Shown here one piece after another: positions 1 through 64,000 of a stretch of DNA of 64,000 bases (the first letter of the stretch is position 1; every line of letters starts with the position of its first letter). The stretch is from Aureispira sp. CCB-QB1. GTDB taxonomy: Bacteria > Bacteroidota > Bacteroidia > Chitinophagales > Saprospiraceae. The notes beneath the pieces were generated by a model. The model had not been told where the DNA came from. It saw only the letters and a program-made list of their open reading frames with translations, and did no database searches. Position numbers and translations under genes: made by a program. Location of the stretch: NCBI GenBank assembly GCA_945870185.1, contig CAMBRK010000005.1, forward strand, positions 1 through 64,000. Reading direction: 5' to 3'.

Positions 1-64
1 CAGCGGTAGTGGTGACTAACGCCAAGGCGTCACACAGTATGATTCGCTCGGGAAAATTCTTATT

Positions 65-150
65 TTACCTGCCCGCCTACAACGTAGTGGTCAGGCTGGT
101 TGGTCTTTCGACCTTCATTACGAAGTTCTAACGCATAATGCGGGTTTAAG
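65..150. repeat. Dispersed intergenic repeat R1, copy 1
   Basis: A GC-richer block in an AT-rich spacer. Its left core (65-101) matches 59287-59323 at nearly every base, and its right core (120-135) matches 59363-59378. The left core can fold on itself (CCTAC/GTAGtGG, CCTG/CAGG), and a GGTC/GACC hairpin lies between the cores. Both copies sit just beyond the stop codon of a minus-strand gene. The element type is not recognised. A small ACGCC/GGCGT hairpin lies upstream at 19-30. Confidence 0.75.
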
Positions 151-167
151 TATTGAGTTTTTATATT

Positions 168-505
168 TTACAGGGCTGATTCATTTATATTTCCAGTCCG
201 AATAGAAATGATTTCGTCGATATGGGTAATAAATATTTTTCCATCACCAATTTCTCCAGTATATGCTGCATTCTTGATAGTATCGCATATCCTTTTTAGT
301 TGAGTATCTTCTGCGATTAATTCTATTATTTTACGAGCTATGTACCCAATGTCGTACTCAGCCTCTCTGTACACCATATGTTCAGAAGCTTGCCGTCCAT
401 AACCTTTCACTTCAAAAAAGTAAAGAAGTTGATTCCTATTTTTGACAATTCGTTTTTTACAGCATCAAATTTTGAAGATCGTACTATCGCTTCTACCTTT
501 TTCAT
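168..505 (-). pseudogene. PII-type nitrogen regulatory protein, frameshifted
   Basis: PII proteins are small trimeric sensors of ATP/ADP and 2-oxoglutarate that regulate ammonium uptake and nitrogen enzymes. An ATG at 505, preceded by AGGAAG, encodes a normal PII N-terminus (MKKVEAIVRSSKFDAVKNEL) that hits a stop after about 32 codons. The rest (VKGYGRQ, the T-loop YREAEY with its tyrosine, the B-loop GEIGDGKIF, and C-terminal IRTG) continues in another frame down to 168. One extra T in the six-T run read at about 414-419 would restore a 112-residue protein, the family's usual length. It may be a real mutation, a homopolymer sequencing error or slippage. No amtB or glutamine synthetase gene is nearby to support a function. 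Confidence 0.8.
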
Positions 506-669
506 CTTCCTGACAAGTTTAATATGATGACAAATGTAGGTCGAACTTTAAAATAGCCAACAAGCGATTTTGGTGTCAAATGTGATTTCTAAACCTTATA
601 TTCCCATGATAAGGCATTGAAGTATAGTATTTTGTTTCATTTCGTTTTGTTAAACAAAAGAACATAATA

Positions 670-742
670 ACCCCATTAAATCATGGGGTACAATTTAAAT
701 TTTATATCATTTACGAAAATAAACCCCATTTTTATAGGGGTA
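670..742 (-). terminator. Twin hairpins downstream of the RNA ligase gene
   Basis: Two successive inverted repeats share the ACCCC/GGGGT stem: 670-676 with 683-689, and 724-728 with 738-742. On the minus strand each hairpin is followed by a T-rich stretch (TTATTTT after the first one met by polymerase). They lie 50-120 bases past the RNA ligase stop, so they probably terminate that transcript. Nothing else is visible between 506 and 791. Confidence 0.5.
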
Positions 743-791
743 TAAATACAAATAAATTATTTACAAAAGTAAGAAGACGTCGAATTAATTT

Positions 792-1796
792 TCAAAAATT
801 ATCTTGTTCTCCTTCCAAAAATAAATTTGATATCACTTTAAAATGTACGTTTTCGTTATCATGTGCTATGAGTACCAATCCTTCTCTTTTTGCGTCCTGA
901 TGCAGCGCGGAAATACCATCTGCTATAGCCAGCAATTCTTGTACCGTATTGGGCAATAAAAAGCTAGAATCAATCAATGGAACCGCTGGTATATTATGGG
1001 TTTCGGCAAAATCTAACATTTCAGGAATATCGATGTATCTTTTCTTGTCAATATCGTACATCTTAAAAAGTCTGAATTCAGTATGATTGAGTTTGTATGG
1101 GTTGCTTTGTATTCTGTATCCTATGAGTTCGCCCTGTAAAGCTAGGTTACGGCCTGTACTGTTCAGAATTTCTTCAATTTTCATCCTACGTGCTGCTCCC
1201 CAATACCCATTATTTTCGGTTTCTTTGATTTCAAGATTTCGGGTGCACACTCCAAAATGACCATCGCAAAAGTACATGGTACAGCTAGAACCATCCAACT
1301 TTTCCGTTACAAAATAAGGATGAGATTTTAAGGTATGGTAATCCAAATTTTGCACACGCTCTTCATCCGTTTTGGGTATAAATCCAGGAAAAAGCCCTAA
1401 AGCTTCTCCGGCCAGATGCTCTGGAACTGGAGGTTCATACTTAACGATACCCAAATATTCAGACACATCATCACCTATTTCAAATGAATGGTCACTGCCC
1501 AAAACACTAATAGGCAAAATAAGTCCTTGGGATAGCTCTCCTCTGAGCCTGATCGTTTTTAGCCGGAAGCCTTCTAATACACCCATTTTCCGGAAAGATG
1601 TTTTTCTTAAAAACTCAAATTCAGGTTTTACAGGAAGGAAACTATCAATCTCGCAATAAACTACTAAATCACCTGCTTCATATTTTCCTTTTTGGTCTAT
1701 CACTTGCCATCCTTCGATGATGTATATACCAAGTTTTTCAGCATTGGTGTGTTCGATTACGTTTAAAATTTTGCGGACACTTGCTAATTTTCTCAT
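792..1796 (-). CDS. RNA ligase, DRB0094/Rnl5-like
   Basis: An ATP-dependent RNA ligase that joins 3'-OH and 5'-phosphate RNA ends through a lysyl-AMP intermediate. Nucleotidyltransferase motifs are in order: motif I EKLDGSS with nucleophile Lys166, motif III around FRLFKMYD (241-248), motif IV REGLVLI (304-310) and motif V HFKVISN (318-324). Residues 1-120 form an N-terminal OB-like domain, as in Deinococcus radiodurans DraRnl. At 334 residues it has normal family length. A TATCTTTG minus-7 box lies at 1836-1843 on the minus strand. No RNA-end-healing partner (phosphatase/kinase, RtcB, Hen1) is adjacent, so the substrate is unknown. Family assignment is firm; the biological role is inference. 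Confidence 0.85.
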   Translation of the reverse strand: MRKLASVRKILNVIEHTNAEKLGIYIIEGWQVIDQKGKYEAGDLVVYCEIDSFLPVKPEFEFLRKTSFRKMGVLEGFRLKTIRLRGELSQGLILPISVLGSDHSFEIGDDVSEYLGIVKYEPPVPEHLAGEALGLFPGFIPKTDEERVQNLDYHTLKSHPYFVTEKLDGSSCTMYFCDGHFGVCTRNLEIKETENNGYWGAARRMKIEEILNSTGRNLALQGELIGYRIQSNPYKLNHTEFRLFKMYDIDKKRYIDIPEMLDFAETHNIPAVPLIDSSFLLPNTVQELLAIADGISALHQDAKREGLVLIAHDNENVHFKVISNLFLEGEQDNF

Positions 1797-1968
1797 GATA
1801 TTTTAGTTGAAAATTGAATAATAAAACTAAAAAAACAAAGATAGCTGTTTTGAAGGAAAAAAATTACTTCCAATAATTTTAACAAAAATTTAAGTACAAC
1901 CCTTAAACATTAATAGTATTAAAATGTATTATGATAGTATTACTATTAAATTAATAAATATTACCTTT

Positions 1969-2640
1969 ATGGACTTTGCGCTATTTAGCTTTGCACCCAA
2001 TATCAATAAGGATATTTATATCAAAGATCCATCAAGTAGTGACCTAGGACGATCTATCATTTTAGAAAGTATCGGTATGATTGATGATTTGGGTTTCGAG
2101 GATTTTACTTTTAAAAAGTTAGCTATAAAAATAAATAGTACTGAGGCTACCATTTATCGGTATTTTGAAAACAAACACAAGTTGTTAATATACCTGACAT
2201 CATGGTACTGGAGCTGGATAGAATACCAAATGGCACTCAAAAACACTAATATTCGACCTGCCATCGAAAGACTCCGAAATGCGATAAGCGTACTAACGCA
2301 TGCTGGTAATTATCAAAATGAACATCTTGATATTCATAGACTTTTTAAAATTATATGCTTAGAATCATCCAAGTCCTATATGATCAAAAATGTGGATAAA
2401 AACAACAAGTTTGGTTTTTACTTTAATTATAAAAAAATAGTGTCAAATATAAGTGATATCATATTGGAAATCAATCCTACTTACAAATATCCGCACATGC
2501 TAGTATCTACTATGATAGAAGGCATTCATCATCAAGAATATTTCTCACTTCATCTTCCTTCGCTTACAGATAAATATGAAAATGAAGATTTTATATATGA
2601 TTTTTACACTCAAATGACTCTTTTATCTATTTCAAAATAA
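1969..2640 (+). CDS. TetR-family regulator of the adjacent exporter operon
   Basis: The N-terminal helix-turn-helix is clear (LGFEDFTFKKLAIKI, then STEATIYRYFENKHKL, the usual recognition helix and FxxK). The rest is a helical ligand or dimerisation domain with a YWSWIEYQ segment I recall from regulators beside Bacteroidota exporter operons. The ATG at 1969 is chosen because MDFALFSF begins where those homologues begin. An in-frame ATG at 1924 would add 15 residues with no counterpart that I know. Seven bases separate the stop from the ABC gene, so it is probably the first gene of the operon and controls it. Its ligand is unknown. Confidence 0.8.
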   Translation: MDFALFSFAPNINKDIYIKDPSSSDLGRSIILESIGMIDDLGFEDFTFKKLAIKINSTEATIYRYFENKHKLLIYLTSWYWSWIEYQMALKNTNIRPAIERLRNAISVLTHAGNYQNEHLDIHRLFKIICLESSKSYMIKNVDKNNKFGFYFNYKKIVSNISDIILEINPTYKYPHMLVSTMIEGIHHQEYFSLHLPSLTDKYENEDFIYDFYTQMTLLSISK

Positions 2641-2647
2641 TAAAGAT

Positions 2648-4315
2648 ATGTATACACCCTTACAGCGATTTTTCAGGCTTTTGGAGCCTAATGGCAAAGC
2701 GATCAGAAACCTTTATATTTTTGCCATTGTCAATGGAATCATAGCCTTGAGTCTTCCACTAGGTATACAAGCGATCATCAATCTTATCCAAGGTGGCGAA
2801 GTTTCTGCTTCTTGGGTTCTTCTTGTAGTTATAGTTCTTTTAGGATACTTATTTAGTGGCGGATTGCAGATTGTACAATTACGCATCACTGAAGACTTAC
2901 AAAAAGATATTTTTGTAAGATCTGCATTTGACTTTGCCTATCGTATACCAAGGATAAAGATGGATGTGCTTGAAAAGCACTATGCGCCTGAATTGATGAA
3001 TCGATTTTTTGATACCATTACGATCCAAAAAGGTGTGGCCAAGGTTTTGATGGAATTTACCGCAGCAGCATTATTCATTTTGTTTGGGCTTATCCTACTA
3101 TCCTTCTACCATCCGTTTTTTATAATATTTAGCATATTGGTTGTATTGATCGTTTTTATTTTGGGTAATTATATCTTTCAAAGAGGTCTTCGCTCCAGTA
3201 TCAAAGAATCAAAATATAAGTACAAAGTTGCCTTTTGGCTTGAAGAAGTCGCAAGGACCAACACCACTTTCAGGCTTTCATGTGATGCTTCACTTCCTGT
3301 AAAGAAAACTGATGAATTGGTTTCATCATATTTAGATGCAAGAGAAATGCATTTTAAAGTTTTGATGCGACAATATTATTTGTTTTTAGTTTTTAAGCTG
3401 TTGATTGCAGCAGGATTTTTGATCTTAGGTGGCGTTTTGGTCTTTAATCAGCAGATGAACATAGGTCAGTTTGTGGCTTCTGAAATCATCGTGTTATTGC
3501 TCATAAGTTCTGTTGAAAAACTATTGCTCACCATGGAAACTATTTACGACTTGCTCACCTCAATTGAAAAAATAGGAGAAGTGATGGACATGGAACTAGA
3601 AGAATCAGATGTAAATTCTTTAAAAGACTTAAGAAAACCTGAAGGGCTTTCTGTTACTATCAATGAGCTTTATTTTAAGTATCCCGACGATAGCGAATAC
3701 AGTCTTAACGGGCTCAATTTATCTATAGAAGCTAATGAGAGAGTATGTATCACTGGTTCAAATGGTAGTGGAAAAGCTACATTATTAAAACTTATGACTT
3801 CGTTTTTTGAACCACAAAGAGGGACTATACTCTATGATGACATACCTCTTCGCAATATCAATATTGCCGAATTAAGAAGTATCATTGCTGAATGTATTTC
3901 AGATGACAGAATATTTAATGGAACTTTACTTGAAAATTTGACAGTGGGTCGTGACTTTAAGCTCAATCAAATAGGCGATTTATTAGATCAAGTGGGTCTT
4001 ACATCGTTCATCCAACAATTGCCAAACGGATATGCTACCAAAATCGGGCCTCAAGGTAGAAGATTGCCCGGTAGTGTGAGTCAAAAAATCATTCTTGCAA
4101 GAAATCTTTTAAAGAATCCTAGATTGCTTATAGTGGAAGATATTTTTAAGAATATTGAGAAAAAGGAAAAGTATGACTTATTTCAAAGAATTTTAGATAA
4201 AAAGCATCAAAGGACAATCGTTATAGTCTCAAAAGATCCGGAAATCATGAAACTTACAGAAAAAATCATCACTCTCGATGATGGAATGGTTTCTAATGTT
4301 ACCTCTAATAAATAA
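2648..4315 (+). CDS. Type I secretion-like ABC transporter with degenerate ATPase domain
   Basis: Membrane domain (about 20-310, several hydrophobic helices) followed by a nucleotide-binding domain (about 335-555), the layout of a 555-residue half-transporter. The ATPase motifs are unorthodox: Walker A GSNGSGKAT (370-378, Ala where Ser is usual), signature LPGSV instead of LSGGQ (473-477), Walker B LLIVED (493-498) with the usual Asp-Glu order changed, and Ser-Lys where the H-loop His is expected (about 528). Similar signature and Walker B forms occur, to my knowledge, in other Bacteroidota members of this family; the GKAT change may be specific. Together with the next two genes it would span both membranes. 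The substrate is unknown. Confidence 0.8.
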   Translation: MYTPLQRFFRLLEPNGKAIRNLYIFAIVNGIIALSLPLGIQAIINLIQGGEVSASWVLLVVIVLLGYLFSGGLQIVQLRITEDLQKDIFVRSAFDFAYRIPRIKMDVLEKHYAPELMNRFFDTITIQKGVAKVLMEFTAAALFILFGLILLSFYHPFFIIFSILVVLIVFILGNYIFQRGLRSSIKESKYKYKVAFWLEEVARTNTTFRLSCDASLPVKKTDELVSSYLDAREMHFKVLMRQYYLFLVFKLLIAAGFLILGGVLVFNQQMNIGQFVASEIIVLLLISSVEKLLLTMETIYDLLTSIEKIGEVMDMELEESDVNSLKDLRKPEGLSVTINELYFKYPDDSEYSLNGLNLSIEANERVCITGSNGSGKATLLKLMTSFFEPQRGTILYDDIPLRNINIAELRSIIAECISDDRIFNGTLLENLTVGRDFKLNQIGDLLDQVGLTSFIQQLPNGYATKIGPQGRRLPGSVSQKIILARNLLKNPRLLIVEDIFKNIEKKEKYDLFQRILDKKHQRTIVIVSKDPEIMKLTEKIITLDDGMVSNVTSNK

Positions 4316-4326
4316 AATCCGAAAGT

Positions 4327-5688
4327 ATGTTAAATCTATCAGATAGAACCATCAACCATCTCATACAAAATGACCAAATTAAGTCCCTAAGAAAGGTAAA
4401 AGAATTGTATAGCTATAGTCAAAACAGGCTTGTAAAATACATATTGGCATTGGTCGTTGTCTTCATTTTAATTTTGTTTATGCCTTGGACACAAAACGTA
4501 AGAGCCAAAGGACAACTCATCGCTCTTAATCCTGAGCAGAGACCTCAAACCATACAATCTGTCATAGCAGGTAGAATAGAAAAATGGTATGTAGTAGAAG
4601 GCCAATTTGTAAACAAAGGCGACACTATCTTAAAAATTTCGGAAGTAAAAGATGATTATTTCGATCCAAAACTTCTAGACAATACCCAATTACAAATAGA
4701 TGCCAAGAAATATTCAAAACTTTCATACGAAGAGAAAGTCAAAGCACTTGATAATCAAATCAGTGCTCTAAAAACTGCTCTTGATCTTAAGGTACAGCAA
4801 GCGAGAAACAAAGTCAGGCAAAATGAACTAAAGGTAGCTTCTGATAGTATAGATCTTAAGGCATCTAAAGTAAATTATACCGTCTCAAATGAACAGTATG
4901 AAAGGTTCAAGACTTTATTCGATGATGGACTGAGATCACTGACTGATCTTGAAAATAGACAAGTCAAAATGCAAGATGCACAAGCAAAATTAATATCTCA
5001 AGAAAACAAATATCTGACCACCAAAAACGAATTACTTAATAGCCGCATAGAGCTCAATAGTATTCAGGCGGATTACCGAGATAAAATAGCAAAAGCCAAT
5101 TCAGATAAGTTTTCAGCTATTTCGGGCAAGTTTGATACCGAAGCTGCGATCAATAAAATTCAAAATCAATACAATAGCTATGAAGTCCGTACTTCATTAT
5201 ATTATATCTTGGCTCCACAGGATGGTTATGTCACCCAAGCTCGGCAGACGGGACTTGGCGAAACGATCAAAGAAGGTGAAGAAATCGTAAGCATCATGCC
5301 ATCAAAATATGATTTGGCGCTTCAAATGTACATCAAACCGCTCGATCTACCACTCTTTGAGAAAGGTCAGAAAGTTATGATCCAATTCGATGGTTGGCCA
5401 GCAATTATTTTTTCAGGATGGCCAGGTGTATCTTTTGGTACCTTCGAGGGTAAGGTCTTGGCTATGGATAATTTTACATCTGACAACCAACTATACAGAG
5501 TATTGGTCATACCTGCTGAAAATAGCCCACAATGGCCCGAACAACTGAGAGTAGGTGCAGGAGTGAAGACGATCACTTTACTTAAAAATGTGAGTGTGTG
5601 GTATGAGGTCTGGCGACAGATCAATGGGTTTCCACCTGATTACTATAAAGTAAATTCAAATCAAACCGGTAATGAAAATAAAAAGTAA
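4327..5688 (+). CDS. HlyD-family periplasmic adaptor
   Basis: Membrane fusion protein of the exporter. It has a short cytoplasmic N-terminus, one membrane helix at about 37-53, a lipoyl-type half motif (SVIAGRIEKWYVVEGQFVNK), a long coiled coil at about 120-275 (rich in K, Q, E and D), a second lipoyl half (ILAPQDGYVTQARQTGLGE) and a C-terminal beta-barrel domain. This order is typical of HlyD/LapC proteins working with type I ABC exporters. It starts 11 bases after the ABC gene, and its end overlaps the TolC-type gene by 17 bases, so the three are translated from one message. Confidence 0.88.
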   Translation: MLNLSDRTINHLIQNDQIKSLRKVKELYSYSQNRLVKYILALVVVFILILFMPWTQNVRAKGQLIALNPEQRPQTIQSVIAGRIEKWYVVEGQFVNKGDTILKISEVKDDYFDPKLLDNTQLQIDAKKYSKLSYEEKVKALDNQISALKTALDLKVQQARNKVRQNELKVASDSIDLKASKVNYTVSNEQYERFKTLFDDGLRSLTDLENRQVKMQDAQAKLISQENKYLTTKNELLNSRIELNSIQADYRDKIAKANSDKFSAISGKFDTEAAINKIQNQYNSYEVRTSLYYILAPQDGYVTQARQTGLGETIKEGEEIVSIMPSKYDLALQMYIKPLDLPLFEKGQKVMIQFDGWPAIIFSGWPGVSFGTFEGKVLAMDNFTSDNQLYRVLVIPAENSPQWPEQLRVGAGVKTITLLKNVSVWYEVWRQINGFPPDYYKVNSNQTGNENKK

Positions 5689-7108
5689 TATCATAAAAAA
5701 TAGGAATATTGGATTGATTTTTCTTTTATTGTTTCATGCTTTCTATAGTCTGAAAGGTCAATCTAAGGTATTAAATCCAAAAACCTTTTTGAGTAACGTG
5801 CTCAAAAATCACCCAATGACCATGCGGGCAGATATGCGTATGGATGTGGCAAAAGCGGAGCTTATGAAGTCAAGAGGACAACTTGACCCATCTTTAAACA
5901 GTAATGTCCAACAAAAATATTTTGGAGGAAAGGATTATTATAGCCTTGCCAATGGAGAACTCAAAATACCTACCTATTATGGTATAGACTTCAAGACAGG
6001 TTATGATTTAAACAGAGGGGTATTCCTAGGACCTGAAAACAGTACGCCTGACAATGGATTGGTTTATGCAGGCATATCCATTCCTTTGGGACAAGGCTTG
6101 CTCATCGATGAACGGAGAGCAGCCATTAGAGATGCACAGATCGGTGTAGAAGTGGGCAGATTAGAATCTGTAGATATCAAAAACGAAATCATGTTTAATG
6201 CTTCATACCAATACTGGGAATGGTTTAAAGCGTATAACATACTGCAGATCCTTCAGGAAGCAGAAAACGTAGCTTCGCAACGATTTGATGCCGTAAAAAA
6301 CTATGTCGCCAATGGTGATCGTCCTGGTATTGATACTATAGAAGCAGGAATCCAAGTTCAAAATATTAGATTAGCGCTAATTTCAGCTACTCTTGACCTC
6401 AACAAAACTCAAAATTTGCTCAACACTTATCAATGGAATGATGATGGCCTTCCTGCAAATAATATTTCAGATGAAATTCCAGTCGACAGAGAATTTGCAT
6501 TGAGCAATATGGATGATGATCTCAGTACCGTCATCGAAAGCATGGACATAAATACACACCCTTACTTAGCACAATTAAAAAATAAGCTCATTCAACAAGA
6601 TATAGACCTTAAGCTAAAAAAAGACAGACTCAAACCTCGTCTCCATGTTCAATATAATCCACTTTCGGAAGCGCTGGGGAGTAGGACGATAACGGATTAT
6701 AATATCAACAATTATAAATGGGGATTGGAGTTCAAAATGCCCTTATTCCTGCGCAAAGAACGGGGAGATGTCAAGCTAGCTAATTTAAAGATTCAAGATA
6801 CAGACCTACTCCTGCAACAAAAAACTGTAGAATTGGAAGCTAAACTCAACAATTACATTACAGAATGGAGCAATACTTTGGATCAAATAGATGTTTACAC
6901 TCAAGCTGTAAGTCAATATGGTCAAATGCTCGACGCAGAAAGAAGACTATTTGAGTTGGGTGAGAGTAGTTTATTTCTGATAAACACTCGCGAACAAGCA
7001 TTTATACAAGCCAATGTCAAACTTACGGAGTTAGTGGCAAAAAATAGATTAGCATACTACAGTATATGGTATTTTGCAGGTAGAATGACAGAATTATTCC
7101 CTGATTAA
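5672..7108 (+). CDS. TolC-family outer membrane factor
   Basis: Outer membrane exit duct of the exporter. It has a Sec signal peptide (hydrophobic GLIFLLLFHAFYSL, cleavage near LKGQS), followed by two long helical repeats with the pattern of outer membrane efflux proteins. At 478 residues it has normal length. The ATG at 5672 lies inside the 3' end of the adaptor gene (17-base overlap), which suggests translational coupling. The adjacent ABC protein and adaptor make this a complete three-part export machine encoded by one operon. Confidence 0.88.
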   Translation: MKIKSNIIKNRNIGLIFLLLFHAFYSLKGQSKVLNPKTFLSNVLKNHPMTMRADMRMDVAKAELMKSRGQLDPSLNSNVQQKYFGGKDYYSLANGELKIPTYYGIDFKTGYDLNRGVFLGPENSTPDNGLVYAGISIPLGQGLLIDERRAAIRDAQIGVEVGRLESVDIKNEIMFNASYQYWEWFKAYNILQILQEAENVASQRFDAVKNYVANGDRPGIDTIEAGIQVQNIRLALISATLDLNKTQNLLNTYQWNDDGLPANNISDEIPVDREFALSNMDDDLSTVIESMDINTHPYLAQLKNKLIQQDIDLKLKKDRLKPRLHVQYNPLSEALGSRTITDYNINNYKWGLEFKMPLFLRKERGDVKLANLKIQDTDLLLQQKTVELEAKLNNYITEWSNTLDQIDVYTQAVSQYGQMLDAERRLFELGESSLFLINTREQAFIQANVKLTELVAKNRLAYYSIWYFAGRMTELFPD

Positions 7109-7127
7109 TGATAAAATATTCTAAGAT

Positions 7128-7625
7128 ATGGATGCAAATAAGGTTCAAATAATAGAAACGATCATAGTGGTTAGTATATATATTATTTTGTATTTTATCA
7201 CTAACATAATCATTAACAACACTTTAAAAAACACTCAATTACAAAGGCCTAGACGAAAAATGATCGTCAAAGCGATTCATCTTTTCACTACCATTGGTGC
7301 ATTGGTTTTACTTGCAGCGATATGGGGTCTAAATCAAAATGAAATTGCTGTTTATGCAGGTACTATCCTTACTGCATTAGGTATTGCTTTCGTAGCTCAA
7401 TGGTCTATATTATCCAACATTACCTCAAGTATTATTTTGTTTTTTAATCATCCTCTGAATATAGGTGACCAAATCAAAATACTAGATAAAGATTGGCCTC
7501 TTGAAGGAGAAGTAACTGATTTGACTTATTTTTATGTCCACCTGAAATCAATAGAAGGAGATATTATCACCATTCCAAATACAATTTTCTTAAACACGCC
7601 TATATCGTTGATTACCAAGACATAA
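7128..7625 (+). CDS. Small MscS-type mechanosensitive channel protein
   Basis: A 165-residue protein with three predicted membrane helices (about 8-29, 48-67, 75-105). The third matches the pore helix and beta-domain entry of MscS (TALGIAFVAQWSILSNITS, then FFNHPLNIGDQI), followed by a short beta domain with the TIPNTIFLNTPI strand. The large C-terminal alpha/beta vestibule of MscS is absent, as in other compact Bacteroidota members. It starts 19 bases after the TolC-type gene, so it is probably the last gene of the exporter operon. An osmotic role is known for the family; the link with export is inference. Confidence 0.78.
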   Translation: MDANKVQIIETIIVVSIYIILYFITNIIINNTLKNTQLQRPRRKMIVKAIHLFTTIGALVLLAAIWGLNQNEIAVYAGTILTALGIAFVAQWSILSNITSSIILFFNHPLNIGDQIKILDKDWPLEGEVTDLTYFYVHLKSIEGDIITIPNTIFLNTPISLITKT

Positions 7626-7716
7626 ATAAAGCAATACAAATACAATCAAATATATTGTAGACCTAAAACCAACCATTTAATCAGATATTTCGTCTATAAA
7701 ATAAAATAAACATTTT

Positions 7717-7926
7717 ATGTATAAATCATTATCAATTATTGCCATCACGCTATGTACATTGAGCTGTAGTAAAGATGAAACTTGCACTGAAAAATTGAAA
7801 GATGGTTGTGTATGTACTGCACAATACGATCCTGTGTGTGGATGCAACAACAAAACTTATGGAAATGCCTGTGAAGCTGCTTGTGCAAGTATTGAAGTAG
7901 TACATACAGGCGAATGTAAAAAGTAA
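7717..7926 (+). CDS. Kazal-type protease-inhibitor-like lipoprotein
   Basis: A 69-residue lipoprotein. It has a signal peptide ending in a lipobox (TLSC, lipidated Cys17) and eight further cysteines (23, 31, 33, 41, 43, 52, 56, 67). The core [20 protein letters not shown] matches Kazal-type serine protease inhibitor domains. It is presumably tethered to a membrane facing the periplasm or the surface, where it could block proteases. It lies 91 bases after the MscS gene, so it may be read with that operon or separately. No promoter consensus is obvious. Inhibitory activity is inferred from the fold only. Confidence 0.8.
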
Positions 7927-7950
7927 AATTTTAAAAACCTTTGCAAGTAT

Positions 7951-7998
7951 TTATGATTACCAATCGATTTAGAATTCTAAAACGATTGATAATCATAA
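7951..7998. terminator. 48-bp near-perfect inverted repeat between convergent genes
   Basis: Left arm 7951-7974 and right arm 7975-7998 are reverse complements at 22 of 24 positions, with no spacer and GAATTC at the centre. It lies exactly between the convergent Kazal and BNR-lipoprotein genes, so a bidirectional terminator is the simplest reading. Neither side has a strong T run, which is atypical for an intrinsic terminator. Confidence 0.5.
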
Positions 7999-8014
7999 GT
8001 GTAAACATTATACT

Positions 8015-9082
8015 TTAGCAACCAAAATTTTCTTTGGACACGATGAGCTTATCCCCTGCGATCAGTACTCTGAAGGACATATTATTTTCAGAAAGCGGTA
8101 TCGTGAGTATATTTTTCCAAGTGACACCTTGATCTTCAGATTTCATGAGAGCGTTTTTGGTGGTGTAATAGCAGTTTTCTTGTTGAAAAAATACATTTTG
8201 AACATTGCTTTGCGCTTTCAAATGATGCGCCATAGGATGATTTTTCCATGTTTTTCCATTATCTTCTGAATATATAAGGCCAAAACCGGTATCAGTAAGC
8301 ATCATACCGTTTTCAACGTTTCTCTTTAAGATAAATAATTTATCTTCTTTTTCAAACAGTCGGATGACGTTGCTATCATGACTGTGCCAATCTAGCAAGG
8401 TTTGAATATTAGTCACTTTGGACCAAGTTTTTCCATGATCATTTGACTGATGGACACCATTAATACCTACAATCCATAAAGTTTCATTATGAAAAATGAT
8501 ATTATTGGCATAGCCTAAAGCGAAAACCCTATCCCAGGTTTTGCATTGATCCATCGTTTTATATACTCCATATTGACAAGCCAGATAAATATTTCCTTGA
8601 GTATCTTCTGTCATTTTGCTGATTCCATGGATACCTTCGGGGATAAAGGTGGGTTGCCAAAGTTTACTACCGGATTCCTTTCTGAATAATCCTTCACCAT
8701 AGACATGCGTGTAATGTCCTGATGATAAAGTAAATATTTCAGAAACCCAGTTTTCCTTGACCGGATTTTTATTAATTACAGCAGTCATGACATTTTCGCT
8801 CGATGCCATTTTAAGTGCTGCTAAATCTATATTTTGTATGATGCCATTTTCACTTCCCATAGATAAGGTTTCTCCCTCGGCAAAAAGGGACATGATATTC
8901 ATATCTTTAGAAATGTAGGAATCCAAAGATGTCCAAGTATTGCCCTGATCATTTGACAACAACAGTTTTCCAGTAAAGTCTATAGGTTTTGTATTTCCTT
9001 GATTGGTATCAGACTCCTTACTGACAGAACTACAATTGACAAAGAGCATAATCGATAATAATAAAAGATTTAATGTTTTCAT
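8015..9082 (-). CDS. BNR/YCF48-like beta-propeller lipoprotein
   Basis: Exported lipoprotein: signal peptide with lipobox ending at Cys17 (LFVNC). The body contains repeated Asp-box (BNR) motifs of the form S-D/E-D-x-G-x-T-W (SNDQGNTW, SNDHGKTW, SEDNGKTW, SEDQGVTW), the mark of sialidase-like or photosystem-assembly-like propellers. No sialidase catalytic residues were recognised, so it is probably a binding or scaffold protein. It begins 40 bases after the WD40 gene stop, with no promoter consensus in the gap, so it is likely the second gene of that operon. The operator at 10147-10173 would then control it as well. Confidence 0.78.
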   Translation of the reverse strand: MKTLNLLLLSIMLFVNCSSVSKESDTNQGNTKPIDFTGKLLLSNDQGNTWTSLDSYISKDMNIMSLFAEGETLSMGSENGIIQNIDLAALKMASSENVMTAVINKNPVKENWVSEIFTLSSGHYTHVYGEGLFRKESGSKLWQPTFIPEGIHGISKMTEDTQGNIYLACQYGVYKTMDQCKTWDRVFALGYANNIIFHNETLWIVGINGVHQSNDHGKTWSKVTNIQTLLDWHSHDSNVIRLFEKEDKLFILKRNVENGMMLTDTGFGLIYSEDNGKTWKNHPMAHHLKAQSNVQNVFFQQENCYYTTKNALMKSEDQGVTWKNILTIPLSENNMSFRVLIAGDKLIVSKENFGC

Positions 9083-9122
9083 GATGTATATTTAGTGATT
9101 AATATTTTATTTAAAGTTTTGG

Positions 9123-10082
9123 TCAAATACTCAGTATGTTTCGTGCTTTATTGTCCCAAATGCTGATCTGTTGCTGAATAGAAGATGTTATTATTTTCTT
9201 TGATCTAGGACTCCAAGACAAGCCCCACAAGTAGTCGGGAGATGTACCTACATGTCTTAAGGTGCCTGTACGATCCCATATGCGGAGGGCATCACTTGCA
9301 GTGGCCAATCTGTCACCTCTTTTATTCCAAACCATATTTCTATATTCACCTTTGCTGATATCCAAACTTTTGATTAGTTCACCATTTTGATCCCAATATT
9401 GGAGTAATGATTTGTCTTTAGATGCTCCATAATCTCCGGTCACAAATGTGTCCCCTGAAGGATGCCAAGCAACACTAAGAATTAAAACATCCTCAGGCCT
9501 ATGTTTTATGGTTTTTATTAAAAGTCCTTGGGTATTGAACAGCCTTATTTTATCACCTACGGTTACAATAATGTCTTTGGATGGGTGCCAGTCCAATCCT
9601 GTAATACTTTTAGTATTTTCGTGGTGAAATGTTCTGATTAATTTTCCATTGATATCAAATATAGATATCTTCCCATCATTATCACCAATTACTAAATATT
9701 GGCCACTTTCGTCCCAATCCATACCTCTTGCACCATCCGTAGAAACGCCTTCCAATTCGATTTTTGTGTCTGTATCGATATTAAGTATAGAAGACTTGTC
9801 AAGTGAATTTTGTGAAGTAATAGCTAAAACATTTTTATTGGGATGCCATTTTACGCGCGTTATTGTACTTTTGAAAGGGACTCTTTTAAAAATTTTCATA
9901 CTTTCACTATGATAAATCACTAAAGTATCTGTATTCCCTGCTATTGCTATATATTTCCCATTTGGACTCCAATCTGCGGTCCACAGGATTTTTTTGTCAT
10001 TCGCGTTTTGAGAATGCAGTGTATTAGGTATTGATATTATCAAATACATGAGTATAAGAGAAGCACTGAATTTCGGTCTCAT
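9123..10082 (-). CDS. Secreted WD40-repeat beta-propeller protein
   Basis: The repeated pattern x-W-h-P-x-G/K-x-h-h-x-h-G/S-D (for example WSPNGKYIAIAGN, WHPSKDIIVTVGD, WHPSGDTFVTGD, WSPRSKKIITSS) gives about seven WD40 blades. The chosen ATG at 10082 starts a good Sec signal peptide (MRPKFSASLILMYLIISI, cleavage near LHSQN). An upstream in-frame ATG at 10127 lies on the far side of the minus-7 box (10108-10115) and would not be transcribed from it. WD40 domains are protein-interaction platforms, and an exported one in a bacterium has no assigned role. It leads an operon with the BNR lipoprotein. Confidence 0.8.
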   Translation of the reverse strand: MRPKFSASLILMYLIISIPNTLHSQNANDKKILWTADWSPNGKYIAIAGNTDTLVIYHSESMKIFKRVPFKSTITRVKWHPNKNVLAITSQNSLDKSSILNIDTDTKIELEGVSTDGARGMDWDESGQYLVIGDNDGKISIFDINGKLIRTFHHENTKSITGLDWHPSKDIIVTVGDKIRLFNTQGLLIKTIKHRPEDVLILSVAWHPSGDTFVTGDYGASKDKSLLQYWDQNGELIKSLDISKGEYRNMVWNKRGDRLATASDALRIWDRTGTLRHVGTSPDYLWGLSWSPRSKKIITSSIQQQISIWDNKARNILSI

Positions 10083-10107
10083 TAATTTTAAAATGATTTT
10101 TACAATA

Positions 10108-10173
10108 CAAATGTAACGTATGCGCACACTCCTTTTATCGAAATTTTGGTAACTTTTTAGTAATTATTGGTAA
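10108..10173 (-). promoter_or_regulatory. Promoter with triple TGGTAA operator (site A) for the WD40/BNR operon
   Basis: Minus-7 box TACATTTG on the minus strand at 10108-10115 (fits TAnnTTTG), with no TTTG minus-33 at the usual distance. Thirty-one bases further upstream are three direct repeats read on the plus strand: TGGTAA at 10147, TAGTAA at 10158 and TGGTAA at 10168. The 11 and 10 base steps are one helical turn each, as expected for OmpR-type winged-helix proteins binding in tandem. Site B near 11388 has the same architecture. Confidence 0.7.
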
Positions 10174-10243
10174 AATACAGGATTTACTTTAATCTATTTT
10201 TTGATGACTTCTATTTCTATCCTTAAAGTACTCAATCATATCG

Positions 10244-11329
10244 CTAATAAATTCTGTCAAAAGTTTCACCATTGAAAAGTTGTATACCATTGGACCCTCC
10301 ACCAAACCACAATTGACCTGCTTTGCTATTGTAAATAATCCAAGTCATGTCACCATCTAGCCCATCTTTTTTGGTAAAGTTTTTCATAGTATGTCCATCA
10401 TAGCGCCACACACCTGACTCAACCGTTCCAAACCAAATATTGCCCAACTTGTCTTCACAAATGGAGAAAACTCTGTCCAAAGAGCTAGTTTTGATAAGAT
10501 CTTTTCTTAAATGATGTTGCTTGGTAAAATGGATGAATTCTTTACCATCATATCTAAATACTCCTATACCTCCTACTGTATTATTACCACAATTATTGCC
10601 AATCCATAAATTACCTTTGCTATCTTCCATTAAGGATCGAATATGCAAAGATTCTGTTGTACCATTTAATCCTAATTTGGCATTATCAAAAATTTCAAAT
10701 TGCTTACCGTCATATGCAATCAACGCACTATAAGTTCCAAACCATACCTTTCCATTTTTACTTCTTATAAAAGGTGTAGAAATGGAGAAGGCATTTTCTT
10801 GCCCTGGTTTTAACTCAATTGGAAATGTGCGATAAAAAAGATCTTGCCCGTCAAATTGGTAGACTCCTGGACTCTTTTCAAGCTTGTTGTTTCCAACTGT
10901 TTCATCGCCTTTAAACCACAAGTCAGTATCGCTAAAGCCCTTTTTATCTACTACATTATAATTTCTTTCTTTGTAAACTGTCATATTTTGTCCATCATAA
11001 GTACTTAATCCAATGCCACACTCAAACCAAATGGTTCCATTTTTATCTTCATAAATACTCCTTACTTGATTGTCACTTAACCCATTTTCTGTTGTGAAAT
11101 ATCTGAGTGCACCATTTTGAAGCAAACACAATCCTTCGTTGTAACTACCAAACCAAATATTTCCTTTACTATCCTCTAAAATGGAACGAACTCCATTCGT
11201 ATATTTCAATAGTGGACTTTCAATTTTCGTACTAACCATTTGATTTACTCTATTTGATTGATTTTGACTGCGGCAGGACAAAGTTGAAACTATCAAAAAT
11301 GTGCAGCAAATGATAAATGTGTTTTGCAT
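10244..11329 (-). CDS. Two-component-regulator-type propeller (Reg_prop) lipoprotein
   Basis: Lipoprotein with a signal peptide and lipobox ending at Cys19 (VSTLSC). It then carries Reg_prop blades: repeats of the form I-x-E-D-x-x-G-x-h-W-F-G (ILEDSKGNIWFGSYNEG, IYEDKNGTIWFECGIG, LMEDSKGNLWIGNN, ICEDKLGNIWFGTVESG). These form the periplasmic sensor propellers of hybrid two-component systems, but here the propeller ends without histidine kinase or DNA-binding domains, so it is a free-standing propeller. The ATG at 11329 is used; a longer form would need a TTG at 11350 inside the minus-7 box. It is transcribed divergently from the winged-helix regulator. Confidence 0.8.
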   Translation of the reverse strand: MQNTFIICCTFLIVSTLSCRSQNQSNRVNQMVSTKIESPLLKYTNGVRSILEDSKGNIWFGSYNEGLCLLQNGALRYFTTENGLSDNQVRSIYEDKNGTIWFECGIGLSTYDGQNMTVYKERNYNVVDKKGFSDTDLWFKGDETVGNNKLEKSPGVYQFDGQDLFYRTFPIELKPGQENAFSISTPFIRSKNGKVWFGTYSALIAYDGKQFEIFDNAKLGLNGTTESLHIRSLMEDSKGNLWIGNNCGNNTVGGIGVFRYDGKEFIHFTKQHHLRKDLIKTSSLDRVFSICEDKLGNIWFGTVESGVWRYDGHTMKNFTKKDGLDGDMTWIIYNSKAGQLWFGGGSNGIQLFNGETFDRIY

Positions 11330-11347
11330 ATCTAAATTAATTATTTG

Positions 11348-11414
11348 CAAATGTAAACTTTAAGTTAAGTCCAATTACGTACATATTTGGTAATTTTTTG
11401 GTAAATATTGGTAA
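11348..11414 (-). promoter_or_regulatory. Promoter with triple TGGTAA operator (site B), shared divergent region
   Basis: Minus-7 box TACATTTG on the minus strand at 11348-11355, just upstream of the Reg_prop start. Three exact TGGTAA direct repeats (plus strand) begin at 11388, 11399 and 11409, with 11 and 10 base steps identical to site A. The gap from minus-7 to operator is 32 bases, against 31 at site A. On the other side a TAATTTTG box (11443-11450) precedes the winged-helix gene, so the site may serve both genes. Activation is inferred from position and the weak minus-33. Confidence 0.72.
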
Positions 11415-11454
11415 AACGTACCATTTTCATTATAGATTCAGGTAATTTTGCAGC

Positions 11455-12276
11455 ATGAAAATCACAAATATAGTTTTTGTTTGCCTGATCTTTGTTTCAA
11501 ATCTATCTTTTGGAGCAGATACTAAGGAACTCCATGTGGTGCTCAGACAAATTGGTCACAGATTGCTGCTATCAAGTGGTGATTCGACTTCTCGAGTACT
11601 TCCTGTAGAAAATATAGATGGAAATAAGTATATCATTTCTTTTGAGAAACCGATATACATTACTTCAGATTCATTGTACAATATAACATCTCTGGAGCTA
11701 GGAAAAATAGGTATCAGGGATTTTGTAACTGAACTTAAGGCTTGTGAAACTGAAGAAGTCTATTTGTCTTTTTTGTATAGTCAATCACTGGATAGCATTA
11801 CACCATGTGGAGGCAGGAACTTGCCAAAAGGTTGTTACAAACTTGAAATTACAATGCTAAAAAACAACCAAAGTTATTGGTTGTGGCTATTGCTACCTTT
11901 AACATTAGGTTCCTTATTTTATTTTTACAAACAACGAAGCAAAATAGTTGAACCTTTAGAAATTTCAAATAAAGAATTATTGGACTTAGGAAGTTACAAA
12001 TTTGATATCCTAAACCGGCAGCTGCTTCATATCAGCCACAAAGAATCCCTGACGGAGAAGGAAGCCAAACTTCTGACCCTACTTTTAAATGGTATGAATG
12101 AAGTCCAAAACAGAGACTATCTCATGCACGAATTGTGGGCCGAAAGTGGTATCATGGTAGTGCCCAAAAATCTGGACGTCCTAGTCTCCAAACTTAGAAA
12201 GAAGCTTAGTTTGGATGATAATATCAAAATCATCAATATACACGGTTTGGGATACAAACTGGAAGTTGTACAATAA
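11455..12276 (+). CDS. Membrane-spanning winged-helix transcriptional regulator
   Basis: One-component regulator. It has a signal sequence (1-20), a periplasmic domain (about 21-138) with cysteines at 97, 118 and 127 and a distinctive CGGRNLPKGCYKL stretch, one membrane helix (about 141-158) and a cytoplasmic OmpR/PhoB-type winged helix (about 178-273: LTEKEAKLLTLLL, LVSKLRKKL, IHGLGYKL). The order is the reverse of ToxR/CadC, where the DNA-binding domain is N-terminal. It would sense an envelope signal and bind tandem direct repeats such as the TGGTAA sites beside it. It is divergent from the Reg_prop lipoprotein gene and probably also autoregulated. The ligand is unknown. Confidence 0.8.
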   Translation: MKITNIVFVCLIFVSNLSFGADTKELHVVLRQIGHRLLLSSGDSTSRVLPVENIDGNKYIISFEKPIYITSDSLYNITSLELGKIGIRDFVTELKACETEEVYLSFLYSQSLDSITPCGGRNLPKGCYKLEITMLKNNQSYWLWLLLPLTLGSLFYFYKQRSKIVEPLEISNKELLDLGSYKFDILNRQLLHISHKESLTEKEAKLLTLLLNGMNEVQNRDYLMHELWAESGIMVVPKNLDVLVSKLRKKLSLDDNIKIINIHGLGYKLEVVQ

Positions 12277-12281
12277 ATGGT

Positions 12282-12350
12282 TTAAGACACCACTTCTCCA
12301 TCGTCCATCTCTATGACTCTATTATTGCGAAAAAGATAACATGCTTCATT
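12282..12350 (-). pseudogene. Remnant 3' end of an ABC-transporter ATPase gene
   Basis: The minus strand reads NNRVIEMDDGEVVS followed by TAA at 12282-12284, which matches the C-terminus of the intact LolD-like gene at 14051-14725 ([16 protein letters not shown]). Fifteen bases are identical (12288-12302 and 14060-14074). A stop lies about 22 codons upstream, so no gene remains. It begins 5 bases after the winged-helix gene and together with the intact copy brackets the AAA ATPase gene. Confidence 0.7.
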
Positions 12351-12433
12351 CTAATAATAAATTTTGGACACCCGTTATATTAACCTTTAGCATATTTAAT
12401 ATCTTTGTAAATAAGTCGTAATTATTAGACGTT

Positions 12434-12555
12434 AATTACAAAGATAAATATTATTAAGTGTAAATATCTTCACTAAAATATACGATAATTACAAAGATAA
12501 ATATTATTAAGTGTAAATATGTTCAATAAAATATAAGATAATTACAACAATAAAT
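12434..12555. repeat. 53-bp tandem repeat, about 2.3 copies
   Basis: Copies begin at 12434, 12487 and 12540 (the last partial), exactly 53 bases apart. Copies 1 and 2 differ at only a few positions; the third decays after about 8 bases. The repeat start contains TTACAAAGAT, and its reverse complement lies at 12401-12410, so the array can form a hairpin with the upstream sequence. It lies directly before the AAA ATPase gene, whose minus-7-like TACCTTTG is at 12579-12586. The remaining spacer (12277-12605) holds only the ABC remnant. Confidence 0.85.
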
Positions 12556-12605
12556 GTACTAATACCCATATTTTGTTATACCTTTGTCTCTATAAAGCAT
12601 CAATT

Positions 12606-14024
12606 ATGATAGCAAGAGAAATACAAATAACAAACATACAAGAAATCTTAGAAAGCCAAAAATCTGCATTTGTAGCCTTTACTGGCAGACGTCGTGTAGG
12701 TAAGACTTATTTGATAGACCAGGCACTTGGTAAGTACTTCTCATTTCGTATCACAGGTATCCAAGATGCCAATACAGAAGCCCAAATTATCAATTTTACA
12801 GAGAAGCTGGTAGAATACTGGCAAAAACCTATCATCACCACACCACGCAACTGGCAAGAAGCTTTCATTCTATTTAAACAATATCTCAATACATGCTCAC
12901 GAAAAAGAAAACATGTCTTATTTTTTGATGAACTACCTTGGATGAGTACGCACAAATCCGGTTTCATACAGATGTTTGCACATCTATGGAATGACTATCT
13001 ATCCAAACATACCCATTTTATAGTAGTCATATGTGGGTCGTCCACTTCTTGGATAGCAAAAAACATAATAAATGATCGTGGTGGTTTTCATAATAGGATT
13101 ACACACTCCATCCACTTAGAGCCGTTTACATTAGCAGAAACCAAGCGATTCTTACTTTCACGAAACGTCAGATATACCGAACAAGCCATCATAGAAGTGT
13201 ATATGATGCTCGGTGGTATCCCCTTTTATTTAGAGCAAATACAGCCAGGCGAAAGTCCAACGATGGCAGTTCAGCGATTATGTTTTAGCCAGCAAGGTAT
13301 CCTAAAAAATGAATACAACAATCTTTATAAAGCCATCTTTGATCAGCCACAAAGCCACGAAGCCATCGTCAAAGCGCTCGCCAACGCAAGCAGTGGGCTC
13401 GTACGATCAGAGATCTCAAGAATCTCAAAAGTAAAAGAAGGCGGACCTATGAGTAGAGCACTAGAAGACTTGGTGATCTGTGGTTTTGTGCAGTCTTACG
13501 TACCTTTCGGCAAATCAAAAAGAGATGTAGTATACAAATTGGTAGATGAGTTTTCATTGTTTTACCATCGATTTATGATCTCAATTGGCAAAACAGCCAA
13601 AAGCGACTGGGCAAAGGCTGCCACAAGTCAAACCTATAAAATATGGTCAGGATATGCCTTCGAAAATTTATGTTTTAAAAACGTCAATCTAATCAAACAA
13701 GCACTTGGCATCTCGTCCGTCTATACAGAAGTATCCACCTTTAGAAAAATTGGTGATGATACGGATAAAGGATTTCAAATAGACCTCATCATTGATCGCA
13801 ATGATAAAACCATCAATTTATGTGAATGTAAATATTACTCAGAGCCTTTCAAGGTCGATAAGGCCTACGCCGCCAATCTCACAATGAGAAAATCACTTTT
13901 CCGCTCAGCTGTCAAAACCCGGAAAATACTATTCACGACACTCATCACCCACCAAACCATGATACCCAATGAATACGCTATGGACTCGGTGGATGCAGTG
14001 GTGGAATTGGATAAGTTGTTTTGA
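12606..14024 (+). CDS. AAA ATPase with C-terminal nuclease-like (DUF234-type) domain
   Basis: Predicted P-loop ATPase of the archaeal-ATPase-like family (COG1672 type): Walker A GRRRVGKT near residue 26, Walker B HVLFFDELPWM, sensor ICGSSTSWI, and then a winged-helix-like segment. The C-terminal part has the pattern DLIIDRNDKTINLCECKYY, an E-x-K arrangement like PD-(D/E)xK nucleases. The ATG at 12606 begins MIAREIQ; a longer reading would need a TTG at 12573 inside the promoter. Such genes are scattered irregularly across bacteria and archaea and their function is poorly known; defence, mobility or toxin-like roles are guesses. The flanking repeats and gene remnant suggest acquisition. Confidence 0.78.
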   Translation: MIAREIQITNIQEILESQKSAFVAFTGRRRVGKTYLIDQALGKYFSFRITGIQDANTEAQIINFTEKLVEYWQKPIITTPRNWQEAFILFKQYLNTCSRKRKHVLFFDELPWMSTHKSGFIQMFAHLWNDYLSKHTHFIVVICGSSTSWIAKNIINDRGGFHNRITHSIHLEPFTLAETKRFLLSRNVRYTEQAIIEVYMMLGGIPFYLEQIQPGESPTMAVQRLCFSQQGILKNEYNNLYKAIFDQPQSHEAIVKALANASSGLVRSEISRISKVKEGGPMSRALEDLVICGFVQSYVPFGKSKRDVVYKLVDEFSLFYHRFMISIGKTAKSDWAKAATSQTYKIWSGYAFENLCFKNVNLIKQALGISSVYTEVSTFRKIGDDTDKGFQIDLIIDRNDKTINLCECKYYSEPFKVDKAYAANLTMRKSLFRSAVKTRKILFTTLITHQTMIPNEYAMDSVDAVVELDKLF

Positions 14025-14050
14025 ATTGTTTAAACATCCTTTTCTTCATT

Positions 14051-14725
14051 TTAATTATTCACCACTTCTCCATCTCTCATCTCAATAACCCGGTCACTAT
14101 TTCTAGCGAATTCTTCATCGTGTGTTACAGCTATGATCGTCTGACCGAAGCTTCTTGTTAAGTCCTTAAAAGTGTCAAAAACAATAGCAGTATTTTTACT
14201 GTCAAGATTGCCTGTCGGTTCGTCGCACATGATTAAGAGTGGATCATTGATGAGTGCACGCGCTATGGCTACACGTTGTTGCTGCCCACCAGAAAGCTTG
14301 CTCGCAGGTTTGAGTGCTTGATCTTCAAGACCCAAAAGTTTTAGTTTGTCATAAGCTTTGGATTCTATTTCCTGCTTAGAATGTTTGCCAAGTTTAAGAG
14401 CAGGAATCATGATATTTTTAAGACAAGTAAATTCAGGCAGGAGATAGTGAAATTGGAATACAAAACCTATTTTCTGATTGCGCATGGCAGCGAGTTGATC
14501 ATTGGATTGTCCGGTCACGTTTTGACCATCTATCATGAGTTGTCCTTGGTATTCTGTATCCATCGTCGATAGGATGTACAGCAAGGTAGATTTGCCACTT
14601 CCAGATTTGCCTATCATGCTCAGAAATTCTCCTTTTTCCACAGCAAAAGATATATTTTTCAACACCTGAAACTCCACAGGATCATGAAAGTATTTATTGA
14701 TATTTTTTGTTTCGAGAATATTCAT
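14051..14725 (-). CDS. ABC transporter ATPase, LolD/MacB type
   Basis: Complete ATPase: Walker [11 protein letters not shown]-loop [13 protein letters not shown], signature [15 protein letters not shown], Walker [15 protein letters not shown] and H-loop VTHDEEFA. The PTGNLDS form and the 224-residue length are typical of LolD/MacB-type subunits that power FtsX-like permeases. It is the last gene of the tolC, adaptor, permease, ATPase set, but a 178-base gap containing repeat R2 separates it from the permease gene. Convergent with the AAA ATPase. All motifs look functional. Confidence 0.9.
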
Positions 14726-14846
14726 TTCCTTGAATTATTAATTTTAAAGTTCAGGTTGTTCATCTTTCAGATCGTTCTGATTGTATGTCGTCATTAACGG
14801 TCAGACTTGTCAGGATTGAAACAGACTGAGACCGTAGGAAATATTG

Positions 14847-14898
14847 CATCGAAGTTACACTTGTCTGCCCAATATCGGGCAGAAACTTCGACGATCGG
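14847..14898. repeat. Dispersed hairpin repeat R2, copy 1
   Basis: A 52-base element almost identical to 55881-55932 in the same orientation. It contains nested inverted repeats: outer CGAAGTT (14850-14856) with AACTTCG (14884-14890), and inner CTGCCC with GGGCAG around an AATATC loop. A shared CAGACTGA stretch occurs upstream of both copies (14822 and 55834). It sits inside the efflux operon, between the permease and ATPase genes, where it could stabilise or attenuate the mRNA. Confidence 0.8.
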
Positions 14899-14903
14899 CC
14901 GGA

Positions 14904-16127
14904 TTACTTTCTGAATATAGAAACTGGATCTACCTGAGCAGCTTTACGCGCGGGAAGATATCCTGCAAAGAAGGTGATGACCATGCCTACGACAGCACCT
15001 TGAATAAATTTTGACAATTCATAATCGATAGGAAAAAATCCAATGTCTCCACCGATATATACTTTTTTTAATAAAGCAACCAAAACTGCTGCCATGATCA
15101 TACCGCCTACAACACCCATAACACCGATAGAAAGTGCTTGTGTCAAAAAGATACGAATCACATCATTGCCTTTAAAACCCATCGCTTTTAAGATGGCAAT
15201 ATCATTGATCTTTTGGCTGACGGTCATATTTAAGATATTGTAAATCCCAAATCCGGCCACGATGAGTATTGTATAAGAAACAAAAGTAATTACTATTTTA
15301 CGCATTCTAAATGCCGCCATCAAGGACTCGTTGGCTTCCTTCCATCCTTCTGATTTATAACCTGTTAAAGTCGTAAGTACCGGGGCAACCTTAGCAGCCT
15401 TTTCTGGTTCTTTGACATTGACATTGATGTCTGTCACATAGGTATTATTTTCTTGGAGCAGTTGTTGCGCAGTTGTTATGTTGATATAAGATTTTGTTTT
15501 GTCGATAACGCTATTATTTGTCTTAAAGATGGCAGCCACTTTCAGATTTCGATTGACCCCTTTGGATGAGGTAATATTGATATTATCATTGATTTTAAGA
15601 CTTAGTTTTTCAGCTAATCCACTTCCTATGGCGATAGCATTCGTATTTCCTTGCATTTTATCAAAATCACCTTCTACAATCGTCGATTTGATATTGAACA
15701 TCATATCTGCTTCAGATGGAATGACACCTATAGCCATACCAGCTATTTGGGTTTTTCCCACATTATAAAAGATGGTGGCCGATACTTGTGGTGTGACGAT
15801 GGTGACATCTTGATTCTTTTTGATCAAAGCAACAACCTCATTTGGATTGATGATGGTATTGCTAGCAGGGACTACTTTGGGATTGATAATGACTGAAGTT
15901 GCACCATCAGTTTGGTATAATGGTTTACTAATAATATCATCTTTATAGACTCTGATATGAGCTGTACTTTTAAATATAGACTCACTTGATGTACTGTCAA
16001 ATCCTACCAACATGCTATTCATAAATATGTAAATAGACATACCCAACAATACGCCCATGACCGCAACCATGGTGAGTTTTTTATTGGTGATCAAATAAGT
16101 GGTGGCGATATCTGTATTGATATTCAT
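14904..16127 (-). CDS. FtsX-like permease of a MacB/LolC-type transporter
   Basis: Membrane subunit with an N-terminal helix (about 18-40), a large periplasmic MacB-type core domain (about 45-270) and three C-terminal helices (about 280-300, 330-355, 375-395). The stretch NDIAILKAMGFKGNDVIRIF matches the conserved cytoplasmic coupling region of FtsX-family permeases, and PARKAAQVDPVSIFRK is the usual C-terminal motif. It ends where the ATPase partner operon continues, after repeat R2, and starts 2 bases from the adaptor gene stop. It probably works mechanically to move a substrate through the adaptor and TolC-type duct. Confidence 0.88.
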   Translation of the reverse strand: MNINTDIATTYLITNKKLTMVAVMGVLLGMSIYIFMNSMLVGFDSTSSESIFKSTAHIRVYKDDIISKPLYQTDGATSVIINPKVVPASNTIINPNEVVALIKKNQDVTIVTPQVSATIFYNVGKTQIAGMAIGVIPSEADMMFNIKSTIVEGDFDKMQGNTNAIAIGSGLAEKLSLKINDNINITSSKGVNRNLKVAAIFKTNNSVIDKTKSYINITTAQQLLQENNTYVTDINVNVKEPEKAAKVAPVLTTLTGYKSEGWKEANESLMAAFRMRKIVITFVSYTILIVAGFGIYNILNMTVSQKINDIAILKAMGFKGNDVIRIFLTQALSIGVMGVVGGMIMAAVLVALLKKVYIGGDIGFFPIDYELSKFIQGAVVGMVITFFAGYLPARKAAQVDPVSIFRK

Positions 16128-16129
16128 GA

Positions 16130-17233
16130 TTATGGTTTTAATGGGGCTAAAACATCATCGGCTGCAATACCTTCCAATACTTCTACATAGTCGGTGGATA
16201 CGATTCCTGTTTTGATGATAATTGCACTGTCTTGACCTTTGAGCAAAACTGTATTGCCGTAACCCATATATTCTCTGGGGATCAGCATGGCATTTTTCTT
16301 TTCACCTACCAAAATATTGCCCTCTAGTGGTGTCCCAAAAATATTGGAAGCAGCAGGCAATGTATCCGTCAGGAGTATCTTACATACGAATGATTGACTG
16401 GCGCTATCAAAGGCGGTCAATATTTCATTAACTTTACCAGTGTAGGTTTTGGTCTTATCGGTATTAAGTTGGATTTTGGTTTCCTGACCGATTTTGACAC
16501 GATGTATACTACCTTCATCTATGGTCAGAACGATCTCTAGTTTATTTGGGTTGGCCACCATGGCGATGATGTCTCCCTTACGCACATAATCGCCCGTGCT
16601 CTTAAACTTTTTAATAATCGTGCCATCATTGATGACAGTGATTTTATTGTAGCTTTGTAAGACTTGATTATTTTTAAATTGGCCTTGGGTGACAATTTTT
16701 TGTTGTTTGGCTTGTTGCAAAAGCAAATCGTATTGTTTTTTAAGTGCATTGAGATTGGACAGAGCATTTTCAGCGGCCAATTTTGCATTTTCATATTCGA
16801 CTTTGGCTATACTTTCTGTTTTTTGCAGTCGTTCATATCGATCTGCCTGCACTTTGTCTTGCTGATACTTAGCTTCCGCAAATGAGATGTTTTGTTTGAG
16901 TTGAAGCAATGCAGGAGCGTTGGCACTCAGATTTTCATTGGTAATAACGAGCTGATCTAAGGATGTGCTTGTATTGATGACATTCGATTGATTGTCAATG
17001 GTCGCAATGACACTGCCCTTTTTTACAGCTGTCCCGATGTCATAGTTGACATTCAGTATGATGCCATCCGTTTGTGCAGTGAGATTGTAGCTATCGTCCC
17101 ACTCTATCTGACCCGGTGCAAATACCCATTCCCGAATGTCTTGAACCACAGGTTTCACACCGATGGTTTCTTTATTATTACAGCTAAATAAAAATGCTGT
17201 ACTGATTAGTACAAAAATATATTTTGATGACAT
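16130..17233 (-). CDS. MacA/AcrA-type periplasmic adaptor lipoprotein
   Basis: Lipoprotein with signal peptide and lipobox ending at Cys18 (AFLFSC). The fold order is lipoyl half (TAQTDGIILNVNYDIGTAVK), helical hairpin (about 95-190), second lipoyl half (GTIIKKFKSTGDYVRKGDI), beta-barrel and membrane-proximal domain. Together with the FtsX permease, the LolD-type ATPase and the TolC-type protein it forms a MacAB-TolC-like tripartite pump. Tight spacing on both sides (2 and 21 bases) supports one transcript. The substrate is unknown. Confidence 0.88.
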   Translation of the reverse strand: MSSKYIFVLISTAFLFSCNNKETIGVKPVVQDIREWVFAPGQIEWDDSYNLTAQTDGIILNVNYDIGTAVKKGSVIATIDNQSNVINTSTSLDQLVITNENLSANAPALLQLKQNISFAEAKYQQDKVQADRYERLQKTESIAKVEYENAKLAAENALSNLNALKKQYDLLLQQAKQQKIVTQGQFKNNQVLQSYNKITVINDGTIIKKFKSTGDYVRKGDIIAMVANPNKLEIVLTIDEGSIHRVKIGQETKIQLNTDKTKTYTGKVNEILTAFDSASQSFVCKILLTDTLPAASNIFGTPLEGNILVGEKKNAMLIPREYMGYGNTVLLKGQDSAIIIKTGIVSTDYVEVLEGIAADDVLAPLKP

Positions 17234-17254
17234 AATCTGCTGTTTATGAATTGA

Positions 17255-18595
17255 TTAATATTGGTTATGGATGATGATTTTATGTTTTGCAAAGGCGATG
17301 TTGGCCAATGCTACCACTACATTCAGTTGACTATTGAGCATATCATTTTGGGAAGTCAATAATCTGTCTAATGGCAAAATGTTTTCGTTATACTGGTTTA
17401 GATATTTCTGATAAGTATCTTCTTTTAGATCAGCGATGGACTTAAAATTGGACCATTGTTTTTGTGCTTTTTCGTATTCTAAAGCCAGTTGTTGGTCTTT
17501 GTTTTTTGTTTCGTTTTGAATATGGAGTTCGTTATTTGCAAGGGTTTGCAACTGGTATTTTTTGTTTTTGATGGACGAAAGTCGCTGCACCGTGGGCAAG
17601 TCCCAACCAATTTTCAGCCCAATAAAGTTGTAATGTATCCCTGTGGAATTATTGGCAAAAAAGAAATCATTGCTCAGATTTTGCCAATTGAGTGAGGAAG
17701 TAAATGAAAGTGTGGGATAATATTGATGCTGGAGTATTTTGATATCTTGGTGCAACATTTTGGACTGCAACATCGCATTTTTATATTGAATATTGCCCGA
17801 AGTTGGGTTAGGTACATTGTCCAGAACATAGCTATTCAAATTTTCTTCCACCATAGGATTCCATTTATTTTCCAGAAAAAGTGAAAGTATATTTTCCTGA
17901 AGACTAATGTTGTATTCCAACTGTTGCAACTTATCTTGCAGGGCGATCAGATTGACTTCCGCTTCGTTGACATCTTGTTTTCTGATGACCCCTTCTTTAA
18001 ATCGATCATTGACTTTAGCTTTGATTTGTGAGGCAATTTCGATATTTTGGGTCAATACTTTTTGTTGATTTTTGAGCGATACAATATTATAATATGTTGC
18101 ATTGACACTTTCGTAGAGGGTCTTTTCATTCAACAGGTTTTGACTTTCCGTCAGTTCCTGATTGATTTTAGCTGACTTTATTTGCGAAATTGCGGATAGG
18201 TTGAAGATGTCAAACTGTGGCTGTAGCGATAGTAAAGCATTGTATTGTTGTCCAAAAGTGACTTCTCGGAATGTGCCAGCCGGACCACCAAAAATCTCCG
18301 CAGGTATGAAGTTGTTTTGCAATCTTGTATTGTCCAGCATAGTAAAAGTAACAGGTAGCCGTGGATTGATGACGTTGCCTATTGCTGTTTTGCGGGCCAA
18401 CTCAGCTAGTTTCGATTGAATTGCTGCATTTTTAAATGCGGTGTTGCTTTGTTTGACATCTTTCCATACTTCTCCCAGAGATGCATAATTTTTCACATCT
18501 TGTGACACTCCAATAGTTAGGACACAAAATGTAAAAGCAAACAGCGAGAAGGATTTATAAAAATAAGATTTATATATCATATTATCATTTAGCAT
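17255..18595 (-). CDS. TolC-family outer membrane factor of the efflux operon
   Basis: Outer membrane efflux protein of 446 residues with a signal peptide (SFSLFAFTFCVLTIGVSQ) and two helical repeats containing the usual alternating Q/L/N-rich helices. The ATG at 18595 lies inside the end of the tetR gene (11-base overlap); a second ATG five codons later is also possible. Second gene of the minus-strand efflux operon, followed 21 bases later by the adaptor gene. Confidence 0.87.
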   Translation of the reverse strand: MLNDNMIYKSYFYKSFSLFAFTFCVLTIGVSQDVKNYASLGEVWKDVKQSNTAFKNAAIQSKLAELARKTAIGNVINPRLPVTFTMLDNTRLQNNFIPAEIFGGPAGTFREVTFGQQYNALLSLQPQFDIFNLSAISQIKSAKINQELTESQNLLNEKTLYESVNATYYNIVSLKNQQKVLTQNIEIASQIKAKVNDRFKEGVIRKQDVNEAEVNLIALQDKLQQLEYNISLQENILSLFLENKWNPMVEENLNSYVLDNVPNPTSGNIQYKNAMLQSKMLHQDIKILQHQYYPTLSFTSSLNWQNLSNDFFFANNSTGIHYNFIGLKIGWDLPTVQRLSSIKNKKYQLQTLANNELHIQNETKNKDQQLALEYEKAQKQWSNFKSIADLKEDTYQKYLNQYNENILPLDRLLTSQNDMLNSQLNVVVALANIAFAKHKIIIHNQY

Positions 18596-19175
18596 TTTGA
18601 GTAACTAATGTAAAAAAGTCTTCGATCATTTGGTTGCCTTCTTTGACCAGGTCAAAAGAAAATCTGAGTGTTTTCCACTTAAACATGGTCAATCTGAATC
18701 CACCCATAAGGAAATGGATTAATGTTTCCTGAGGTAGCACAGATTGCATCTTTCCTTGAGTAATATATTGACTGATCAGTTCATTGATGATTTGTATTTT
18801 GTACAAAAACATCTTGATGATCTGATTGCGCATACCTTCACTTTCGTCAATAAGTCCATCGGAAAGTACCACGATGACAAAATGCGGATTTTCCTTAAAA
18901 TATCGGAATTGTGAATCAAATATCTGAACCAATTTAGTCTTGGCATCCACATCTTGGGCGAGAATGGGTTCGAATCTTTCCTGAATATTTTGATACAAAT
19001 GCTCCAACATGAGCACAAGAATATCATCTTTACTTTTGAAGTGGCGATACAATGCGCTCTCTACAAATCCCATTTCTGCTGCCAAAGTCTTGACTGTGAG
19101 ACCAGACAATCCTTTACTAGCGAGAAGCTTTCCTGCTGCTTGGATGATTTCTAATTGGCGTTCTGTGATGTTCAT
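18585..19175 (-). CDS. TetR-family repressor of the efflux operon
   Basis: A 196-residue TetR protein. The HTH is LTVKTLAAEMGFVESALYRHFKSKDDIL near residues 25-55 (two adjoining motifs), followed by an all-helical ligand-binding domain. It is the first gene of the efflux operon and overlaps the TolC-type gene by 11 bases. A near-perfect palindrome (19185-19204) lies 10-30 bases upstream of its start, where bound repressor would block transcription, so autoregulation of the whole operon is likely. The inducer is presumably a pump substrate. Confidence 0.87.
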   Translation of the reverse strand: MNITERQLEIIQAAGKLLASKGLSGLTVKTLAAEMGFVESALYRHFKSKDDILVLMLEHLYQNIQERFEPILAQDVDAKTKLVQIFDSQFRYFKENPHFVIVVLSDGLIDESEGMRNQIIKMFLYKIQIINELISQYITQGKMQSVLPQETLIHFLMGGFRLTMFKWKTLRFSFDLVKEGNQMIEDFFTLVTQNAK

Positions 19176-19184
19176 AAATAGTAT

Positions 19185-19204
19185 GTGAGTGAATATTCAC
19201 ACAC
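19185..19204. promoter_or_regulatory. Palindromic TetR operator
   Basis: GTGAATATTCAC (19189-19200) is a perfect 12-base palindrome. It extends to GTGAG...CACAC with one mismatched pair, giving 20 bases with dyad symmetry centred on AATATT. It sits immediately upstream of the TetR start codon. Its length and symmetry fit a TetR dimer site. Confidence 0.72.
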
Positions 19205-19391
19205 TATAAACTGTTTCTTTTTAAGAAAGTTGCATTGAAATAGGATTATTAAAATATATTTCACAATTTTATTCTAAATCTAAACATTATTGAATAACAT
19301 AAACTTATTTAATTTGCGTGTTTTTTACTAAATGTTACTTCTTATAATTAAGAAAAACTTGTGGCTATTTCATAGAATAACAACTCACTCA

Positions 19392-20291
19392 TCAATTTAA
19401 GTTTCTATATTCCAAAGGCGTTTGCCCAGTCTTTTGTTTAAATAGTTTATTAAAATATTGAGGATATTCAAATCCTAAACTATATGCTATTTCATTGATG
19501 TTTTTTTCTGTATTGATCAAATAATTTTTTGCTTCTTCGATAAGGTAAAAGTGAATGTGTTCTTGTGCATTTTTGCCTGTTTCTTTTTTTAATAAATCAC
19601 TCAAATAGCTTGGTGATAAATTAACATGGTTAGCTAAAAACTTCACCGTAGGTAAGCCTTGTTCTTTAATTTTAGCATTGGCAAAGTATTCGGTCAAAAC
19701 GCTTTCAATCTGTGAAATAATGGATTTGTTGCTTTGGCTTCTCGTGATCATTTGTCTGCCATAAAACCTGGAACAATAATTCAATAACAATTCTATGGAT
19801 GATACAATGATGTATTGGCTATGCACATCAATATTTTCTTGCAATTCAGCTTGAATTTTTTGTACACATTCATATAATATTCCTTTTTCTTTATCTGAAA
19901 GATGGAGCGCTTCTGAAACTTCATAATTGAAAAAAGTGTAGTCTTTTATTTTATTATTTAAAGTGGTTGCTCTAATCAAATCCGGGTGAAAAAACAATCC
20001 CCAACCCATTTTATCTTCCCTTTCTACTACCTCATTATCCATTTCTATGGTTTGGTTTGGGGAGATACAAATTAAATTTCCATCTTGAAAATCTATGGCT
20101 TTTCGGCCGTACCTCATGTTATTTTTGCAATAGTTTTTAAACATGATGGAATAAAAATCGGTGGTGACTTTTGAATATTCCTCCACGTTTTCGGTCACTT
20201 TACTAAAATCCAAAACAGCAACCAATGGATGATGGCTATGTCCTAAATTAAATACATTATGTAGGTCTGCGATTGTTTTTAATTGGATCAT
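19392..20291 (-). CDS. AraC-family transcriptional regulator
   Basis: The 299-residue protein has an N-terminal sensing domain (about 1-175, with a cupin-like pattern LICISPNQTIEM) and a C-terminal AraC DNA-binding domain with two HTHs: VKFLANHVNLSPSYLSDLLK, and then INEIAYSLGFEYPQYFNKLF with the typical ending KQKTGQTPLEYR. It lies at the end of the HchA, SDR and membrane-protein gene row on the same strand, with a 154-base gap that could hold its own promoter. Likely regulator of that cluster, sensing a small molecule or stress. Confidence 0.85.
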   Translation of the reverse strand: MIQLKTIADLHNVFNLGHSHHPLVAVLDFSKVTENVEEYSKVTTDFYSIMFKNYCKNNMRYGRKAIDFQDGNLICISPNQTIEMDNEVVEREDKMGWGLFFHPDLIRATTLNNKIKDYTFFNYEVSEALHLSDKEKGILYECVQKIQAELQENIDVHSQYIIVSSIELLLNYCSRFYGRQMITRSQSNKSIISQIESVLTEYFANAKIKEQGLPTVKFLANHVNLSPSYLSDLLKKETGKNAQEHIHFYLIEEAKNYLINTEKNINEIAYSLGFEYPQYFNKLFKQKTGQTPLEYRNLN

Positions 20292-20445
20292 AAGGTTATT
20301 AAGATAATGCTAAAAAATCTTCCAAGATACTTTTTCTTTCCTTAGTAGCTGTCAATTTTCACAAGGATATTGAAGAGTTTTAATTATAAATGTATTGTAA
20401 ATATCTGTAAAGCTAATATTTTTTTAATAAAATTGATCTAGATTT

Positions 20446-20943
20446 TTAATTAACATTTATGAGTTGATTTAAATATTCCAAATAAATATGACCACGTCTT
20501 TCTGCAAAAAAATCTAAAGACAAAACAATACTGGCTTGGATAAACAAACCCAGTCCGATACCTCTCCAAATTGTATCATACATAGAACTGTACATCAATA
20601 CAATGCCTAAAATGATTAATGCTATTTCTACGTATCTGTAAATAACAAAATTGCTCAAAACTTTTTCCATGCGTGGAATTTCGATGGTTTTTATACTTTG
20701 TGGCGCATGCTGAATATAGGATTCAACACGTGCGATATCCTTTTGACTTCTCGTAACTATGGTGTACCCTACCACAAATTCGAGCAAAGCAACTACAATA
20801 AAAGGTATGGCAACGCCTTTCCAAAAAGAAGTCTTCAATCCAAAAATGAAATAGAGAGCCATTGCCAAAGCAACGACTCCTACCATCATAAATATATAGC
20901 TCTCGGCTTTCTCGCCATTAAAATATCTTAAAATCGGGTTCAT
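20446..20943 (-). CDS. Uncharacterised four-helix membrane protein
   Basis: About 165 residues from the ATG at 20943 (MNPILRYF). Longer in-frame readings run into the SDR gene and look like non-coding extension. Four hydrophobic segments (about 18-35, 40-60, 103-122, 124-143) are joined by a charged loop (RSQKDIARVESYIQHAPQSI), and the C-terminus (FAERRGHIYLEYLNQLI) is polar. I do not recognise a family. It starts 13 bases after the SDR stop, so it is probably cotranscribed with SDR and HchA. It could be a membrane partner or a signal protein in the stress response. Confidence 0.65.
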   Translation of the reverse strand: MNPILRYFNGEKAESYIFMMVGVVALAMALYFIFGLKTSFWKGVAIPFIVVALLEFVVGYTIVTRSQKDIARVESYIQHAPQSIKTIEIPRMEKVLSNFVIYRYVEIALIILGIVLMYSSMYDTIWRGIGLGLFIQASIVLSLDFFAERRGHIYLEYLNQLINVN

Positions 20944-20956
20944 ATTGATGTGGTTT

Positions 20957-21772
20957 TTAAAGTCCAAATTGGGATTTAATACCACCGATAAAAGTCGCAT
21001 CATCATATTGCTGGCGATTTTCGATGAGCATTTTAGCGTCTTCACCTGCTGTATATCGCAATTGGTTTTTACCATCTGTAGCAGCTTCAAATATTACTTC
21101 TGCCACAACACTGGCTGGAGAAGCATTTGCCGCCATGGTTGGCATAGCTGTCATCAAAGCAGCTACAATTTTCTGGTATTCGACCATATTTTCGTCATTA
21201 CTAAAATCAAATGACCTGCCACCAAAATCAGTTGCTATCATACCTGGCTCCACAATTTTCACTTGACCGCCAAATTGCGCTACTTCGTAGTTGAGTGATT
21301 CAGAGATACCTTCTACGGCAAATTTTGTTCCGTGGTACAACGAACCCAAAGGAAAGGTCATTTTGCCTCCAATAGATGAAATATTGATAATCATCCCTTT
21401 TTTATTTTGTCTAAAATGTGGCAATAACGCCTTAGTGACATCTAAAAGACCGATCACATTGGTATTGAATTGACGTATAATTTTGTCTCTGCTAAATGCT
21501 TCCAATGGTCCATAAGCGCCATATCCTGCATTGTTCAGCAATACATCAACACTTCCAAATTTTTGAATGCCATCTTCAAAAGCTTTTTGAATAGAATCCA
21601 AATCCAAAACATCCAATTTGGCTACCAAAACATTGTCTAATTGGTTTAGCTCCGTTTCCTTTTCTGGGTTTCTCATCGTAGCGATTACATTCCAGCCTTT
21701 TAACTGAAATAACTTTGCAGTTTCTTTTCCTATGCCACTACTTGCACCTGTGATAAATATTGTATTGTTCAT
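20957..21772 (-). CDS. Short-chain dehydrogenase/reductase
   Basis: Classical SDR of 271 residues: NAD(P)-binding TGASSGIG (8-15), NNAG (80-83), catalytic Ser in INISS near 132 and YxxxK at Tyr146-Lys150. An Arg after the second strand (MRNPEK) suggests a preference for NADPH. It lies between HchA and the membrane protein with gaps of 16 and 13 bases, so one transcript is likely. The substrate cannot be read from sequence. The pairing with HchA suggests reduction of reactive aldehydes or ketones. Confidence 0.88.
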   Translation of the reverse strand: MNNTIFITGASSGIGKETAKLFQLKGWNVIATMRNPEKETELNQLDNVLVAKLDVLDLDSIQKAFEDGIQKFGSVDVLLNNAGYGAYGPLEAFSRDKIIRQFNTNVIGLLDVTKALLPHFRQNKKGMIINISSIGGKMTFPLGSLYHGTKFAVEGISESLNYEVAQFGGQVKIVEPGMIATDFGGRSFDFSNDENMVEYQKIVAALMTAMPTMAANASPASVVAEVIFEAATDGKNQLRYTAGEDAKMLIENRQQYDDATFIGGIKSQFGL

Positions 21773-21788
21773 TTTTTTGAATTTTAAA

Positions 21789-22643
21789 TTATGATAAATT
21801 TTCGAGTAACGATTTTACAGCTAATTTTCCAAGTTCATTTGCAGCCAAAGGACTGGCACCTGTCACTAATTTCCTATCCAAGCATACTGTTTTATCTGCT
21901 TTTGTATTCACAATATGAGCACCTAAACTTTTCAGTTTTTCACTTAATCCCCAAAGCATTTGTCCGGGTAAATATCCAATTTTAGGTGTCATCTTATCTA
22001 CAGAATCAGGAAAAACCGCCATTTTGTAGTTCTTATAAAGAAAAGGTTGTTTATCAGCCGTTGTTGCTAATAAGGAACCTGGACCATGACAAAGTGTAAT
22101 GGTGAAAAGATTATTTTCATGTGCCCATGACAATATTTTACCTACATTTTTATCTTCAGGAATTCCAAGCATTGCGCCATGTCCACCTGGAATGAATACA
22201 GCTGCAAACGATTCGGTCTCTACAATAGTCATGTTTACAAAATCTTGTAATTTTTTGGGCTGTTCAAACTCGCTTTTGAATTCCTCGTAAAACTTTTTGA
22301 CATTTTCGTCTTTTTCTGGAAATGCCCACATTTCAAAAACAACGGGCTTCCCTGTTGGTGTAACTATTTCAAAACAAAAACCTGCGCTTTTTAAATGCAT
22401 CATGGGCAATAGTGCTTCAACAGGATGGTTACCAGTAGAAAACAATTTGCCATTTTGCATTGTCATGTTTTTCTGTTCGGTAAAAATTACAAGTATTTTT
22501 GATTTTTTACCCTGGTATTTTTTATAAACAATAGACTCATAGTCTGATTTTTGTTTAGTTGCCAATTTCAAAGCAAGTTTTGAAGGGCTATAAGAGCCAT
22601 CCGATTCTAATGTAGGAGCTATACCTAATATCTTTTTAATCAA
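21789..22643 (-). CDS. hchA: HchA/Hsp31-type deglycase (DJ-1/PfpI superfamily)
   Basis: Homologue of E. coli Hsp31/HchA, a glutathione-independent glyoxalase and reported deglycase and chaperone. Length (284 against 283) and landmarks match: GKLFSTGNHPVE (with the acidic catalytic-site residue), nucleophile elbow LCHGPG with Cys185 and His186, and Asp213 in FPDSVDK. The start appears to be TTG at 22643, because an in-frame stop lies just upstream and later ATGs would cut conserved sequence. A CACCTTTG box at 22671-22678 (minus strand) resembles a minus-7 element. It heads a cluster with SDR, membrane protein and AraC genes. Confidence 0.87.
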   Translation of the reverse strand: MIKKILGIAPTLESDGSYSPSKLALKLATKQKSDYESIVYKKYQGKKSKILVIFTEQKNMTMQNGKLFSTGNHPVEALLPMMHLKSAGFCFEIVTPTGKPVVFEMWAFPEKDENVKKFYEEFKSEFEQPKKLQDFVNMTIVETESFAAVFIPGGHGAMLGIPEDKNVGKILSWAHENNLFTITLCHGPGSLLATTADKQPFLYKNYKMAVFPDSVDKMTPKIGYLPGQMLWGLSEKLKSLGAHIVNTKADKTVCLDRKLVTGASPLAANELGKLAVKSLLENLS

Positions 22644-22865
22644 TTCTTTTGAATTTTAAATTATTAAGGTGCAAAGGTGTGACTATATCTAAGAAGATTG
22701 ATAACACTTATTCGGGTAGTTTGTATTCTTTTTCGGGATTTTAGAATTCTAACCTAGAAAATACGAAAATTTAATATTCGCATAATAGCATTGATGAATT
22801 GCTGGCAAAAACTTATCATGCTTTAAAAATGCAATACCATTAAGACGATGAAAATGAACAAAACG

Positions 22866-22897
22866 TTGGTTCAACAGCAAAAATAATGCTACTTTTG
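22866..22897 (+). promoter_or_regulatory. Bacteroidota-type promoter for the GT4 gene
   Basis: TTG at 22866-22868, 21 bases, then TACTTTTG at 22890-22897 (TAnnTTTG). The start codon is 21 bases downstream. The rest of 22644-22889 shows only the HchA minus-7-like box. Confidence 0.65.
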
Positions 22898-22918
22898 TAG
22901 TTCAAATCATTTTTTGGC

Positions 22919-24022
22919 ATGCGCATAGGTGTAAATGGTCGGCTATTACTCAGTGATAAAATGGAAGGAATGCCCAGATACATTTACGAAACTACCCTGC
23001 AAATGGCCCTATCCCATCCTGATGACAGATTTATTCTTTTCTTTGACCGAAAAATAAAGGTAGATTTTGGTTTTCCTCCCAATGTGGAGTCAGTGATTGT
23101 ACCATGGCATGCCCGTCACCCGATTTTATGGTATTGGTGGTTTGAACTGATGATACCCTTATACTTGTGGTGGTACAAGATAGATGTCTTTTATTCAGGA
23201 GATGGATATATGAGTTTGCGTACCCAAACGCCAACGCTTATGGTAATCCATGATTTGGCTTATGTCCATTATCCGGAACAGATACAAGCATCATCACTTT
23301 GGCATTATAAAAGATATGTACCTCAATATATTCGGCAAGCATCGTCATTGATGACCGTATCTGATTATGTCAAAAATGATATTCACAGTAATTTTGACAT
23401 TCCATTAGAAAATATAAAAATAGCTGGAAATGCTGTAGAACATATCCCACTTTCTTTAACAGCAGAGATGACCGAATCTATTCAACAGCAGCTAGATGGA
23501 AAGCCATATTTCTTATATATAGGAGCGATCCATCCTAGGAAAAATATAATAAACCTGATCAAAGCATTTAATACATTTAATAAAGATAACAGCCATAAAC
23601 TTATCTTGGCTGGCCGTATGGCATGGAAGACCAATGAAATAAAAGAGATGATACAGTTGTCAGCAGATATTCTTCATGTGGGTATGGTGACCGAAATAGA
23701 AAAATATATCCTGATCAGAAACGCGGTCGCTGTCACCTATGTTTCTTTGTTCGAAGGATTTGGAATCCCGATATTAGAAGCTATGCGAGCTGGTACGCCA
23801 GTCATCACATCCCATGCCACCTCAATGCCTGAAGTTGCGGGTGATGCAGCGTTATTAGTAAATCCTCACGATCCAGAAGATATTGCTAAAGCTATAACAA
23901 GCTTAGCCCTAGACAAAACGCTCAGAGAGCGATTAATCAAAAAAGGGTATCCCCAATGTGATAAATTTTCGTGGAAAACATCAGGGGATATTATCTACAA
24001 AGAATTACTCAGGATTAGATGA
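22919..24022 (+). CDS. GT4-family glycosyltransferase
   Basis: A GT-B fold enzyme of 367 residues that transfers a sugar from a nucleotide-sugar donor with retention. The C-terminal half shows FLYIGAIHPRKNIINLIKAF and the EX7E-type motif SLFEGFGIPILEAM, followed by GTPVITSHATSMPEVAGDAA, a standard GT4 donor site. The N-terminal half has the GVNGRLL start and DLAYVHYPE. No neighbouring polysaccharide genes identify the product. A 32-base gap separates it from coaX, so the two may share the promoter at 22866. Confidence 0.87.
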   Translation: MRIGVNGRLLLSDKMEGMPRYIYETTLQMALSHPDDRFILFFDRKIKVDFGFPPNVESVIVPWHARHPILWYWWFELMIPLYLWWYKIDVFYSGDGYMSLRTQTPTLMVIHDLAYVHYPEQIQASSLWHYKRYVPQYIRQASSLMTVSDYVKNDIHSNFDIPLENIKIAGNAVEHIPLSLTAEMTESIQQQLDGKPYFLYIGAIHPRKNIINLIKAFNTFNKDNSHKLILAGRMAWKTNEIKEMIQLSADILHVGMVTEIEKYILIRNAVAVTYVSLFEGFGIPILEAMRAGTPVITSHATSMPEVAGDAALLVNPHDPEDIAKAITSLALDKTLRERLIKKGYPQCDKFSWKTSGDIIYKELLRIR

Positions 24023-24054
24023 TTAGATTTAAAAACCAATAACAAATAGCATAC

Positions 24055-24846
24055 ATGTTTTTAGCAATAGATATAGGTAACTCCAATATTGTAATAGCTT
24101 TACATCAAAATACTGAATGGGCTCACTCTTTCAGATACGAGACCAAAGAACTTCAACCAGAGTATTACTATGAAAGTGCATTGAGAAATTTATTATTAGA
24201 ATGGGGAGTACATAATTCTGATGTAAATAAATGTGCGGTAAGTAGCGTGGTGCCTGATATGAATGACGCCATACTGAATGCTGTATATAGCGTCACCGGT
24301 ACCATTCCGTTACTATTAGGTCCAGATATTTTTAAGGCTTTAGACTTGGCAGTTCCACACCCTTATGAAATTGGCAGCGATTTGGTTTGTAATGCTTATG
24401 CGGCCATCAAAAAGTATGGAAATCAATGCATTGTTGTAGATTTTGGTACTGCCTTGACTTTTACTGTTATTGATGCCATTAAGGGTATTATAGGCGTGAC
24501 TATAGCACCAGGATTAAAGACAGCAATCAACTCCTTATCCTCTCAGACTGCACAATTACCTTTGGTATCATTAGAGATGCCTCCTTCGGTGATAGGACAT
24601 GATACAGCTTCAGCTATACAAGCAGGAGTATTAAGAGGTTATGTAGGATTAGTCAACGAGATACTTAACAGTATGAAAACTGAGCTAAACGAACCCTATA
24701 AAGTCATTGCCACAGGTGGTCTATCTGCTATTTTACACCCTTTGGAGCAGTCGTTTGACTCGATTGATAAAATGCTGACTCTGGATGGCAGTAAATTAAT
24801 TTACGAATATTGTCAAGATTTGAAAACAACATATTTACAAAATTAA
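24055..24846 (+). CDS. coaX: Type III pantothenate kinase
   Basis: Catalyses the first step of coenzyme A synthesis, ATP plus pantothenate to 4'-phosphopantothenate; type III enzymes need a monovalent cation. Markers are phosphate-1 motif DIGNSN (6-11), GSDLVCNAYAA, DFGTALTF (with the catalytic Asp), GVTIAPGLKTAI and adenosine motif ATGGLS. At 263 residues it has normal length. It follows the GT4 gene closely but no CoA-pathway gene is adjacent. Confidence 0.93.
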   Translation: MFLAIDIGNSNIVIALHQNTEWAHSFRYETKELQPEYYYESALRNLLLEWGVHNSDVNKCAVSSVVPDMNDAILNAVYSVTGTIPLLLGPDIFKALDLAVPHPYEIGSDLVCNAYAAIKKYGNQCIVVDFGTALTFTVIDAIKGIIGVTIAPGLKTAINSLSSQTAQLPLVSLEMPPSVIGHDTASAIQAGVLRGYVGLVNEILNSMKTELNEPYKVIATGGLSAILHPLEQSFDSIDKMLTLDGSKLIYEYCQDLKTTYLQN

Positions 24847-24869
24847 TTCCATTGGGAAACAAATCTTTA

Positions 24870-26060
24870 TTATTTCATCTTTAACTCATAATTATAAAAA
24901 GCCTGACCCAATTTAGCCAGAAACGGAAGGCCTACTTCATCATATTCATATGCACCATCGTTATAAATGTTGTTTTTATTGACATGAATGGTAGCTGTCA
25001 GAAAAAATGAAATATTGTTTTTAGTGTCTTCAATATAGGCACAATCAGTCAAGTAACCGTAAGCTGTACCTACTTTATTATAAATCTTCATATGATCTGG
25101 AATGGACGCTTTACTGTCTCCAAACATAAAAAACTTCACATAGCTGTCGTAATATTCAGATGAAGGATAAAAAGCATATTTAGCTGGTAAATCTGACATA
25201 CATTTTTTCAAAAAAATATAGTCATCCGAAGTCAGATTGAACTGCTGGTCTTTAGGGAAGTTCTCAGGCATGATGACCCTTTTTAATGTAGCGTCCATAT
25301 CTTCTATAGTATAAAAATTTTTATGACTAAAGTCAAATGGTGACTGCACCAAACTATCCCTGTCGTCTATAAAACCCAATCCTTTGATGGCATTCTTGGC
25401 TTGATGTTTCCAAGTATATACTGCAACCATTTCTGGTTGATTATATAGCAACTGTGCATTTCTAAAAAAACGTATATTATTTGTTTTTTTATTGTCTTCT
25501 TGCGTAAGTCCACTCAAAGCCAATCTATGATTGATAATAGATTTGTCAGTGATTCCAATAGAGTGCAGGCTTTGATTGATATAGTCTTGGCCTAGCCATT
25601 CATAGAGCCGATTGAAGGCGTCATTGTCACTCACTACAAATAATTTTTCTACATATCTGCTGATTCGTGGTTTTCTATCCAGGGTCGTGGTATCACTGAA
25701 AGCAGGCTTTAACAATGTACTCAACTCAGCATGCATCATGATATCATCTTTGTTGATATCCAATCCTTTTTGATTGAGTTCGTTGATTTTTTGGAGCGAC
25801 AAGATAGCTACTGGCATTTTCACTGTACTAGCGGGATAAAAATATTGATCAGGATTGATATTAAACTTAAATGTGGTTAATTTTTTAGTATTTTTATCTA
25901 TCCTAGTATATAATATTTGTACCTCATGTTGGGGATCCTGAGCAATTTGTTTAAGATATGGATCCTTTAATATATGATCTGAGATCAATGTAGCAGATGT
26001 CCTGCAGGAAACTATCATCGATGTGACTAGTAACAGTGTAAAATATTGAAACCACTTCAT
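24870..26060 (-). CDS. Class A beta-lactamase-like serine hydrolase lipoprotein
   Basis: From the ATG at 26060 there is a lipoprotein signal (TSMIVSC, Cys19), then a penicillin-binding fold: SxxK as Ser78-Thr-Val-Lys81 (PASTVKMPVAIL), SDN at 144-146 (VVSDNDAFNRLYEWLG), and K-V-G in the third motif position. At 396 residues it is about 100 longer than typical class A enzymes. The family also includes D-alanyl-D-alanine hydrolases with no resistance role, so substrate and resistance cannot be called. It is convergent with coaX and separate from the TauE gene. Confidence 0.82.
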   Translation of the reverse strand: MKWFQYFTLLLVTSMIVSCRTSATLISDHILKDPYLKQIAQDPQHEVQILYTRIDKNTKKLTTFKFNINPDQYFYPASTVKMPVAILSLQKINELNQKGLDINKDDIMMHAELSTLLKPAFSDTTTLDRKPRISRYVEKLFVVSDNDAFNRLYEWLGQDYINQSLHSIGITDKSIINHRLALSGLTQEDNKKTNNIRFFRNAQLLYNQPEMVAVYTWKHQAKNAIKGLGFIDDRDSLVQSPFDFSHKNFYTIEDMDATLKRVIMPENFPKDQQFNLTSDDYIFLKKCMSDLPAKYAFYPSSEYYDSYVKFFMFGDSKASIPDHMKIYNKVGTAYGYLTDCAYIEDTKNNISFFLTATIHVNKNNIYNDGAYEYDEVGLPFLAKLGQAFYNYELKMK

Positions 26061-26163
26061 AAGTACTATTTTAAAATTAAACATTAAACATTACACCTTA
26101 AATCTGCCTTCATAACCTTACAGCAGACAGGCATTACATTTTAAACGATTAAACAACTTTAAC

Positions 26164-26931
26164 CTAAAAATCTATCCAACCGAATTGTGTCAATATGGCA
26201 AATATAATGATAAATATCAAAAGTCTATAAGCCCAAAGGTTAATATTTGGAATTTTGGTAGCATAGGCAGCTGTTAGGTAGCCTCCTACAGTCTGGCCCA
26301 AGGCCATAATCAAACCAGCCTCCCAAGAGACCAAACCCTTCCAAGCAAAAATAGCCAGTACTATCGTCGTATAGATCATGATTACTATGGTTTTTATAGC
26401 ATTGGCCCGCATGATACTATATTTCGAAACCAAGACCAATATAGCCAGAAAAAAAATACCCATGCCCATCTGTATAAATCCGCCATAAAATCCCAATGCC
26501 AAAAATACAGGTATATTCACCCAGATGGGCAATTTAGTTCTGGGAGCATCATGAAGCCATCTTTCCGGTTTGACCAAGATGACGATCAGCATGAATACCA
26601 TAAGATATCTAAAGACAAAGAGAAATTGCTCATTAGAAACAATAGTAGCCGTATATACCCCTAAAATTGCCCCGATTACAGTCAAGACAACAATGTCTTT
26701 GGAAGCGGATAGATCTATCAATTTACTTTTTGCAAAACCAGAACTGCTTCCTGCGGCTTGCAATAAAACGCCTACTCTATTGGTACCGTTGGCTAAGTTT
26801 GCGGGTAAGCCTACTAAATCTGTCAAAATACTTAAGGTGATCACGGAGCCATTACCTGCCAAAGTATTGATCGCTCCAGCTACAAAACTTCCGAGCATCA
26901 CCCAAAGATATTCCAAAAGACTGAGATCCAT
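26164..26931 (-). CDS. TauE/SafE-family membrane permease
   Basis: A 255-residue protein with about eight hydrophobic helices and the family landmark GSFVAGAINTLAGNGSVITL near the N-terminus, repeated loosely as GFYGGFIQMGMGIFF in the second half. The ATG at 26931 (MDLSLLEYL) is used because a longer reading overlaps the mce gene. Members move sulfite, sulfoacetate or related anions, or are uncharacterised. Two bases separate it from mce, so they are cotranscribed; a functional link is not obvious. Confidence 0.85.
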   Translation of the reverse strand: MDLSLLEYLWVMLGSFVAGAINTLAGNGSVITLSILTDLVGLPANLANGTNRVGVLLQAAGSSSGFAKSKLIDLSASKDIVVLTVIGAILGVYTATIVSNEQFLFVFRYLMVFMLIVILVKPERWLHDAPRTKLPIWVNIPVFLALGFYGGFIQMGMGIFFLAILVLVSKYSIMRANAIKTIVIMIYTTIVLAIFAWKGLVSWEAGLIMALGQTVGGYLTAAYATKIPNINLWAYRLLIFIIIFAILTQFGWIDF

Positions 26932-26933
26932 AA

Positions 26934-27347
26934 TTATATTTCCTCTTGGATTTCCTGACATAACTCTACGAGTACACCATGGGATGACTTGGGATGAACA
27001 AAACAAACCAATTTATTATCTGCACCTTTTTTGGGTTGCTCATGGAGTAGGACAAAACCTTCAGACCTGAGTCTATCCATCTCCGCATAGATATCATCCA
27101 CTGCAAATGCGATATGATGGATACCTTCACCCTTTTTTTCTATGAACTTGTGAATAGCGCTATTTTCGTCGGTAGCTACTAATAGCTCTATTTTATTGGG
27201 TCCCGACATAAAAAATGATGTCAATACATGTTCAGAAGCTACTTCTTCTCGTTTGTACGCAGGCCTGTTCAAAAGTTTTTCATAAATGGCTTCTGCTGCA
27301 TTGAGGTCCTTGACTGCGATTCCGATGTGTTCTATTTTTTGAATCAT
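26934..27347 (-). CDS. mce: Methylmalonyl-CoA epimerase
   Basis: Interconverts (S)- and (R)-methylmalonyl-CoA in propionate/succinate metabolism. The 137-residue protein is a two-module vicinal-oxygen-chelate fold with metal ligands visible as His7 (IEHIGIAV), Glu in PNKIELLV, His in GIHHIAFAV and Glu in GVLVELCQ. The modules are joined by the typical EGIHHIAFAVDDI segment. No mutase gene is in the window. Confidence 0.9.
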   Translation of the reverse strand: MIQKIEHIGIAVKDLNAAEAIYEKLLNRPAYKREEVASEHVLTSFFMSGPNKIELLVATDENSAIHKFIEKKGEGIHHIAFAVDDIYAEMDRLRSEGFVLLHEQPKKGADNKLVCFVHPKSSHGVLVELCQEIQEEI

Positions 27348-27365
27348 GATAAATGAAATTTTAGA

Positions 27366-27398
27366 TATAAAAAAGCCCGAATTTTTATATTCAGGCTT
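27366..27398 (-). terminator. Intrinsic terminator of the type IX cargo gene
   Basis: Read on the minus strand, AAGCCTGAA and TTCGGGCTT form a stem (27373-27381 with 27390-27398) followed by TTTTTTA. It lies 22 bases past the stop of the 27420-30341 gene. Confidence 0.8.
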
Positions 27399-27419
27399 AT
27401 TAATTTATATTTCGAGTCT

Positions 27420-30341
27420 CTATTTCCGCAGCATAGTGACACTTCCTTTTAGTGTTTTTGCTACTCCTAAAATTTTGTATTTAGCCACCCATAGATACGA
27501 TTCTGTTGGCGCAATTTGGTCCTGATACTTCCCATCCCACTCGATAAATATATCGTTGCTGACAAATACTTCTTGTCCCCATCTATTGAATACGTGAAGT
27601 TCGTATTCGGTAATGTCTGGAAAGCAGTATTTTGGTAGATTTACTGGACCAAAAGTACGATTGTACTTTTCAGCTTCTTTGTAAGCTTTTGTTGTATCAA
27701 CTTGATTAGCCGCTAAAGTTCCGTCTGGAAAAAAGATTTTGGCATAGACTAAGTCTCGGGTCCCGATATCTTCAGAAGTTACTTTTCTATCTTTTATTAT
27801 ATCATTATTGCAAAAATTACTTGTTATTGTAACGGAATAAGTTCCAATTTCTAAAACTTCAATTTCCCTTGCGGTGCTTCCATTACTCCATTTAAATAAA
27901 TAACCACCTATTGTTTGATTTCTGTTTAAAATTAAGGTTAAAGGCTGACAAACAGGACTAATAGTATCAATTCGAAATTGATCAGTTAACGCTTTAAAGT
28001 CAAAGTCTACTATTTGACTAGCGGTTGAAGTATTTCCACATACATCAGTTACAGTAATAATATAAGTTAAATTATTTTCTTTTGGTTTTTCTTTAAATTC
28101 CAATTCTAACACCTGTGTACTTTGACCATTTGACCAAGCATATTTTAAATTAGAAGAAAATATGCTGGTTCTTGCATTTAATCTTACCTTTCCTTCAGTA
28201 CATTTTAATGATTCTTCTTTATTAATACTAACACTAATATTATTACTTCCTTTTAACTCCACTACCTTAGTCGCCGTAGCTGTAGTACCACAAACATCCG
28301 TCACTGTGACTGTATAGGTCACAACTTCACTATCATTAATACTAAGTGCTGCCGTAGACGCACCTGTACTCCATCTATAAGTCATATCTCCAAGGCCCAT
28401 TGCATTACCAGAAGCAGTCAATAAACCACTGATAGTTCCTCTGATACAATTTACAGTTGGATTGCCTGATATGGTCGCTGCATTAAGCTTTTGCGGAAAA
28501 GGACCTACATTGATCGACGCAGTAGCAGTCTCATTACATTCATCTACTATGGTCACACTATAAGTTCCTGGTGTTGCTATTTCTATACTTCCTATTGCAC
28601 TTTCTCCTGTAGACCAATTGATGGTTTTTAAATTTGGATGTCCGGGTTGATAGCCCAATGATAGCGTTTGTTTGCCATTAGTACAGAAATTGCCCAAACT
28701 TAGATTGATCTGTGCCTGTGGTTTGGTATATCTTTCTAGTTTTGCAGTATCACATAGGACAAAACAAACATCCTTGTTTATGGTGACCATTACTGAATAC
28801 TCACCTTCCTTAAATACTCTAAGGGTATCAGCTGTTGACTCATCGCTCCACTTATAAGCGGTGGCACCATCCACTTTTGCATCAAAGGTCCAATCTATAG
28901 GCTCATTGGGACAAAACGGTTTAACAGCTAAGGACAATACGGGTACTTCAAAGTTGTGAGCTTTTGTTTTAACCACAAGGTCATTACTAAAATCAGTAGC
29001 ATTAGATACTTTCCAAACCAATGTATCTGCTTTAAAAGCATTATCTACCAGTATATTTTCTGTCATGTCCATCTCACACCCAGTCTGTCCTTCTTTGTTG
29101 GTTTTAATAAATGAAGGTACTGTCAAATCATCTTTCGAGCTAGTAGTGTAATAGACATATCCATTATCACGGGTCTGAAATAAGGATCCCGTAAAATCAA
29201 AAGAACTATCGGTTCGATCATATTTCTTTTTCCAAAGTATCTTACCTGATTTATCCATTTTAAGCATAAATGGATAAAATTTTTGGTCTGCAAAACTAAA
29301 ATTAGCTCCTGCCAAAACGATGTTATTGTCCTTATCAATAATACTATGTTTTATAATAGTCATATCATCTTGATTTACGACTATTTTTTTTGACCAGGTT
29401 ACATTGCCTGCAGCATCAGTTTTGATAATAAATCCTTTGACTAAAGTAGAAGGTGGAACAACTTCAAAAAGATAACCTGTCAGCACATAACTACCATCAC
29501 TAAATTTATGAGCATTATAGGCAAATGGTGCACTTGCATCGAAATCTAAATCGCTATAGCTTTTGCTCATTACCGGATTACCCAAAGTATCAAAAACAGC
29601 CAAGAAAGGTTTCGTGCCTAAGGAATCTGACACTCCCGTCATGATAAAAGTGGTATCATCCGCATATTCAAATCCTAAAAAAGTTTCGTTCAATTTTATA
29701 TTACCCTTAGTAGTATTTAAGCTTTTAGTCCAGGCTGAATTTCCACTGTAACTTTTCTTACTGATAAAAATAGATTGCTCATTGTCCACTACACCACTAA
29801 ATGCTTGAAACAAAGATTTATTATAATTGACCAATAAAGTCGATGGACCTAAATTGTCCGATTTATTATTTGTGGTTCCGATAGCTTTTAAAAATCCAAG
29901 ATTGCCATTCGAATGCAATGAACCCATAAGATTCACTGGAAGATTATCTTGGAAAGTTACAAGGGTGTAATATATAGAGTCGTTTTGGGCTTGTACCAAT
30001 GATGCCAGTGATGCAAATCGTGGACTAAAATTCTTATATCTACTAGATAAAGCGATAGATTTAGACCAATTGACATCACCTTTTGGTTTGAAACTTGTGA
30101 TAATCAGTGTATCACCATAAATAGTATCTTGTGGGTTTTCTTGCTCTTCCAATTCGACATGCAAAGCAATATAACTCCCGTCCTTAGTCTGAATAGCATC
30201 CAAACTGAGCACATTTTTATCATTTTGAGCAGGATAGAGTCTGTGAAATTTATCCTGAGCTTGAAGTACCATAGTAGAGCATCCAAGAATACTCAACACA
30301 AGGCATATCTGTAAATAAAAATTACTTCTTACTTTTATCAT
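27420..30341 (-). CDS. Large secreted protein with type IX type B sorting domain
   Basis: A 973-residue surface or secreted protein. The start is the ATG at 30341; a longer form would use TTG. The signal peptide (QICLVLSILGCSTMVLQAQ) is followed by an N-terminal region of about 450 residues resembling a delta-60-repeat/beta-propeller-like layout (alternating GSYVLTGY, DNGYVYYTTSS). Then come several Ig-like/PKD-like modules with repeated YxWSTG or YxWSNG and YTVTVTDVCGTTAT segments (about 480-850). The gliding-motility-type C-terminal domain ends in YELHVFNRWGQEVF and SYLWVAKYK. The last domain is the signal that type IX secretion recognises. Confidence 0.88.
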   Translation of the reverse strand: MIKVRSNFYLQICLVLSILGCSTMVLQAQDKFHRLYPAQNDKNVLSLDAIQTKDGSYIALHVELEEQENPQDTIYGDTLIITSFKPKGDVNWSKSIALSSRYKNFSPRFASLASLVQAQNDSIYYTLVTFQDNLPVNLMGSLHSNGNLGFLKAIGTTNNKSDNLGPSTLLVNYNKSLFQAFSGVVDNEQSIFISKKSYSGNSAWTKSLNTTKGNIKLNETFLGFEYADDTTFIMTGVSDSLGTKPFLAVFDTLGNPVMSKSYSDLDFDASAPFAYNAHKFSDGSYVLTGYLFEVVPPSTLVKGFIIKTDAAGNVTWSKKIVVNQDDMTIIKHSIIDKDNNIVLAGANFSFADQKFYPFMLKMDKSGKILWKKKYDRTDSSFDFTGSLFQTRDNGYVYYTTSSKDDLTVPSFIKTNKEGQTGCEMDMTENILVDNAFKADTLVWKVSNATDFSNDLVVKTKAHNFEVPVLSLAVKPFCPNEPIDWTFDAKVDGATAYKWSDESTADTLRVFKEGEYSVMVTINKDVCFVLCDTAKLERYTKPQAQINLSLGNFCTNGKQTLSLGYQPGHPNLKTINWSTGESAIGSIEIATPGTYSVTIVDECNETATASINVGPFPQKLNAATISGNPTVNCIRGTISGLLTASGNAMGLGDMTYRWSTGASTAALSINDSEVVTYTVTVTDVCGTTATATKVVELKGSNNISVSINKEESLKCTEGKVRLNARTSIFSSNLKYAWSNGQSTQVLELEFKEKPKENNLTYIITVTDVCGNTSTASQIVDFDFKALTDQFRIDTISPVCQPLTLILNRNQTIGGYLFKWSNGSTAREIEVLEIGTYSVTITSNFCNNDIIKDRKVTSEDIGTRDLVYAKIFFPDGTLAANQVDTTKAYKEAEKYNRTFGPVNLPKYCFPDITEYELHVFNRWGQEVFVSNDIFIEWDGKYQDQIAPTESYLWVAKYKILGVAKTLKGSVTMLRK

Positions 30342-30368
30342 AACTTTATTATAAAGTGATTTTAACGC

Positions 30369-30398
30369 CAAAAATACAATTAAACTCCAAAATTACAA
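30369..30398 (-). promoter_or_regulatory. Promoter of the type IX cargo gene
   Basis: On the minus strand TTG (30396-30398) and TATTTTTG (30369-30376) are separated by exactly 19 bases, matching the Bacteroidota consensus. The start codon is 28 bases downstream of the minus-7 box. Confidence 0.7.
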
Positions 30399-30451
30399 TA
30401 ATATATTTAACTGATTACCTCTTGGGCGACATTTATAAGTAAATTTTAACA

Positions 30452-30488
30452 AAAAAGGGATGTTTACCAACTATAAACATCCCTTTTT
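30452..30488 (-). terminator. Strong intrinsic terminator
   Basis: A 14-bp perfect stem (AAAAAGGGATGTTT, 30452-30465, with its reverse complement at 30475-30488) and a 9-base loop, with a T run on the outgoing minus strand. It follows the coiled-coil protein gene at 30530 and insulates it from the downstream cargo-gene promoter. The symmetric A/T flanks may allow bidirectional action. Confidence 0.88.
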
Positions 30489-30529
30489 CTGATTAAAAAT
30501 TTAAATCAATATGATCTCATAAAATTCTT

Positions 30530-31204
30530 TTAATCCTTCTTGCCTAAGTTATTGAGTTTCTCAGTCACCTTTTCTACTGATGATTTTTGAGTATCGATCT
30601 CTTTAACTTTGTTTTCCTGATCTACTATATTCTTTTCAATATTCTTTTCTGATTCGGATATTTTTTGTTTTGCCTTTTCTATATCTTTATGAAAATCATC
30701 ATTTTTTTCTTTCAGTTTCTTAAGATCTTTTTCAAGGTCTTTCAACTTATCTTCTTCGCTTTTGATTTCTTCCATGACAACTTTCTTTCTTACGGCAATA
30801 AAGTAATCATACAAAAACTGCCTTACCGCCTTTGTTTGTGAAGCATGATCATTGGAATTGACAAATGCTCCGCCCAAGTCAACCCACATATAGGTTGTAG
30901 CCATACCTTTTCCTTCTTCAAACTTTACATATAAATCCACCGGCGAAGATCCATTAATCGTTTGGATTTTTGTTGCCATTAAAAAATGTTCTCTAGCTTT
31001 TTTATTCTCCTTTAGTTTTCCAAAGTCTTTCATGATTTCATAAAAAGTCTTTTCAGATTTTTTGACATCAGCTCCAGGAATTTCAATAAAAAAACCATTT
31101 TGTGAGCCCAGACTCATAGATGATTTACGTTCGATAGCATCTTGAGATTGCCCCATGTTGATTACTAAGAAAGAGACCAAAAAGATGTAAAAAAAGTTCT
31201 TCAT
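30530..31204 (-). CDS. Secreted protein with C-terminal coiled coil, unknown function
   Basis: The 224-residue protein has a Sec signal peptide (FFYIFLVSFLVINMGQSQ) and a globular part (about 25-135, with DLYVKFEEGKGMATTYMWVDLGGAFV). A highly charged coiled coil at about 140-215, with many Lys-Glu-Asp heptads (KDLEKDLKKLKEKNDDF), completes it. I do not recognise a family. It is probably periplasmic. It stands between the terminator at 30452 and the thioredoxin gene, with no operon partner in close contact (70-base gap). Confidence 0.72.
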   Translation of the reverse strand: MKNFFYIFLVSFLVINMGQSQDAIERKSSMSLGSQNGFFIEIPGADVKKSEKTFYEIMKDFGKLKENKKAREHFLMATKIQTINGSSPVDLYVKFEEGKGMATTYMWVDLGGAFVNSNDHASQTKAVRQFLYDYFIAVRKKVVMEEIKSEEDKLKDLEKDLKKLKEKNDDFHKDIEKAKQKISESEKNIEKNIVDQENKVKEIDTQKSSVEKVTEKLNNLGKKD

Positions 31205-31274
31205 TTTGTTGATATTTTGTTGTTAAAAGATATACATTATAGACGCTCTCTGGATGCCTTAGTCACAGAAAATA

Positions 31275-32450
31275 CTATACTTTTTTAGAATTTAGAAATC
31301 TAATCAAGCCGTCATAATTATTCAGATCTTCACCTTTCTTTTCAGCTTTCAATTTTGCTTTTTCTACAACTTTTAAAGCTTTTGCCACTTCTTGGTTAGA
31401 AACCATCACAGAGCAATAGATATTCAAATTTTCAATAGACTCATTGAGATCATACATTTTCTCTGCATAGCTAGCCGCATCGGCTACCATAATTTTATTG
31501 TCCTTGAAATTCGTAATGATGTCAGTAATTATGGCTTTTAGCTTAGCAGCATCTTTATTATTTTTTTTGGCTAAATCACGATATGAATCTATATATCTAC
31601 TTTCGTTACGCATTACCTTATAATATTTCATGTTGGACTCTGCCTTGAAAGTATCATATTCGTCAGGTATAAGTTTGTCGGCTTTAGAGAGTGTTTCTGA
31701 AAGTAAAGTTTCCATTTCATATTCTATGGCTTTCTTTACCGTAGCGCTTAGAGCTGTTTTACATTTTTCTGCAAATGCTTCCTTTCCCGAAATGGCCATG
31801 ATTTTCTTTTGATTAGCTATCACTTGGTCAAAAAGCTTTGAGTCAGACTCTACTGCAGCTTCCAAAATAAATTTTAATCTTTGCTCTTCTGTGATTTCAG
31901 GATTGGAATTCAAATATTCATTAGATATTTTCAGGCTTGGCTTATCGGAGGCGTTGAGTGCTTTTACATAGTTATACATCAAGTCATAACTTCTGTCACC
32001 TGCATTGTATTTTTCTTCAAACTTTGAACTTCTGTCCATTTTTTTCATGGCTTCACCACCCAATGCTATGAGTCCGTCTGGTTGCTGGCCCCCGGTAATG
32101 TTTTTTACCACTTTGCCATCTCCATCAATAAAAAATAAAGTTGGGTATGCTCTCACGGGATACTTATGTCCGAAAGTGACACCATCCGTTTCTTCCATAT
32201 CCAATTTTAAATTGATAAAATTAGCATTAAAAAAGTCACCTACTTCTTGCTTGGTAAATACATTTTTGGCCATAGCTTTACATGGCCCGCACCACTTAGC
32301 ATAAGCGTCCACAAAAAGCAACTTATCTTCTGCTTTGGCCTTAGCCATAGCGTCTTTCCATGATCCTTCAAAAAAAGTGATACCTTGTGAAAAAAGAGAT
32401 GAAGGGTGTAATACTATCGAAAAAAATACAAATACCAATATTCTACTCAT
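31275..32450 (-). CDS. Periplasmic thioredoxin-fold protein
   Basis: Signal peptide (LVFVFFSIVLHPSSLFSQ) followed by a thioredoxin domain (about 25-135) with the active site WCGPC (Cys54, Cys57) and cis-proline in VRAYPTLFF. The remaining 255 residues are helical with no catalytic motif that I recognise (CSVMVSNQEVAKALKVVEKA resembles a repeat-type helix). It is exported, so it probably reduces or oxidises disulfides in the periplasm. A TACTTTTG minus-7 box lies at 32482-32489. Confidence 0.85.
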   Translation of the reverse strand: MSRILVFVFFSIVLHPSSLFSQGITFFEGSWKDAMAKAKAEDKLLFVDAYAKWCGPCKAMAKNVFTKQEVGDFFNANFINLKLDMEETDGVTFGHKYPVRAYPTLFFIDGDGKVVKNITGGQQPDGLIALGGEAMKKMDRSSKFEEKYNAGDRSYDLMYNYVKALNASDKPSLKISNEYLNSNPEITEEQRLKFILEAAVESDSKLFDQVIANQKKIMAISGKEAFAEKCKTALSATVKKAIEYEMETLLSETLSKADKLIPDEYDTFKAESNMKYYKVMRNESRYIDSYRDLAKKNNKDAAKLKAIITDIITNFKDNKIMVADAASYAEKMYDLNESIENLNIYCSVMVSNQEVAKALKVVEKAKLKAEKKGEDLNNYDGLIRFLNSKKV

Positions 32451-32481
32451 ATGAACGCTATGTTTAATGATATCTAAACTA

Positions 32482-32489
32482 CAAAAGTA
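32482..32489 (-). promoter_or_regulatory. Minus-7 box for the thioredoxin-fold gene
   Basis: TACTTTTG on the minus strand fits TAnnTTTG, 32 bases upstream of the start codon. No clear TTG minus-33 is found at 19-21 bases. Confidence 0.5.
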
Positions 32490-32606
32490 CTTAAAAAGTT
32501 AATAAATCACCAGAGTTTTAACGATTTTGTAACAATAGGTCTCAGAAATCGAGATATATGATCCATCTGAAGTTCTATATATGTGTCACAACTTAAAACC
32601 CAACTC

Positions 32607-33026
32607 TTACTCCCACACCTTCCCAGTCCTAAAGACCGTACCTTTAAATAGTGCTACGGTCTCTTGATTCTGATTTTTTACTTCTACATGATAAATAGCT
32701 GTACTCTTTCCTAAGTGCTTTTCTACAGCGGTCATGGTCAAAATATCTCCGACTTTTACCGCTTTGATGTGCGAAATGGATGTTTCTATAGATACGGCAT
32801 GGACGCCATGACTATTACTGGCAAATGCAAAAGCACTATCGGCTAGTGAAAATGAAATACCACCGTGGCATATACCAAAACCATTGACCATGTCAGGTCT
32901 GATCTCAGCTGATAAGGTACAACACCCTACACCTACTTCCAAAATCCTGACGCCCAACCATTGTGAAAATGCATCTTTTAACATCATTTTTTCAACGATC
33001 CATTTGGCTTTTTCCTGTGGTGTCAT
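32607..33026 (-). CDS. paaI: PaaI-type hotdog-fold thioesterase
   Basis: A 139-residue hotdog-fold acyl-CoA thioesterase of the hydroxyphenylacetyl-CoA type. The active-site loop NGFGICHGGISFSLADSA contains the conserved Asp and Gly-Gly, and the C-terminal strand pattern (TAIYHVEVKNQNQETVALF) fits. It follows hpt by 14 bases on the same strand, so it is likely cotranscribed with hpt and the M28 peptidase gene. The real substrate may be any aromatic or short acyl-CoA. Confidence 0.87.
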   Translation of the reverse strand: MTPQEKAKWIVEKMMLKDAFSQWLGVRILEVGVGCCTLSAEIRPDMVNGFGICHGGISFSLADSAFAFASNSHGVHAVSIETSISHIKAVKVGDILTMTAVEKHLGKSTAIYHVEVKNQNQETVALFKGTVFRTGKVWE

Positions 33027-33040
33027 GAGCTTTTCTGTGA

Positions 33041-33595
33041 TTATTCCTGATATAGCTGATATAAATCTTTGAGGTTTCTGCCCATACCGTCATAGTCTAG
33101 ACCGTATCCCACGACAAACTTATTGGGTATCACAAATCCTGGATACTGAGTCGTGATATCGTGTAGGTGAGCGTCTGGTTTTATCAATATGGAAGATAGA
33201 GCGATACTAGCTGGACCATAATTTCCAAGTTCTGGGATAAAAGCGGCCATAGTATTGCCCGTGTCAATGATATCTTCTACGATGATGAGATGTCTATCTT
33301 TGAGATCAATATTGGGTGGCATGTAGATATCAATGTTTCCCGTGCTTTCGGTACCATGATAGGATTTGATTCTTACAAAATTGAGTTCGCAAGGAAAATC
33401 AAGCTTGCGTATCAAATCAGCAGCATATATAAATGCACCATTCATCACTACCAAAAACATAGGATATTTTTCATGGTAATCTTCTCTGATGCTATCTGCT
33501 ATTTCCTGTACTTTAGCTTCGATCGTTTTATCGTCGATATACTTTACAAACTTAAGGTCACCTACTTCGATGATTTCTTTCTGGATGATATTCAC
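33041..33595 (-). CDS. hpt: Hypoxanthine phosphoribosyltransferase
   Basis: Purine salvage enzyme: hypoxanthine (or guanine) plus PRPP gives IMP (or GMP). It has the PRPP-binding motif HLIIVEDIIDTGNT and the base-recognition segment IPNKFVVGYGLDYDG. The start is GTG, which overlaps the M28 peptidase stop codon by 4 bases in a GTGA arrangement, a sign of translational coupling. At 184 residues it has normal length. Confidence 0.93.
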   Translation of the reverse strand: MNIIQKEIIEVGDLKFVKYIDDKTIEAKVQEIADSIREDYHEKYPMFLVVMNGAFIYAADLIRKLDFPCELNFVRIKSYHGTESTGNIDIYMPPNIDLKDRHLIIVEDIIDTGNTMAAFIPELGNYGPASIALSSILIKPDAHLHDITTQYPGFVIPNKFVVGYGLDYDGMGRNLKDLYQLYQE

Positions 33596-34974
33596 TGGAT
33601 TCCGTATTTGTCTATAAGATAAATGAGACTTGCCATAGCAGCAGCCCCCAATTCCAATTCCCTTTTATTGACCGCATCTATATTATCTACAGCAGTATGA
33701 TGAAAATCAAAATATCTCTGTGAGTCCGGCCTTAAACCTATAAGTAAACCTTTTTGAGACTTCAATGGACTGATGTCGGCGCCTGATCCACCCATTTCAA
33801 ACTGCAACCCATAACTTTCTAACAGCGGCAACCATTGACTTACTTTTTTGTAATAGGTTTTAAAAACCGATGTATCCGATTCAAAACTAAATCCCCTGGG
33901 AGAAAATCCTCCGGCATCTGATTCTAAAGCGGCTAGATGAAACTCTTTTTTAGCATTGGAGATTTTAGCATAAGTCAGGCCACCTGCAAGACCATTTTCC
34001 TCATTGGAAAACAGTACACATCGGATGGTTCTCTTGGGTTGGTATCCTATAGACTGAAGGATATTCAGCACTTCCATAGACTGAACACATCCTGCACCGT
34101 CATCATGTGCTCCTTGACCTACATCCCAACTATCTAGATGACCACCTACAAGCAAGATTTCATCGGGAAATTCGCTGCCTTTGATTTCGCCTATCACTGA
34201 AGGCGCTGGCTTACTACCCATGGATTTACAATCTGTTTTTAAATACACAGAAACACTTCCATTTTTTAATAACCTACTCAATTTATTTGCATCATTGGTG
34301 CTGATAGCTACGCCAGGAATTTTCTGAAGTGTGTCTTTATAAACCATCACTCCTGTATGCGGATGATCATCCTGAGATGTGGTCATAGATCTTACTAAAG
34401 CCGCAACTGCACCATATTCTGCTGCCTTGGATGCACCATAAACCCTTTGATCTACTGCTCCACCGTATGCCCCAAACGTCCTAACATAAGTAGGATCCAT
34501 AGGTCTATTAAAAAAAACAATTTTGCCTTGTATTTTTTCTTTTCCTAAACGCTCTACCTCATCCAGTGATTGCACTTCTATGACTTCAGCTTGGAGTCCT
34601 TTTATAGGAGTAGCTATAGAGTTGCCCAAAGAAAGCACATTTAAGGGTACTTTCTTTTTACCGTTGGTGGTCATCCAGGCGATTTCTTTCGAGCCTCTTT
34701 TCCAATAGTTTGCTGTACATTCTTGAAGATACGAAGAAACTCCTGGTATACTGGCGAGCTTTTTTCTAGTGAAAGCCGTAGCGCCAATATAAGCATCAGA
34801 TCCCGCTATTCTTCCAGGATTTTGAAGGCAAAGTTCCTTGAGCCATTCGAATGATTTACCATTTTCTAGAGCTTGATTATGGATTTTTTTAATCATCAGC
34901 GCATCATCATCTTGAGCGAATACCCCTTGCGGTCCCACTAACAAGCTAATGAAAATAATAAAGCTGTACTTCAA
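33592..34974 (-). CDS. M28-family secreted metallopeptidase with PA domain
   Basis: Zinc amino- or carboxypeptidase. Signal peptide, PA domain in the middle (about 125-245), and an M28 core with metal ligands in GGHLDSWDVGQGAHDDGAG, catalytic NEENG and the final FDFHHTAVD. The start is set at TTG 34974 (MKYSFIIFISLLVG). The next upstream in-frame TTG (34998) lies inside the minus-7 box of the promoter at 34996-35027 and could not be translated from that message. It overlaps hpt by 4 bases. It probably degrades peptides for nutrition or turnover. Confidence 0.85.
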   Translation of the reverse strand: MKYSFIIFISLLVGPQGVFAQDDDALMIKKIHNQALENGKSFEWLKELCLQNPGRIAGSDAYIGATAFTRKKLASIPGVSSYLQECTANYWKRGSKEIAWMTTNGKKKVPLNVLSLGNSIATPIKGLQAEVIEVQSLDEVERLGKEKIQGKIVFFNRPMDPTYVRTFGAYGGAVDQRVYGASKAAEYGAVAALVRSMTTSQDDHPHTGVMVYKDTLQKIPGVAISTNDANKLSRLLKNGSVSVYLKTDCKSMGSKPAPSVIGEIKGSEFPDEILLVGGHLDSWDVGQGAHDDGAGCVQSMEVLNILQSIGYQPKRTIRCVLFSNEENGLAGGLTYAKISNAKKEFHLAALESDAGGFSPRGFSFESDTSVFKTYYKKVSQWLPLLESYGLQFEMGGSGADISPLKSQKGLLIGLRPDSQRYFDFHHTAVDNIDAVNKRELELGAAAMASLIYLIDKYGIQ

Positions 34975-34995
34975 TGTATTTAATTTTAGAAGAGA

Positions 34996-35027
34996 CAAAG
35001 CTAAAAGAAAATTAATTTTATATCAAA
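34996..35027 (-). promoter_or_regulatory. Promoter of the M28 peptidase, hpt, paaI operon
   Basis: TTTG (35024-35027) and TAGCTTTG (34996-35003) on the minus strand, separated by 20 bases, match the Bacteroidota consensus closely. It sets the transcript start near 34990 and supports the TTG start codon at 34974. Confidence 0.75.
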
Positions 35028-35351
35028 TTTTGGAGCTATATATTATTTTAAAATACATTTATATACCAAATTATTGAATAGTAAAATTGAAAAAATATGA
35101 TCATCCATATGGAATAGTATAGATTAAACATAAGGGCAAAACTGCATAATTGAATATTTTCATAATATTGTTTTGTACCTAAGATAATTTTTTAAAATAT
35201 TCTTACGCCAATAGGCTATTGCAATAAATATTGTTTCACAAACCAATTCATACAACTGCGTAAATATTTGGCAAAACATCTATTTTTATTATCAATAAAT
35301 TTTCAAAAACGAATATTTTTAATATTATTTTGAATAAAAATTAAAAAACAC

Positions 35352-35381
35352 TTGTCAAATAATTTTTTTACATTATCTTTG
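35352..35381 (+). promoter_or_regulatory. Promoter of the small RNA unit
   Basis: TTG (35352-35354), 19 bases, TATCTTTG (35374-35381): one of the best consensus matches in the window. It directs transcription into the hairpin unit at 35387-35463. The rest of 35028-35351 is AT-rich with no gene or clear motif. Confidence 0.75.
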
Positions 35382-35386
35382 CACAG

Positions 35387-35463
35387 CTTTTACATTAAGT
35401 AAAACAATTTGGTTTCATTTGGTTAGGGTTGAGGTAATGCATTTGTATTACCTCATTTTTTTT
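35387..35463 (+). ncRNA. Candidate small RNA of about 75 nt
   Basis: A self-contained transcription unit: consensus promoter, then a small hairpin (TTTTAC/GTAAAA around an ATTAA loop, about 35390-35406), an unpaired T/G-rich linker containing GGTTAGGGTT, and a strong terminator hairpin with eight Ts. No start codon with a sensible reading frame fits inside. It could be a trans-acting sRNA or a cutC leader attenuator. The strong terminator before cutC favours an independent RNA. The ends are estimated. Confidence 0.6.
35431..35463 (+). terminator. Intrinsic terminator of the small RNA unit
   Basis: A perfect 8-bp stem GAGGTAAT (35431-35438) with ATTACCTC (35447-35454), an 8-base loop, then A and eight Ts. 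It lies just before cutC in the same direction. Confidence 0.88.
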
Positions 35464-35494
35464 GCCTGATATTTTTTTTTGTAATAAATATATT

Positions 35495-36133
35495 GTGTCA
35501 CAAGTTCAAATCATAAAAGAAGCGTGTGTAGAAACCGTTGAAGAAGCTATAAGTGCTGCTAACAATGGTGCACATCAATTAGAGCTCTGCAGTCATCTTG
35601 CTCAAGACGGCTTGACACCAAGTGATACTTTAATACTAGAAACCATTAAATCTGTAAAAATTCCAGTAAAAGTGATGATTCGTTCTAGAGCAGGTAATTT
35701 TATCTACTCTAAAGATGAAGTGGATCATATGATAGCTGATATTCTGAGATTAAAGGCATATAAGATAGAAGGCTTTGTTTTCGGTGCTGTCTTGGAAGAT
35801 GAAAATGAAACAAAATTAGATATTGGCACAATATACCAGTTGTGCAAAGCAGCTTTTCCAGTACCCGTGACCATACACAAAGCTATAGACTCTTGTACCC
35901 ATTTAAATGATGAGGTCAAAAAACTCATGATTATCTCTAATGTTAAATTTATACTTACTTCAGGTGGTGCGAAAACTGCTGTAGAAGGCTTGATCCATTT
36001 AAAATCCATGCAATCCACCGCGGGCTCCTACATTAAAATCATAGCTGCGGGGAAAGTAACTCCAGAAAATCTTCCTTATTTAATTGAGAAAACGGGACTC
36101 CAATATTATCATGGTAGGAAGATATTAGGATAA
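35495..36133 (+). CDS. cutC: CutC-family protein
   Basis: TIM-barrel protein of the CutC family, named for copper homeostasis in E. coli though the biochemical role is unsettled. Matching stretches are ACVETVEEAISAANNGAHQL, ELCSHLAQDGLTPS, KVMIRSRAGNFIYSKDEV, TIHKAIDSC and ILTSGGAKTAVEGL. A GTG start at 35495 is used, because an upstream TTG falls inside the terminator T run. This gives 212 residues, close to the usual length. Its expression may depend on read-through of the terminator at 35431 or on a promoter I could not see. Confidence 0.85.
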   Translation: MSQVQIIKEACVETVEEAISAANNGAHQLELCSHLAQDGLTPSDTLILETIKSVKIPVKVMIRSRAGNFIYSKDEVDHMIADILRLKAYKIEGFVFGAVLEDENETKLDIGTIYQLCKAAFPVPVTIHKAIDSCTHLNDEVKKLMIISNVKFILTSGGAKTAVEGLIHLKSMQSTAGSYIKIIAAGKVTPENLPYLIEKTGLQYYHGRKILG

Positions 36134-36184
36134 TTTCTTAATATCTGGATTATTTTAATAGATTTGCGTCCATAATTAACTTAA

Positions 36185-37525
36185 ATGGATACTAATCTTA
36201 AATCACCGCCAGTTTTTACAGATGATTTTGTTGTCTTTGGTATTTTGATGATGCTTTTGGCATTTGTGTTTTATACATCTTCTCATACCCATGCATTTTG
36301 GAAAAAATTCTATGTCATCTTTCCATCATTATTGATGTGTTATTTGCTACCCTCCATTTTAAGTTCTTTAAATATCATATCTCCTGAGTGGCATGCTGTA
36401 GATGCATCGGGCAATTTTGTGTTGGACGAAACAGGTAAAGGGTCATTGGTAAAACTATCTGTATACAAAGTAGCAAGTAGGTTATTATTGCCAGCTGCTC
36501 TGATTCTGCTCACATTGAGTATAGATATCAAAGCATTGTTTGGATTGGGAAGTAAGGCTATCATTATGTTCTTAACGGGTACAGTAGGAGTGATCTTAGG
36601 TGGTCCTATAGCTATCCTGATCATGTCTGCTATCTCACCCGATACTGTAGGTGGTGCTGGATTTGATGCGGTATGGAGAGGATTGTCAACTTTGGCTGGT
36701 AGCTGGATAGGTGGTGGTGCCAATCAAACCGCTATGCTGGAAATCTACCAATATAATCAGGAAAAATATGGCGCTATGGTACTGGTAGATATCGTGGTGG
36801 CTAATATATGGATGGCCGTTTTACTATTTGGTATTGGTAAAAAAGAAGCATTAGACAAGTGGTTTAAAGCTGACAACTCATCTATCGAAGCTTTAAAAGA
36901 AAAAGTATCGAACTATACGGCATCAGTTACTAAAGTGCCCACACTTAAAGATTACATGATACTATTGGGTGTTGTATTTGGGGCAGTGGCTTTTTCACAT
37001 TGGTCAAGCATAGTACTTCCAGATTTTTTGATTTCGCTTGTACCATCCATAGGGGACAAATCATCCATGATGAGTACTTTTGGAGATCCTTTTTTTTGGA
37101 TGGTAACTGTAGCTACCATTTTAGGTGTGGTACTATCTTATACCCCTATGAAAGCATATGAAGGTATCGGTGCCAGTAAAATAGGAAGCATATTTATTTA
37201 TATTTTGGTGGCATCAATCGGAATGAAAATGGATTTAAAATCAGTAGTCAGTAATCCGGGATTGATCGTAGTAGGCCTTATTTGGATGTCTATTCATGCC
37301 TTATTATTGGTCATCGTAGGCAAAATCATACGTGCACCATATTTCTTTTTGGCAGTAGGCAGCAAGGCCAATATAGGTGGAGCCGCTTCTGCTCCGATTG
37401 TAGCTACTGCATTTCATCCTTCGCTGGCAAGTGTAGGTGTGCTATTGGCTATATTTGGGTATATCATAGGTACTTATGGCGCTATACTCAGTGCTATATT
37501 GATGGAGATAGTGGCGCCGAAGTAA
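36185..37525 (+). CDS. DUF819-family membrane protein
   Basis: The 446-residue polytopic protein has about 11 hydrophobic helices. Family landmarks are STLAGSWIGGGANQTAM and GSKANIGGAASAPIVATAF, which give inverted-repeat halves resembling those of anion/amino-acid exchangers. DUF819 proteins (YjcL group) have no established substrate. It follows cutC by 51 bases. The bidirectional terminator at 37541 lies beyond it. Confidence 0.85.
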   Translation: MDTNLKSPPVFTDDFVVFGILMMLLAFVFYTSSHTHAFWKKFYVIFPSLLMCYLLPSILSSLNIISPEWHAVDASGNFVLDETGKGSLVKLSVYKVASRLLLPAALILLTLSIDIKALFGLGSKAIIMFLTGTVGVILGGPIAILIMSAISPDTVGGAGFDAVWRGLSTLAGSWIGGGANQTAMLEIYQYNQEKYGAMVLVDIVVANIWMAVLLFGIGKKEALDKWFKADNSSIEALKEKVSNYTASVTKVPTLKDYMILLGVVFGAVAFSHWSSIVLPDFLISLVPSIGDKSSMMSTFGDPFFWMVTVATILGVVLSYTPMKAYEGIGASKIGSIFIYILVASIGMKMDLKSVVSNPGLIVVGLIWMSIHALLLVIVGKIIRAPYFFLAVGSKANIGGAASAPIVATAFHPSLASVGVLLAIFGYIIGTYGAILSAILMEIVAPK

Positions 37526-37540
37526 GTTGATAGTTTATAA

Positions 37541-37586
37541 AAAATTAAGCCCTGCTGAATGTTTTATCCCAGCAAGGCTTAATTTT
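37541..37586. terminator. Bidirectional terminator between convergent genes
   Basis: Stem AAAATTAAGCC (37541-37551) pairs with GGCTTAATTTT (37576-37586), extended inward by TGCTG/CAGCA after a one-base bulge on each side. A/T runs lie at both edges. It separates DUF819 (plus) from the SCP2-domain gene (minus). Confidence 0.85.
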
Positions 37587-37610
37587 AATCTAATCTAAAA
37601 GTTTAGAATA

Positions 37611-37907
37611 TTACTGAATCAGGGACTGCAATTTCATAGCCAAGCCCATGTCTCCTTTTATCTTGATTTTTCCGGTCATGACGGCCATCATGGGATTGAG
37701 CTCTCCATTTTTCAGTTGCATAAATGTATCTGCTTCCGTGCTTATCGTGCAGCCAGCTTCCTCATCATTTTGAGAGACAATATTGGAGTCACCTGTACCA
37801 TCAATAAGTATTACTTGATCGCCTATGACAAATTTAAGTTTTGCTCCAAAAGGTGCAACATTAGCAGCTTGTGCTGTAACTGCGGTTAATATGGTTTCGA
37901 AATTCAT
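37611..37907 (-). CDS. SCP2 sterol-carrier-domain protein
   Basis: The 98-residue stand-alone SCP2 domain has the alternating beta pattern LKFVIGDQVILIDGTG and the typical C-terminus GELNPMMAVMTGKIKIKGDMGLAMKL. SCP2 domains bind fatty acyl-CoA or other lipids in a tunnel. It starts 20 bases after the acyl-CoA dehydrogenase stop on the same strand, so it probably serves the same lipid pathway as a carrier. Confidence 0.88.
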   Translation of the reverse strand: MNFETILTAVTAQAANVAPFGAKLKFVIGDQVILIDGTGDSNIVSQNDEEAGCTISTEADTFMQLKNGELNPMMAVMTGKIKIKGDMGLAMKLQSLIQ

Positions 37908-37927
37908 TGAAAATATTTATTAGGTTT

Positions 37928-39739
37928 TTAAAAAATTAACTCTTTTTCGCTATCTACAAATGTTAACTTATCCTGATGGGTTAAAGTTTCAAGACAAGCA
38001 GAGATTTTTGGCAATTCGTACTTAAAATAAAACTTCATCGTATGAATTTTGGCTTCATAAAACTCAACTTCGCAAACTCTATGCTCAGACTCTAAAGCTT
38101 GCTGCGCTTTGATGCCCATTTTTAACCATTGATGCGCAATGATGACATTTGCTGCCATCTCCATAAATATGGTAGCATCGGCAAGATAATTTTCGTAGTC
38201 TCCTTTCATAGCATAAGGCATCAGATATTCCAATGCTTTTTGTATGACATGCATTCCACCAGAAAGTTGGCTAGCATAAAACTTTAGAGAATCGTGCGAA
38301 GTAGCTTCATCTATCGTTTTCGTCATCATGGCTGTAAGCAATTGCATAGATTTACCGCCTTGCATTGGAATTTTCCTGCCCAATAAGTCTAGTGATTGAA
38401 TACCTGTAGTACCTTCATAAATGCTCATGATTCTGATATCTCTGAGATATTGTTGTAGAGGGAAATCCATACAAAATCCATACCCACCGAGCACTTGCAA
38501 ACCATTGTTTATGGCAATTCTACCCATTTCAGCAGGATACGTCTTGGCTATAGGTGTAAGCAGTTCAAGCAATAAATTATGATTTTCTTTGTTTTCCCCT
38601 GTGTCGCAATGTACGATATCGCTGTGCTTAGAGCATTCCACCAAAAGACTCAATGATCCTTCAATAATGGCTTTTTGGAGAAGGAGCATCCTTCGCACAT
38701 CAGGGTGATTGATGATATGCGTTTGGCCTTTGGTGACATCTTTGGAGCCTGTGTTCAATATTTTTCTGCCCTGTGGACGTTCTTTGGCATATTGTAGAGA
38801 TGCATAATATGCTGCTGATGCAGTTGATGCTGCAGTCATGCCTACGTCTATTCTGGCGCCATTCATCATCTGAAACATACATTTCAATCCTTGATGTGCT
38901 TCCCCAACTAAATACCCAAAACATTGATCTTGTTCACCATAAACTAGATGGACAGTACTATATCCTCGTTGACCCAACTTTTGAAAATCCGCCACCGCGT
39001 TTACATCATTGTATTGTAGGCTTTCATTTTCAGCGACTCTGTATTTAGGCACGACAAACAGTGAAATGCCTTTAGTCCCTGCTGGCGCACCCTCTATCCT
39101 GGCTAAAGTAAGGTGTACAAAATTATCAGCTGCTTCATGATCGCCTCCAGAAATAAAGATTTTTTGACCCTTTATTTTATATACACCTTCTGAAACGGGT
39201 GTCGCAGAAGTCACAATATCGGATAGTGAACTACCACATTGTGGCTCTGTAAGTGCCATAGTACCGCCCCATTTTCCAGATAACATATTAGGGATATATT
39301 GTTTTTTTAGCTTTTCATTTCCATACGTTGCGATAAGGTGTGCGGCCCCGGAAGTAAGTCCCAAATATCCAGGAATATTATTGTTGGCTGCTTCAAAAAT
39401 ATGATTGGTGGCATTAGAGATAGAAAATGGCATCTGCATACCACCATCGTCGGTATCAAAATAAGAACCTAGCCATCCATTTTCGCCTGCGTGTGCGAAT
39501 ATCTTCTTTAATATAGGATGAGAGTGTGTTTTTCCGTCCTTATAATAAACTGGCTTCTCGTCCATCTCCCTGTAATAAGGATAGAAATCCTGATCCGCCC
39601 ACGACTTAGCAGACTCCAGTAGGATTTCAAATGATTCACGATCGAAATCAGCAAATCTTTCATACTTTAAAAGTTCTTCGACATTATGGACATCAAAAAG
39701 TAAAAACTTTAGGGTATCCATACACATATATTTGGCCAT
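37928..39739 (-). CDS. Acyl-CoA dehydrogenase with long C-terminal extension
   Basis: An FAD-dependent acyl-CoA dehydrogenase of about 603 residues from the ATG at 39739. The FAD/acyl site is visible in MALTEPQCGSSLSDI, the middle domain in KGQKIFISGGDHEAADNFVHL and the C-terminal helix bundle in NGLQVLGGYGFCMDFPLQ with RDIRIMSIYEGTTGIQSLD. Its length matches the roughly 600-residue group (DmdC-like and related enzymes with an extra C-terminal domain) rather than the roughly 380-residue group. Cotranscribed with the SCP2 gene. Confidence 0.88.
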   Translation of the reverse strand: MAKYMCMDTLKFLLFDVHNVEELLKYERFADFDRESFEILLESAKSWADQDFYPYYREMDEKPVYYKDGKTHSHPILKKIFAHAGENGWLGSYFDTDDGGMQMPFSISNATNHIFEAANNNIPGYLGLTSGAAHLIATYGNEKLKKQYIPNMLSGKWGGTMALTEPQCGSSLSDIVTSATPVSEGVYKIKGQKIFISGGDHEAADNFVHLTLARIEGAPAGTKGISLFVVPKYRVAENESLQYNDVNAVADFQKLGQRGYSTVHLVYGEQDQCFGYLVGEAHQGLKCMFQMMNGARIDVGMTAASTASAAYYASLQYAKERPQGRKILNTGSKDVTKGQTHIINHPDVRRMLLLQKAIIEGSLSLLVECSKHSDIVHCDTGENKENHNLLLELLTPIAKTYPAEMGRIAINNGLQVLGGYGFCMDFPLQQYLRDIRIMSIYEGTTGIQSLDLLGRKIPMQGGKSMQLLTAMMTKTIDEATSHDSLKFYASQLSGGMHVIQKALEYLMPYAMKGDYENYLADATIFMEMAANVIIAHQWLKMGIKAQQALESEHRVCEVEFYEAKIHTMKFYFKYELPKISACLETLTHQDKLTFVDSEKELIF

Positions 39740-39951
39740 GATTTTTCTTATTTTAAAAATTAAACTCAAAGTTAAATTTTTGCTTTGATAAGAAGATAAA
39801 TTCTATCTATTTTTTTTAAAAAAATATACCAAAAGAACATTTCGAGTATTTAAACATCAAGGATAATATGGATAACATTCATGAAAATGACTTACAAAAA
39901 AAATGCTATTTAGTTGATTTTCAATTATTTTAAATTATTAGTTTAATAGAT

Positions 39952-39984
39952 TTTGAAAATAGTGTAAAATTTGTATTATCTTTG
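39952..39984 (+). promoter_or_regulatory. Promoter of the GT5-like, DUF4270, glmS row
   Basis: TTTG (39952-39955), 21 bases, TATCTTTG (39977-39984) on the plus strand, 94 bases upstream of the start codon. The remaining spacer 39740-39951 is AT-rich without other signals. Confidence 0.65.
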
Positions 39985-40077
39985 CGAGCATTTTTTAATT
40001 ATTAATTATAAGTCTTTATTTAGAATTTAATTATATATTCAAAATATAGATTTTTAGTGGATCAATACATTGGCAAC

Positions 40078-40905
40078 ATGAGTAAAAAAAAGGTTCTATT
40101 CGTCACACAAGAACTTAATCCCTATACAGAAATATCTATCCTTTCAGAAATAGCAAGAAGAATACCCCATTTTGCTGGTGTAGATGATTATGAATTTAGG
40201 ATTTTGATGCCAAAATTTGGTATTATTAATGAAAGAAGACACCGATTGCATGAAGTAGTAAGGCTTTCTGGAATGAATATCATAGTGGATGACGAAGATT
40301 ATCCATTGATTATCAAAGTGGCATCACTGCCAGGAGCTAGAATGCAGGTATATTTCTTAGATAACGACGAATTTTTTAAGAGAAAAGCAGTATTTACAGA
40401 CGAAGAAGAAGTACCATTCAATGATAATCAAGAAAGGCTTGTTTTTTTCTGCAAAGGTGTGATGGAAACAGTGAAAAAGTTTGGTTGGTCTCCTGATATT
40501 GTTCATTTACATGGTCAGATTACGAGTTTGATTCCATTCTACATGAAACATGCCTATAAAAATGACCCAGTTTTTAATGATGCAAAAATTATTTACTCTT
40601 TATACAATAATGAACTGAGTGATTCGTTTGATTCTAAATTTATGCAAATAGCAGCGATAAATGACTTAGAATCAGAAGATCTTTCGTTTTTTATTAACGA
40701 AGAAAATAAGATAAACCTTGATTTTGGTGCAATAAAATTCTCAGATGGAATTATCTCAGGAAGCGAAACAGAAGATGACGTCGTTAAGATGTATAGCGAC
40801 CTTTTGGAAAAGCCCATGATGCTAAGTCACGAAGAAGTAGATACATCGGCTAAATCCACTCTAGAATTTTATAACAATGTACTTCAAGGAAACGAAAACG
40901 AGTAA
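40078..40905 (+). CDS. Half-length glycogen/starch-synthase-like protein
   Basis: About 275 residues from the ATG at 40078, matching only the N-terminal (acceptor) half of GT5 glycogen synthases (VLFVTQELNPYTEISILSEIARRIP, SPDIVHLHGQITSLIPFYMK). The C-terminal donor-binding half is missing, and the KTGGL motif that binds ADP-glucose is replaced by YTEIS, so synthase activity is unlikely. I recall the same short protein beside DUF4270 in other Bacteroidota, so it is probably not a fresh truncation. It ends 1 base before the DUF4270 gene start region. Function unknown. Confidence 0.75.
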   Translation: MSKKKVLFVTQELNPYTEISILSEIARRIPHFAGVDDYEFRILMPKFGIINERRHRLHEVVRLSGMNIIVDDEDYPLIIKVASLPGARMQVYFLDNDEFFKRKAVFTDEEEVPFNDNQERLVFFCKGVMETVKKFGWSPDIVHLHGQITSLIPFYMKHAYKNDPVFNDAKIIYSLYNNELSDSFDSKFMQIAAINDLESEDLSFFINEENKINLDFGAIKFSDGIISGSETEDDVVKMYSDLLEKPMMLSHEEVDTSAKSTLEFYNNVLQGNENE

Positions 40906-40906
40906 A

Positions 40907-42289
40907 ATGAAAGTAAAAAATTTAATCTTTAAAGTTTATATTTTAATTATTCCTGTTTTAATGTGTGTATTGGGCTGTCAAGATCCGATATTGGTTGGAT
41001 CAGATATTCTTGACGATGAGAAAATAAATATAGAAGTAGTCCATAATTTTAATCTCTCTACTAAAACAGTACCAGGAGAGCGACTTTCGACGCACAATCC
41101 CGCTATTAACTCTGGATTGTATAGATTAGGTGAAATTAAAAATGATCCATTGTATGGTAAAGTATCTGCAGAATTATTTTTAAAATTTAGATTTAATGCA
41201 AATGCTAATCCATCGTATCATACAGACGAAAATGTAAGATTTGATTCGTTAGTCTTGGTAATGGCTTATGACTCTTTGGCTACATATGGCAACAAAACTG
41301 GAAATCAGGAAATTAATGTTTACCAACTAGAAAGTGAATTTAAAAGTAGTACAGTTACTGATATATATTATTCCGATACAAAACTTCCCTTTGTAAGTTT
41401 TCCCCTGACAACCAAAACAACCCAAATCAAACCCAAAGATTCCGTGAGTATCACCAGTCATATTACGGGCAAAGAAGTAAAACAAGTACCACAGCTCCGT
41501 TTGAGACTGAGAGATGATTTTGGCAAGTCCCTAATCGCCAATGAAAGTGCTGCCAAATCTGACACGGCATTCAGGTCATTTATGAAAGGTGTGTACATCA
41601 CATCCAAATCCACGGATAACAAACCATTACTTTATGGTTTTAACTTTAATAATACATCATTAGATGCAACAAGTCCAGTCAATAAACTAATCTTATACTA
41701 TACATCCAAAGATACTATCAAAAAAGTTTATGAATTCCCTATAGACCGTGCTACAATCAATAGTTACTTTCATGATAGAAGTGGAAGCCAAGTCGAAACT
41801 TTTATAACCCAACCAACTTTAGGAGATTCGTTGACTTTTATCCATGGCATAGGTGGCGTTAAAACATCTATAAAGTTCAATGACTTAAGTAGCTTAAAAG
41901 ACAAATTAATCAATAAAGCTGAATTGGAAATATATGTAGCTGATATTCCTAGTCAAAATGGAACTTTTGCGGCTCCAAGTCAAATTATTGCAACTAGACT
42001 CAACGAAAAAGGTGAATATATTTTTATAGACGATATTGCTCAATCCCTTGGAGGAAATTCTAATTTTATTCCTGTCTTTGGTGGTACACTCACCAAAGAT
42101 GCCAATGGACAAAAGTATGTACTCAATGTGACAAACCATATCAAACAATCGTCCAACAATGCATCATATCTCTCTGAGATTTTTCTATCGGTCATTACAG
42201 AAGCTGAAAATCCTAGCAGAACTGCGCTTTTTGGTGCCAAACACAGTAAGTTCCCGGTAAAATTAATAGTTACTTATACTAAAAATTAA
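40907..42289 (+). CDS. DUF4270-family lipoprotein
   Basis: A lipoprotein of 460 residues from the ATG at 40907: signal peptide and lipobox ending at Cys24 (CVLGC). The body is beta-rich and has the DUF4270 pattern (KNDPLYGKVSAELFLKFRF, RFDSLVLVMAYDSLATYGN, and C-terminal NHIKQSSNNASYLSEIFL). DUF4270 proteins are outer-membrane-associated and of unknown function. The start follows the GT5-like stop by 1 base, so translation is coupled. The neighbouring glmS gene is also commonly found with it. Confidence 0.85.
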   Translation: MKVKNLIFKVYILIIPVLMCVLGCQDPILVGSDILDDEKINIEVVHNFNLSTKTVPGERLSTHNPAINSGLYRLGEIKNDPLYGKVSAELFLKFRFNANANPSYHTDENVRFDSLVLVMAYDSLATYGNKTGNQEINVYQLESEFKSSTVTDIYYSDTKLPFVSFPLTTKTTQIKPKDSVSITSHITGKEVKQVPQLRLRLRDDFGKSLIANESAAKSDTAFRSFMKGVYITSKSTDNKPLLYGFNFNNTSLDATSPVNKLILYYTSKDTIKKVYEFPIDRATINSYFHDRSGSQVETFITQPTLGDSLTFIHGIGGVKTSIKFNDLSSLKDKLINKAELEIYVADIPSQNGTFAAPSQIIATRLNEKGEYIFIDDIAQSLGGNSNFIPVFGGTLTKDANGQKYVLNVTNHIKQSSNNASYLSEIFLSVITEAENPSRTALFGAKHSKFPVKLIVTYTKN

Positions 42290-42304
42290 AAATTATTATT
42301 TCCT

Positions 42305-44143
42305 ATGTGTGGAATCGTTGCTTATTTAGGCAAACAACAAGCATATCCGATCATTCTGGAAGGTCTAAAAAGACTAGAATATAGAGGTTATGACAGTGCT
42401 GGAATTTCAGTTTTGAATGGAGAAATCAAAACCGTAAAGCGAAAAGGTAAAGTATCAAAACTAGAAAATGCAGCCAAAGAAGTTGATGTAACTGGATTTA
42501 TGGGCATCGGTCATACGCGATGGGCTACTCATGGTAAACCTGATGATATTAATGCTCACCCGCATTTATCCGGAAACCAAAGACTTGCGCTCATTCATAA
42601 TGGAATTATAGAGAATTATTCCACCTTAAAGAAAGCACTTTTAGAAATAGGCCATGAGTTCAAAAGCGAAACGGACACCGAAGTATTAGTACATCTGATA
42701 GAGGAATACCAAAACAGATATGATCTTGACCTAAGCCAAGCAGTACGAAAAGCTTTAGAAAAAGCCGTAGGAGCATATGCTATCGTAGTGATGGACAAAG
42801 AAAATCCTGACATCCTTGTAGGTGCCCGAAAATCAAGTCCCATGGTGATGGGTATCGGAGATGGGGAATACTTTCTAGCATCAGACGCCTCCCCTATTAT
42901 CAAATTTACCAATAAAGTCATCTATTTAAATGATGAAGAAATAGTGACTATACATAAAGATGGCCACTATGAAATCATCAATATCCACAATGAAGTACAG
43001 ACACCTACTGTGCAAGAGTTGGACCTAAAACTGGAAGAACTCGAAAAAGAAGGATATGACCATTTTATGCTCAAAGAGATATACCAGCAACCTACGACCA
43101 TACAAGAGAGTATGCGCGGTAGAATCAATGCACACGATGGATGGGTTTTGGTAGGTGGTATGCAGCAGTATATCAATCGAATCATGAATGCCAAACGCAT
43201 CATATTTGCTGCATGTGGTACATCATGGCACTCCGCACTTGTAGCAGAATATATCATAGAAGAGCTAGCCAGAATACCCGTAGAAGTAGAATATGCTTCA
43301 GAATTAAGGTATAGAAATCCGATTATTAATGCGGATGATGTAGTCATAGCCATTTCTCAATCTGGTGAAACAGCTGACACCTTGGCCGCTTTAGAATTAG
43401 CCAAAGAAAAAGGAGCGCTAATTTACGGAATAGTCAACGTGGTAGGTTCGTCAATAGCCAGAGTCACACATTGTGGTTCATACACGCATGCAGGTCCTGA
43501 AATTGGGGTAGCATCTACGAAAGCATTTACAAGCCAACTTACAGTACTTACTTTGATGGCTTTGAATTTAGGACATAAAAGAGGAACGATTTCAGAAGAT
43601 TATTTCAGACAGTTGGCCTATGCCATGGAGAGTATCCCTCAAAAAGTGGAAAAAGTCTTACAACAAGATGAAAAAATTAAATTCATCGCCAGTGAGATTA
43701 AAGATGTATCCAATGCATTGTATTTGGGTAGAGGGTACAACTTCCCTGTAGCACTCGAAGGTGCTCTCAAGCTTAAGGAAATTTCTTATATTCATGCAGA
43801 AGGATATCCGGCCGCAGAAATGAAACACGGACCGATTGCCCTTATAGATGAAAATATGCCTGTGATCATCATAGCGACCAATAAATCAGCATACGATAAA
43901 GTAGCAAGTAATATTCAGGAAGTAAAAGCCAGAAAAGCCATAGTTATCTCTATCGTAACTGAAGGCGATGAAAAAATAAAAGAAATGTCAGACTACTGTA
44001 TAGAAATACCTGAAACAGAAGAGCCATTAACTCCATTGCTTTCGGTTATTCCTTTACAGCTTTTGGCCTATCATATTGCAGTTATGCGTGGATGTGATGT
44101 AGATCAACCACGTAATCTTGCGAAATCTGTTACTGTAGAATAA
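42305..44143 (+). CDS. glmS: Glutamine-fructose-6-phosphate aminotransferase
   Basis: Makes glucosamine-6-phosphate from fructose-6-phosphate and glutamine, the entry to amino-sugar and peptidoglycan synthesis. The N-terminal nucleophile Cys2 (MCGIVAYLG) marks the glutaminase domain (1-240). Two SIS domains follow (ACGTSWHSALVAEYIIEE, and SGETADTLAALE), and the protein ends with the expected DQPRNLAKSVTVE. At 612 residues it has normal length. No glmS ribozyme-like sequence is visible upstream (15-base spacer). Confidence 0.95.
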   Translation: MCGIVAYLGKQQAYPIILEGLKRLEYRGYDSAGISVLNGEIKTVKRKGKVSKLENAAKEVDVTGFMGIGHTRWATHGKPDDINAHPHLSGNQRLALIHNGIIENYSTLKKALLEIGHEFKSETDTEVLVHLIEEYQNRYDLDLSQAVRKALEKAVGAYAIVVMDKENPDILVGARKSSPMVMGIGDGEYFLASDASPIIKFTNKVIYLNDEEIVTIHKDGHYEIINIHNEVQTPTVQELDLKLEELEKEGYDHFMLKEIYQQPTTIQESMRGRINAHDGWVLVGGMQQYINRIMNAKRIIFAACGTSWHSALVAEYIIEELARIPVEVEYASELRYRNPIINADDVVIAISQSGETADTLAALELAKEKGALIYGIVNVVGSSIARVTHCGSYTHAGPEIGVASTKAFTSQLTVLTLMALNLGHKRGTISEDYFRQLAYAMESIPQKVEKVLQQDEKIKFIASEIKDVSNALYLGRGYNFPVALEGALKLKEISYIHAEGYPAAEMKHGPIALIDENMPVIIIATNKSAYDKVASNIQEVKARKAIVISIVTEGDEKIKEMSDYCIEIPETEEPLTPLLSVIPLQLLAYHIAVMRGCDVDQPRNLAKSVTVE

Positions 44144-44173
44144 TTAAATCATTTTTTATCTAAACCCAATTTT

Positions 44174-44875
44174 ATGGCAAAAATATTGAGCCTAGAATAT
44201 AACTCGACTAGAGATAAGTTATTGTTTTCTGAATACGGAAGAAGTGTCCAAAAACTAGTGGAATATGCAAAATCTGTAGAGACAAAAGAAGAAAGGCAAC
44301 GAATCATAGAAGAGATTGTAGAGTTAATCAATCAACTCAATCCACAGACAAGGAATTTGCTCGAATATAAGCAAAAGCTGTGGAGACATGTATATAGAAT
44401 GGCCGACTATAGCCTGGATGTTGACCATCCTTACGGTGATAATCCAACGCCAGAAGATAATGTATTTAAGGGCGAAAGGGTGAACTACCCTCAGCATCAG
44501 TTTAATTGGAGACATTACGGATATAATATCAGAGTAATGATAGACAAAGCGCTGAAAATGGAAGACGGACCTATCAAGAAAGGATATGTAGAAACTATAC
44601 TTTCTTACATGAAGTTGTCTTTTAGAACTTGGAATAAAGAACATTTTGTCAGTGATGATATCATCATTTCTGATTTATCAGTAATGTCAGGAAATAGACT
44701 ATCTGTAGAAGATGACCATACCATACAAGTAATCACAAAAAGTAATACACCCAATAATAATGTCAATACTTTTGCTACAGTAAAAAAGAAAAAGACAAAT
44801 AATAATCCAAATCAAAAAAATCAGCAAAACAAAAGCAAACATAGTAATAATAGTACTAATTCCAGACGAAAATAA
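44174..44875 (+). CDS. DUF4290-family protein
   Basis: The 233-residue soluble protein has the DUF4290 core (MAKILSLEYNSTRDKLLFSEYGRSVQKLVEYA, here in two pieces, and YPQHQFNWRHYGYNIR). A low-complexity Asn/Lys-rich tail (about 200-233) completes it. The function is unknown, but the family is restricted mainly to Bacteroidota and commonly neighbours cell-wall genes, which fits its place 30 bases after glmS. Confidence 0.85.
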   Translation: MAKILSLEYNSTRDKLLFSEYGRSVQKLVEYAKSVETKEERQRIIEEIVELINQLNPQTRNLLEYKQKLWRHVYRMADYSLDVDHPYGDNPTPEDNVFKGERVNYPQHQFNWRHYGYNIRVMIDKALKMEDGPIKKGYVETILSYMKLSFRTWNKEHFVSDDIIISDLSVMSGNRLSVEDDHTIQVITKSNTPNNNVNTFATVKKKKTNNNPNQKNQQNKSKHSNNSTNSRRK

Positions 44876-45097
44876 ACTCTACAAAAGACAAGACTATTTA
44901 AATTAAGCCTAATGCATTAGTTTAAATTAAAATAGGTAATCATATTTTATGGGTATATAGCATGTAAAATCTATAGTAATGGGGATTATGAAACCATTAT
45001 CCTTGTATTTTTCATTAAAAATATTTTTGATGACTATTAAAATATAATAATATATGGTTTTTGATTTATTTTGCATCTCATTTAATAAAAGTAATTT

Positions 45098-48000
45098 ATG
45101 ATCTGCAATATTAGAATAGGCATATTCGCCCTATCATTTTTATTTATTACTAAAAGTCTTTTCGGACAATTCAATCCTGATGACTTTAAGGCTATGAAAT
45201 TTAGAAATATTGGTCCTGCGGGTATGAGTGGTCGTATTACTGCTATCGATGTAGACTTATCAAATCCTGATAGAATATTTGTAGGAGCTGCTTCAGGTGG
45301 CGTATGGCTGTCAGAAAATGGCGGTACATCATGGACTCCTATCTTTGATGAACAGTCCACATTAGCGATAGGCTCCATTGAAATCAATCAAAAAAATCCA
45401 TCTGAAATATGGGTGGGAACCGGAGAAGGAAACCCAAGAAACTCCCTCAATACTGGTAATGGCATTTATAAGTCGCTAGATGGTGGTAAAACATGGACTA
45501 GAATGGGTTTGGAAAATACAAAAACCATACATAGAATCATAGTGCATAGAGATAACCCTGATATAGTCTACGCAGCTTCGTTGGGCTCGCCGTGGGGACC
45601 TAACACTGATCGTGGTGTTTTCAAAACTGTGGATGGTGGAAAATCTTGGAAAAAAATTCTCTATGTCAATGATCTCACAGGAGCAGCCGACATGGTAGTC
45701 GACCCATCCAATCCAAATAAGCTCATCGTATCTATGTGGGAGCACCAAAGAGAACCATGGTATTTTCATTCAGGAGGAAAAGGATCAGGATTATATATCA
45801 CTTATGATGGTGGAGAAAATTTCAAAAAAATAACTGATGAAGATGGGCTTCCAAAGGGAGAACTAGGTCGAATAGGTATAGCTATAGCCACTAATAAACC
45901 TAATATCATTTACACACTGGTAGAAGCAAAAGAAAACGGACTTTATAAATCAGTAGATGGAGGCAAAAAATGGACTCTCGTTTCTTCCAAAAATATTGGA
46001 GACAGACCATTTTACTATTCTGAACTATATGTAGACCCTAAAAATGAAAACCGCATCATCAATGTCTATACCTATCTATCTATGAGCGAAGATGGTGGAA
46101 AGACTTTCAGAGAAATAGCAAACTACGGTAATGATGTCCATCCAGATCACCATGCTTTGTGGATTCATCCAGAAAATCCAAATTTTATTATTGATGGTAA
46201 TGACGGCGGATTGGCCATATCCAGAGACGGTGGTGCCAACTGGTATTTCGCAGGTAACATACCTGTAGGTCAGTTTTATCATGTGAATGTAGACAATGAT
46301 TTCCCGTATAATGTATACGGAGGCATGCAAGATAATGGATCATGGATTGGACCTTCAGCAGTGCTCAAAAGAGGCGGTATCCGAAACCATGATTTTCAAG
46401 AATTGTATTTTGGGGATGGCTTTGATGTGGTACCCTACCGTAAAGATAGTAGATACGGCTACGCGATGTCGCAAGGAGGCAATGTAGGTTTTTATGATAG
46501 AGTCACTGGGAGAACCAGATTTATAAAACCTAATCACCCAGACTCTAAAGTAACTTTAAGATATAACTGGAATGCTGCCATCGCCCAAGATCCTTTTAAA
46601 GATTGTGGAATCTATTTTGGAAGCCAGTTTCTGCATTACTCAGATGACTGTGGCGAAACTTGGACTATAAAATCTCCAGACCTGACTACTAATGATACCT
46701 CAAAACAGAAAGCTGATATCAGTGGTGGACTAACCATGGACGCAACCAATGCAGAAAATCACACTACTATTTTAGCGATTGCCCCTAGTCCATTAAATAA
46801 AGACATCATCTGGGTAAGCACTGATGACGGCAACCTACAACTAACCACTGATGGCGGCAAAACTTGGACAAACCTCAATAAAAATCTTAAGGGCCTTCCA
46901 CTAGCTAGCTGGATACCACAAATACATGTATCGGAATACAATCCTGCAGAAGCATTTGTTGTAGCAAACAATTATAGAAGAAATGATTACGCACCATATA
47001 CTTACTACACATCTGATTATGGCAAGAGTTGGACTCGTATAGCTGATGAGAGTCAGATCAAAGGTTTCGTATTAAGTATCATTCAAGACCACATTCAACC
47101 CAATCTACTATTTTTGGGAACAGATGCGGGACTTTATGTTTCTTTTGATAAAGGAAAAAAATGGTATCATTGGAACAAAGGATTCCCTCAGGTACAAGTA
47201 AATGATATGAAAATTCACAAGGTAGAAGACGACCTAGTTTTAGGTACTTTCGGTAGAGCCTTCTGGATACTGGATGATATACTGCCATTAAGAGAGATTG
47301 CCGAGAAAGGCGAAAAAATGCTTGAAAGAAATTTTGATGTTATGCTTTCTCCTTCAGGGTATCTAGTCAGTTACAGATCATACGATGGAGTAAGATTCAG
47401 CGGACAAGCAGAGTTTAAAGGCGACAATATGGCTTATGATAAGATCGCTTTTAATGTTTGGAAAAAACCCGCTAAAGACAAAACAAAAACTAAAGAAGCA
47501 GATGCTAAAGGACCAAAAGCTAAAATTACTATTTATGATACTGACAATAAAAAAATAAGAAGCATAAATAGAAAAATAAGTGATGGTCTAAACAAACTGA
47601 CATGGGGATTGGAAGTCGATGGAATCAGATACTTTTCTAGAACAGAGCCCAAAGAAGATGATGATTTACCTGGTGGTAATGAAGTTTTACCTGGCAAATA
47701 TAAAGCCGTTATAGAGTTTGAAAGTCAGAAAGATTCTATAATGGTGGAAGTAAAGCCCGACCCTAGGGCTCCGTATTCAGTGAATGATTTGAAAGCTATC
47801 AGGATGGCCACTGATGCCCATGCCGTTTTGGTTGAAAAAGCAAAACAATCCTTTGACAAGCTCATGGATGCTAAAAAAGCTATAGCTATTGTTGATAAAT
47901 TATTGGAAAATCAAGCTGATACCACTAAGAAATCGTTTAAAGAAATTCATAAAAAATTAAACGGACAGTTGGATTCACTAATCAATCTATTTGTCGGACC

Positions 48001-48238
48001 TGAAAATGTAAAAGGTATCCAAAGAAATCCTGACCAACTTAATAGTGTGCTTTATACTGCAAATAATTATATAGGTAGTTCCTGGTCAGCGCCTCAAAAA
48101 AATGCCATTTTAGCCATGAATAATGCAGAAGAAGTTACTGGCCTTTGTGTAAGTAAAGTTAATGATTTCATAGCTAACGATTGGAATGAATATAGAAAAA
48201 AAGTAAATGAAATTCAAGTCAAAATATTTAAGGAATAA
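45098..48238 (+). CDS. VPS10/sortilin-like propeller protein, secreted
   Basis: A 1046-residue exported protein with a short signal peptide (IFALSFLFITKSLFGQ). From about 40 to 700 it has many Asp-box BNR motifs (SENGGTSW, SLDGGKTW, TVDGGKSW, SVDGGKKW, SEDGGKTF, SRDGGANW, TTDGGKTW, TSDYGKSW), typical of a ten-blade VPS10 propeller. The last 300 residues are a beta domain plus a helical tail with no type IX sorting signal that I recognise. In Bacteroidota such proteins are often annotated glycosyl hydrolase; no catalytic residues are recognised here. The upstream spacer (44876-45097) contains a 12-base palindrome (CTAATGCATTAG, 44909). Confidence 0.85.
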   Translation: MICNIRIGIFALSFLFITKSLFGQFNPDDFKAMKFRNIGPAGMSGRITAIDVDLSNPDRIFVGAASGGVWLSENGGTSWTPIFDEQSTLAIGSIEINQKNPSEIWVGTGEGNPRNSLNTGNGIYKSLDGGKTWTRMGLENTKTIHRIIVHRDNPDIVYAASLGSPWGPNTDRGVFKTVDGGKSWKKILYVNDLTGAADMVVDPSNPNKLIVSMWEHQREPWYFHSGGKGSGLYITYDGGENFKKITDEDGLPKGELGRIGIAIATNKPNIIYTLVEAKENGLYKSVDGGKKWTLVSSKNIGDRPFYYSELYVDPKNENRIINVYTYLSMSEDGGKTFREIANYGNDVHPDHHALWIHPENPNFIIDGNDGGLAISRDGGANWYFAGNIPVGQFYHVNVDNDFPYNVYGGMQDNGSWIGPSAVLKRGGIRNHDFQELYFGDGFDVVPYRKDSRYGYAMSQGGNVGFYDRVTGRTRFIKPNHPDSKVTLRYNWNAAIAQDPFKDCGIYFGSQFLHYSDDCGETWTIKSPDLTTNDTSKQKADISGGLTMDATNAENHTTILAIAPSPLNKDIIWVSTDDGNLQLTTDGGKTWTNLNKNLKGLPLASWIPQIHVSEYNPAEAFVVANNYRRNDYAPYTYYTSDYGKSWTRIADESQIKGFVLSIIQDHIQPNLLFLGTDAGLYVSFDKGKKWYHWNKGFPQVQVNDMKIHKVEDDLVLGTFGRAFWILDDILPLREIAEKGEKMLERNFDVMLSPSGYLVSYRSYDGVRFSGQAEFKGDNMAYDKIAFNVWKKPAKDKTKTKEADAKGPKAKITIYDTDNKKIRSINRKISDGLNKLTWGLEVDGIRYFSRTEPKEDDDLPGGNEVLPGKYKAVIEFESQKDSIMVEVKPDPRAPYSVNDLKAIRMATDAHAVLVEKAKQSFDKLMDAKKAIAIVDKLLENQADTTKKSFKEIHKKLNGQLDSLINLFVGPENVKGIQRNPDQLNSVLYTANNYIGSSWSAPQKNAILAMNNAEEVTGLCVSKVNDFIANDWNEYRKKVNEIQVKIFKE

Positions 48239-48252
48239 AAAAATAATTTTCA

Positions 48253-48948
48253 ATGCACAAAAAATTTAGAATTTTTCTAGCCTTTGCCATAAGTATCAGT
48301 CTACTCTCTTGTCTTGACACTGAGGAGGATGGCAATACAACAATTACTTGTACTTATGAAAATGGTAAAAAGGAAGTTAGCTCTTCATCCATAGATGCAT
48401 TTCCGTATAAAGGAATAAAAAATATCACTTTTAAAGATTCCTTTGGCATCACCAAACTGTTTGAAGTTACTTTTAGCAACAGTCAAGCTAAAGTAGTCAA
48501 TACTTCTACATTTTTCGACCCTAACGTCGGCCAAAATAAAACGGTCACCAATTGTATGGATGCCAATTTCATTACTTATACCCTAAAAGAAGTTGGTGGT
48601 CAACTATTACTCAAAGCTATTATATTTAATGATTTTGATAAAGCGTCTCCCAAGAAAGAGATCGTGGATAAAGTTGAAATAGCCATATCAGAAAAAGCAG
48701 ATGCAACTGTCACTTTTCCGATATTTAATATGACCATCGATAAAAAAAATTCTACAGATGGATTTGTTGAAACTTTAAGAAAAATGGATGAAATCAAGAT
48801 TTTTAATAAAGAGTTTAAATCCGTATTTCAAAACATTCCTTTGCCAAACACTGTGGCCACTTACCTAGTTTATTACAATATAAGCGAAGGCATTGTTTGT
48901 TTTTCTGAATCCAACGGTAGAAAATGGCGATTTGATAGTATGAATTGA
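48253..48948 (+). CDS. Hypothetical lipoprotein
   Basis: The 231-residue protein has a signal peptide and lipobox ending at Cys20 (ISLLSC) and is anchored to a membrane. It is mostly beta structure with no motif that I recognise (TTITCTYENGKKEV, TNCMDANFITYTLKEVGG). It starts 14 bases after the VPS10-like gene, so the two are probably cotranscribed. Confidence 0.7.
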   Translation: MHKKFRIFLAFAISISLLSCLDTEEDGNTTITCTYENGKKEVSSSSIDAFPYKGIKNITFKDSFGITKLFEVTFSNSQAKVVNTSTFFDPNVGQNKTVTNCMDANFITYTLKEVGGQLLLKAIIFNDFDKASPKKEIVDKVEIAISEKADATVTFPIFNMTIDKKNSTDGFVETLRKMDEIKIFNKEFKSVFQNIPLPNTVATYLVYYNISEGIVCFSESNGRKWRFDSMN

Positions 48949-49041
48949 TACTTGATGGAGTTTATAAGCAGTATTATTAAACCATTTAGGTTTCAGTATT
49001 TATAAGAGATAAAATTTTAGGCATTTGAAATTGTTAAGGAT

Positions 49042-49917
49042 ATGAAGATTTTTTATACATTAATTTCTTTCCTTTTGGTAAGTATCACCTTATACAGCCA
49101 AGAATCAAACAATAAACAAGCGCAAGCATTGAAGAGTAACAATATCAAAACGGTAAAAAAATTCTTATTAAAGTCACCATCCAATAAAACAAAGATGGAC
49201 TCTATTTTAGTCTCTATTCGCAGTGTAAATGCACAAGGATATGAAACTTACGAAAATTATTATGATACTTTAGGTCGAACTATAATGGAGCGGACTGTAA
49301 CTTACATTAACGATACACTTATATCAGAATCCAAAACTACAAATCCAGAATTCAGGATAACCTATGATTATATGGACTATAATAGGCTAAAAACAGAAAA
49401 AACTTACCTTTCGGGGAGAATGTCTTCCATAAAAAATTATTATTATAATACAGAAAATGTGCTGGAAAAAACTGAACAGTACTTTCTAAAACCTAAAAAC
49501 AGTAATCAAAAAAACAGTTTCGAAAGAAAAACCTATACATTTGATCCTGTAAATGATATCATCACTATTAAAGAAGAAAAAACGACCCATAAGAAAAATG
49601 AACTCATCGAATCTACCATCATTAAAAGGTGGAGCCAGGATAAAAGAACACAAAGTATATGGGTAACGGATAGGATGAGTCCCAAATGGTTTATGACAGA
49701 AAAAAATATATTTTTCAAAGAAGAACTAAGAGATACGCAAGAGTTTTTTTACAGAACCAATGCTTTTATGAACCAAGATGGATTCAGGATTTCTTTATCT
49801 AAAGGTGATAAATTACTTACTGAAAACCATTATCATAGTAATGGATTGATTAAGGAGACAAAAATGTTTAGAAATTCAGAGCTATTGGCCACATTTGTAT
49901 ATCAATATTTTCCTTAA
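49042..49917 (+). CDS. Hypothetical secreted protein with RHS-like repeats
   Basis: The 291-residue exported protein (signal peptide IFYTLISFLLVSITLYSQ) has several Y-D-x-x-G-R or Y-Y-N-x-E-N repeats (YENYYDTLGRTIMERTVTY, KNYYYNTENVLEKTEQYF) resembling RHS/YD-type beta repeats. No toxin domain is present. It is 93 bases downstream of the previous gene. Function unknown. Confidence 0.68.
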   Translation: MKIFYTLISFLLVSITLYSQESNNKQAQALKSNNIKTVKKFLLKSPSNKTKMDSILVSIRSVNAQGYETYENYYDTLGRTIMERTVTYINDTLISESKTTNPEFRITYDYMDYNRLKTEKTYLSGRMSSIKNYYYNTENVLEKTEQYFLKPKNSNQKNSFERKTYTFDPVNDIITIKEEKTTHKKNELIESTIIKRWSQDKRTQSIWVTDRMSPKWFMTEKNIFFKEELRDTQEFFYRTNAFMNQDGFRISLSKGDKLLTENHYHSNGLIKETKMFRNSELLATFVYQYFP

Positions 49918-50005
49918 ACTATGTTAGCAAAATAATGGATATTTTACCTATTGGCATTGTTTTCATTGACGTCGAAATTCAAATCTTATAAACATTCTTG
50001 ATTTA

Positions 50006-51265
50006 ATGAATACATTTTTTGCTAAGTATCCTGCTATTCCCTATATCCTGAAATGGACAGCAATCGGACTAGTGGTTGGAGTTGCAATAGGAAGTGCTTC
50101 GGCAGGGTTTTTAATTTCATTAGATTGGGCTACAGCGTATCGAGAAAATCATTTATGGATCATCGCATTTTTACCTGTGGGTGGGTTTATGATTGGCTTA
50201 CTGTATCATTATTATGGAAATAAAACTATTGATGGCAGTAACCTTTTAATAGATACGATTCACTTGCCTCAGCAAAAGATCCCTTTCCGCATGGCTCCAT
50301 TGATTTACCTGGGAACCATGGTTACCCATTTTTTGGGTGGTTCTGCGGGACGAGAAGGTACTGCCCTACAAATGGCCGGAGCGATAGCTGATCAGTTATC
50401 TCATCCCTTAAAACTTTCAAATGTAGACCGAAAAACACTGATCATAGCTGCCATTGCTGGTGGATTTGGTTCAGTATTTGGCACACCAATAGCAGGAGCT
50501 ATATTTGGATTAGAATTTTTTATGTCCGGAAATATCAAATACAACGCAATCTTTCCTGCTATTATCACTGCAATCATTGCAGACAGCACCACTAGATTTT
50601 GGCAGGCAGAGCATACTTATTATCACATCGATTTTATACCTGAGATATCATTATTGACTTTATTTTATACCATCATCACTGGTATTTTATTCGGATTGTG
50701 TGCTGCCTTATTCAGTAAATTGATGCATAAGTCTAGTGACTTATTTAAAGAAAAAATATCTTTCCCACCATTGCAACCTTTAATTGGAGGTATAGTGGTG
50801 GTGGTGATTATTTGGGGTTTGGGTACTACAAAATATATCGGTCTGGGTATCCCTACCATAATTCAGTCTTTTGAAACACCATTACCAACCTATGATTTTG
50901 CTATCAAAATGTTACTGACTATCATCACCCTAGGAGCAGGTTTCAAAGGAGGAGAAGTGACACCACTATTTTTTATAGGGGCTACCTTGGGTAGTGCATT
51001 GAGCTACTTCATCCCGCTTCCTACGGGATTGATGGCGGGTATGGGTTTCGTTGCCGTTTTTGCAGCTGCCACCAACACCCCGATAGCATGTACCATTATG
51101 GCTATGGAACTTTTTGGCACTGAATGTGGTGTATATGTTGCTATGGCCTGTATCGTTTCGTATTTGATTTCTGGGCATAACAGTGTCTATAAAAATCAAA
51201 TGATTGGCGAAGCAAAACATATCAACTATTCAAACTTGGAAGGCAAAAAAATGCATGAAATATAA
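50006..51265 (+). CDS. CLC-family anion channel or antiporter
   Basis: The 419-residue polytopic CLC protein has the gating glutamate in GREGT (Glu117 in GGSAGREGTALQMAG) and the mirror-image repeat architecture. The first selectivity motif is GSNLL (77-81), not GSGIP of chloride-type CLCs. Together with GREGT this suggests the clade that may prefer fluoride. It is 88 bases downstream of the RHS-like gene. No fluoride riboswitch is visible upstream. The anion cannot be fixed by sequence alone. Confidence 0.8.
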   Translation: MNTFFAKYPAIPYILKWTAIGLVVGVAIGSASAGFLISLDWATAYRENHLWIIAFLPVGGFMIGLLYHYYGNKTIDGSNLLIDTIHLPQQKIPFRMAPLIYLGTMVTHFLGGSAGREGTALQMAGAIADQLSHPLKLSNVDRKTLIIAAIAGGFGSVFGTPIAGAIFGLEFFMSGNIKYNAIFPAIITAIIADSTTRFWQAEHTYYHIDFIPEISLLTLFYTIITGILFGLCAALFSKLMHKSSDLFKEKISFPPLQPLIGGIVVVVIIWGLGTTKYIGLGIPTIIQSFETPLPTYDFAIKMLLTIITLGAGFKGGEVTPLFFIGATLGSALSYFIPLPTGLMAGMGFVAVFAAATNTPIACTIMAMELFGTECGVYVAMACIVSYLISGHNSVYKNQMIGEAKHINYSNLEGKKMHEI

Positions 51266-51269
51266 ACAT

Positions 51270-51297
51270 TGATTACAAAACCCTAATCAGTTTTTAT
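51270..51297 (+). terminator. Weak terminator between convergent genes
   Basis: TGATTA (51270-51275) pairs with TAATCA (51284-51289), followed by GTTTTTAT. The stem is only 6 bp. Confidence 0.45.
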
Positions 51298-51299
51298 CA

Positions 51300-51998
51300 C
51301 TAGATGTCTAAAGCTACTCCAAGATTAGTGCCAAAACCCAATAAATAATTTTTTGACCTGATACCATTATTAGATAATATTTGTCCCCTAGTAAAAATAT
51401 TGGCCATCAGACTGAGTTTTTCGCTTAGCTTATAATAAGTACCTATTCCCGTGCCCAAAGCAATGTTAAATTTACGAGTATCAGGATCCTTTTCCTTCCC
51501 ATTAAAGTTGAATATTGCCCTATCAGATTCCTGAACCCTTCTATCTTGAACATAAAGCTGCGGTACTATATCAAGATGAATAAATGGAGTAAATCGCCCC
51601 TTTTGCCATTGGTATTTTGTAACCATAGGGAGTTCAACAAAATGCTTTCTTACATATGCTGTTATCGTGGCAGGATATTCTATAAGGGTTCCGTTAGGAA
51701 GTACAAAAATAGTATCAATGTCTATAAAATCATTTTTGCTTGAATAACTGCCATATGAAACCCAAGATATTCCAGCTCTAAAACTATAATTTTTCTCTTG
51801 CGAGATCAGATAAGTCATGCCCACATTAAAATTAATTAGTGGAGGAACTTTTCTTACAAATGTTTCACCGGGTATCTCGATTTTGTCAGCAACCATAATT
51901 TCTGAAGTTAGCTCCCATTTATGATTTTGACCTGACGTACCGGTCCGAGTCCCAATTATAAGAGTCACCATCAACAAGCAATTTTTTAAATTTACCAT
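51300..51998 (-). CDS. Outer membrane beta-barrel protein
   Basis: The 232-residue protein has a signal peptide (CLLMVTLIIGTRTGTSGQ) and repeated amphipathic beta strands (FRAGISWVSYGSY, ELPMVTKYQWQKGRFTPFIHLD, KLSLMANIFTRGQIL). It ends with an aromatic or hydrophobic C-terminal strand (YLLGFGTNLGVALDI), as in PorT-type barrels. It lies 4 bases after porX, so the two are likely cotranscribed. It may relate to type IX secretion by location. Confidence 0.75.
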   Translation of the reverse strand: MVNLKNCLLMVTLIIGTRTGTSGQNHKWELTSEIMVADKIEIPGETFVRKVPPLINFNVGMTYLISQEKNYSFRAGISWVSYGSYSSKNDFIDIDTIFVLPNGTLIEYPATITAYVRKHFVELPMVTKYQWQKGRFTPFIHLDIVPQLYVQDRRVQESDRAIFNFNGKEKDPDTRKFNIALGTGIGTYYKLSEKLSLMANIFTRGQILSNNGIRSKNYLLGFGTNLGVALDI

Positions 51999-52002
51999 AA
52001 AC

Positions 52003-53568
52003 TTAAGAAATTTTCTTCGGAGAAAGCCTAATTATGGGACATATCATCTCTTCCATGGAAACGCCACCATGCTGAAAAGTATCTTTAAAAAAGTTATTGT
52101 AATAAGTAAAGTTATTGGGATACAAGAAAAACAGATCTTCTTTTGCAAATATAAATGAACTACTCATATTAGGACTTGGTAGACCTGCATCGCTGGGGTT
52201 GCGTACTTCAAAGACATCCTTTTTATCATATTGCAAGTTTCTACCTGTTTTGTATCTCAGATTAGTTGTAGTTTCTCGATCACCAATGACTTTAGAAGGA
52301 TTTTTGACCCTTATGGTGCCATGATCAGTAGTGATGACTATCTGAATATCTTTTTCTGCCAGTTTTTGCATCATCATCCAAAGAGGTGAGTTGACAAACC
52401 ATGATTTAGTGAGCGATCTATATGCTTTTTCGTCTCCTGCTAGTTCCTTGAGTACTTCCATTTCAGTACGTGAGTGCGAAAGCATGTCTATAAAATTGTA
52501 AACAACCGCAGTAAGATCATTATTGAGAAAATTGAGCGCATTGTCCTGCAGCTGCCTTGCTGACATGACATTGGTAACTTTTACATATTCAGATTTGATA
52601 TCTCTTTTGACAATCCTCTTGATTTGGTCTACCATAAGCTCGCCTTCCTTGAGATTTTTACCACCTTCTTCATTATCATTGAGCCAATACTCCGGAAATC
52701 TCTTTTGGATATCTACAGGCGTCAATCCTGCAAATATGGCGTTGCGGCTATATTGGGTAGCAGTGGGTAGGATAGAATAAAAGGAATCTTCTTCTTCGAT
52801 TTTATATAATTCTGTGATGACTGGTTCTATAATTTTCCATTGATCAAATCTTAGATTGTCCATCAGTATCATGATCACAGGTTTACCTTGCGATAACAAA
52901 GGAAGTACTTTTTCTCTCATCATCTCATGAGACTTGCGTGGCCCCTCTGATTTTTTGACCCAATCTATATACTTTTTGGACACATATCTAAAAAACTCTC
53001 TATTGGCATCTTCTTTTTGCATATTTAGGATCTCTTTCATTTCTGTATTTTGACTTTCGTCCAAACGAATTTCCCAAGAAATGATTTTTTTGTATATATC
53101 TACCCATTGCACGTGGTCAGGACTGCTACTGATGTCCATTGCAATATTCCTAAATTCTTGCTGATAGTCTGTTGCTGTCTTTTCTGAAACAAGTCTTTTA
53201 TTATCTACAATTTTTTTAAGGGTGAGTAGGATTTGATTAGGATTTACAGGCTTGATGAGATAATCATCTATCTGAGCGCCTATCGCTTCCTCCATAATCT
53301 TTTCAGCTTCATTTTTGGTAATCATTACGATAGGAATATTAGGAAGCTTAGCTTTTATCCTTGCCAAAGTCTCCAAACCAGAGAGTCCAGGCATACTTTC
53401 ATCCAAAAAAACAATGTCTATTTGTTTATCTTCATCCAGCACATCCAGCGCATCATGGCCATTGCTTACCGTGACAACTTCGTATCCTTTTTTCTCCAGA
53501 AAAAAAAGTTGGGGCTTTAATAAGTCGATTTCATCATCTGCCCAAAGAATTTTTATTTTATCAATCAT
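52003..53568 (-). CDS. porX: PorX-type response regulator of type IX secretion
   Basis: Receiver domain (1-125) with acidic pocket Asp11-Asp12, phosphoacceptor Asp56 (IVFLDESMPGLSG) and conserved Lys106 (YLIKPVNP). It is followed by a PglZ-type alkaline-phosphatase-superfamily domain (about 200-521: VIMILMDNLRFDQW, TTDHGTIRVKNP). This fusion is known as PorX, which regulates type IX secretion genes in Porphyromonas; its PglZ domain has phosphodiesterase activity. No PorY kinase gene is in the window. It is divergent from the HD-domain gene. Confidence 0.92.
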   Translation of the reverse strand: MIDKIKILWADDEIDLLKPQLFFLEKKGYEVVTVSNGHDALDVLDEDKQIDIVFLDESMPGLSGLETLARIKAKLPNIPIVMITKNEAEKIMEEAIGAQIDDYLIKPVNPNQILLTLKKIVDNKRLVSEKTATDYQQEFRNIAMDISSSPDHVQWVDIYKKIISWEIRLDESQNTEMKEILNMQKEDANREFFRYVSKKYIDWVKKSEGPRKSHEMMREKVLPLLSQGKPVIMILMDNLRFDQWKIIEPVITELYKIEEEDSFYSILPTATQYSRNAIFAGLTPVDIQKRFPEYWLNDNEEGGKNLKEGELMVDQIKRIVKRDIKSEYVKVTNVMSARQLQDNALNFLNNDLTAVVYNFIDMLSHSRTEMEVLKELAGDEKAYRSLTKSWFVNSPLWMMMQKLAEKDIQIVITTDHGTIRVKNPSKVIGDRETTTNLRYKTGRNLQYDKKDVFEVRNPSDAGLPSPNMSSSFIFAKEDLFFLYPNNFTYYNNFFKDTFQHGGVSMEEMICPIIRLSPKKIS

Positions 53569-53623
53569 AAATATTTAATGTATTAAAAATATAACGCAAT
53601 GAATTAAAATATATTTTTGCACG

Positions 53624-54829
53624 ATGAATAAAAAGAAAATATTTAATGATCCCATTTATGGATTAATCAGATTTCCCTTCGATAGTATCTACGAAATCAT
53701 CGATCATCCATATTTTCAGAGATTGCGGAGAATTTCACAGCAAGCACTTTCGCATTATGTGTATCCAGGAGCGCTTCATACTAGATTCCAGCATGCTTTG
53801 GGTGCGACACACTTGATGTGCAGAGCTATAGAAACACTCAAAGCGAAGGATATAGAAATATCAGATACTGAGTACGAATCTGTATGTATTGCTATACTGC
53901 TTCATGATGTTGGTCATGGCCCTTTTTCACATGCGCTTGAACACACACTGGCTAGTGTACACCATGAAAGCATTTCCCTGATTATCATCAAAAAAATAGG
54001 TGAAGAGCTCAACATGGATTTCACTTTGGTTCTACAAATTTTCCAAGGTACCTATCATAGACCCTTTTTACACCAGCTGGTTTCTGGTCAGTTAGATACG
54101 GATAGGATGGACTATCTCACGCGCGACAGTTTTTTTTCGGGCGTGGCTGAGGGCATTATAGGATACGATCGCATTATCACCATGATCAATGTTGTAAATG
54201 ATCATGTAGTCATAGAAGAAAAAGGTATATACTCAATCGAAAAATTCCTCATGGCACGCCGACTGATGTACTGGCAGGTTTATCTTCATAAAACAGTGGT
54301 ATGTGCCGAGATAATGCTCATTTCTATTTTAAAAAGAGCCAGATTTTTGACACAACAAGGCACGAAGATTGCTTCATCAGAAGAGTTGGATTATTTCTTA
54401 AGAAATAGTGAAGCTTCATCAAGTGATCTTTCAAACCCAGACTTTTTGCGCCATTTCGTTTTACTAGATGATATGGATATCTTATGGATGATCAAAAAAT
54501 CGGTCAATCATTCAGACATCATTTTAAGAACCTTATGCAGCAAGCTCTTGGATAGAAAACTCTTTAAAGTAAAATCTGTAGATAATGAAGTAAATCGCAA
54601 GCTTGTAGCAGACCAAAAACTCAAATTTATGGAGAAATACGGTATAGATGAAAGTGAAACGCATTACTTCTTTACTGAAAAAACAGAAACCATAAAACAT
54701 TACGAAACGGGTGATAAAGAAATTATGATTTTGATGAAAAATGGAGAAATTGTGCCTTATAGCCATATCAATAAACACTTAAATCTTGCATTAGAAAATA
54801 GGACATTTTTGTTTTATGTGATGGAGTGA
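53624..54829 (+). CDS. HD-domain phosphohydrolase (SAMHD1/dGTPase-like)
   Basis: The 401-residue HD-superfamily enzyme has metal ligands in HTRFQHALG (His57), LLHDVGHGPFSHALE (His94-Asp95) and a downstream Asp in DTDRMDYLTRDSF. The pattern matches the YdhJ-type dNTP/nucleotide phosphohydrolases; the substrate is not established. TATTTTTG at 53612-53619 leaves only 4 bases to the start codon, suggesting a very short leader. The start is shared head-to-head with porX. Confidence 0.87.
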   Translation: MNKKKIFNDPIYGLIRFPFDSIYEIIDHPYFQRLRRISQQALSHYVYPGALHTRFQHALGATHLMCRAIETLKAKDIEISDTEYESVCIAILLHDVGHGPFSHALEHTLASVHHESISLIIIKKIGEELNMDFTLVLQIFQGTYHRPFLHQLVSGQLDTDRMDYLTRDSFFSGVAEGIIGYDRIITMINVVNDHVVIEEKGIYSIEKFLMARRLMYWQVYLHKTVVCAEIMLISILKRARFLTQQGTKIASSEELDYFLRNSEASSSDLSNPDFLRHFVLLDDMDILWMIKKSVNHSDIILRTLCSKLLDRKLFKVKSVDNEVNRKLVADQKLKFMEKYGIDESETHYFFTEKTETIKHYETGDKEIMILMKNGEIVPYSHINKHLNLALENRTFLFYVME

Positions 54830-54954
54830 AAAATTTTGATTACGACTGAAAATTATAAATGATAATCTAAATGAAGAATGAATAGTCATTAGAATTCTTA
54901 ACTTTAAAATAATCCGCCTATAAAACTTAATGAGCTTTATCATGTTACCTACCT

Positions 54955-55704
54955 ATGATAATATGGATCATAACTTTTATCGCCATTTTTTTGGTGCAGA
55001 TGCTCTGTTACTTATGGGCATACAAAAAGCAATCTGATCATCTTACTGATATCAGTTACAGTGCTACTTTTATTATCATCACTTTAGGGTTTTTGTATCT
55101 TTCAGGACCTTTGTCCTTGTCTCGGGTAGTACTTGCATTGATGGTAGTGCTTTGGGGACTGAGATTGGGAAGTTTTTTGTTTTACCGTATCCATAAGATG
55201 GGCAGAGACAGCCGTTTCGATAGTTTCAGAAGCAGTCAGACTGGTTTTTTGAAATTTTGGACCTTGCAAGCTGTGAGTATATTTATAATAATCTTACCCA
55301 CAATATTTGCGCTATATTCAGAAAATCTTTCGATAAATTTTTATGCTACAAGCTTTTGGTTGGTAGGTTTCCTCATCCAAGCAGTTGCAGATCATCAAAA
55401 GTTTGTATTTAAGACAGGGAATAAAAACGGGAATTTCATATCATCAGGACTATATAAATATATCAGGCATCCCAATTACTTGGGAGAACTGATCATGTGG
55501 TGGGCCATCTTTTTTTATATAGCGCCATTGATATCAGGATACGAATGGTTATTGATATTATGTCCGCTTTGGATTACAATATTGATAGTTTTTATCAGCG
55601 GCATTCCACTTATCGAAGTAACATACCCTATTAAGTACAAAAACAATCCAAACCATGAAGCTTATCTTAATCGGACATGGAGGCTATTACCTTGGGTGTA
55701 TTAA
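54955..55704 (+). CDS. DUF1295-family membrane protein
   Basis: The 249-residue protein has about six hydrophobic helices. The C-terminal motif SSGLYKYIRHPNYLGELIMWWA is the signature shared by DUF1295, steroid reductases and isoprenylcysteine methyltransferases. The N-terminal SYSATFIIITLGFL matches DUF1295. It is likely a membrane oxidoreductase or methyltransferase; the substrate is unknown. A structured repeat region follows. Confidence 0.85.
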   Translation: MIIWIITFIAIFLVQMLCYLWAYKKQSDHLTDISYSATFIIITLGFLYLSGPLSLSRVVLALMVVLWGLRLGSFLFYRIHKMGRDSRFDSFRSSQTGFLKFWTLQAVSIFIIILPTIFALYSENLSINFYATSFWLVGFLIQAVADHQKFVFKTGNKNGNFISSGLYKYIRHPNYLGELIMWWAIFFYIAPLISGYEWLLILCPLWITILIVFISGIPLIEVTYPIKYKNNPNHEAYLNRTWRLLPWVY

Positions 55705-55730
55705 ATAAACTTTTTGAGACAAACCCCCTA

Positions 55731-55800
55731 AACGTAGATTGCACCATGGCACAGCCATGGCAACACTCCGACGTAGGTGCAACCTAAGCCGAACGGGGTA
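55731..55800. repeat. Nested hairpin block upstream of repeat R2
   Basis: Contains CCATGGC-ACA-GCCATGG (55744-55760, perfect), enclosed by TTGCACC (55739-55745) and GGTGCAA (55776-55782), and CCCC at the left edge facing GGGG at about 55795. The GC content is higher than in the surroundings. It lies between convergent genes and may act as terminator or as part of an element with R2. No similar block was seen elsewhere in the window. Confidence 0.65.
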
Positions 55801-55880
55801 AGTAAGTCACAATTGCATTTATCAGGCTAAAGCCAGACTGAAACTCGCGCCAGCATAAGTTAATTTCGGTCAGAAACAAC

Positions 55881-55932
55881 ATCGAAGTTGGACCTGTCTG
55901 CCCAATATCGAGCAGAAACTTCGACGATCGGG
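55881..55932. repeat. Dispersed hairpin repeat R2, copy 2
   Basis: Nearly identical to 14847-14898, same orientation and exactly the same length (52). Stem sequences CGAAGTT/AACTTCG and CTGCCC/GAGCAG persist, with one change that breaks an inner pair. Here it is between convergent genes, so placement inside an operon is not required. Confidence 0.8.
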
Positions 55933-55973
55933 GTTACGTCTTGCTTGGTCAAACCTTAGAAAACAGCAACAAA

Positions 55974-58916
55974 TCAATAATATCCTCGCTGATATCCTTC
56001 CAATGCCTTATAAATCACGGATTGTATTTTGTGTCTGTATTCCCTCTTATTGAAACTTTGATTGTGTCTGCTGGGGTAAGTCCTGTTGGTACAAAAAATA
56101 TAGACGATATTATTTACAGGGTCTGCCCATGCCGCTGTGCCAGTAAAACCCGTATGACCAAAAGTAGCAGCTGGTGCTAATGAAGACATACTTTTCGCTT
56201 TAGATAAGTTCAATTCCTTCATATCAAAGCCCAATCCTCTTCTAGTAGATTTTGGGTGTCGAGTAGTAAATAGACCCACCGTTTCAGGTTTGATATACTG
56301 TATACCACCATAATATCCTTTGTTCAGCAGCATTTGCATGAGTACGGCTACATCTTTACTATTGGAAAACAATCCTGCATGGCCTGCTACACCACCCATC
56401 ATAGCAGCTCCCATATCATGTACATAACCTTGAATCGTTTGTAGTCTCCAATAGTCGTCTTTTTCTGTGGGAGCAATGGATGATTGAGAAAATCTCATAA
56501 TGGGTTTATAAGCTGTATGTCTTAGACCTAAAGGTTTATAAAAATTATTTTCAACATATAGATCTAAGGCAGTTCCTGACTGGTTTTCGATCACTTTTTG
56601 CATCATAAAAAAACCCAAATCGCTATATCGATAAGAGTCAGATTCTCTGAGTTTGCTGGTGTAGATTTGATGATATACAGAATCTTTGTAGTCTGATCGC
56701 ATAAACATCCCTCGGGCTACGGGTACACTATATTCGCTCTGTATGATGCCACTATAATATTTTGGATTATATCCATATGATTTTGAAGGTGCAACAGTGG
56801 ACTCATAAAATCCAATCCATGGAAATAGCTTTGCGTGGTGTGCTAATATATCTTTGATCACAATCTGCGCTTTATCAGTCGTGTCAATTCCTGAAATATA
56901 TTGCCTCAAAGTTTGATTAATATTGATTTTCCCTTGATCTACTAGCTTCATTGTTGAAATGGTAGTTGATAAGATTTTAGTCAAGGATGCTACATCATAA
57001 ATGGTTTGGTCAGAGACATAATATCCATCAGGTGCCAATTTGCCATAAGATTTTTGGTGAATAATCTTACCATCTTTTGCGATCAATACTTGACCTCCGG
57101 GGGCTGCACCGGTTGTGATCATCACATTCATAATACTGTCTATCTTTTGGAGACTATCACTACTCATGCCCACCATCTCTGGCAAAGCGTAGCCTAACCT
57201 TTTTAAACTTTTTCTTACTTCGCCATGCCCGACAGGCCAAGAATCGTTGACAGAAACAGGTAACTTACCCGTGATGTCACTGACCCCAAAGATAGATTGC
57301 ATGGTGACATCTTGAGTGATAGAATCGTTATCATAATTGATCAAAAGGTTTTTTGCAAATCCCAACTTTTTCAAAATGTATGGACTCCCAAAAACCGCAA
57401 TGATTACTTCTGTTTTATTATTGAGTTCCTTTAAAAATCTAAGTGTTTCATCAGGCAAATTCTTTGAGAAATCATTTTGCTTACCGCTAGTATGTATTCC
57501 AACGATCACTTTATCAAACTGTGCTAAAGTCTGTAGATATTGCTGATAATCTTGAGCAATTTGATTGGGCATTAAGTGTAAGTTTCTCGTAACTGTAAAC
57601 TGTGCTGCCCGATTTTGAAAGATTGTTTGCTGATGCACATTGATACTTAGTGTTGCTATCTTAGTTTCATCGATTTCTTGAATAGGAATAGTATTTTCCT
57701 TGTCAGATATTATAGTGATAGCAGCTTCTGAAAGTTTTTGTTTTATAGATAGAGCTTTGTTAGAGTTTAGGAGCTCATGTATATTATCTGTTGGGTGAAA
57801 TGGAATGAAGTTTAAACCCAATTTATACTTTGCTCTCAGTATTCTTTCTAAGCTCTCGTCAAGTCTAGAGGTACTTATTTTTCCATTTTGAATATAATCC
57901 TTTAAAGTTTGTACAGCTTTAGGTAAGTTTTCTGGGAGCAGGATTAAATCATTGCCTGCCATAAAAGCTTCTGCTTCTGCTATCCCACTAGGAAAATAAT
58001 GGGTGACACCTTTCATATCCATAGCATCAGTAAATATGAGTCCGTTGTATCCTATATCATCTCTGAGTACTTTTTTGATCGTATTATAAGACAATGATGA
58101 AGGCCTATTACTTCTGCTATCCAAAGCGGGAATATGCAAATGGCCTACCATTACGGCCCCTACACCTTGACTTGAAAGACGTCGGAAGGGAAAAAATTCA
58201 ATTTTATCCAAATCTTCTCTTGTCTTATCGACCATAGGTAAATCATAATGTGAATCTTCATCTGTATCTCCATGGCCTGGAAAATGTTTGATACAGGCCA
58301 TCACGCCATGATCTTCGAGGGCTTTCATGTACATATATCCTTTTTCAGTGACATTTTGGGGCGACTCGCCGAAAGACCGATCATAAATGACTGGGTTTGA
58401 CGGATTACTATTGATATCTATGCTTGGAGCAAAATTTATATTGATACCTGTCAACTTGCATTGCCTTGCAATTTCCTTACCCATTTCATAAATAAGTTTA
58501 TTGTCGCTGATGGCTCCCAGGAAAAGTTGTTTGGGGTATGAGATCGTGGAATTGGGAAATCGCATACCTAAACCCCATTCTGCATCGATACCCATAAATA
58601 ATGGTGTAGAAGCTTTTTGTTGATAGGAATTAATAAGTCTAGCCTGAGTTGTTGGAGACCCTTGAAAAAAGCATATACCGCCTATGTGATACTTCGTGAT
58701 ATATTCATTGATAATTTTTTCTTCATTCTGATTATCCCGAGAATATGCTCTGACCATGAAGAGTTGACCTACTTTCTGATCCAAAGTCATATTGCTGATT
58801 TTCTCTCTTACCCACTGGTCTTCCCTTTCTAGATAGCTTTGCGCATTGATATCTAGGATTACTAAACATAAAGCAAAAGTATGAAATATGACGTATTTAT
58901 ATCTTTTAATAATCAT
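55974..58916 (-). CDS. GH3 beta-N-acetylhexosaminidase fused to a beta-lactamase-type hydrolase
   Basis: A 980-residue exported protein. The N-terminal signal is IFHTFALCLVILDINAQ. The GH3 domain (about 30-570) has the NagZ-type signature KHFPGHGDTDEDSH (210-223) and nucleophile Asp297 (FTDAMDM). The second domain (about 580-980) is a class C beta-lactamase-type hydrolase: SxxK as Ser644-Leu-Thr-Lys647, Tyr764-Ser-Asp (YSD) and His921-Thr-Gly. A NagZ-like sugar hydrolase joined to a penicillin-binding-type hydrolase suggests peptidoglycan recycling or degradation in the envelope. Such fusions occur in other Bacteroidota. Confidence 0.88.
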   Translation of the reverse strand: MIIKRYKYVIFHTFALCLVILDINAQSYLEREDQWVREKISNMTLDQKVGQLFMVRAYSRDNQNEEKIINEYITKYHIGGICFFQGSPTTQARLINSYQQKASTPLFMGIDAEWGLGMRFPNSTISYPKQLFLGAISDNKLIYEMGKEIARQCKLTGININFAPSIDINSNPSNPVIYDRSFGESPQNVTEKGYMYMKALEDHGVMACIKHFPGHGDTDEDSHYDLPMVDKTREDLDKIEFFPFRRLSSQGVGAVMVGHLHIPALDSRSNRPSSLSYNTIKKVLRDDIGYNGLIFTDAMDMKGVTHYFPSGIAEAEAFMAGNDLILLPENLPKAVQTLKDYIQNGKISTSRLDESLERILRAKYKLGLNFIPFHPTDNIHELLNSNKALSIKQKLSEAAITIISDKENTIPIQEIDETKIATLSINVHQQTIFQNRAAQFTVTRNLHLMPNQIAQDYQQYLQTLAQFDKVIVGIHTSGKQNDFSKNLPDETLRFLKELNNKTEVIIAVFGSPYILKKLGFAKNLLINYDNDSITQDVTMQSIFGVSDITGKLPVSVNDSWPVGHGEVRKSLKRLGYALPEMVGMSSDSLQKIDSIMNVMITTGAAPGGQVLIAKDGKIIHQKSYGKLAPDGYYVSDQTIYDVASLTKILSTTISTMKLVDQGKININQTLRQYISGIDTTDKAQIVIKDILAHHAKLFPWIGFYESTVAPSKSYGYNPKYYSGIIQSEYSVPVARGMFMRSDYKDSVYHQIYTSKLRESDSYRYSDLGFFMMQKVIENQSGTALDLYVENNFYKPLGLRHTAYKPIMRFSQSSIAPTEKDDYWRLQTIQGYVHDMGAAMMGGVAGHAGLFSNSKDVAVLMQMLLNKGYYGGIQYIKPETVGLFTTRHPKSTRRGLGFDMKELNLSKAKSMSSLAPAATFGHTGFTGTAAWADPVNNIVYIFCTNRTYPSRHNQSFNKREYRHKIQSVIYKALEGYQRGYY

Positions 58917-59286
58917 TGTATTTTTGTTATTTTACAGTTGTCGAATAATCCTTTCCGCAACTTAAAATACCTATCTCTTTATCTCATATACACATTTAAG
59001 GAGGAGAGTAAGCGTTTATATTTTTTTTAAGACGCAAATTTATTAGAAAAGTCTTTTAATTTTTAGTTAAAAATTAAAATATCCTAAATTTAGACCCATT
59101 TAAATAATGATTCAGTTGTACATCCAATGTACTATTAGAACCCGAATTATGCATTAGAAAATCTATTCCGAAGCTAAACTTCGTGCCTTTGGCTCGACAA
59201 GGTCTGCAAATCAGAATCCGCCGCGGCGGACTATTTTTCTTCTGTAACCGTAGCGGTGCTCCGCTTTTCAAATATAAATAGCTGAT
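58917..59286. other. Intergenic region with GC-rich palindrome
   Basis: No gene of credible size is visible. It contains a perfect 14-base palindrome TCCGCCGCGGCGGA (59217-59230) and hairpins such as GAAG...CTTC at about 59170-59183, in a patch richer in G+C than its surroundings. Repeat R1 copy 2 follows. No promoter consensus was found for the GH3 gene. Confidence 0.55.
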
Positions 59287-59390
59287 TTACCTGCCCGCCT
59301 ACCATGTAGTGGTCAGGCTGGTTGCATTTTAGCTTCTTCCCGCTAAAGCGGGACAGGCTATGACGAAGTTCTAACGCACAACTCAGGTTG
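59287..59390. repeat. Dispersed intergenic repeat R1, copy 2
   Basis: The left core 59287-59323 and right core 59363-59378 match the copy at 65-150. Between them is a CCCGCT-AA-AGCGGG hairpin (59338-59351) not present in copy 1. It sits beyond the stop of the TMTC-like gene. The 59391-59442 tail (CCTAACGTTGTTTGTTGG) may belong to the element. Confidence 0.75.
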
Positions 59391-59442
59391 ATAAAAGTTT
59401 TTGAAGATGTATCTTGTACTTTTTGTAAGCTATATATTGTTC

Positions 59443-61398
59443 CTAACGTTGTTTGTTGGCAATTTCAGGGTCTAACTCAAGTGCTTTCCTTAAGTGTGTT
59501 TCGGCCTTAAGCACATCGCCAGCATTTCTGGCAGCATTGCTCAAATTGAGATGCGCACCAGCATTACTAGGCTCAATGGCTACGACTTTAGTAAAAAAAT
59601 TGAGTGCTTCTGTATGATTGCCTTTGACACCATTCAACACTCCAAGAAGTCGAGTCGTTTCAGCATCATTAGGATTCATTTGATATGCTCTTACCAGATA
59701 AGTTTCAGCTTTGATCAAATCATTTTGTTTTTCGCCTGCAAATTTTCCTGCTTCTCTTAGGGATATCGCTTGATTAGTGAAGGCGTCTTTGAAGTCTGGA
59801 TCAATCTTGAGAGCATTACCATACGCTGTAATGGCTGCATCATAATTATTTAAATAATAATAAGCATTACCCATGATGAGATAGGCGTTTTTATATGTCG
59901 GGTGGATTTCTATGGCTTGGTTTAAATACCCCAATGCTTCTTCCAGCATTTGCTTCTTCTTTCCTTCATCCGTTTCTTTATATGCTTTATCTGTGAGGGA
60001 GCCACCGGCTGCATTAAGTATCTTTGCACTATTTGTGGATGTTTTGACATCAGTAGTAAATAGTTTAAAATCACTCTCCCAAACCATATTTCGGGTCACC
60101 GTTTTCAGTCCAAACAAACCGATCCAAATGCCCAAAACCACCAGAAATGCTTGTTTACCCATTCGTTGATATATAAATTGGTGGATGCCATAACCCAACA
60201 CTATAGCAAAACCCAACGAAGGCATAAACATAAAACGTTCTGACATATTGGTACCGATGGGAAATACAATATTGGAAACAATGGATAAGGTGACTATATA
60301 AAACGCCGCCCCAAATGATGCAATATTTCGGCTCTTCCATCCTTTGTAAATCAAAAAAATAATCCCTGCATAAAGCAACATACTCATCAGTACGCCTACA
60401 TCACCAAAACTCATTATATCTATGTGTCTCGGATAATAATCATGGGTCAATGGATGTGGAAAAAACAAGAGTTGAACATATTTGCCCAAAGTAAAAATGA
60501 TGGTAGCCATTTTTTCGCCGGCATCAAAAGGTACATATTGGTTGCCTACGATTTTCAGATAAGGATTGTTCATGAGTTCCATGGGAGTACCTCCGAAATC
60601 ATTGCCCAAAATAGAAGCCCTGATCAAAATAAATAATATAGTAGGTATGAGCAGTGGTGCAGCTGCTACAGCCGATTCCATAATATTTTTACCTCTAAAA
60701 AAGTATAAGCTCATAGGTACAACTGCTAAAAAAGTAATCGCATTTTCTTTGGCCAAGAAGGCAGCAAAAAAAGAAACACAAGCCAATACAACATACTTTT
60801 TCAATCCAAAATCAGCATACTTGATGATGTAATACAAGGCCGCTACAGCACCCAGCATACTCATAATCTCATCTCTTCCTTTGATATTGGCTACAGCCTC
60901 AGTGTGTAGTGGATGCGCAGCATAGATAAGCGCAATAGCTAATATCAATAATCGTTTGGATTCCGAATCATCTTTGTGACAAATCAATAAGGCCAGTAAC
61001 CTATAAATCACAAAACAAAGAAATCCATATAATAAAATATTGATTAAATGACCTAATAACGGGTTTTTGCCCACGAGTTGGTATTCTAGAGCAAACATAG
61101 CGGGTGTCAACGGTCTGTATCTGCCTCCTGAAACCAACTTGGCTTTTCCTTCCTCCTTAAAAAATCCGAAAAAAGTATCCTTGGTAAACAATCCTTTGAG
61201 ACCCGAAACGCCTTGTGTGGTGTACATATTGTCATAGATGACGATGGCATCATCTTGAGTAAATTCATGGGTCAATGTATTGGCATATAATAATGTACCG
61301 ATCAAAAACACAAACCAACTGTGCCATTGCCATGAACCGGACCTACCTACTGAAATAATTTCAGGTTGGCTATTTTTATTAACTTTTTTTGCACTCAT
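59443..61398 (-). CDS. TMTC-like membrane glycosyltransferase with TPR repeats
   Basis: About 651 residues from the ATG at 61398. The N-terminal 440 residues have about ten hydrophobic helices and an acidic first-loop motif EFTQDDAIV, as in GT-C enzymes that use lipid-linked mannose. The last 190 residues hold TPR repeats (AYLIMGNAYYYLNNYDAAITAYGNAL here in parts, and AHLNLSNAARNAGDVLKAETHLRKAL). The layout matches eukaryotic TMTC O-mannosyltransferases and similar bacterial proteins. Glycosylation of exported proteins is a plausible role but inferred. Confidence 0.82.
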   Translation of the reverse strand: MSAKKVNKNSQPEIISVGRSGSWQWHSWFVFLIGTLLYANTLTHEFTQDDAIVIYDNMYTTQGVSGLKGLFTKDTFFGFFKEEGKAKLVSGGRYRPLTPAMFALEYQLVGKNPLLGHLINILLYGFLCFVIYRLLALLICHKDDSESKRLLILAIALIYAAHPLHTEAVANIKGRDEIMSMLGAVAALYYIIKYADFGLKKYVVLACVSFFAAFLAKENAITFLAVVPMSLYFFRGKNIMESAVAAAPLLIPTILFILIRASILGNDFGGTPMELMNNPYLKIVGNQYVPFDAGEKMATIIFTLGKYVQLLFFPHPLTHDYYPRHIDIMSFGDVGVLMSMLLYAGIIFLIYKGWKSRNIASFGAAFYIVTLSIVSNIVFPIGTNMSERFMFMPSLGFAIVLGYGIHQFIYQRMGKQAFLVVLGIWIGLFGLKTVTRNMVWESDFKLFTTDVKTSTNSAKILNAAGGSLTDKAYKETDEGKKKQMLEEALGYLNQAIEIHPTYKNAYLIMGNAYYYLNNYDAAITAYGNALKIDPDFKDAFTNQAISLREAGKFAGEKQNDLIKAETYLVRAYQMNPNDAETTRLLGVLNGVKGNHTEALNFFTKVVAIEPSNAGAHLNLSNAARNAGDVLKAETHLRKALELDPEIANKQR

Positions 61399-61585
61399 AG
61401 CCACAAAGATAAACTTAAACTAAAAAACAAAACCTAATTTTAGAGAAATTTTTACGTGCCCCCTACAAAATTGATTATTAGAATAATATTAGAATCTTAA
61501 TCAAAAATGATAAACAATTTTTTTATTTTAACCATATATTATATCTTTACCTTTTATTAACAAATTCTTTTAATTAAATCATTTT

Positions 61586-63412
61586 ATGCAAGCCACAAGG
61601 TTATTTGACTACATTAATATTCAATACGACAATGGACCACTTGAAAAATTTGTTGGAAGTAGGTCTGATAATGGTTGGAAATTTTATTCTACCAAAGAAG
61701 TAATAGATATGTCTAGAAAACTAGCATCGGGTCTATTAGATCTTGGTGTCAGTACAGGCGACAAAGTAGGACTAGTAGTATATAAAAATAGGCCCGAATG
61801 GGTCATCACTGATCTGGCAATTCAGTATATCGGAGCGATAGGAGTGCCAATGTACCCTACTATCAGCTCTCGGGAGTATGAGTATATCATGAACGAAGCA
61901 GAAGTTAAAGTATGTTTTGTCGGTATGGGTGATTTATATGATAAAGTATCTGACGCTCAAGCCAAAGTAGAAAGTCTTAAAAAAATTATTTGCTTTGATA
62001 AGCAAGGCGGTAGACCTTATTGGTTGGACTTCATGAATGATAAAAATCTTGAAAAAGTAGAATCCATAGTTCAAACGATAAAAACTGAAGATTTAGCTAC
62101 CATCATATATACATCAGGTACTACCGGGAACCCAAAAGGAGTGATGCTCACACATCAAAATATCATCAGTGTTACCAATAGTTGTTGCGATTTATTGCCA
62201 GTTAAAAAAGGAGAAAGAGTATTAAGTTTTTTACCCTTGTGCCATATTTTTGAAAGAGCAGTATTGTACGTTTATACCAATATAGGAACAGAAATATATT
62301 TTACAGGTACAGACAATTTGGGTGGAGAAAATGGGGATCTCGCGGATGTGAAGCCTCACTATTTTACCACTGTACCAAGACTTTTAGAAAAAGTATATGA
62401 AAAGATTTTTAATAAAGGTCTTGCATTGACAGGCGTCAAAAAGAAATTATTCTTCTGGGCACTAAGCTTGACTGATGATTTTGAACATGGAAAAAAATAT
62501 TCCGGTCTTGATGGAGTAAAAAGGAAAATTGCTGACAAACTGATTTTCAGTAAATGGAGAGCCGCATTAGGGGGAAATGTTAAAGCAATCGCTACTGGTG
62601 CGGCAGCATGCCCATCGAAAATTGCAAGAGTATTTTCAGCTGCAGGTATTACTATCACAGAAGGATATGGACTAACTGAGACATCACCAGTTTTGACACT
62701 CAATCATTATTATGATGGTAGTAACAAAATAGGAACTGTAGGAGTTCCTCTAGATATGTGCGACATCGTCATAGATAGATCAGAAGGTGAGTACAATGAA
62801 GGAGAAGGTGAAATCCTAGCAGCAGGGCCCAATATCATGCTTGGATATTATAAACAACCAGAACAAACCGCAGCTGTGTTTAAAGAGCTTAATGGTAAAA
62901 CCTATTTCCGGACAGGAGATATAGGTACCTTTGTACCAGGGCCAAATGGTAAAAAATACCTTAAGATTACTGATCGCAAAAAAGAACTACTGAAAACTTC
63001 AGGTGGAAAATATGTAGCTCCTGCACCAATAGAATCCATATTGAAAGAGGATTTTCTTATAGAACAAGCTATGGTAGTAGGTGATGGACAAAAATTTGTT
63101 TCTGCGCTGATTGTTCCAGCTGGAGAAGCACTTCAGTCATGGTGTGAGCTGCACCAAATCCCATGGACATCACTAGATGACATGGTACACCATAAAGCTG
63201 TCAATGCTAAGTTTCAGGAGATCATTACACATATCAACCCACAGTTTAGCCACATAGAACAAATCAAAAAATTTGCTCTCTTGCCGACGACATGGGAACC
63301 CATCAGAAATGATGGTAGCGAATCAGAGCTCACTCCTACCATGAAACTCAAGCGTAGAGTTATCCTTACAAAATTTGCAGCAGAAATAGAGCGTATCTAT
63401 AAAGATGCATAA
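61586..63412 (+). CDS. Long-chain acyl-CoA synthetase (AMP-binding)
   Basis: The 608-residue adenylate-forming enzyme activates fatty acids to acyl-CoA. AMP-binding motif YTSGTTGNPKG (175-185), GYGLTETSPV (aromatic/ATP site), YFRTGDIG, and C-terminal DRKKELLKTSGGKYVAP are all intact. It is of the large FadD15-like type. The GNAT-type gene starts inside its last codons (8-base overlap), so the two are translationally linked. A TATCTTTA minus-7-like box lies near 61540. Confidence 0.92.
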   Translation: MQATRLFDYINIQYDNGPLEKFVGSRSDNGWKFYSTKEVIDMSRKLASGLLDLGVSTGDKVGLVVYKNRPEWVITDLAIQYIGAIGVPMYPTISSREYEYIMNEAEVKVCFVGMGDLYDKVSDAQAKVESLKKIICFDKQGGRPYWLDFMNDKNLEKVESIVQTIKTEDLATIIYTSGTTGNPKGVMLTHQNIISVTNSCCDLLPVKKGERVLSFLPLCHIFERAVLYVYTNIGTEIYFTGTDNLGGENGDLADVKPHYFTTVPRLLEKVYEKIFNKGLALTGVKKKLFFWALSLTDDFEHGKKYSGLDGVKRKIADKLIFSKWRAALGGNVKAIATGAAACPSKIARVFSAAGITITEGYGLTETSPVLTLNHYYDGSNKIGTVGVPLDMCDIVIDRSEGEYNEGEGEILAAGPNIMLGYYKQPEQTAAVFKELNGKTYFRTGDIGTFVPGPNGKKYLKITDRKKELLKTSGGKYVAPAPIESILKEDFLIEQAMVVGDGQKFVSALIVPAGEALQSWCELHQIPWTSLDDMVHHKAVNAKFQEIITHINPQFSHIEQIKKFALLPTTWEPIRNDGSESELTPTMKLKRRVILTKFAAEIERIYKDA

Positions 63413-64000
63413 GGTAAAAATTCAATATTTAAGCAGAAAAGATATCAACGAGAATGCCTGGAACCATGTTGTCAGGCATTCTCCTTTTAATAGGGTATAT
63501 GCTTACACCTGGTTTTTGGATGCTATGTCAGACTGGGCTTGGACGGGAATCGTGATTGGAAATTATGATGCTATATTTCCTGTATTGATCAAAAAAAAAT
63601 TATTACTTTCATACATTACCACACCACCTCTTTGTCAACAATTGGGACTCTTTATGATGGATGAAGATAATACAGTTTTATACTTAGACACTATCCAAAA
63701 ATCTTTCAAATTATATCTTAAAACAGAAGTGACTCTGCACATAGGAAGTAGTTTGCAAAGCCATTGCACTATCAGGACCAATCATATCCTGCCTTTAGAT
63801 GCACCTTATGAAATCCTAAAAAAAGGATATAATCGCAATACCACCAGAAATCTGAATACTGCAAATCAAGTTGAGACTAAAATCAAGCACATCCATGAAG
63901 TAAAAGCATTCCTAGACTTTGCTATGGATCATGAACCATCAGGCAGTATTAAACATATTTATACCCAATTACATCATTTGATCAGCCATACATTAATACA
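63405..64000 (+). CDS. GNAT/FemAB-like acyltransferase, partial
   Basis: Starts at ATG 63405, overlapping the end of the acyl-CoA synthetase gene by 8 bases, and stays open for 198 codons to the window edge. The N-terminal part has features of peptidoglycan bridge/GNAT-type proteins (HVVRHSPFNRVYAYTWFLD, DAIFPVLIKKKLLLSYITTPP, CQQLGLFMMDED). It may transfer an acyl or aminoacyl group in the envelope. The assignment is tentative because the C-terminal catalytic part is off the window. Confidence 0.65.
   Translation, partial: MHKVKIQYLSRKDINENAWNHVVRHSPFNRVYAYTWFLDAMSDWAWTGIVIGNYDAIFPVLIKKKLLLSYITTPPLCQQLGLFMMDEDNTVLYLDTIQKSFKLYLKTEVTLHIGSSLQSHCTIRTNHILPLDAPYEILKKGYNRNTTRNLNTANQVETKIKHIHEVKAFLDFAMDHEPSGSIKHIYTQLHHLISHTLI

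What the first reader, a model, noticed from the sequence alone, without database searches (positions are those of the whole stretch)
10108..11450. Two matching triple-repeat operators define a mini-regulon around three surface propellers
Sites A (10147, 10158, 10168) and B (11388, 11399, 11409) each have three TGGTAA-type direct repeats with the same 11 then 10 base steps. In both, 31-32 bases separate the repeats from an identical TACATTTG minus-7 box. One controls the WD40+BNR operon, the other the Reg_prop lipoprotein gene and probably the divergent winged-helix regulator. The base positions are seen; that the adjacent regulator binds them is inference from the known tandem direct-repeat binding of OmpR-type domains. 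I know of no described system like it.
Basis: partly seen in the sequence, partly recalled or inferred. Interest (0 to 1): 0.85.

Follow-up and report, generated by a model that had tools for sequence, protein, structure and literature searches.

The report
Membrane regulator's triple-repeat switch for propellers
Two matching DNA switches found next to each other recur in front of a third propeller-protein gene elsewhere in this genome and at both corresponding genes of a sister species, and they very probably mark where a little-known membrane-embedded DNA-binding protein, found across the Bacteroidota phylum with the same kind of switch before its own gene, turns genes for exported proteins on.

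Summary
Sites A and B each carry three TGGTAA-type repeats with 11/10 steps, 31/32 bp from TACATTTG. Genome-wide (4.9 Mb) the composite occurs three times, each time before propeller genes: A, B and a Reg_prop lipoprotein gene on contig C81. It occurs in none of 298 other genomes of the order. A sister species (G003) has two such sites, at the orthologous BNR gene beside the orthologous regulator and at the orthologous Reg_prop gene. The adjacent protein has a new periplasmic sensor domain, one TM and a C-terminal winged helix. It belongs to a Bacteroidota-wide family: 77 of 110 members have a phased GTAA triple in their own promoter (shuffles 0.19; 0 of 19 soluble relatives). The base before GTAA is T wherever the recognition helix has Arg238, but not where it has Lys238, in two separate lineages; this argues that the regulator itself binds. 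Repeat position relative to both predicted divergent starts suggests an activator that also controls its own gene. Binding, direction of regulation and signal are unproven. Unexpected: the partner protein often ends in Gly-Cys, and the sensor has three near-invariant cysteines. Works like ToxR/CadC with the topology reversed; not a ToxR member.

The parts
10147..10173 (.). Operator A: TGGTAA-N5-TAGTAA-N4-TGGTAA
11388..11414 (.). Operator B: TGGTAA-N5-TGGTAA-N4-TGGTAA, shared by two divergent promoters
   Evidence: conserved in G003
10108..10115 (-). -7 box TACATTTG of the WD40-BNR operon; predicted +1 about 10103 (21-nt leader)
   Evidence: box position -12..-5 from PMC9723704
11348..11355 (-). 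-7 box TACATTTG of the Reg_prop gene; predicted +1 about 11343 (14-nt leader)
11443..11450 (+). -7 box TAATTTTG of the regulator gene, 4 nt before ATG; predicted +1 = 11455 (leaderless mRNA)
   Evidence: same box 3-5 nt before ATG in 40 of 110 family members
11455..12276 (+). Regulator: signal peptide/anchor, periplasmic sensor domain (aa 22-138), one TM helix (about aa 139-162), cytoplasmic PhoB/OmpR-type winged helix (about aa 171-271)
11518..11868 (+). Sensor domain with near-invariant Cys97, Cys118, Cys127; confident model, no relative in Pfam/NCBIfam/PDB
10244..11329 (-). Reg_prop propeller lipoprotein (361 aa), controlled from B
9123..10082 (-). WD40 propeller protein with signal peptide, first gene of the operon controlled from A
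8015..9082 (-). BNR propeller lipoprotein ending in -Gly-Cys, second gene of the A operon; 32% ortholog of the G003 gene beside the regulator

Best explanation
The repeats are the operator of the adjacent membrane-anchored one-component regulator. Three winged-helix domains sit in tandem, head to tail, on one face of the DNA, each reading one GTAA-core repeat (TGGTAA here, TGTAAA in most relatives). Site B lies between two divergent sigma-A promoters at nearly the same distance from each start: units at -41 to -67 for the regulator and -45 to -71 for the Reg_prop gene. From there the bound regulator contacts RNA polymerase and activates the propeller genes and its own leaderless gene. Sites A and C81 bring the WD40-BNR operon and a second Reg_prop lipoprotein gene under the same control. 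The periplasmic three-cysteine domain senses an envelope or extracellular signal, possibly the state of its exported partner proteins. Shown: site identity, genome-wide specificity, conservation, geometry, covariation. Inferred: binding, activation, autoregulation, signal.
For: Composite site occurs only at 3 propeller loci in 4.9 Mb and nowhere in 298 other genomes of the order; within the genus only in the two genomes that hold close orthologs. In G003 it precedes the orthologous BNR gene beside the 56%-identical regulator and a 54% Reg_prop ortholog of the C81 gene. 77 of 110 family members have an exact GTAA triple with 9-12 bp steps within 200 bp upstream (shuffles mean 0.19, max 2); GTAA pairs 21 bp apart are about 150-fold enriched; 0 of 19 soluble response-regulator genes have it. 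In the branch with the window, relatives' GTAA units lie at -65/-55/-44 of the ATG; the window's at -65/-54/-44. Base before GTAA is T in at least 2 of 3 units for every Arg238 member with a scored triple, GGG in the two Lys238 orthologs and C/G/C/G in the third, distant Lys238 member. Spacers of sites A, C81 and both G003 sites contain no -33 TTG, as expected of activator-dependent promoters.
Against: No binding or expression data. Covariation rests on two evolutionary events. 33 of 110 members lack an exact triple under my strict pattern, partly because the regulator is second in an operon, its start is mis-called, or a unit is degenerate. In the Chitinophaga/Flavobacterium branch steps are 12/9 and the units overlap the likely core promoter, which would suit repression there.
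Confidence: 0.82

Rival explanations
1. Same regulator and sites, but it represses: repeat-bound protein blocks the divergent promoters until a signal releases it.
For: In the Chitinophaga/Flavobacterium branch the GTAA units lie at -41/-29/-20 of the ATG, overlapping the likely core promoter.
Against: In the window and its close relatives the units lie upstream of the core promoter at a fixed helical phase for both promoters, and most spacers lack a -33 element.
Confidence: 0.12
2. A different OmpR/PhoB-type response regulator binds the repeats, and the membrane protein gene is merely one of its targets.
For: PhoB/OmpR-type response regulators bind such repeats, e.g. SaeR on GTTAA-N6-GTTAA (PMC5083920); the genome has other winged-helix genes.
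Against: Operator follows this regulator family across the phylum; absent from soluble winged-helix genes; absent from genus members without a close ortholog; operator base covaries with this protein's recognition helix.
Confidence: 0.05
3. The repeats are phased A/T tracts that bend DNA or act as UP elements, with no dedicated protein.
For: AT-rich, roughly 10.5-bp phase, upstream of promoters.
Against: Conserved bases are GTAA including the G; G003 C52 has GGGTAA; steps shift from 10/11 to 11/10 to 12/9 while the core stays; only three places in the genome.
Confidence: 0.02
4. Chance resemblance of two AT-rich intergenic sequences.
For: None after testing.
Confidence: 0.01

Closest known systems
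ToxR/CadC transmembrane one-component activators
   Same: Winged-helix DNA-binding domain, one predicted TM helix, periplasmic sensor, no phosphorylation domain; best fold matches of the DNA-binding domain include CadC 5ju7 and ToxR 8b4b.
   Different: Topology is reversed: signal peptide and sensor at the N terminus, winged helix at the C terminus; sensor domain unrelated to any solved structure.
PhoB/OmpR-family response regulators on tandem direct repeats (e.g. SaeR, GTTAA-N6-GTTAA)
   Same: Same DNA-binding domain family (PF00486) and same operator logic: head-to-tail repeats about one helical turn apart (SaeR site from PMC5083920).
   Different: No receiver domain; membrane anchored; three phased repeats at a fixed distance from a Bacteroidota TAnnTTTG box.
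Hybrid two-component systems with Reg_prop periplasmic propellers (Bacteroides HTCS; from general knowledge)
   Same: Reg_prop propeller in the envelope linked to transcription control.
   Different: Here the Reg_prop protein is a separate exported lipoprotein and a target gene, and the regulator has no kinase.

Membership tests
ToxR/CadC-like transmembrane regulators | PF00486 winged-helix DNA-binding domain | tested here: met
   Pfam E 6.9e-14; Foldseek to CadC/ToxR
ToxR/CadC-like transmembrane regulators | Single TM helix linking periplasmic sensor and DNA-binding domain | tested here: met
   hydropathy in 44 members, helix 139-162 in model; prediction only
ToxR/CadC-like transmembrane regulators | DNA-binding domain at the cytoplasmic N terminus | tested here: not met
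   winged helix is C-terminal at residues 198-269
PhoB/OmpR response regulators | N-terminal phosphoacceptor receiver domain | tested here: not met
   PF00486 in 12 of 12 members and no receiver domain in any
PhoB/OmpR-type operator binding | Head-to-tail direct repeats about 10-11 bp apart | tested here: met
PhoB/OmpR-type operator binding | Direct physical binding by the domain | not testable with these tools
   needs EMSA/footprinting
New family: Bacteroidota type-I-topology winged-helix regulators | Sensor domain with RxxGH...GDSTSRVLP and three Cys | tested here: met
   window protein has R31, G34, H35, Cys97/118/127; Cys columns 43/44, 44/44, 42/44
New family: Bacteroidota type-I-topology winged-helix regulators | Phased GTAA triple in the regulator's own promoter | tested here: met
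   77 of 110; window at -65/-54/-44

The most novel reading that the evidence does not exclude
A phylum-wide envelope-sensing module: a reversed-topology ToxR-like regulator whose three-cysteine sensor directly reads the C-terminal Gly-Cys tail of an exported partner protein (propeller, TonB_C-like or small protein) made from the divergent, shared-operator promoter, for example by mixed disulfide, forming a redox- or export-dependent feedback loop.
Probability: 0.25. Interest if true: 0.88.

Novelty: new variant of a known kind. Interest (0 to 1): 0.73.

Why it matters
It gives a whole family of uncharacterised membrane transcription factors, present in Chitinophaga, Flavobacterium, Chryseobacterium, Mucilaginibacter, Pedobacter and Saprospiraceae, a predicted DNA code, target genes, promoter geometry and a covarying specificity residue, all directly testable. 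Transcription control in environmental Bacteroidota is poorly mapped, exported propeller proteins there mostly have no known function, and the sensor domain resembles no solved structure.

Tried and rejected
Chance: rejected. The 2-3-mismatch hits of the plain triple genome-wide are noise except C81: count equals the reversed control, and they lack the -7 box at the right distance. Other small Reg_prop lipoprotein genes of G000 (C33, C23, C29) and G003 C23 have no operator; G003 C52 does. At G003 C4 the wrong reading frame was picked, so that gene's promoter was not examined. Sequence and family searches for the sensor domain (Pfam, NCBIfam, PDB) and a fold search gave nothing significant. PADLOC gave only a weak, meaningless WD40 hit. 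Eight full-text literature searches found no paper on this regulator family or operator; the library lacks most subscription journals, so this does not prove novelty. Loss of sensor cysteines together with loss of the partner's C-terminal Cys was only weakly supported (4 of 4 against 45 of 101; Fisher p 0.04, not phylogeny-corrected).

Full report
Observation. The two sites are exactly as described: TGGTAA/TAGTAA/TGGTAA at 10147/10158/10168 and TGGTAA three times at 11388/11399/11409, with TACATTTG on the minus strand 31 and 32 bp away. The triple is not expected by chance in the window (0.11).

In the 4.9-Mb draft genome the plain triple reaches 0-1 mismatch only at A and B; looser matches equal the reversed control. 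Requiring the -7 box at 30-33 bp leaves exactly three places, with 0 for the reversed control. The third, contig C81, lies before a 389-aa Reg_prop lipoprotein gene. None of 298 other genomes of the order has the composite (G003 was not in that sample), and eight simulated genomes give none.

Sister species. Of 10 genomes of the genus only this one and G003 have the composite, and these two hold the close orthologs of the regulator (56% identity; the next best full-length match in the genus is 32%). In G003 the site lies between the regulator and a divergent BNR lipoprotein gene, which is the 32% ortholog of the window's BNR gene. A second G003 site, with TTACCC units and a 30-bp gap, precedes a Reg_prop lipoprotein 54% identical to the C81 one. 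So the regulon is conserved although the genes around it have been rearranged.

The regulator. The protein at 11455-12276 has a signal peptide or N-terminal anchor, a 117-aa periplasmic domain, one TM helix and a C-terminal PhoB/OmpR-type winged helix. The DNA-binding part is closest in fold to CadC, SaeR and ToxR. The sensor domain is modelled confidently (pLDDT 92, pTM 0.87) but has no significant relative in Pfam, NCBIfam or the PDB by sequence or fold. It contains three near-invariant cysteines.

A phylum-wide family with one operator. A profile search returned 80 named relatives across Bacteroidota. GTAA pairs 9-12 and 21 bp apart are about 50-150-fold enriched upstream of these genes. 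Of 110 distinct members, 77 have an exact triple with 9-12 bp steps, against 0.19 in shuffles, and 0 of 19 soluble response-regulator genes do. In the branch containing the window, relatives' units sit at -65/-55/-44 from the start codon; the window has -65/-54/-44. Divergent partner promoters of relatives show TTTACA three times followed by TAnnTTTG at 31-32 bp. The set was chosen by similarity and is not phylogenetically independent.

Who binds. The base before GTAA is T in at least two of three units for every Arg238 regulator with a scored triple. It is G in all three units in the two Lys238 orthologs (window, G003), and C/G/C/G in the only other Lys238 member, L075. The tree places L075 far from the window lineage, so the pairing arose at least twice. 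This is the strongest in-silico evidence that the regulator itself reads the repeats.

Mechanism. TAnnTTTG occupies -12 to -5 in a flavobacterium (PMC9723704). That puts +1 at 11343 for Reg_prop, 10103 for WD40-BNR and 11455, the A of ATG, for the regulator. A box 3-5 nt before ATG is seen in 40 of 110 members. Operator units then lie at -45 to -71 (Reg_prop), -44 to -70 (WD40) and -41 to -67 (regulator). That is an upstream activator position for both divergent promoters, and the spacers of sites A, C81 and both G003 sites contain no -33 TTG. I therefore infer activation plus positive autoregulation. In the Chitinophaga/Flavobacterium branch the units overlap the likely core promoter and the sign may differ.

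Partners. Neighbouring exported proteins include BNR and Reg_prop propellers, YceI, TonB_C-like and small unknown proteins. Unexpectedly, the upstream neighbour ends in Cys in 41 of 75 loci, against 1 of 73 downstream neighbours and 9 of 451 other ORFs, or 56 of 105 in the enlarged set, almost always as -Gly-Cys. The window's BNR protein ends in -FGC. With three sensor cysteines this suggests, but does not show, a tail-sensing or redox link.

Verdict. It works like ToxR/CadC on an OmpR-type tandem operator, but fails the ToxR definition (winged helix is C-terminal) and the response-regulator definition (no receiver). Binding, sign and signal remain to be tested.

Noticed in passing
window 8015-9082 and partners in L058, L070, L081, L091 and others: Exported partner proteins of this regulator family very often end in -Gly-Cys (56 of 105 loci; about 2% of other ORFs), while the sensor has three near-invariant Cys.
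   Followed up: partly
window 11443-11455: Regulator genes have TAnnTTTG 4 nt before ATG, predicting a leaderless mRNA; a box 3-5 nt before ATG is seen in 40 of 110 members.
   Followed up: partly
L079-L149, Chitinophaga/Flavobacterium/Mucilaginibacter branch: Operator steps are 12/9 instead of 10/11 and the units lie at -41/-29/-20 from the ATG, suggesting a different mode, perhaps autorepression.
   Followed up: no
L070-L074: Some members have four phased repeats (10, 11, 11) instead of three.
   Followed up: no
L098 2248-3816: Divergent partner is a single protein joining Reg_prop repeats to a YceI domain; both occur separately as partners elsewhere.
   Followed up: no
window 11518-11868: Sensor domain has a confident predicted structure with no significant match among solved structures.
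   Followed up: partly
window 792-1796: Predicted RNA ligase with a PHA02142-type OB-fold domain, a Pfam family that appears to be named after a viral protein.
   Followed up: no
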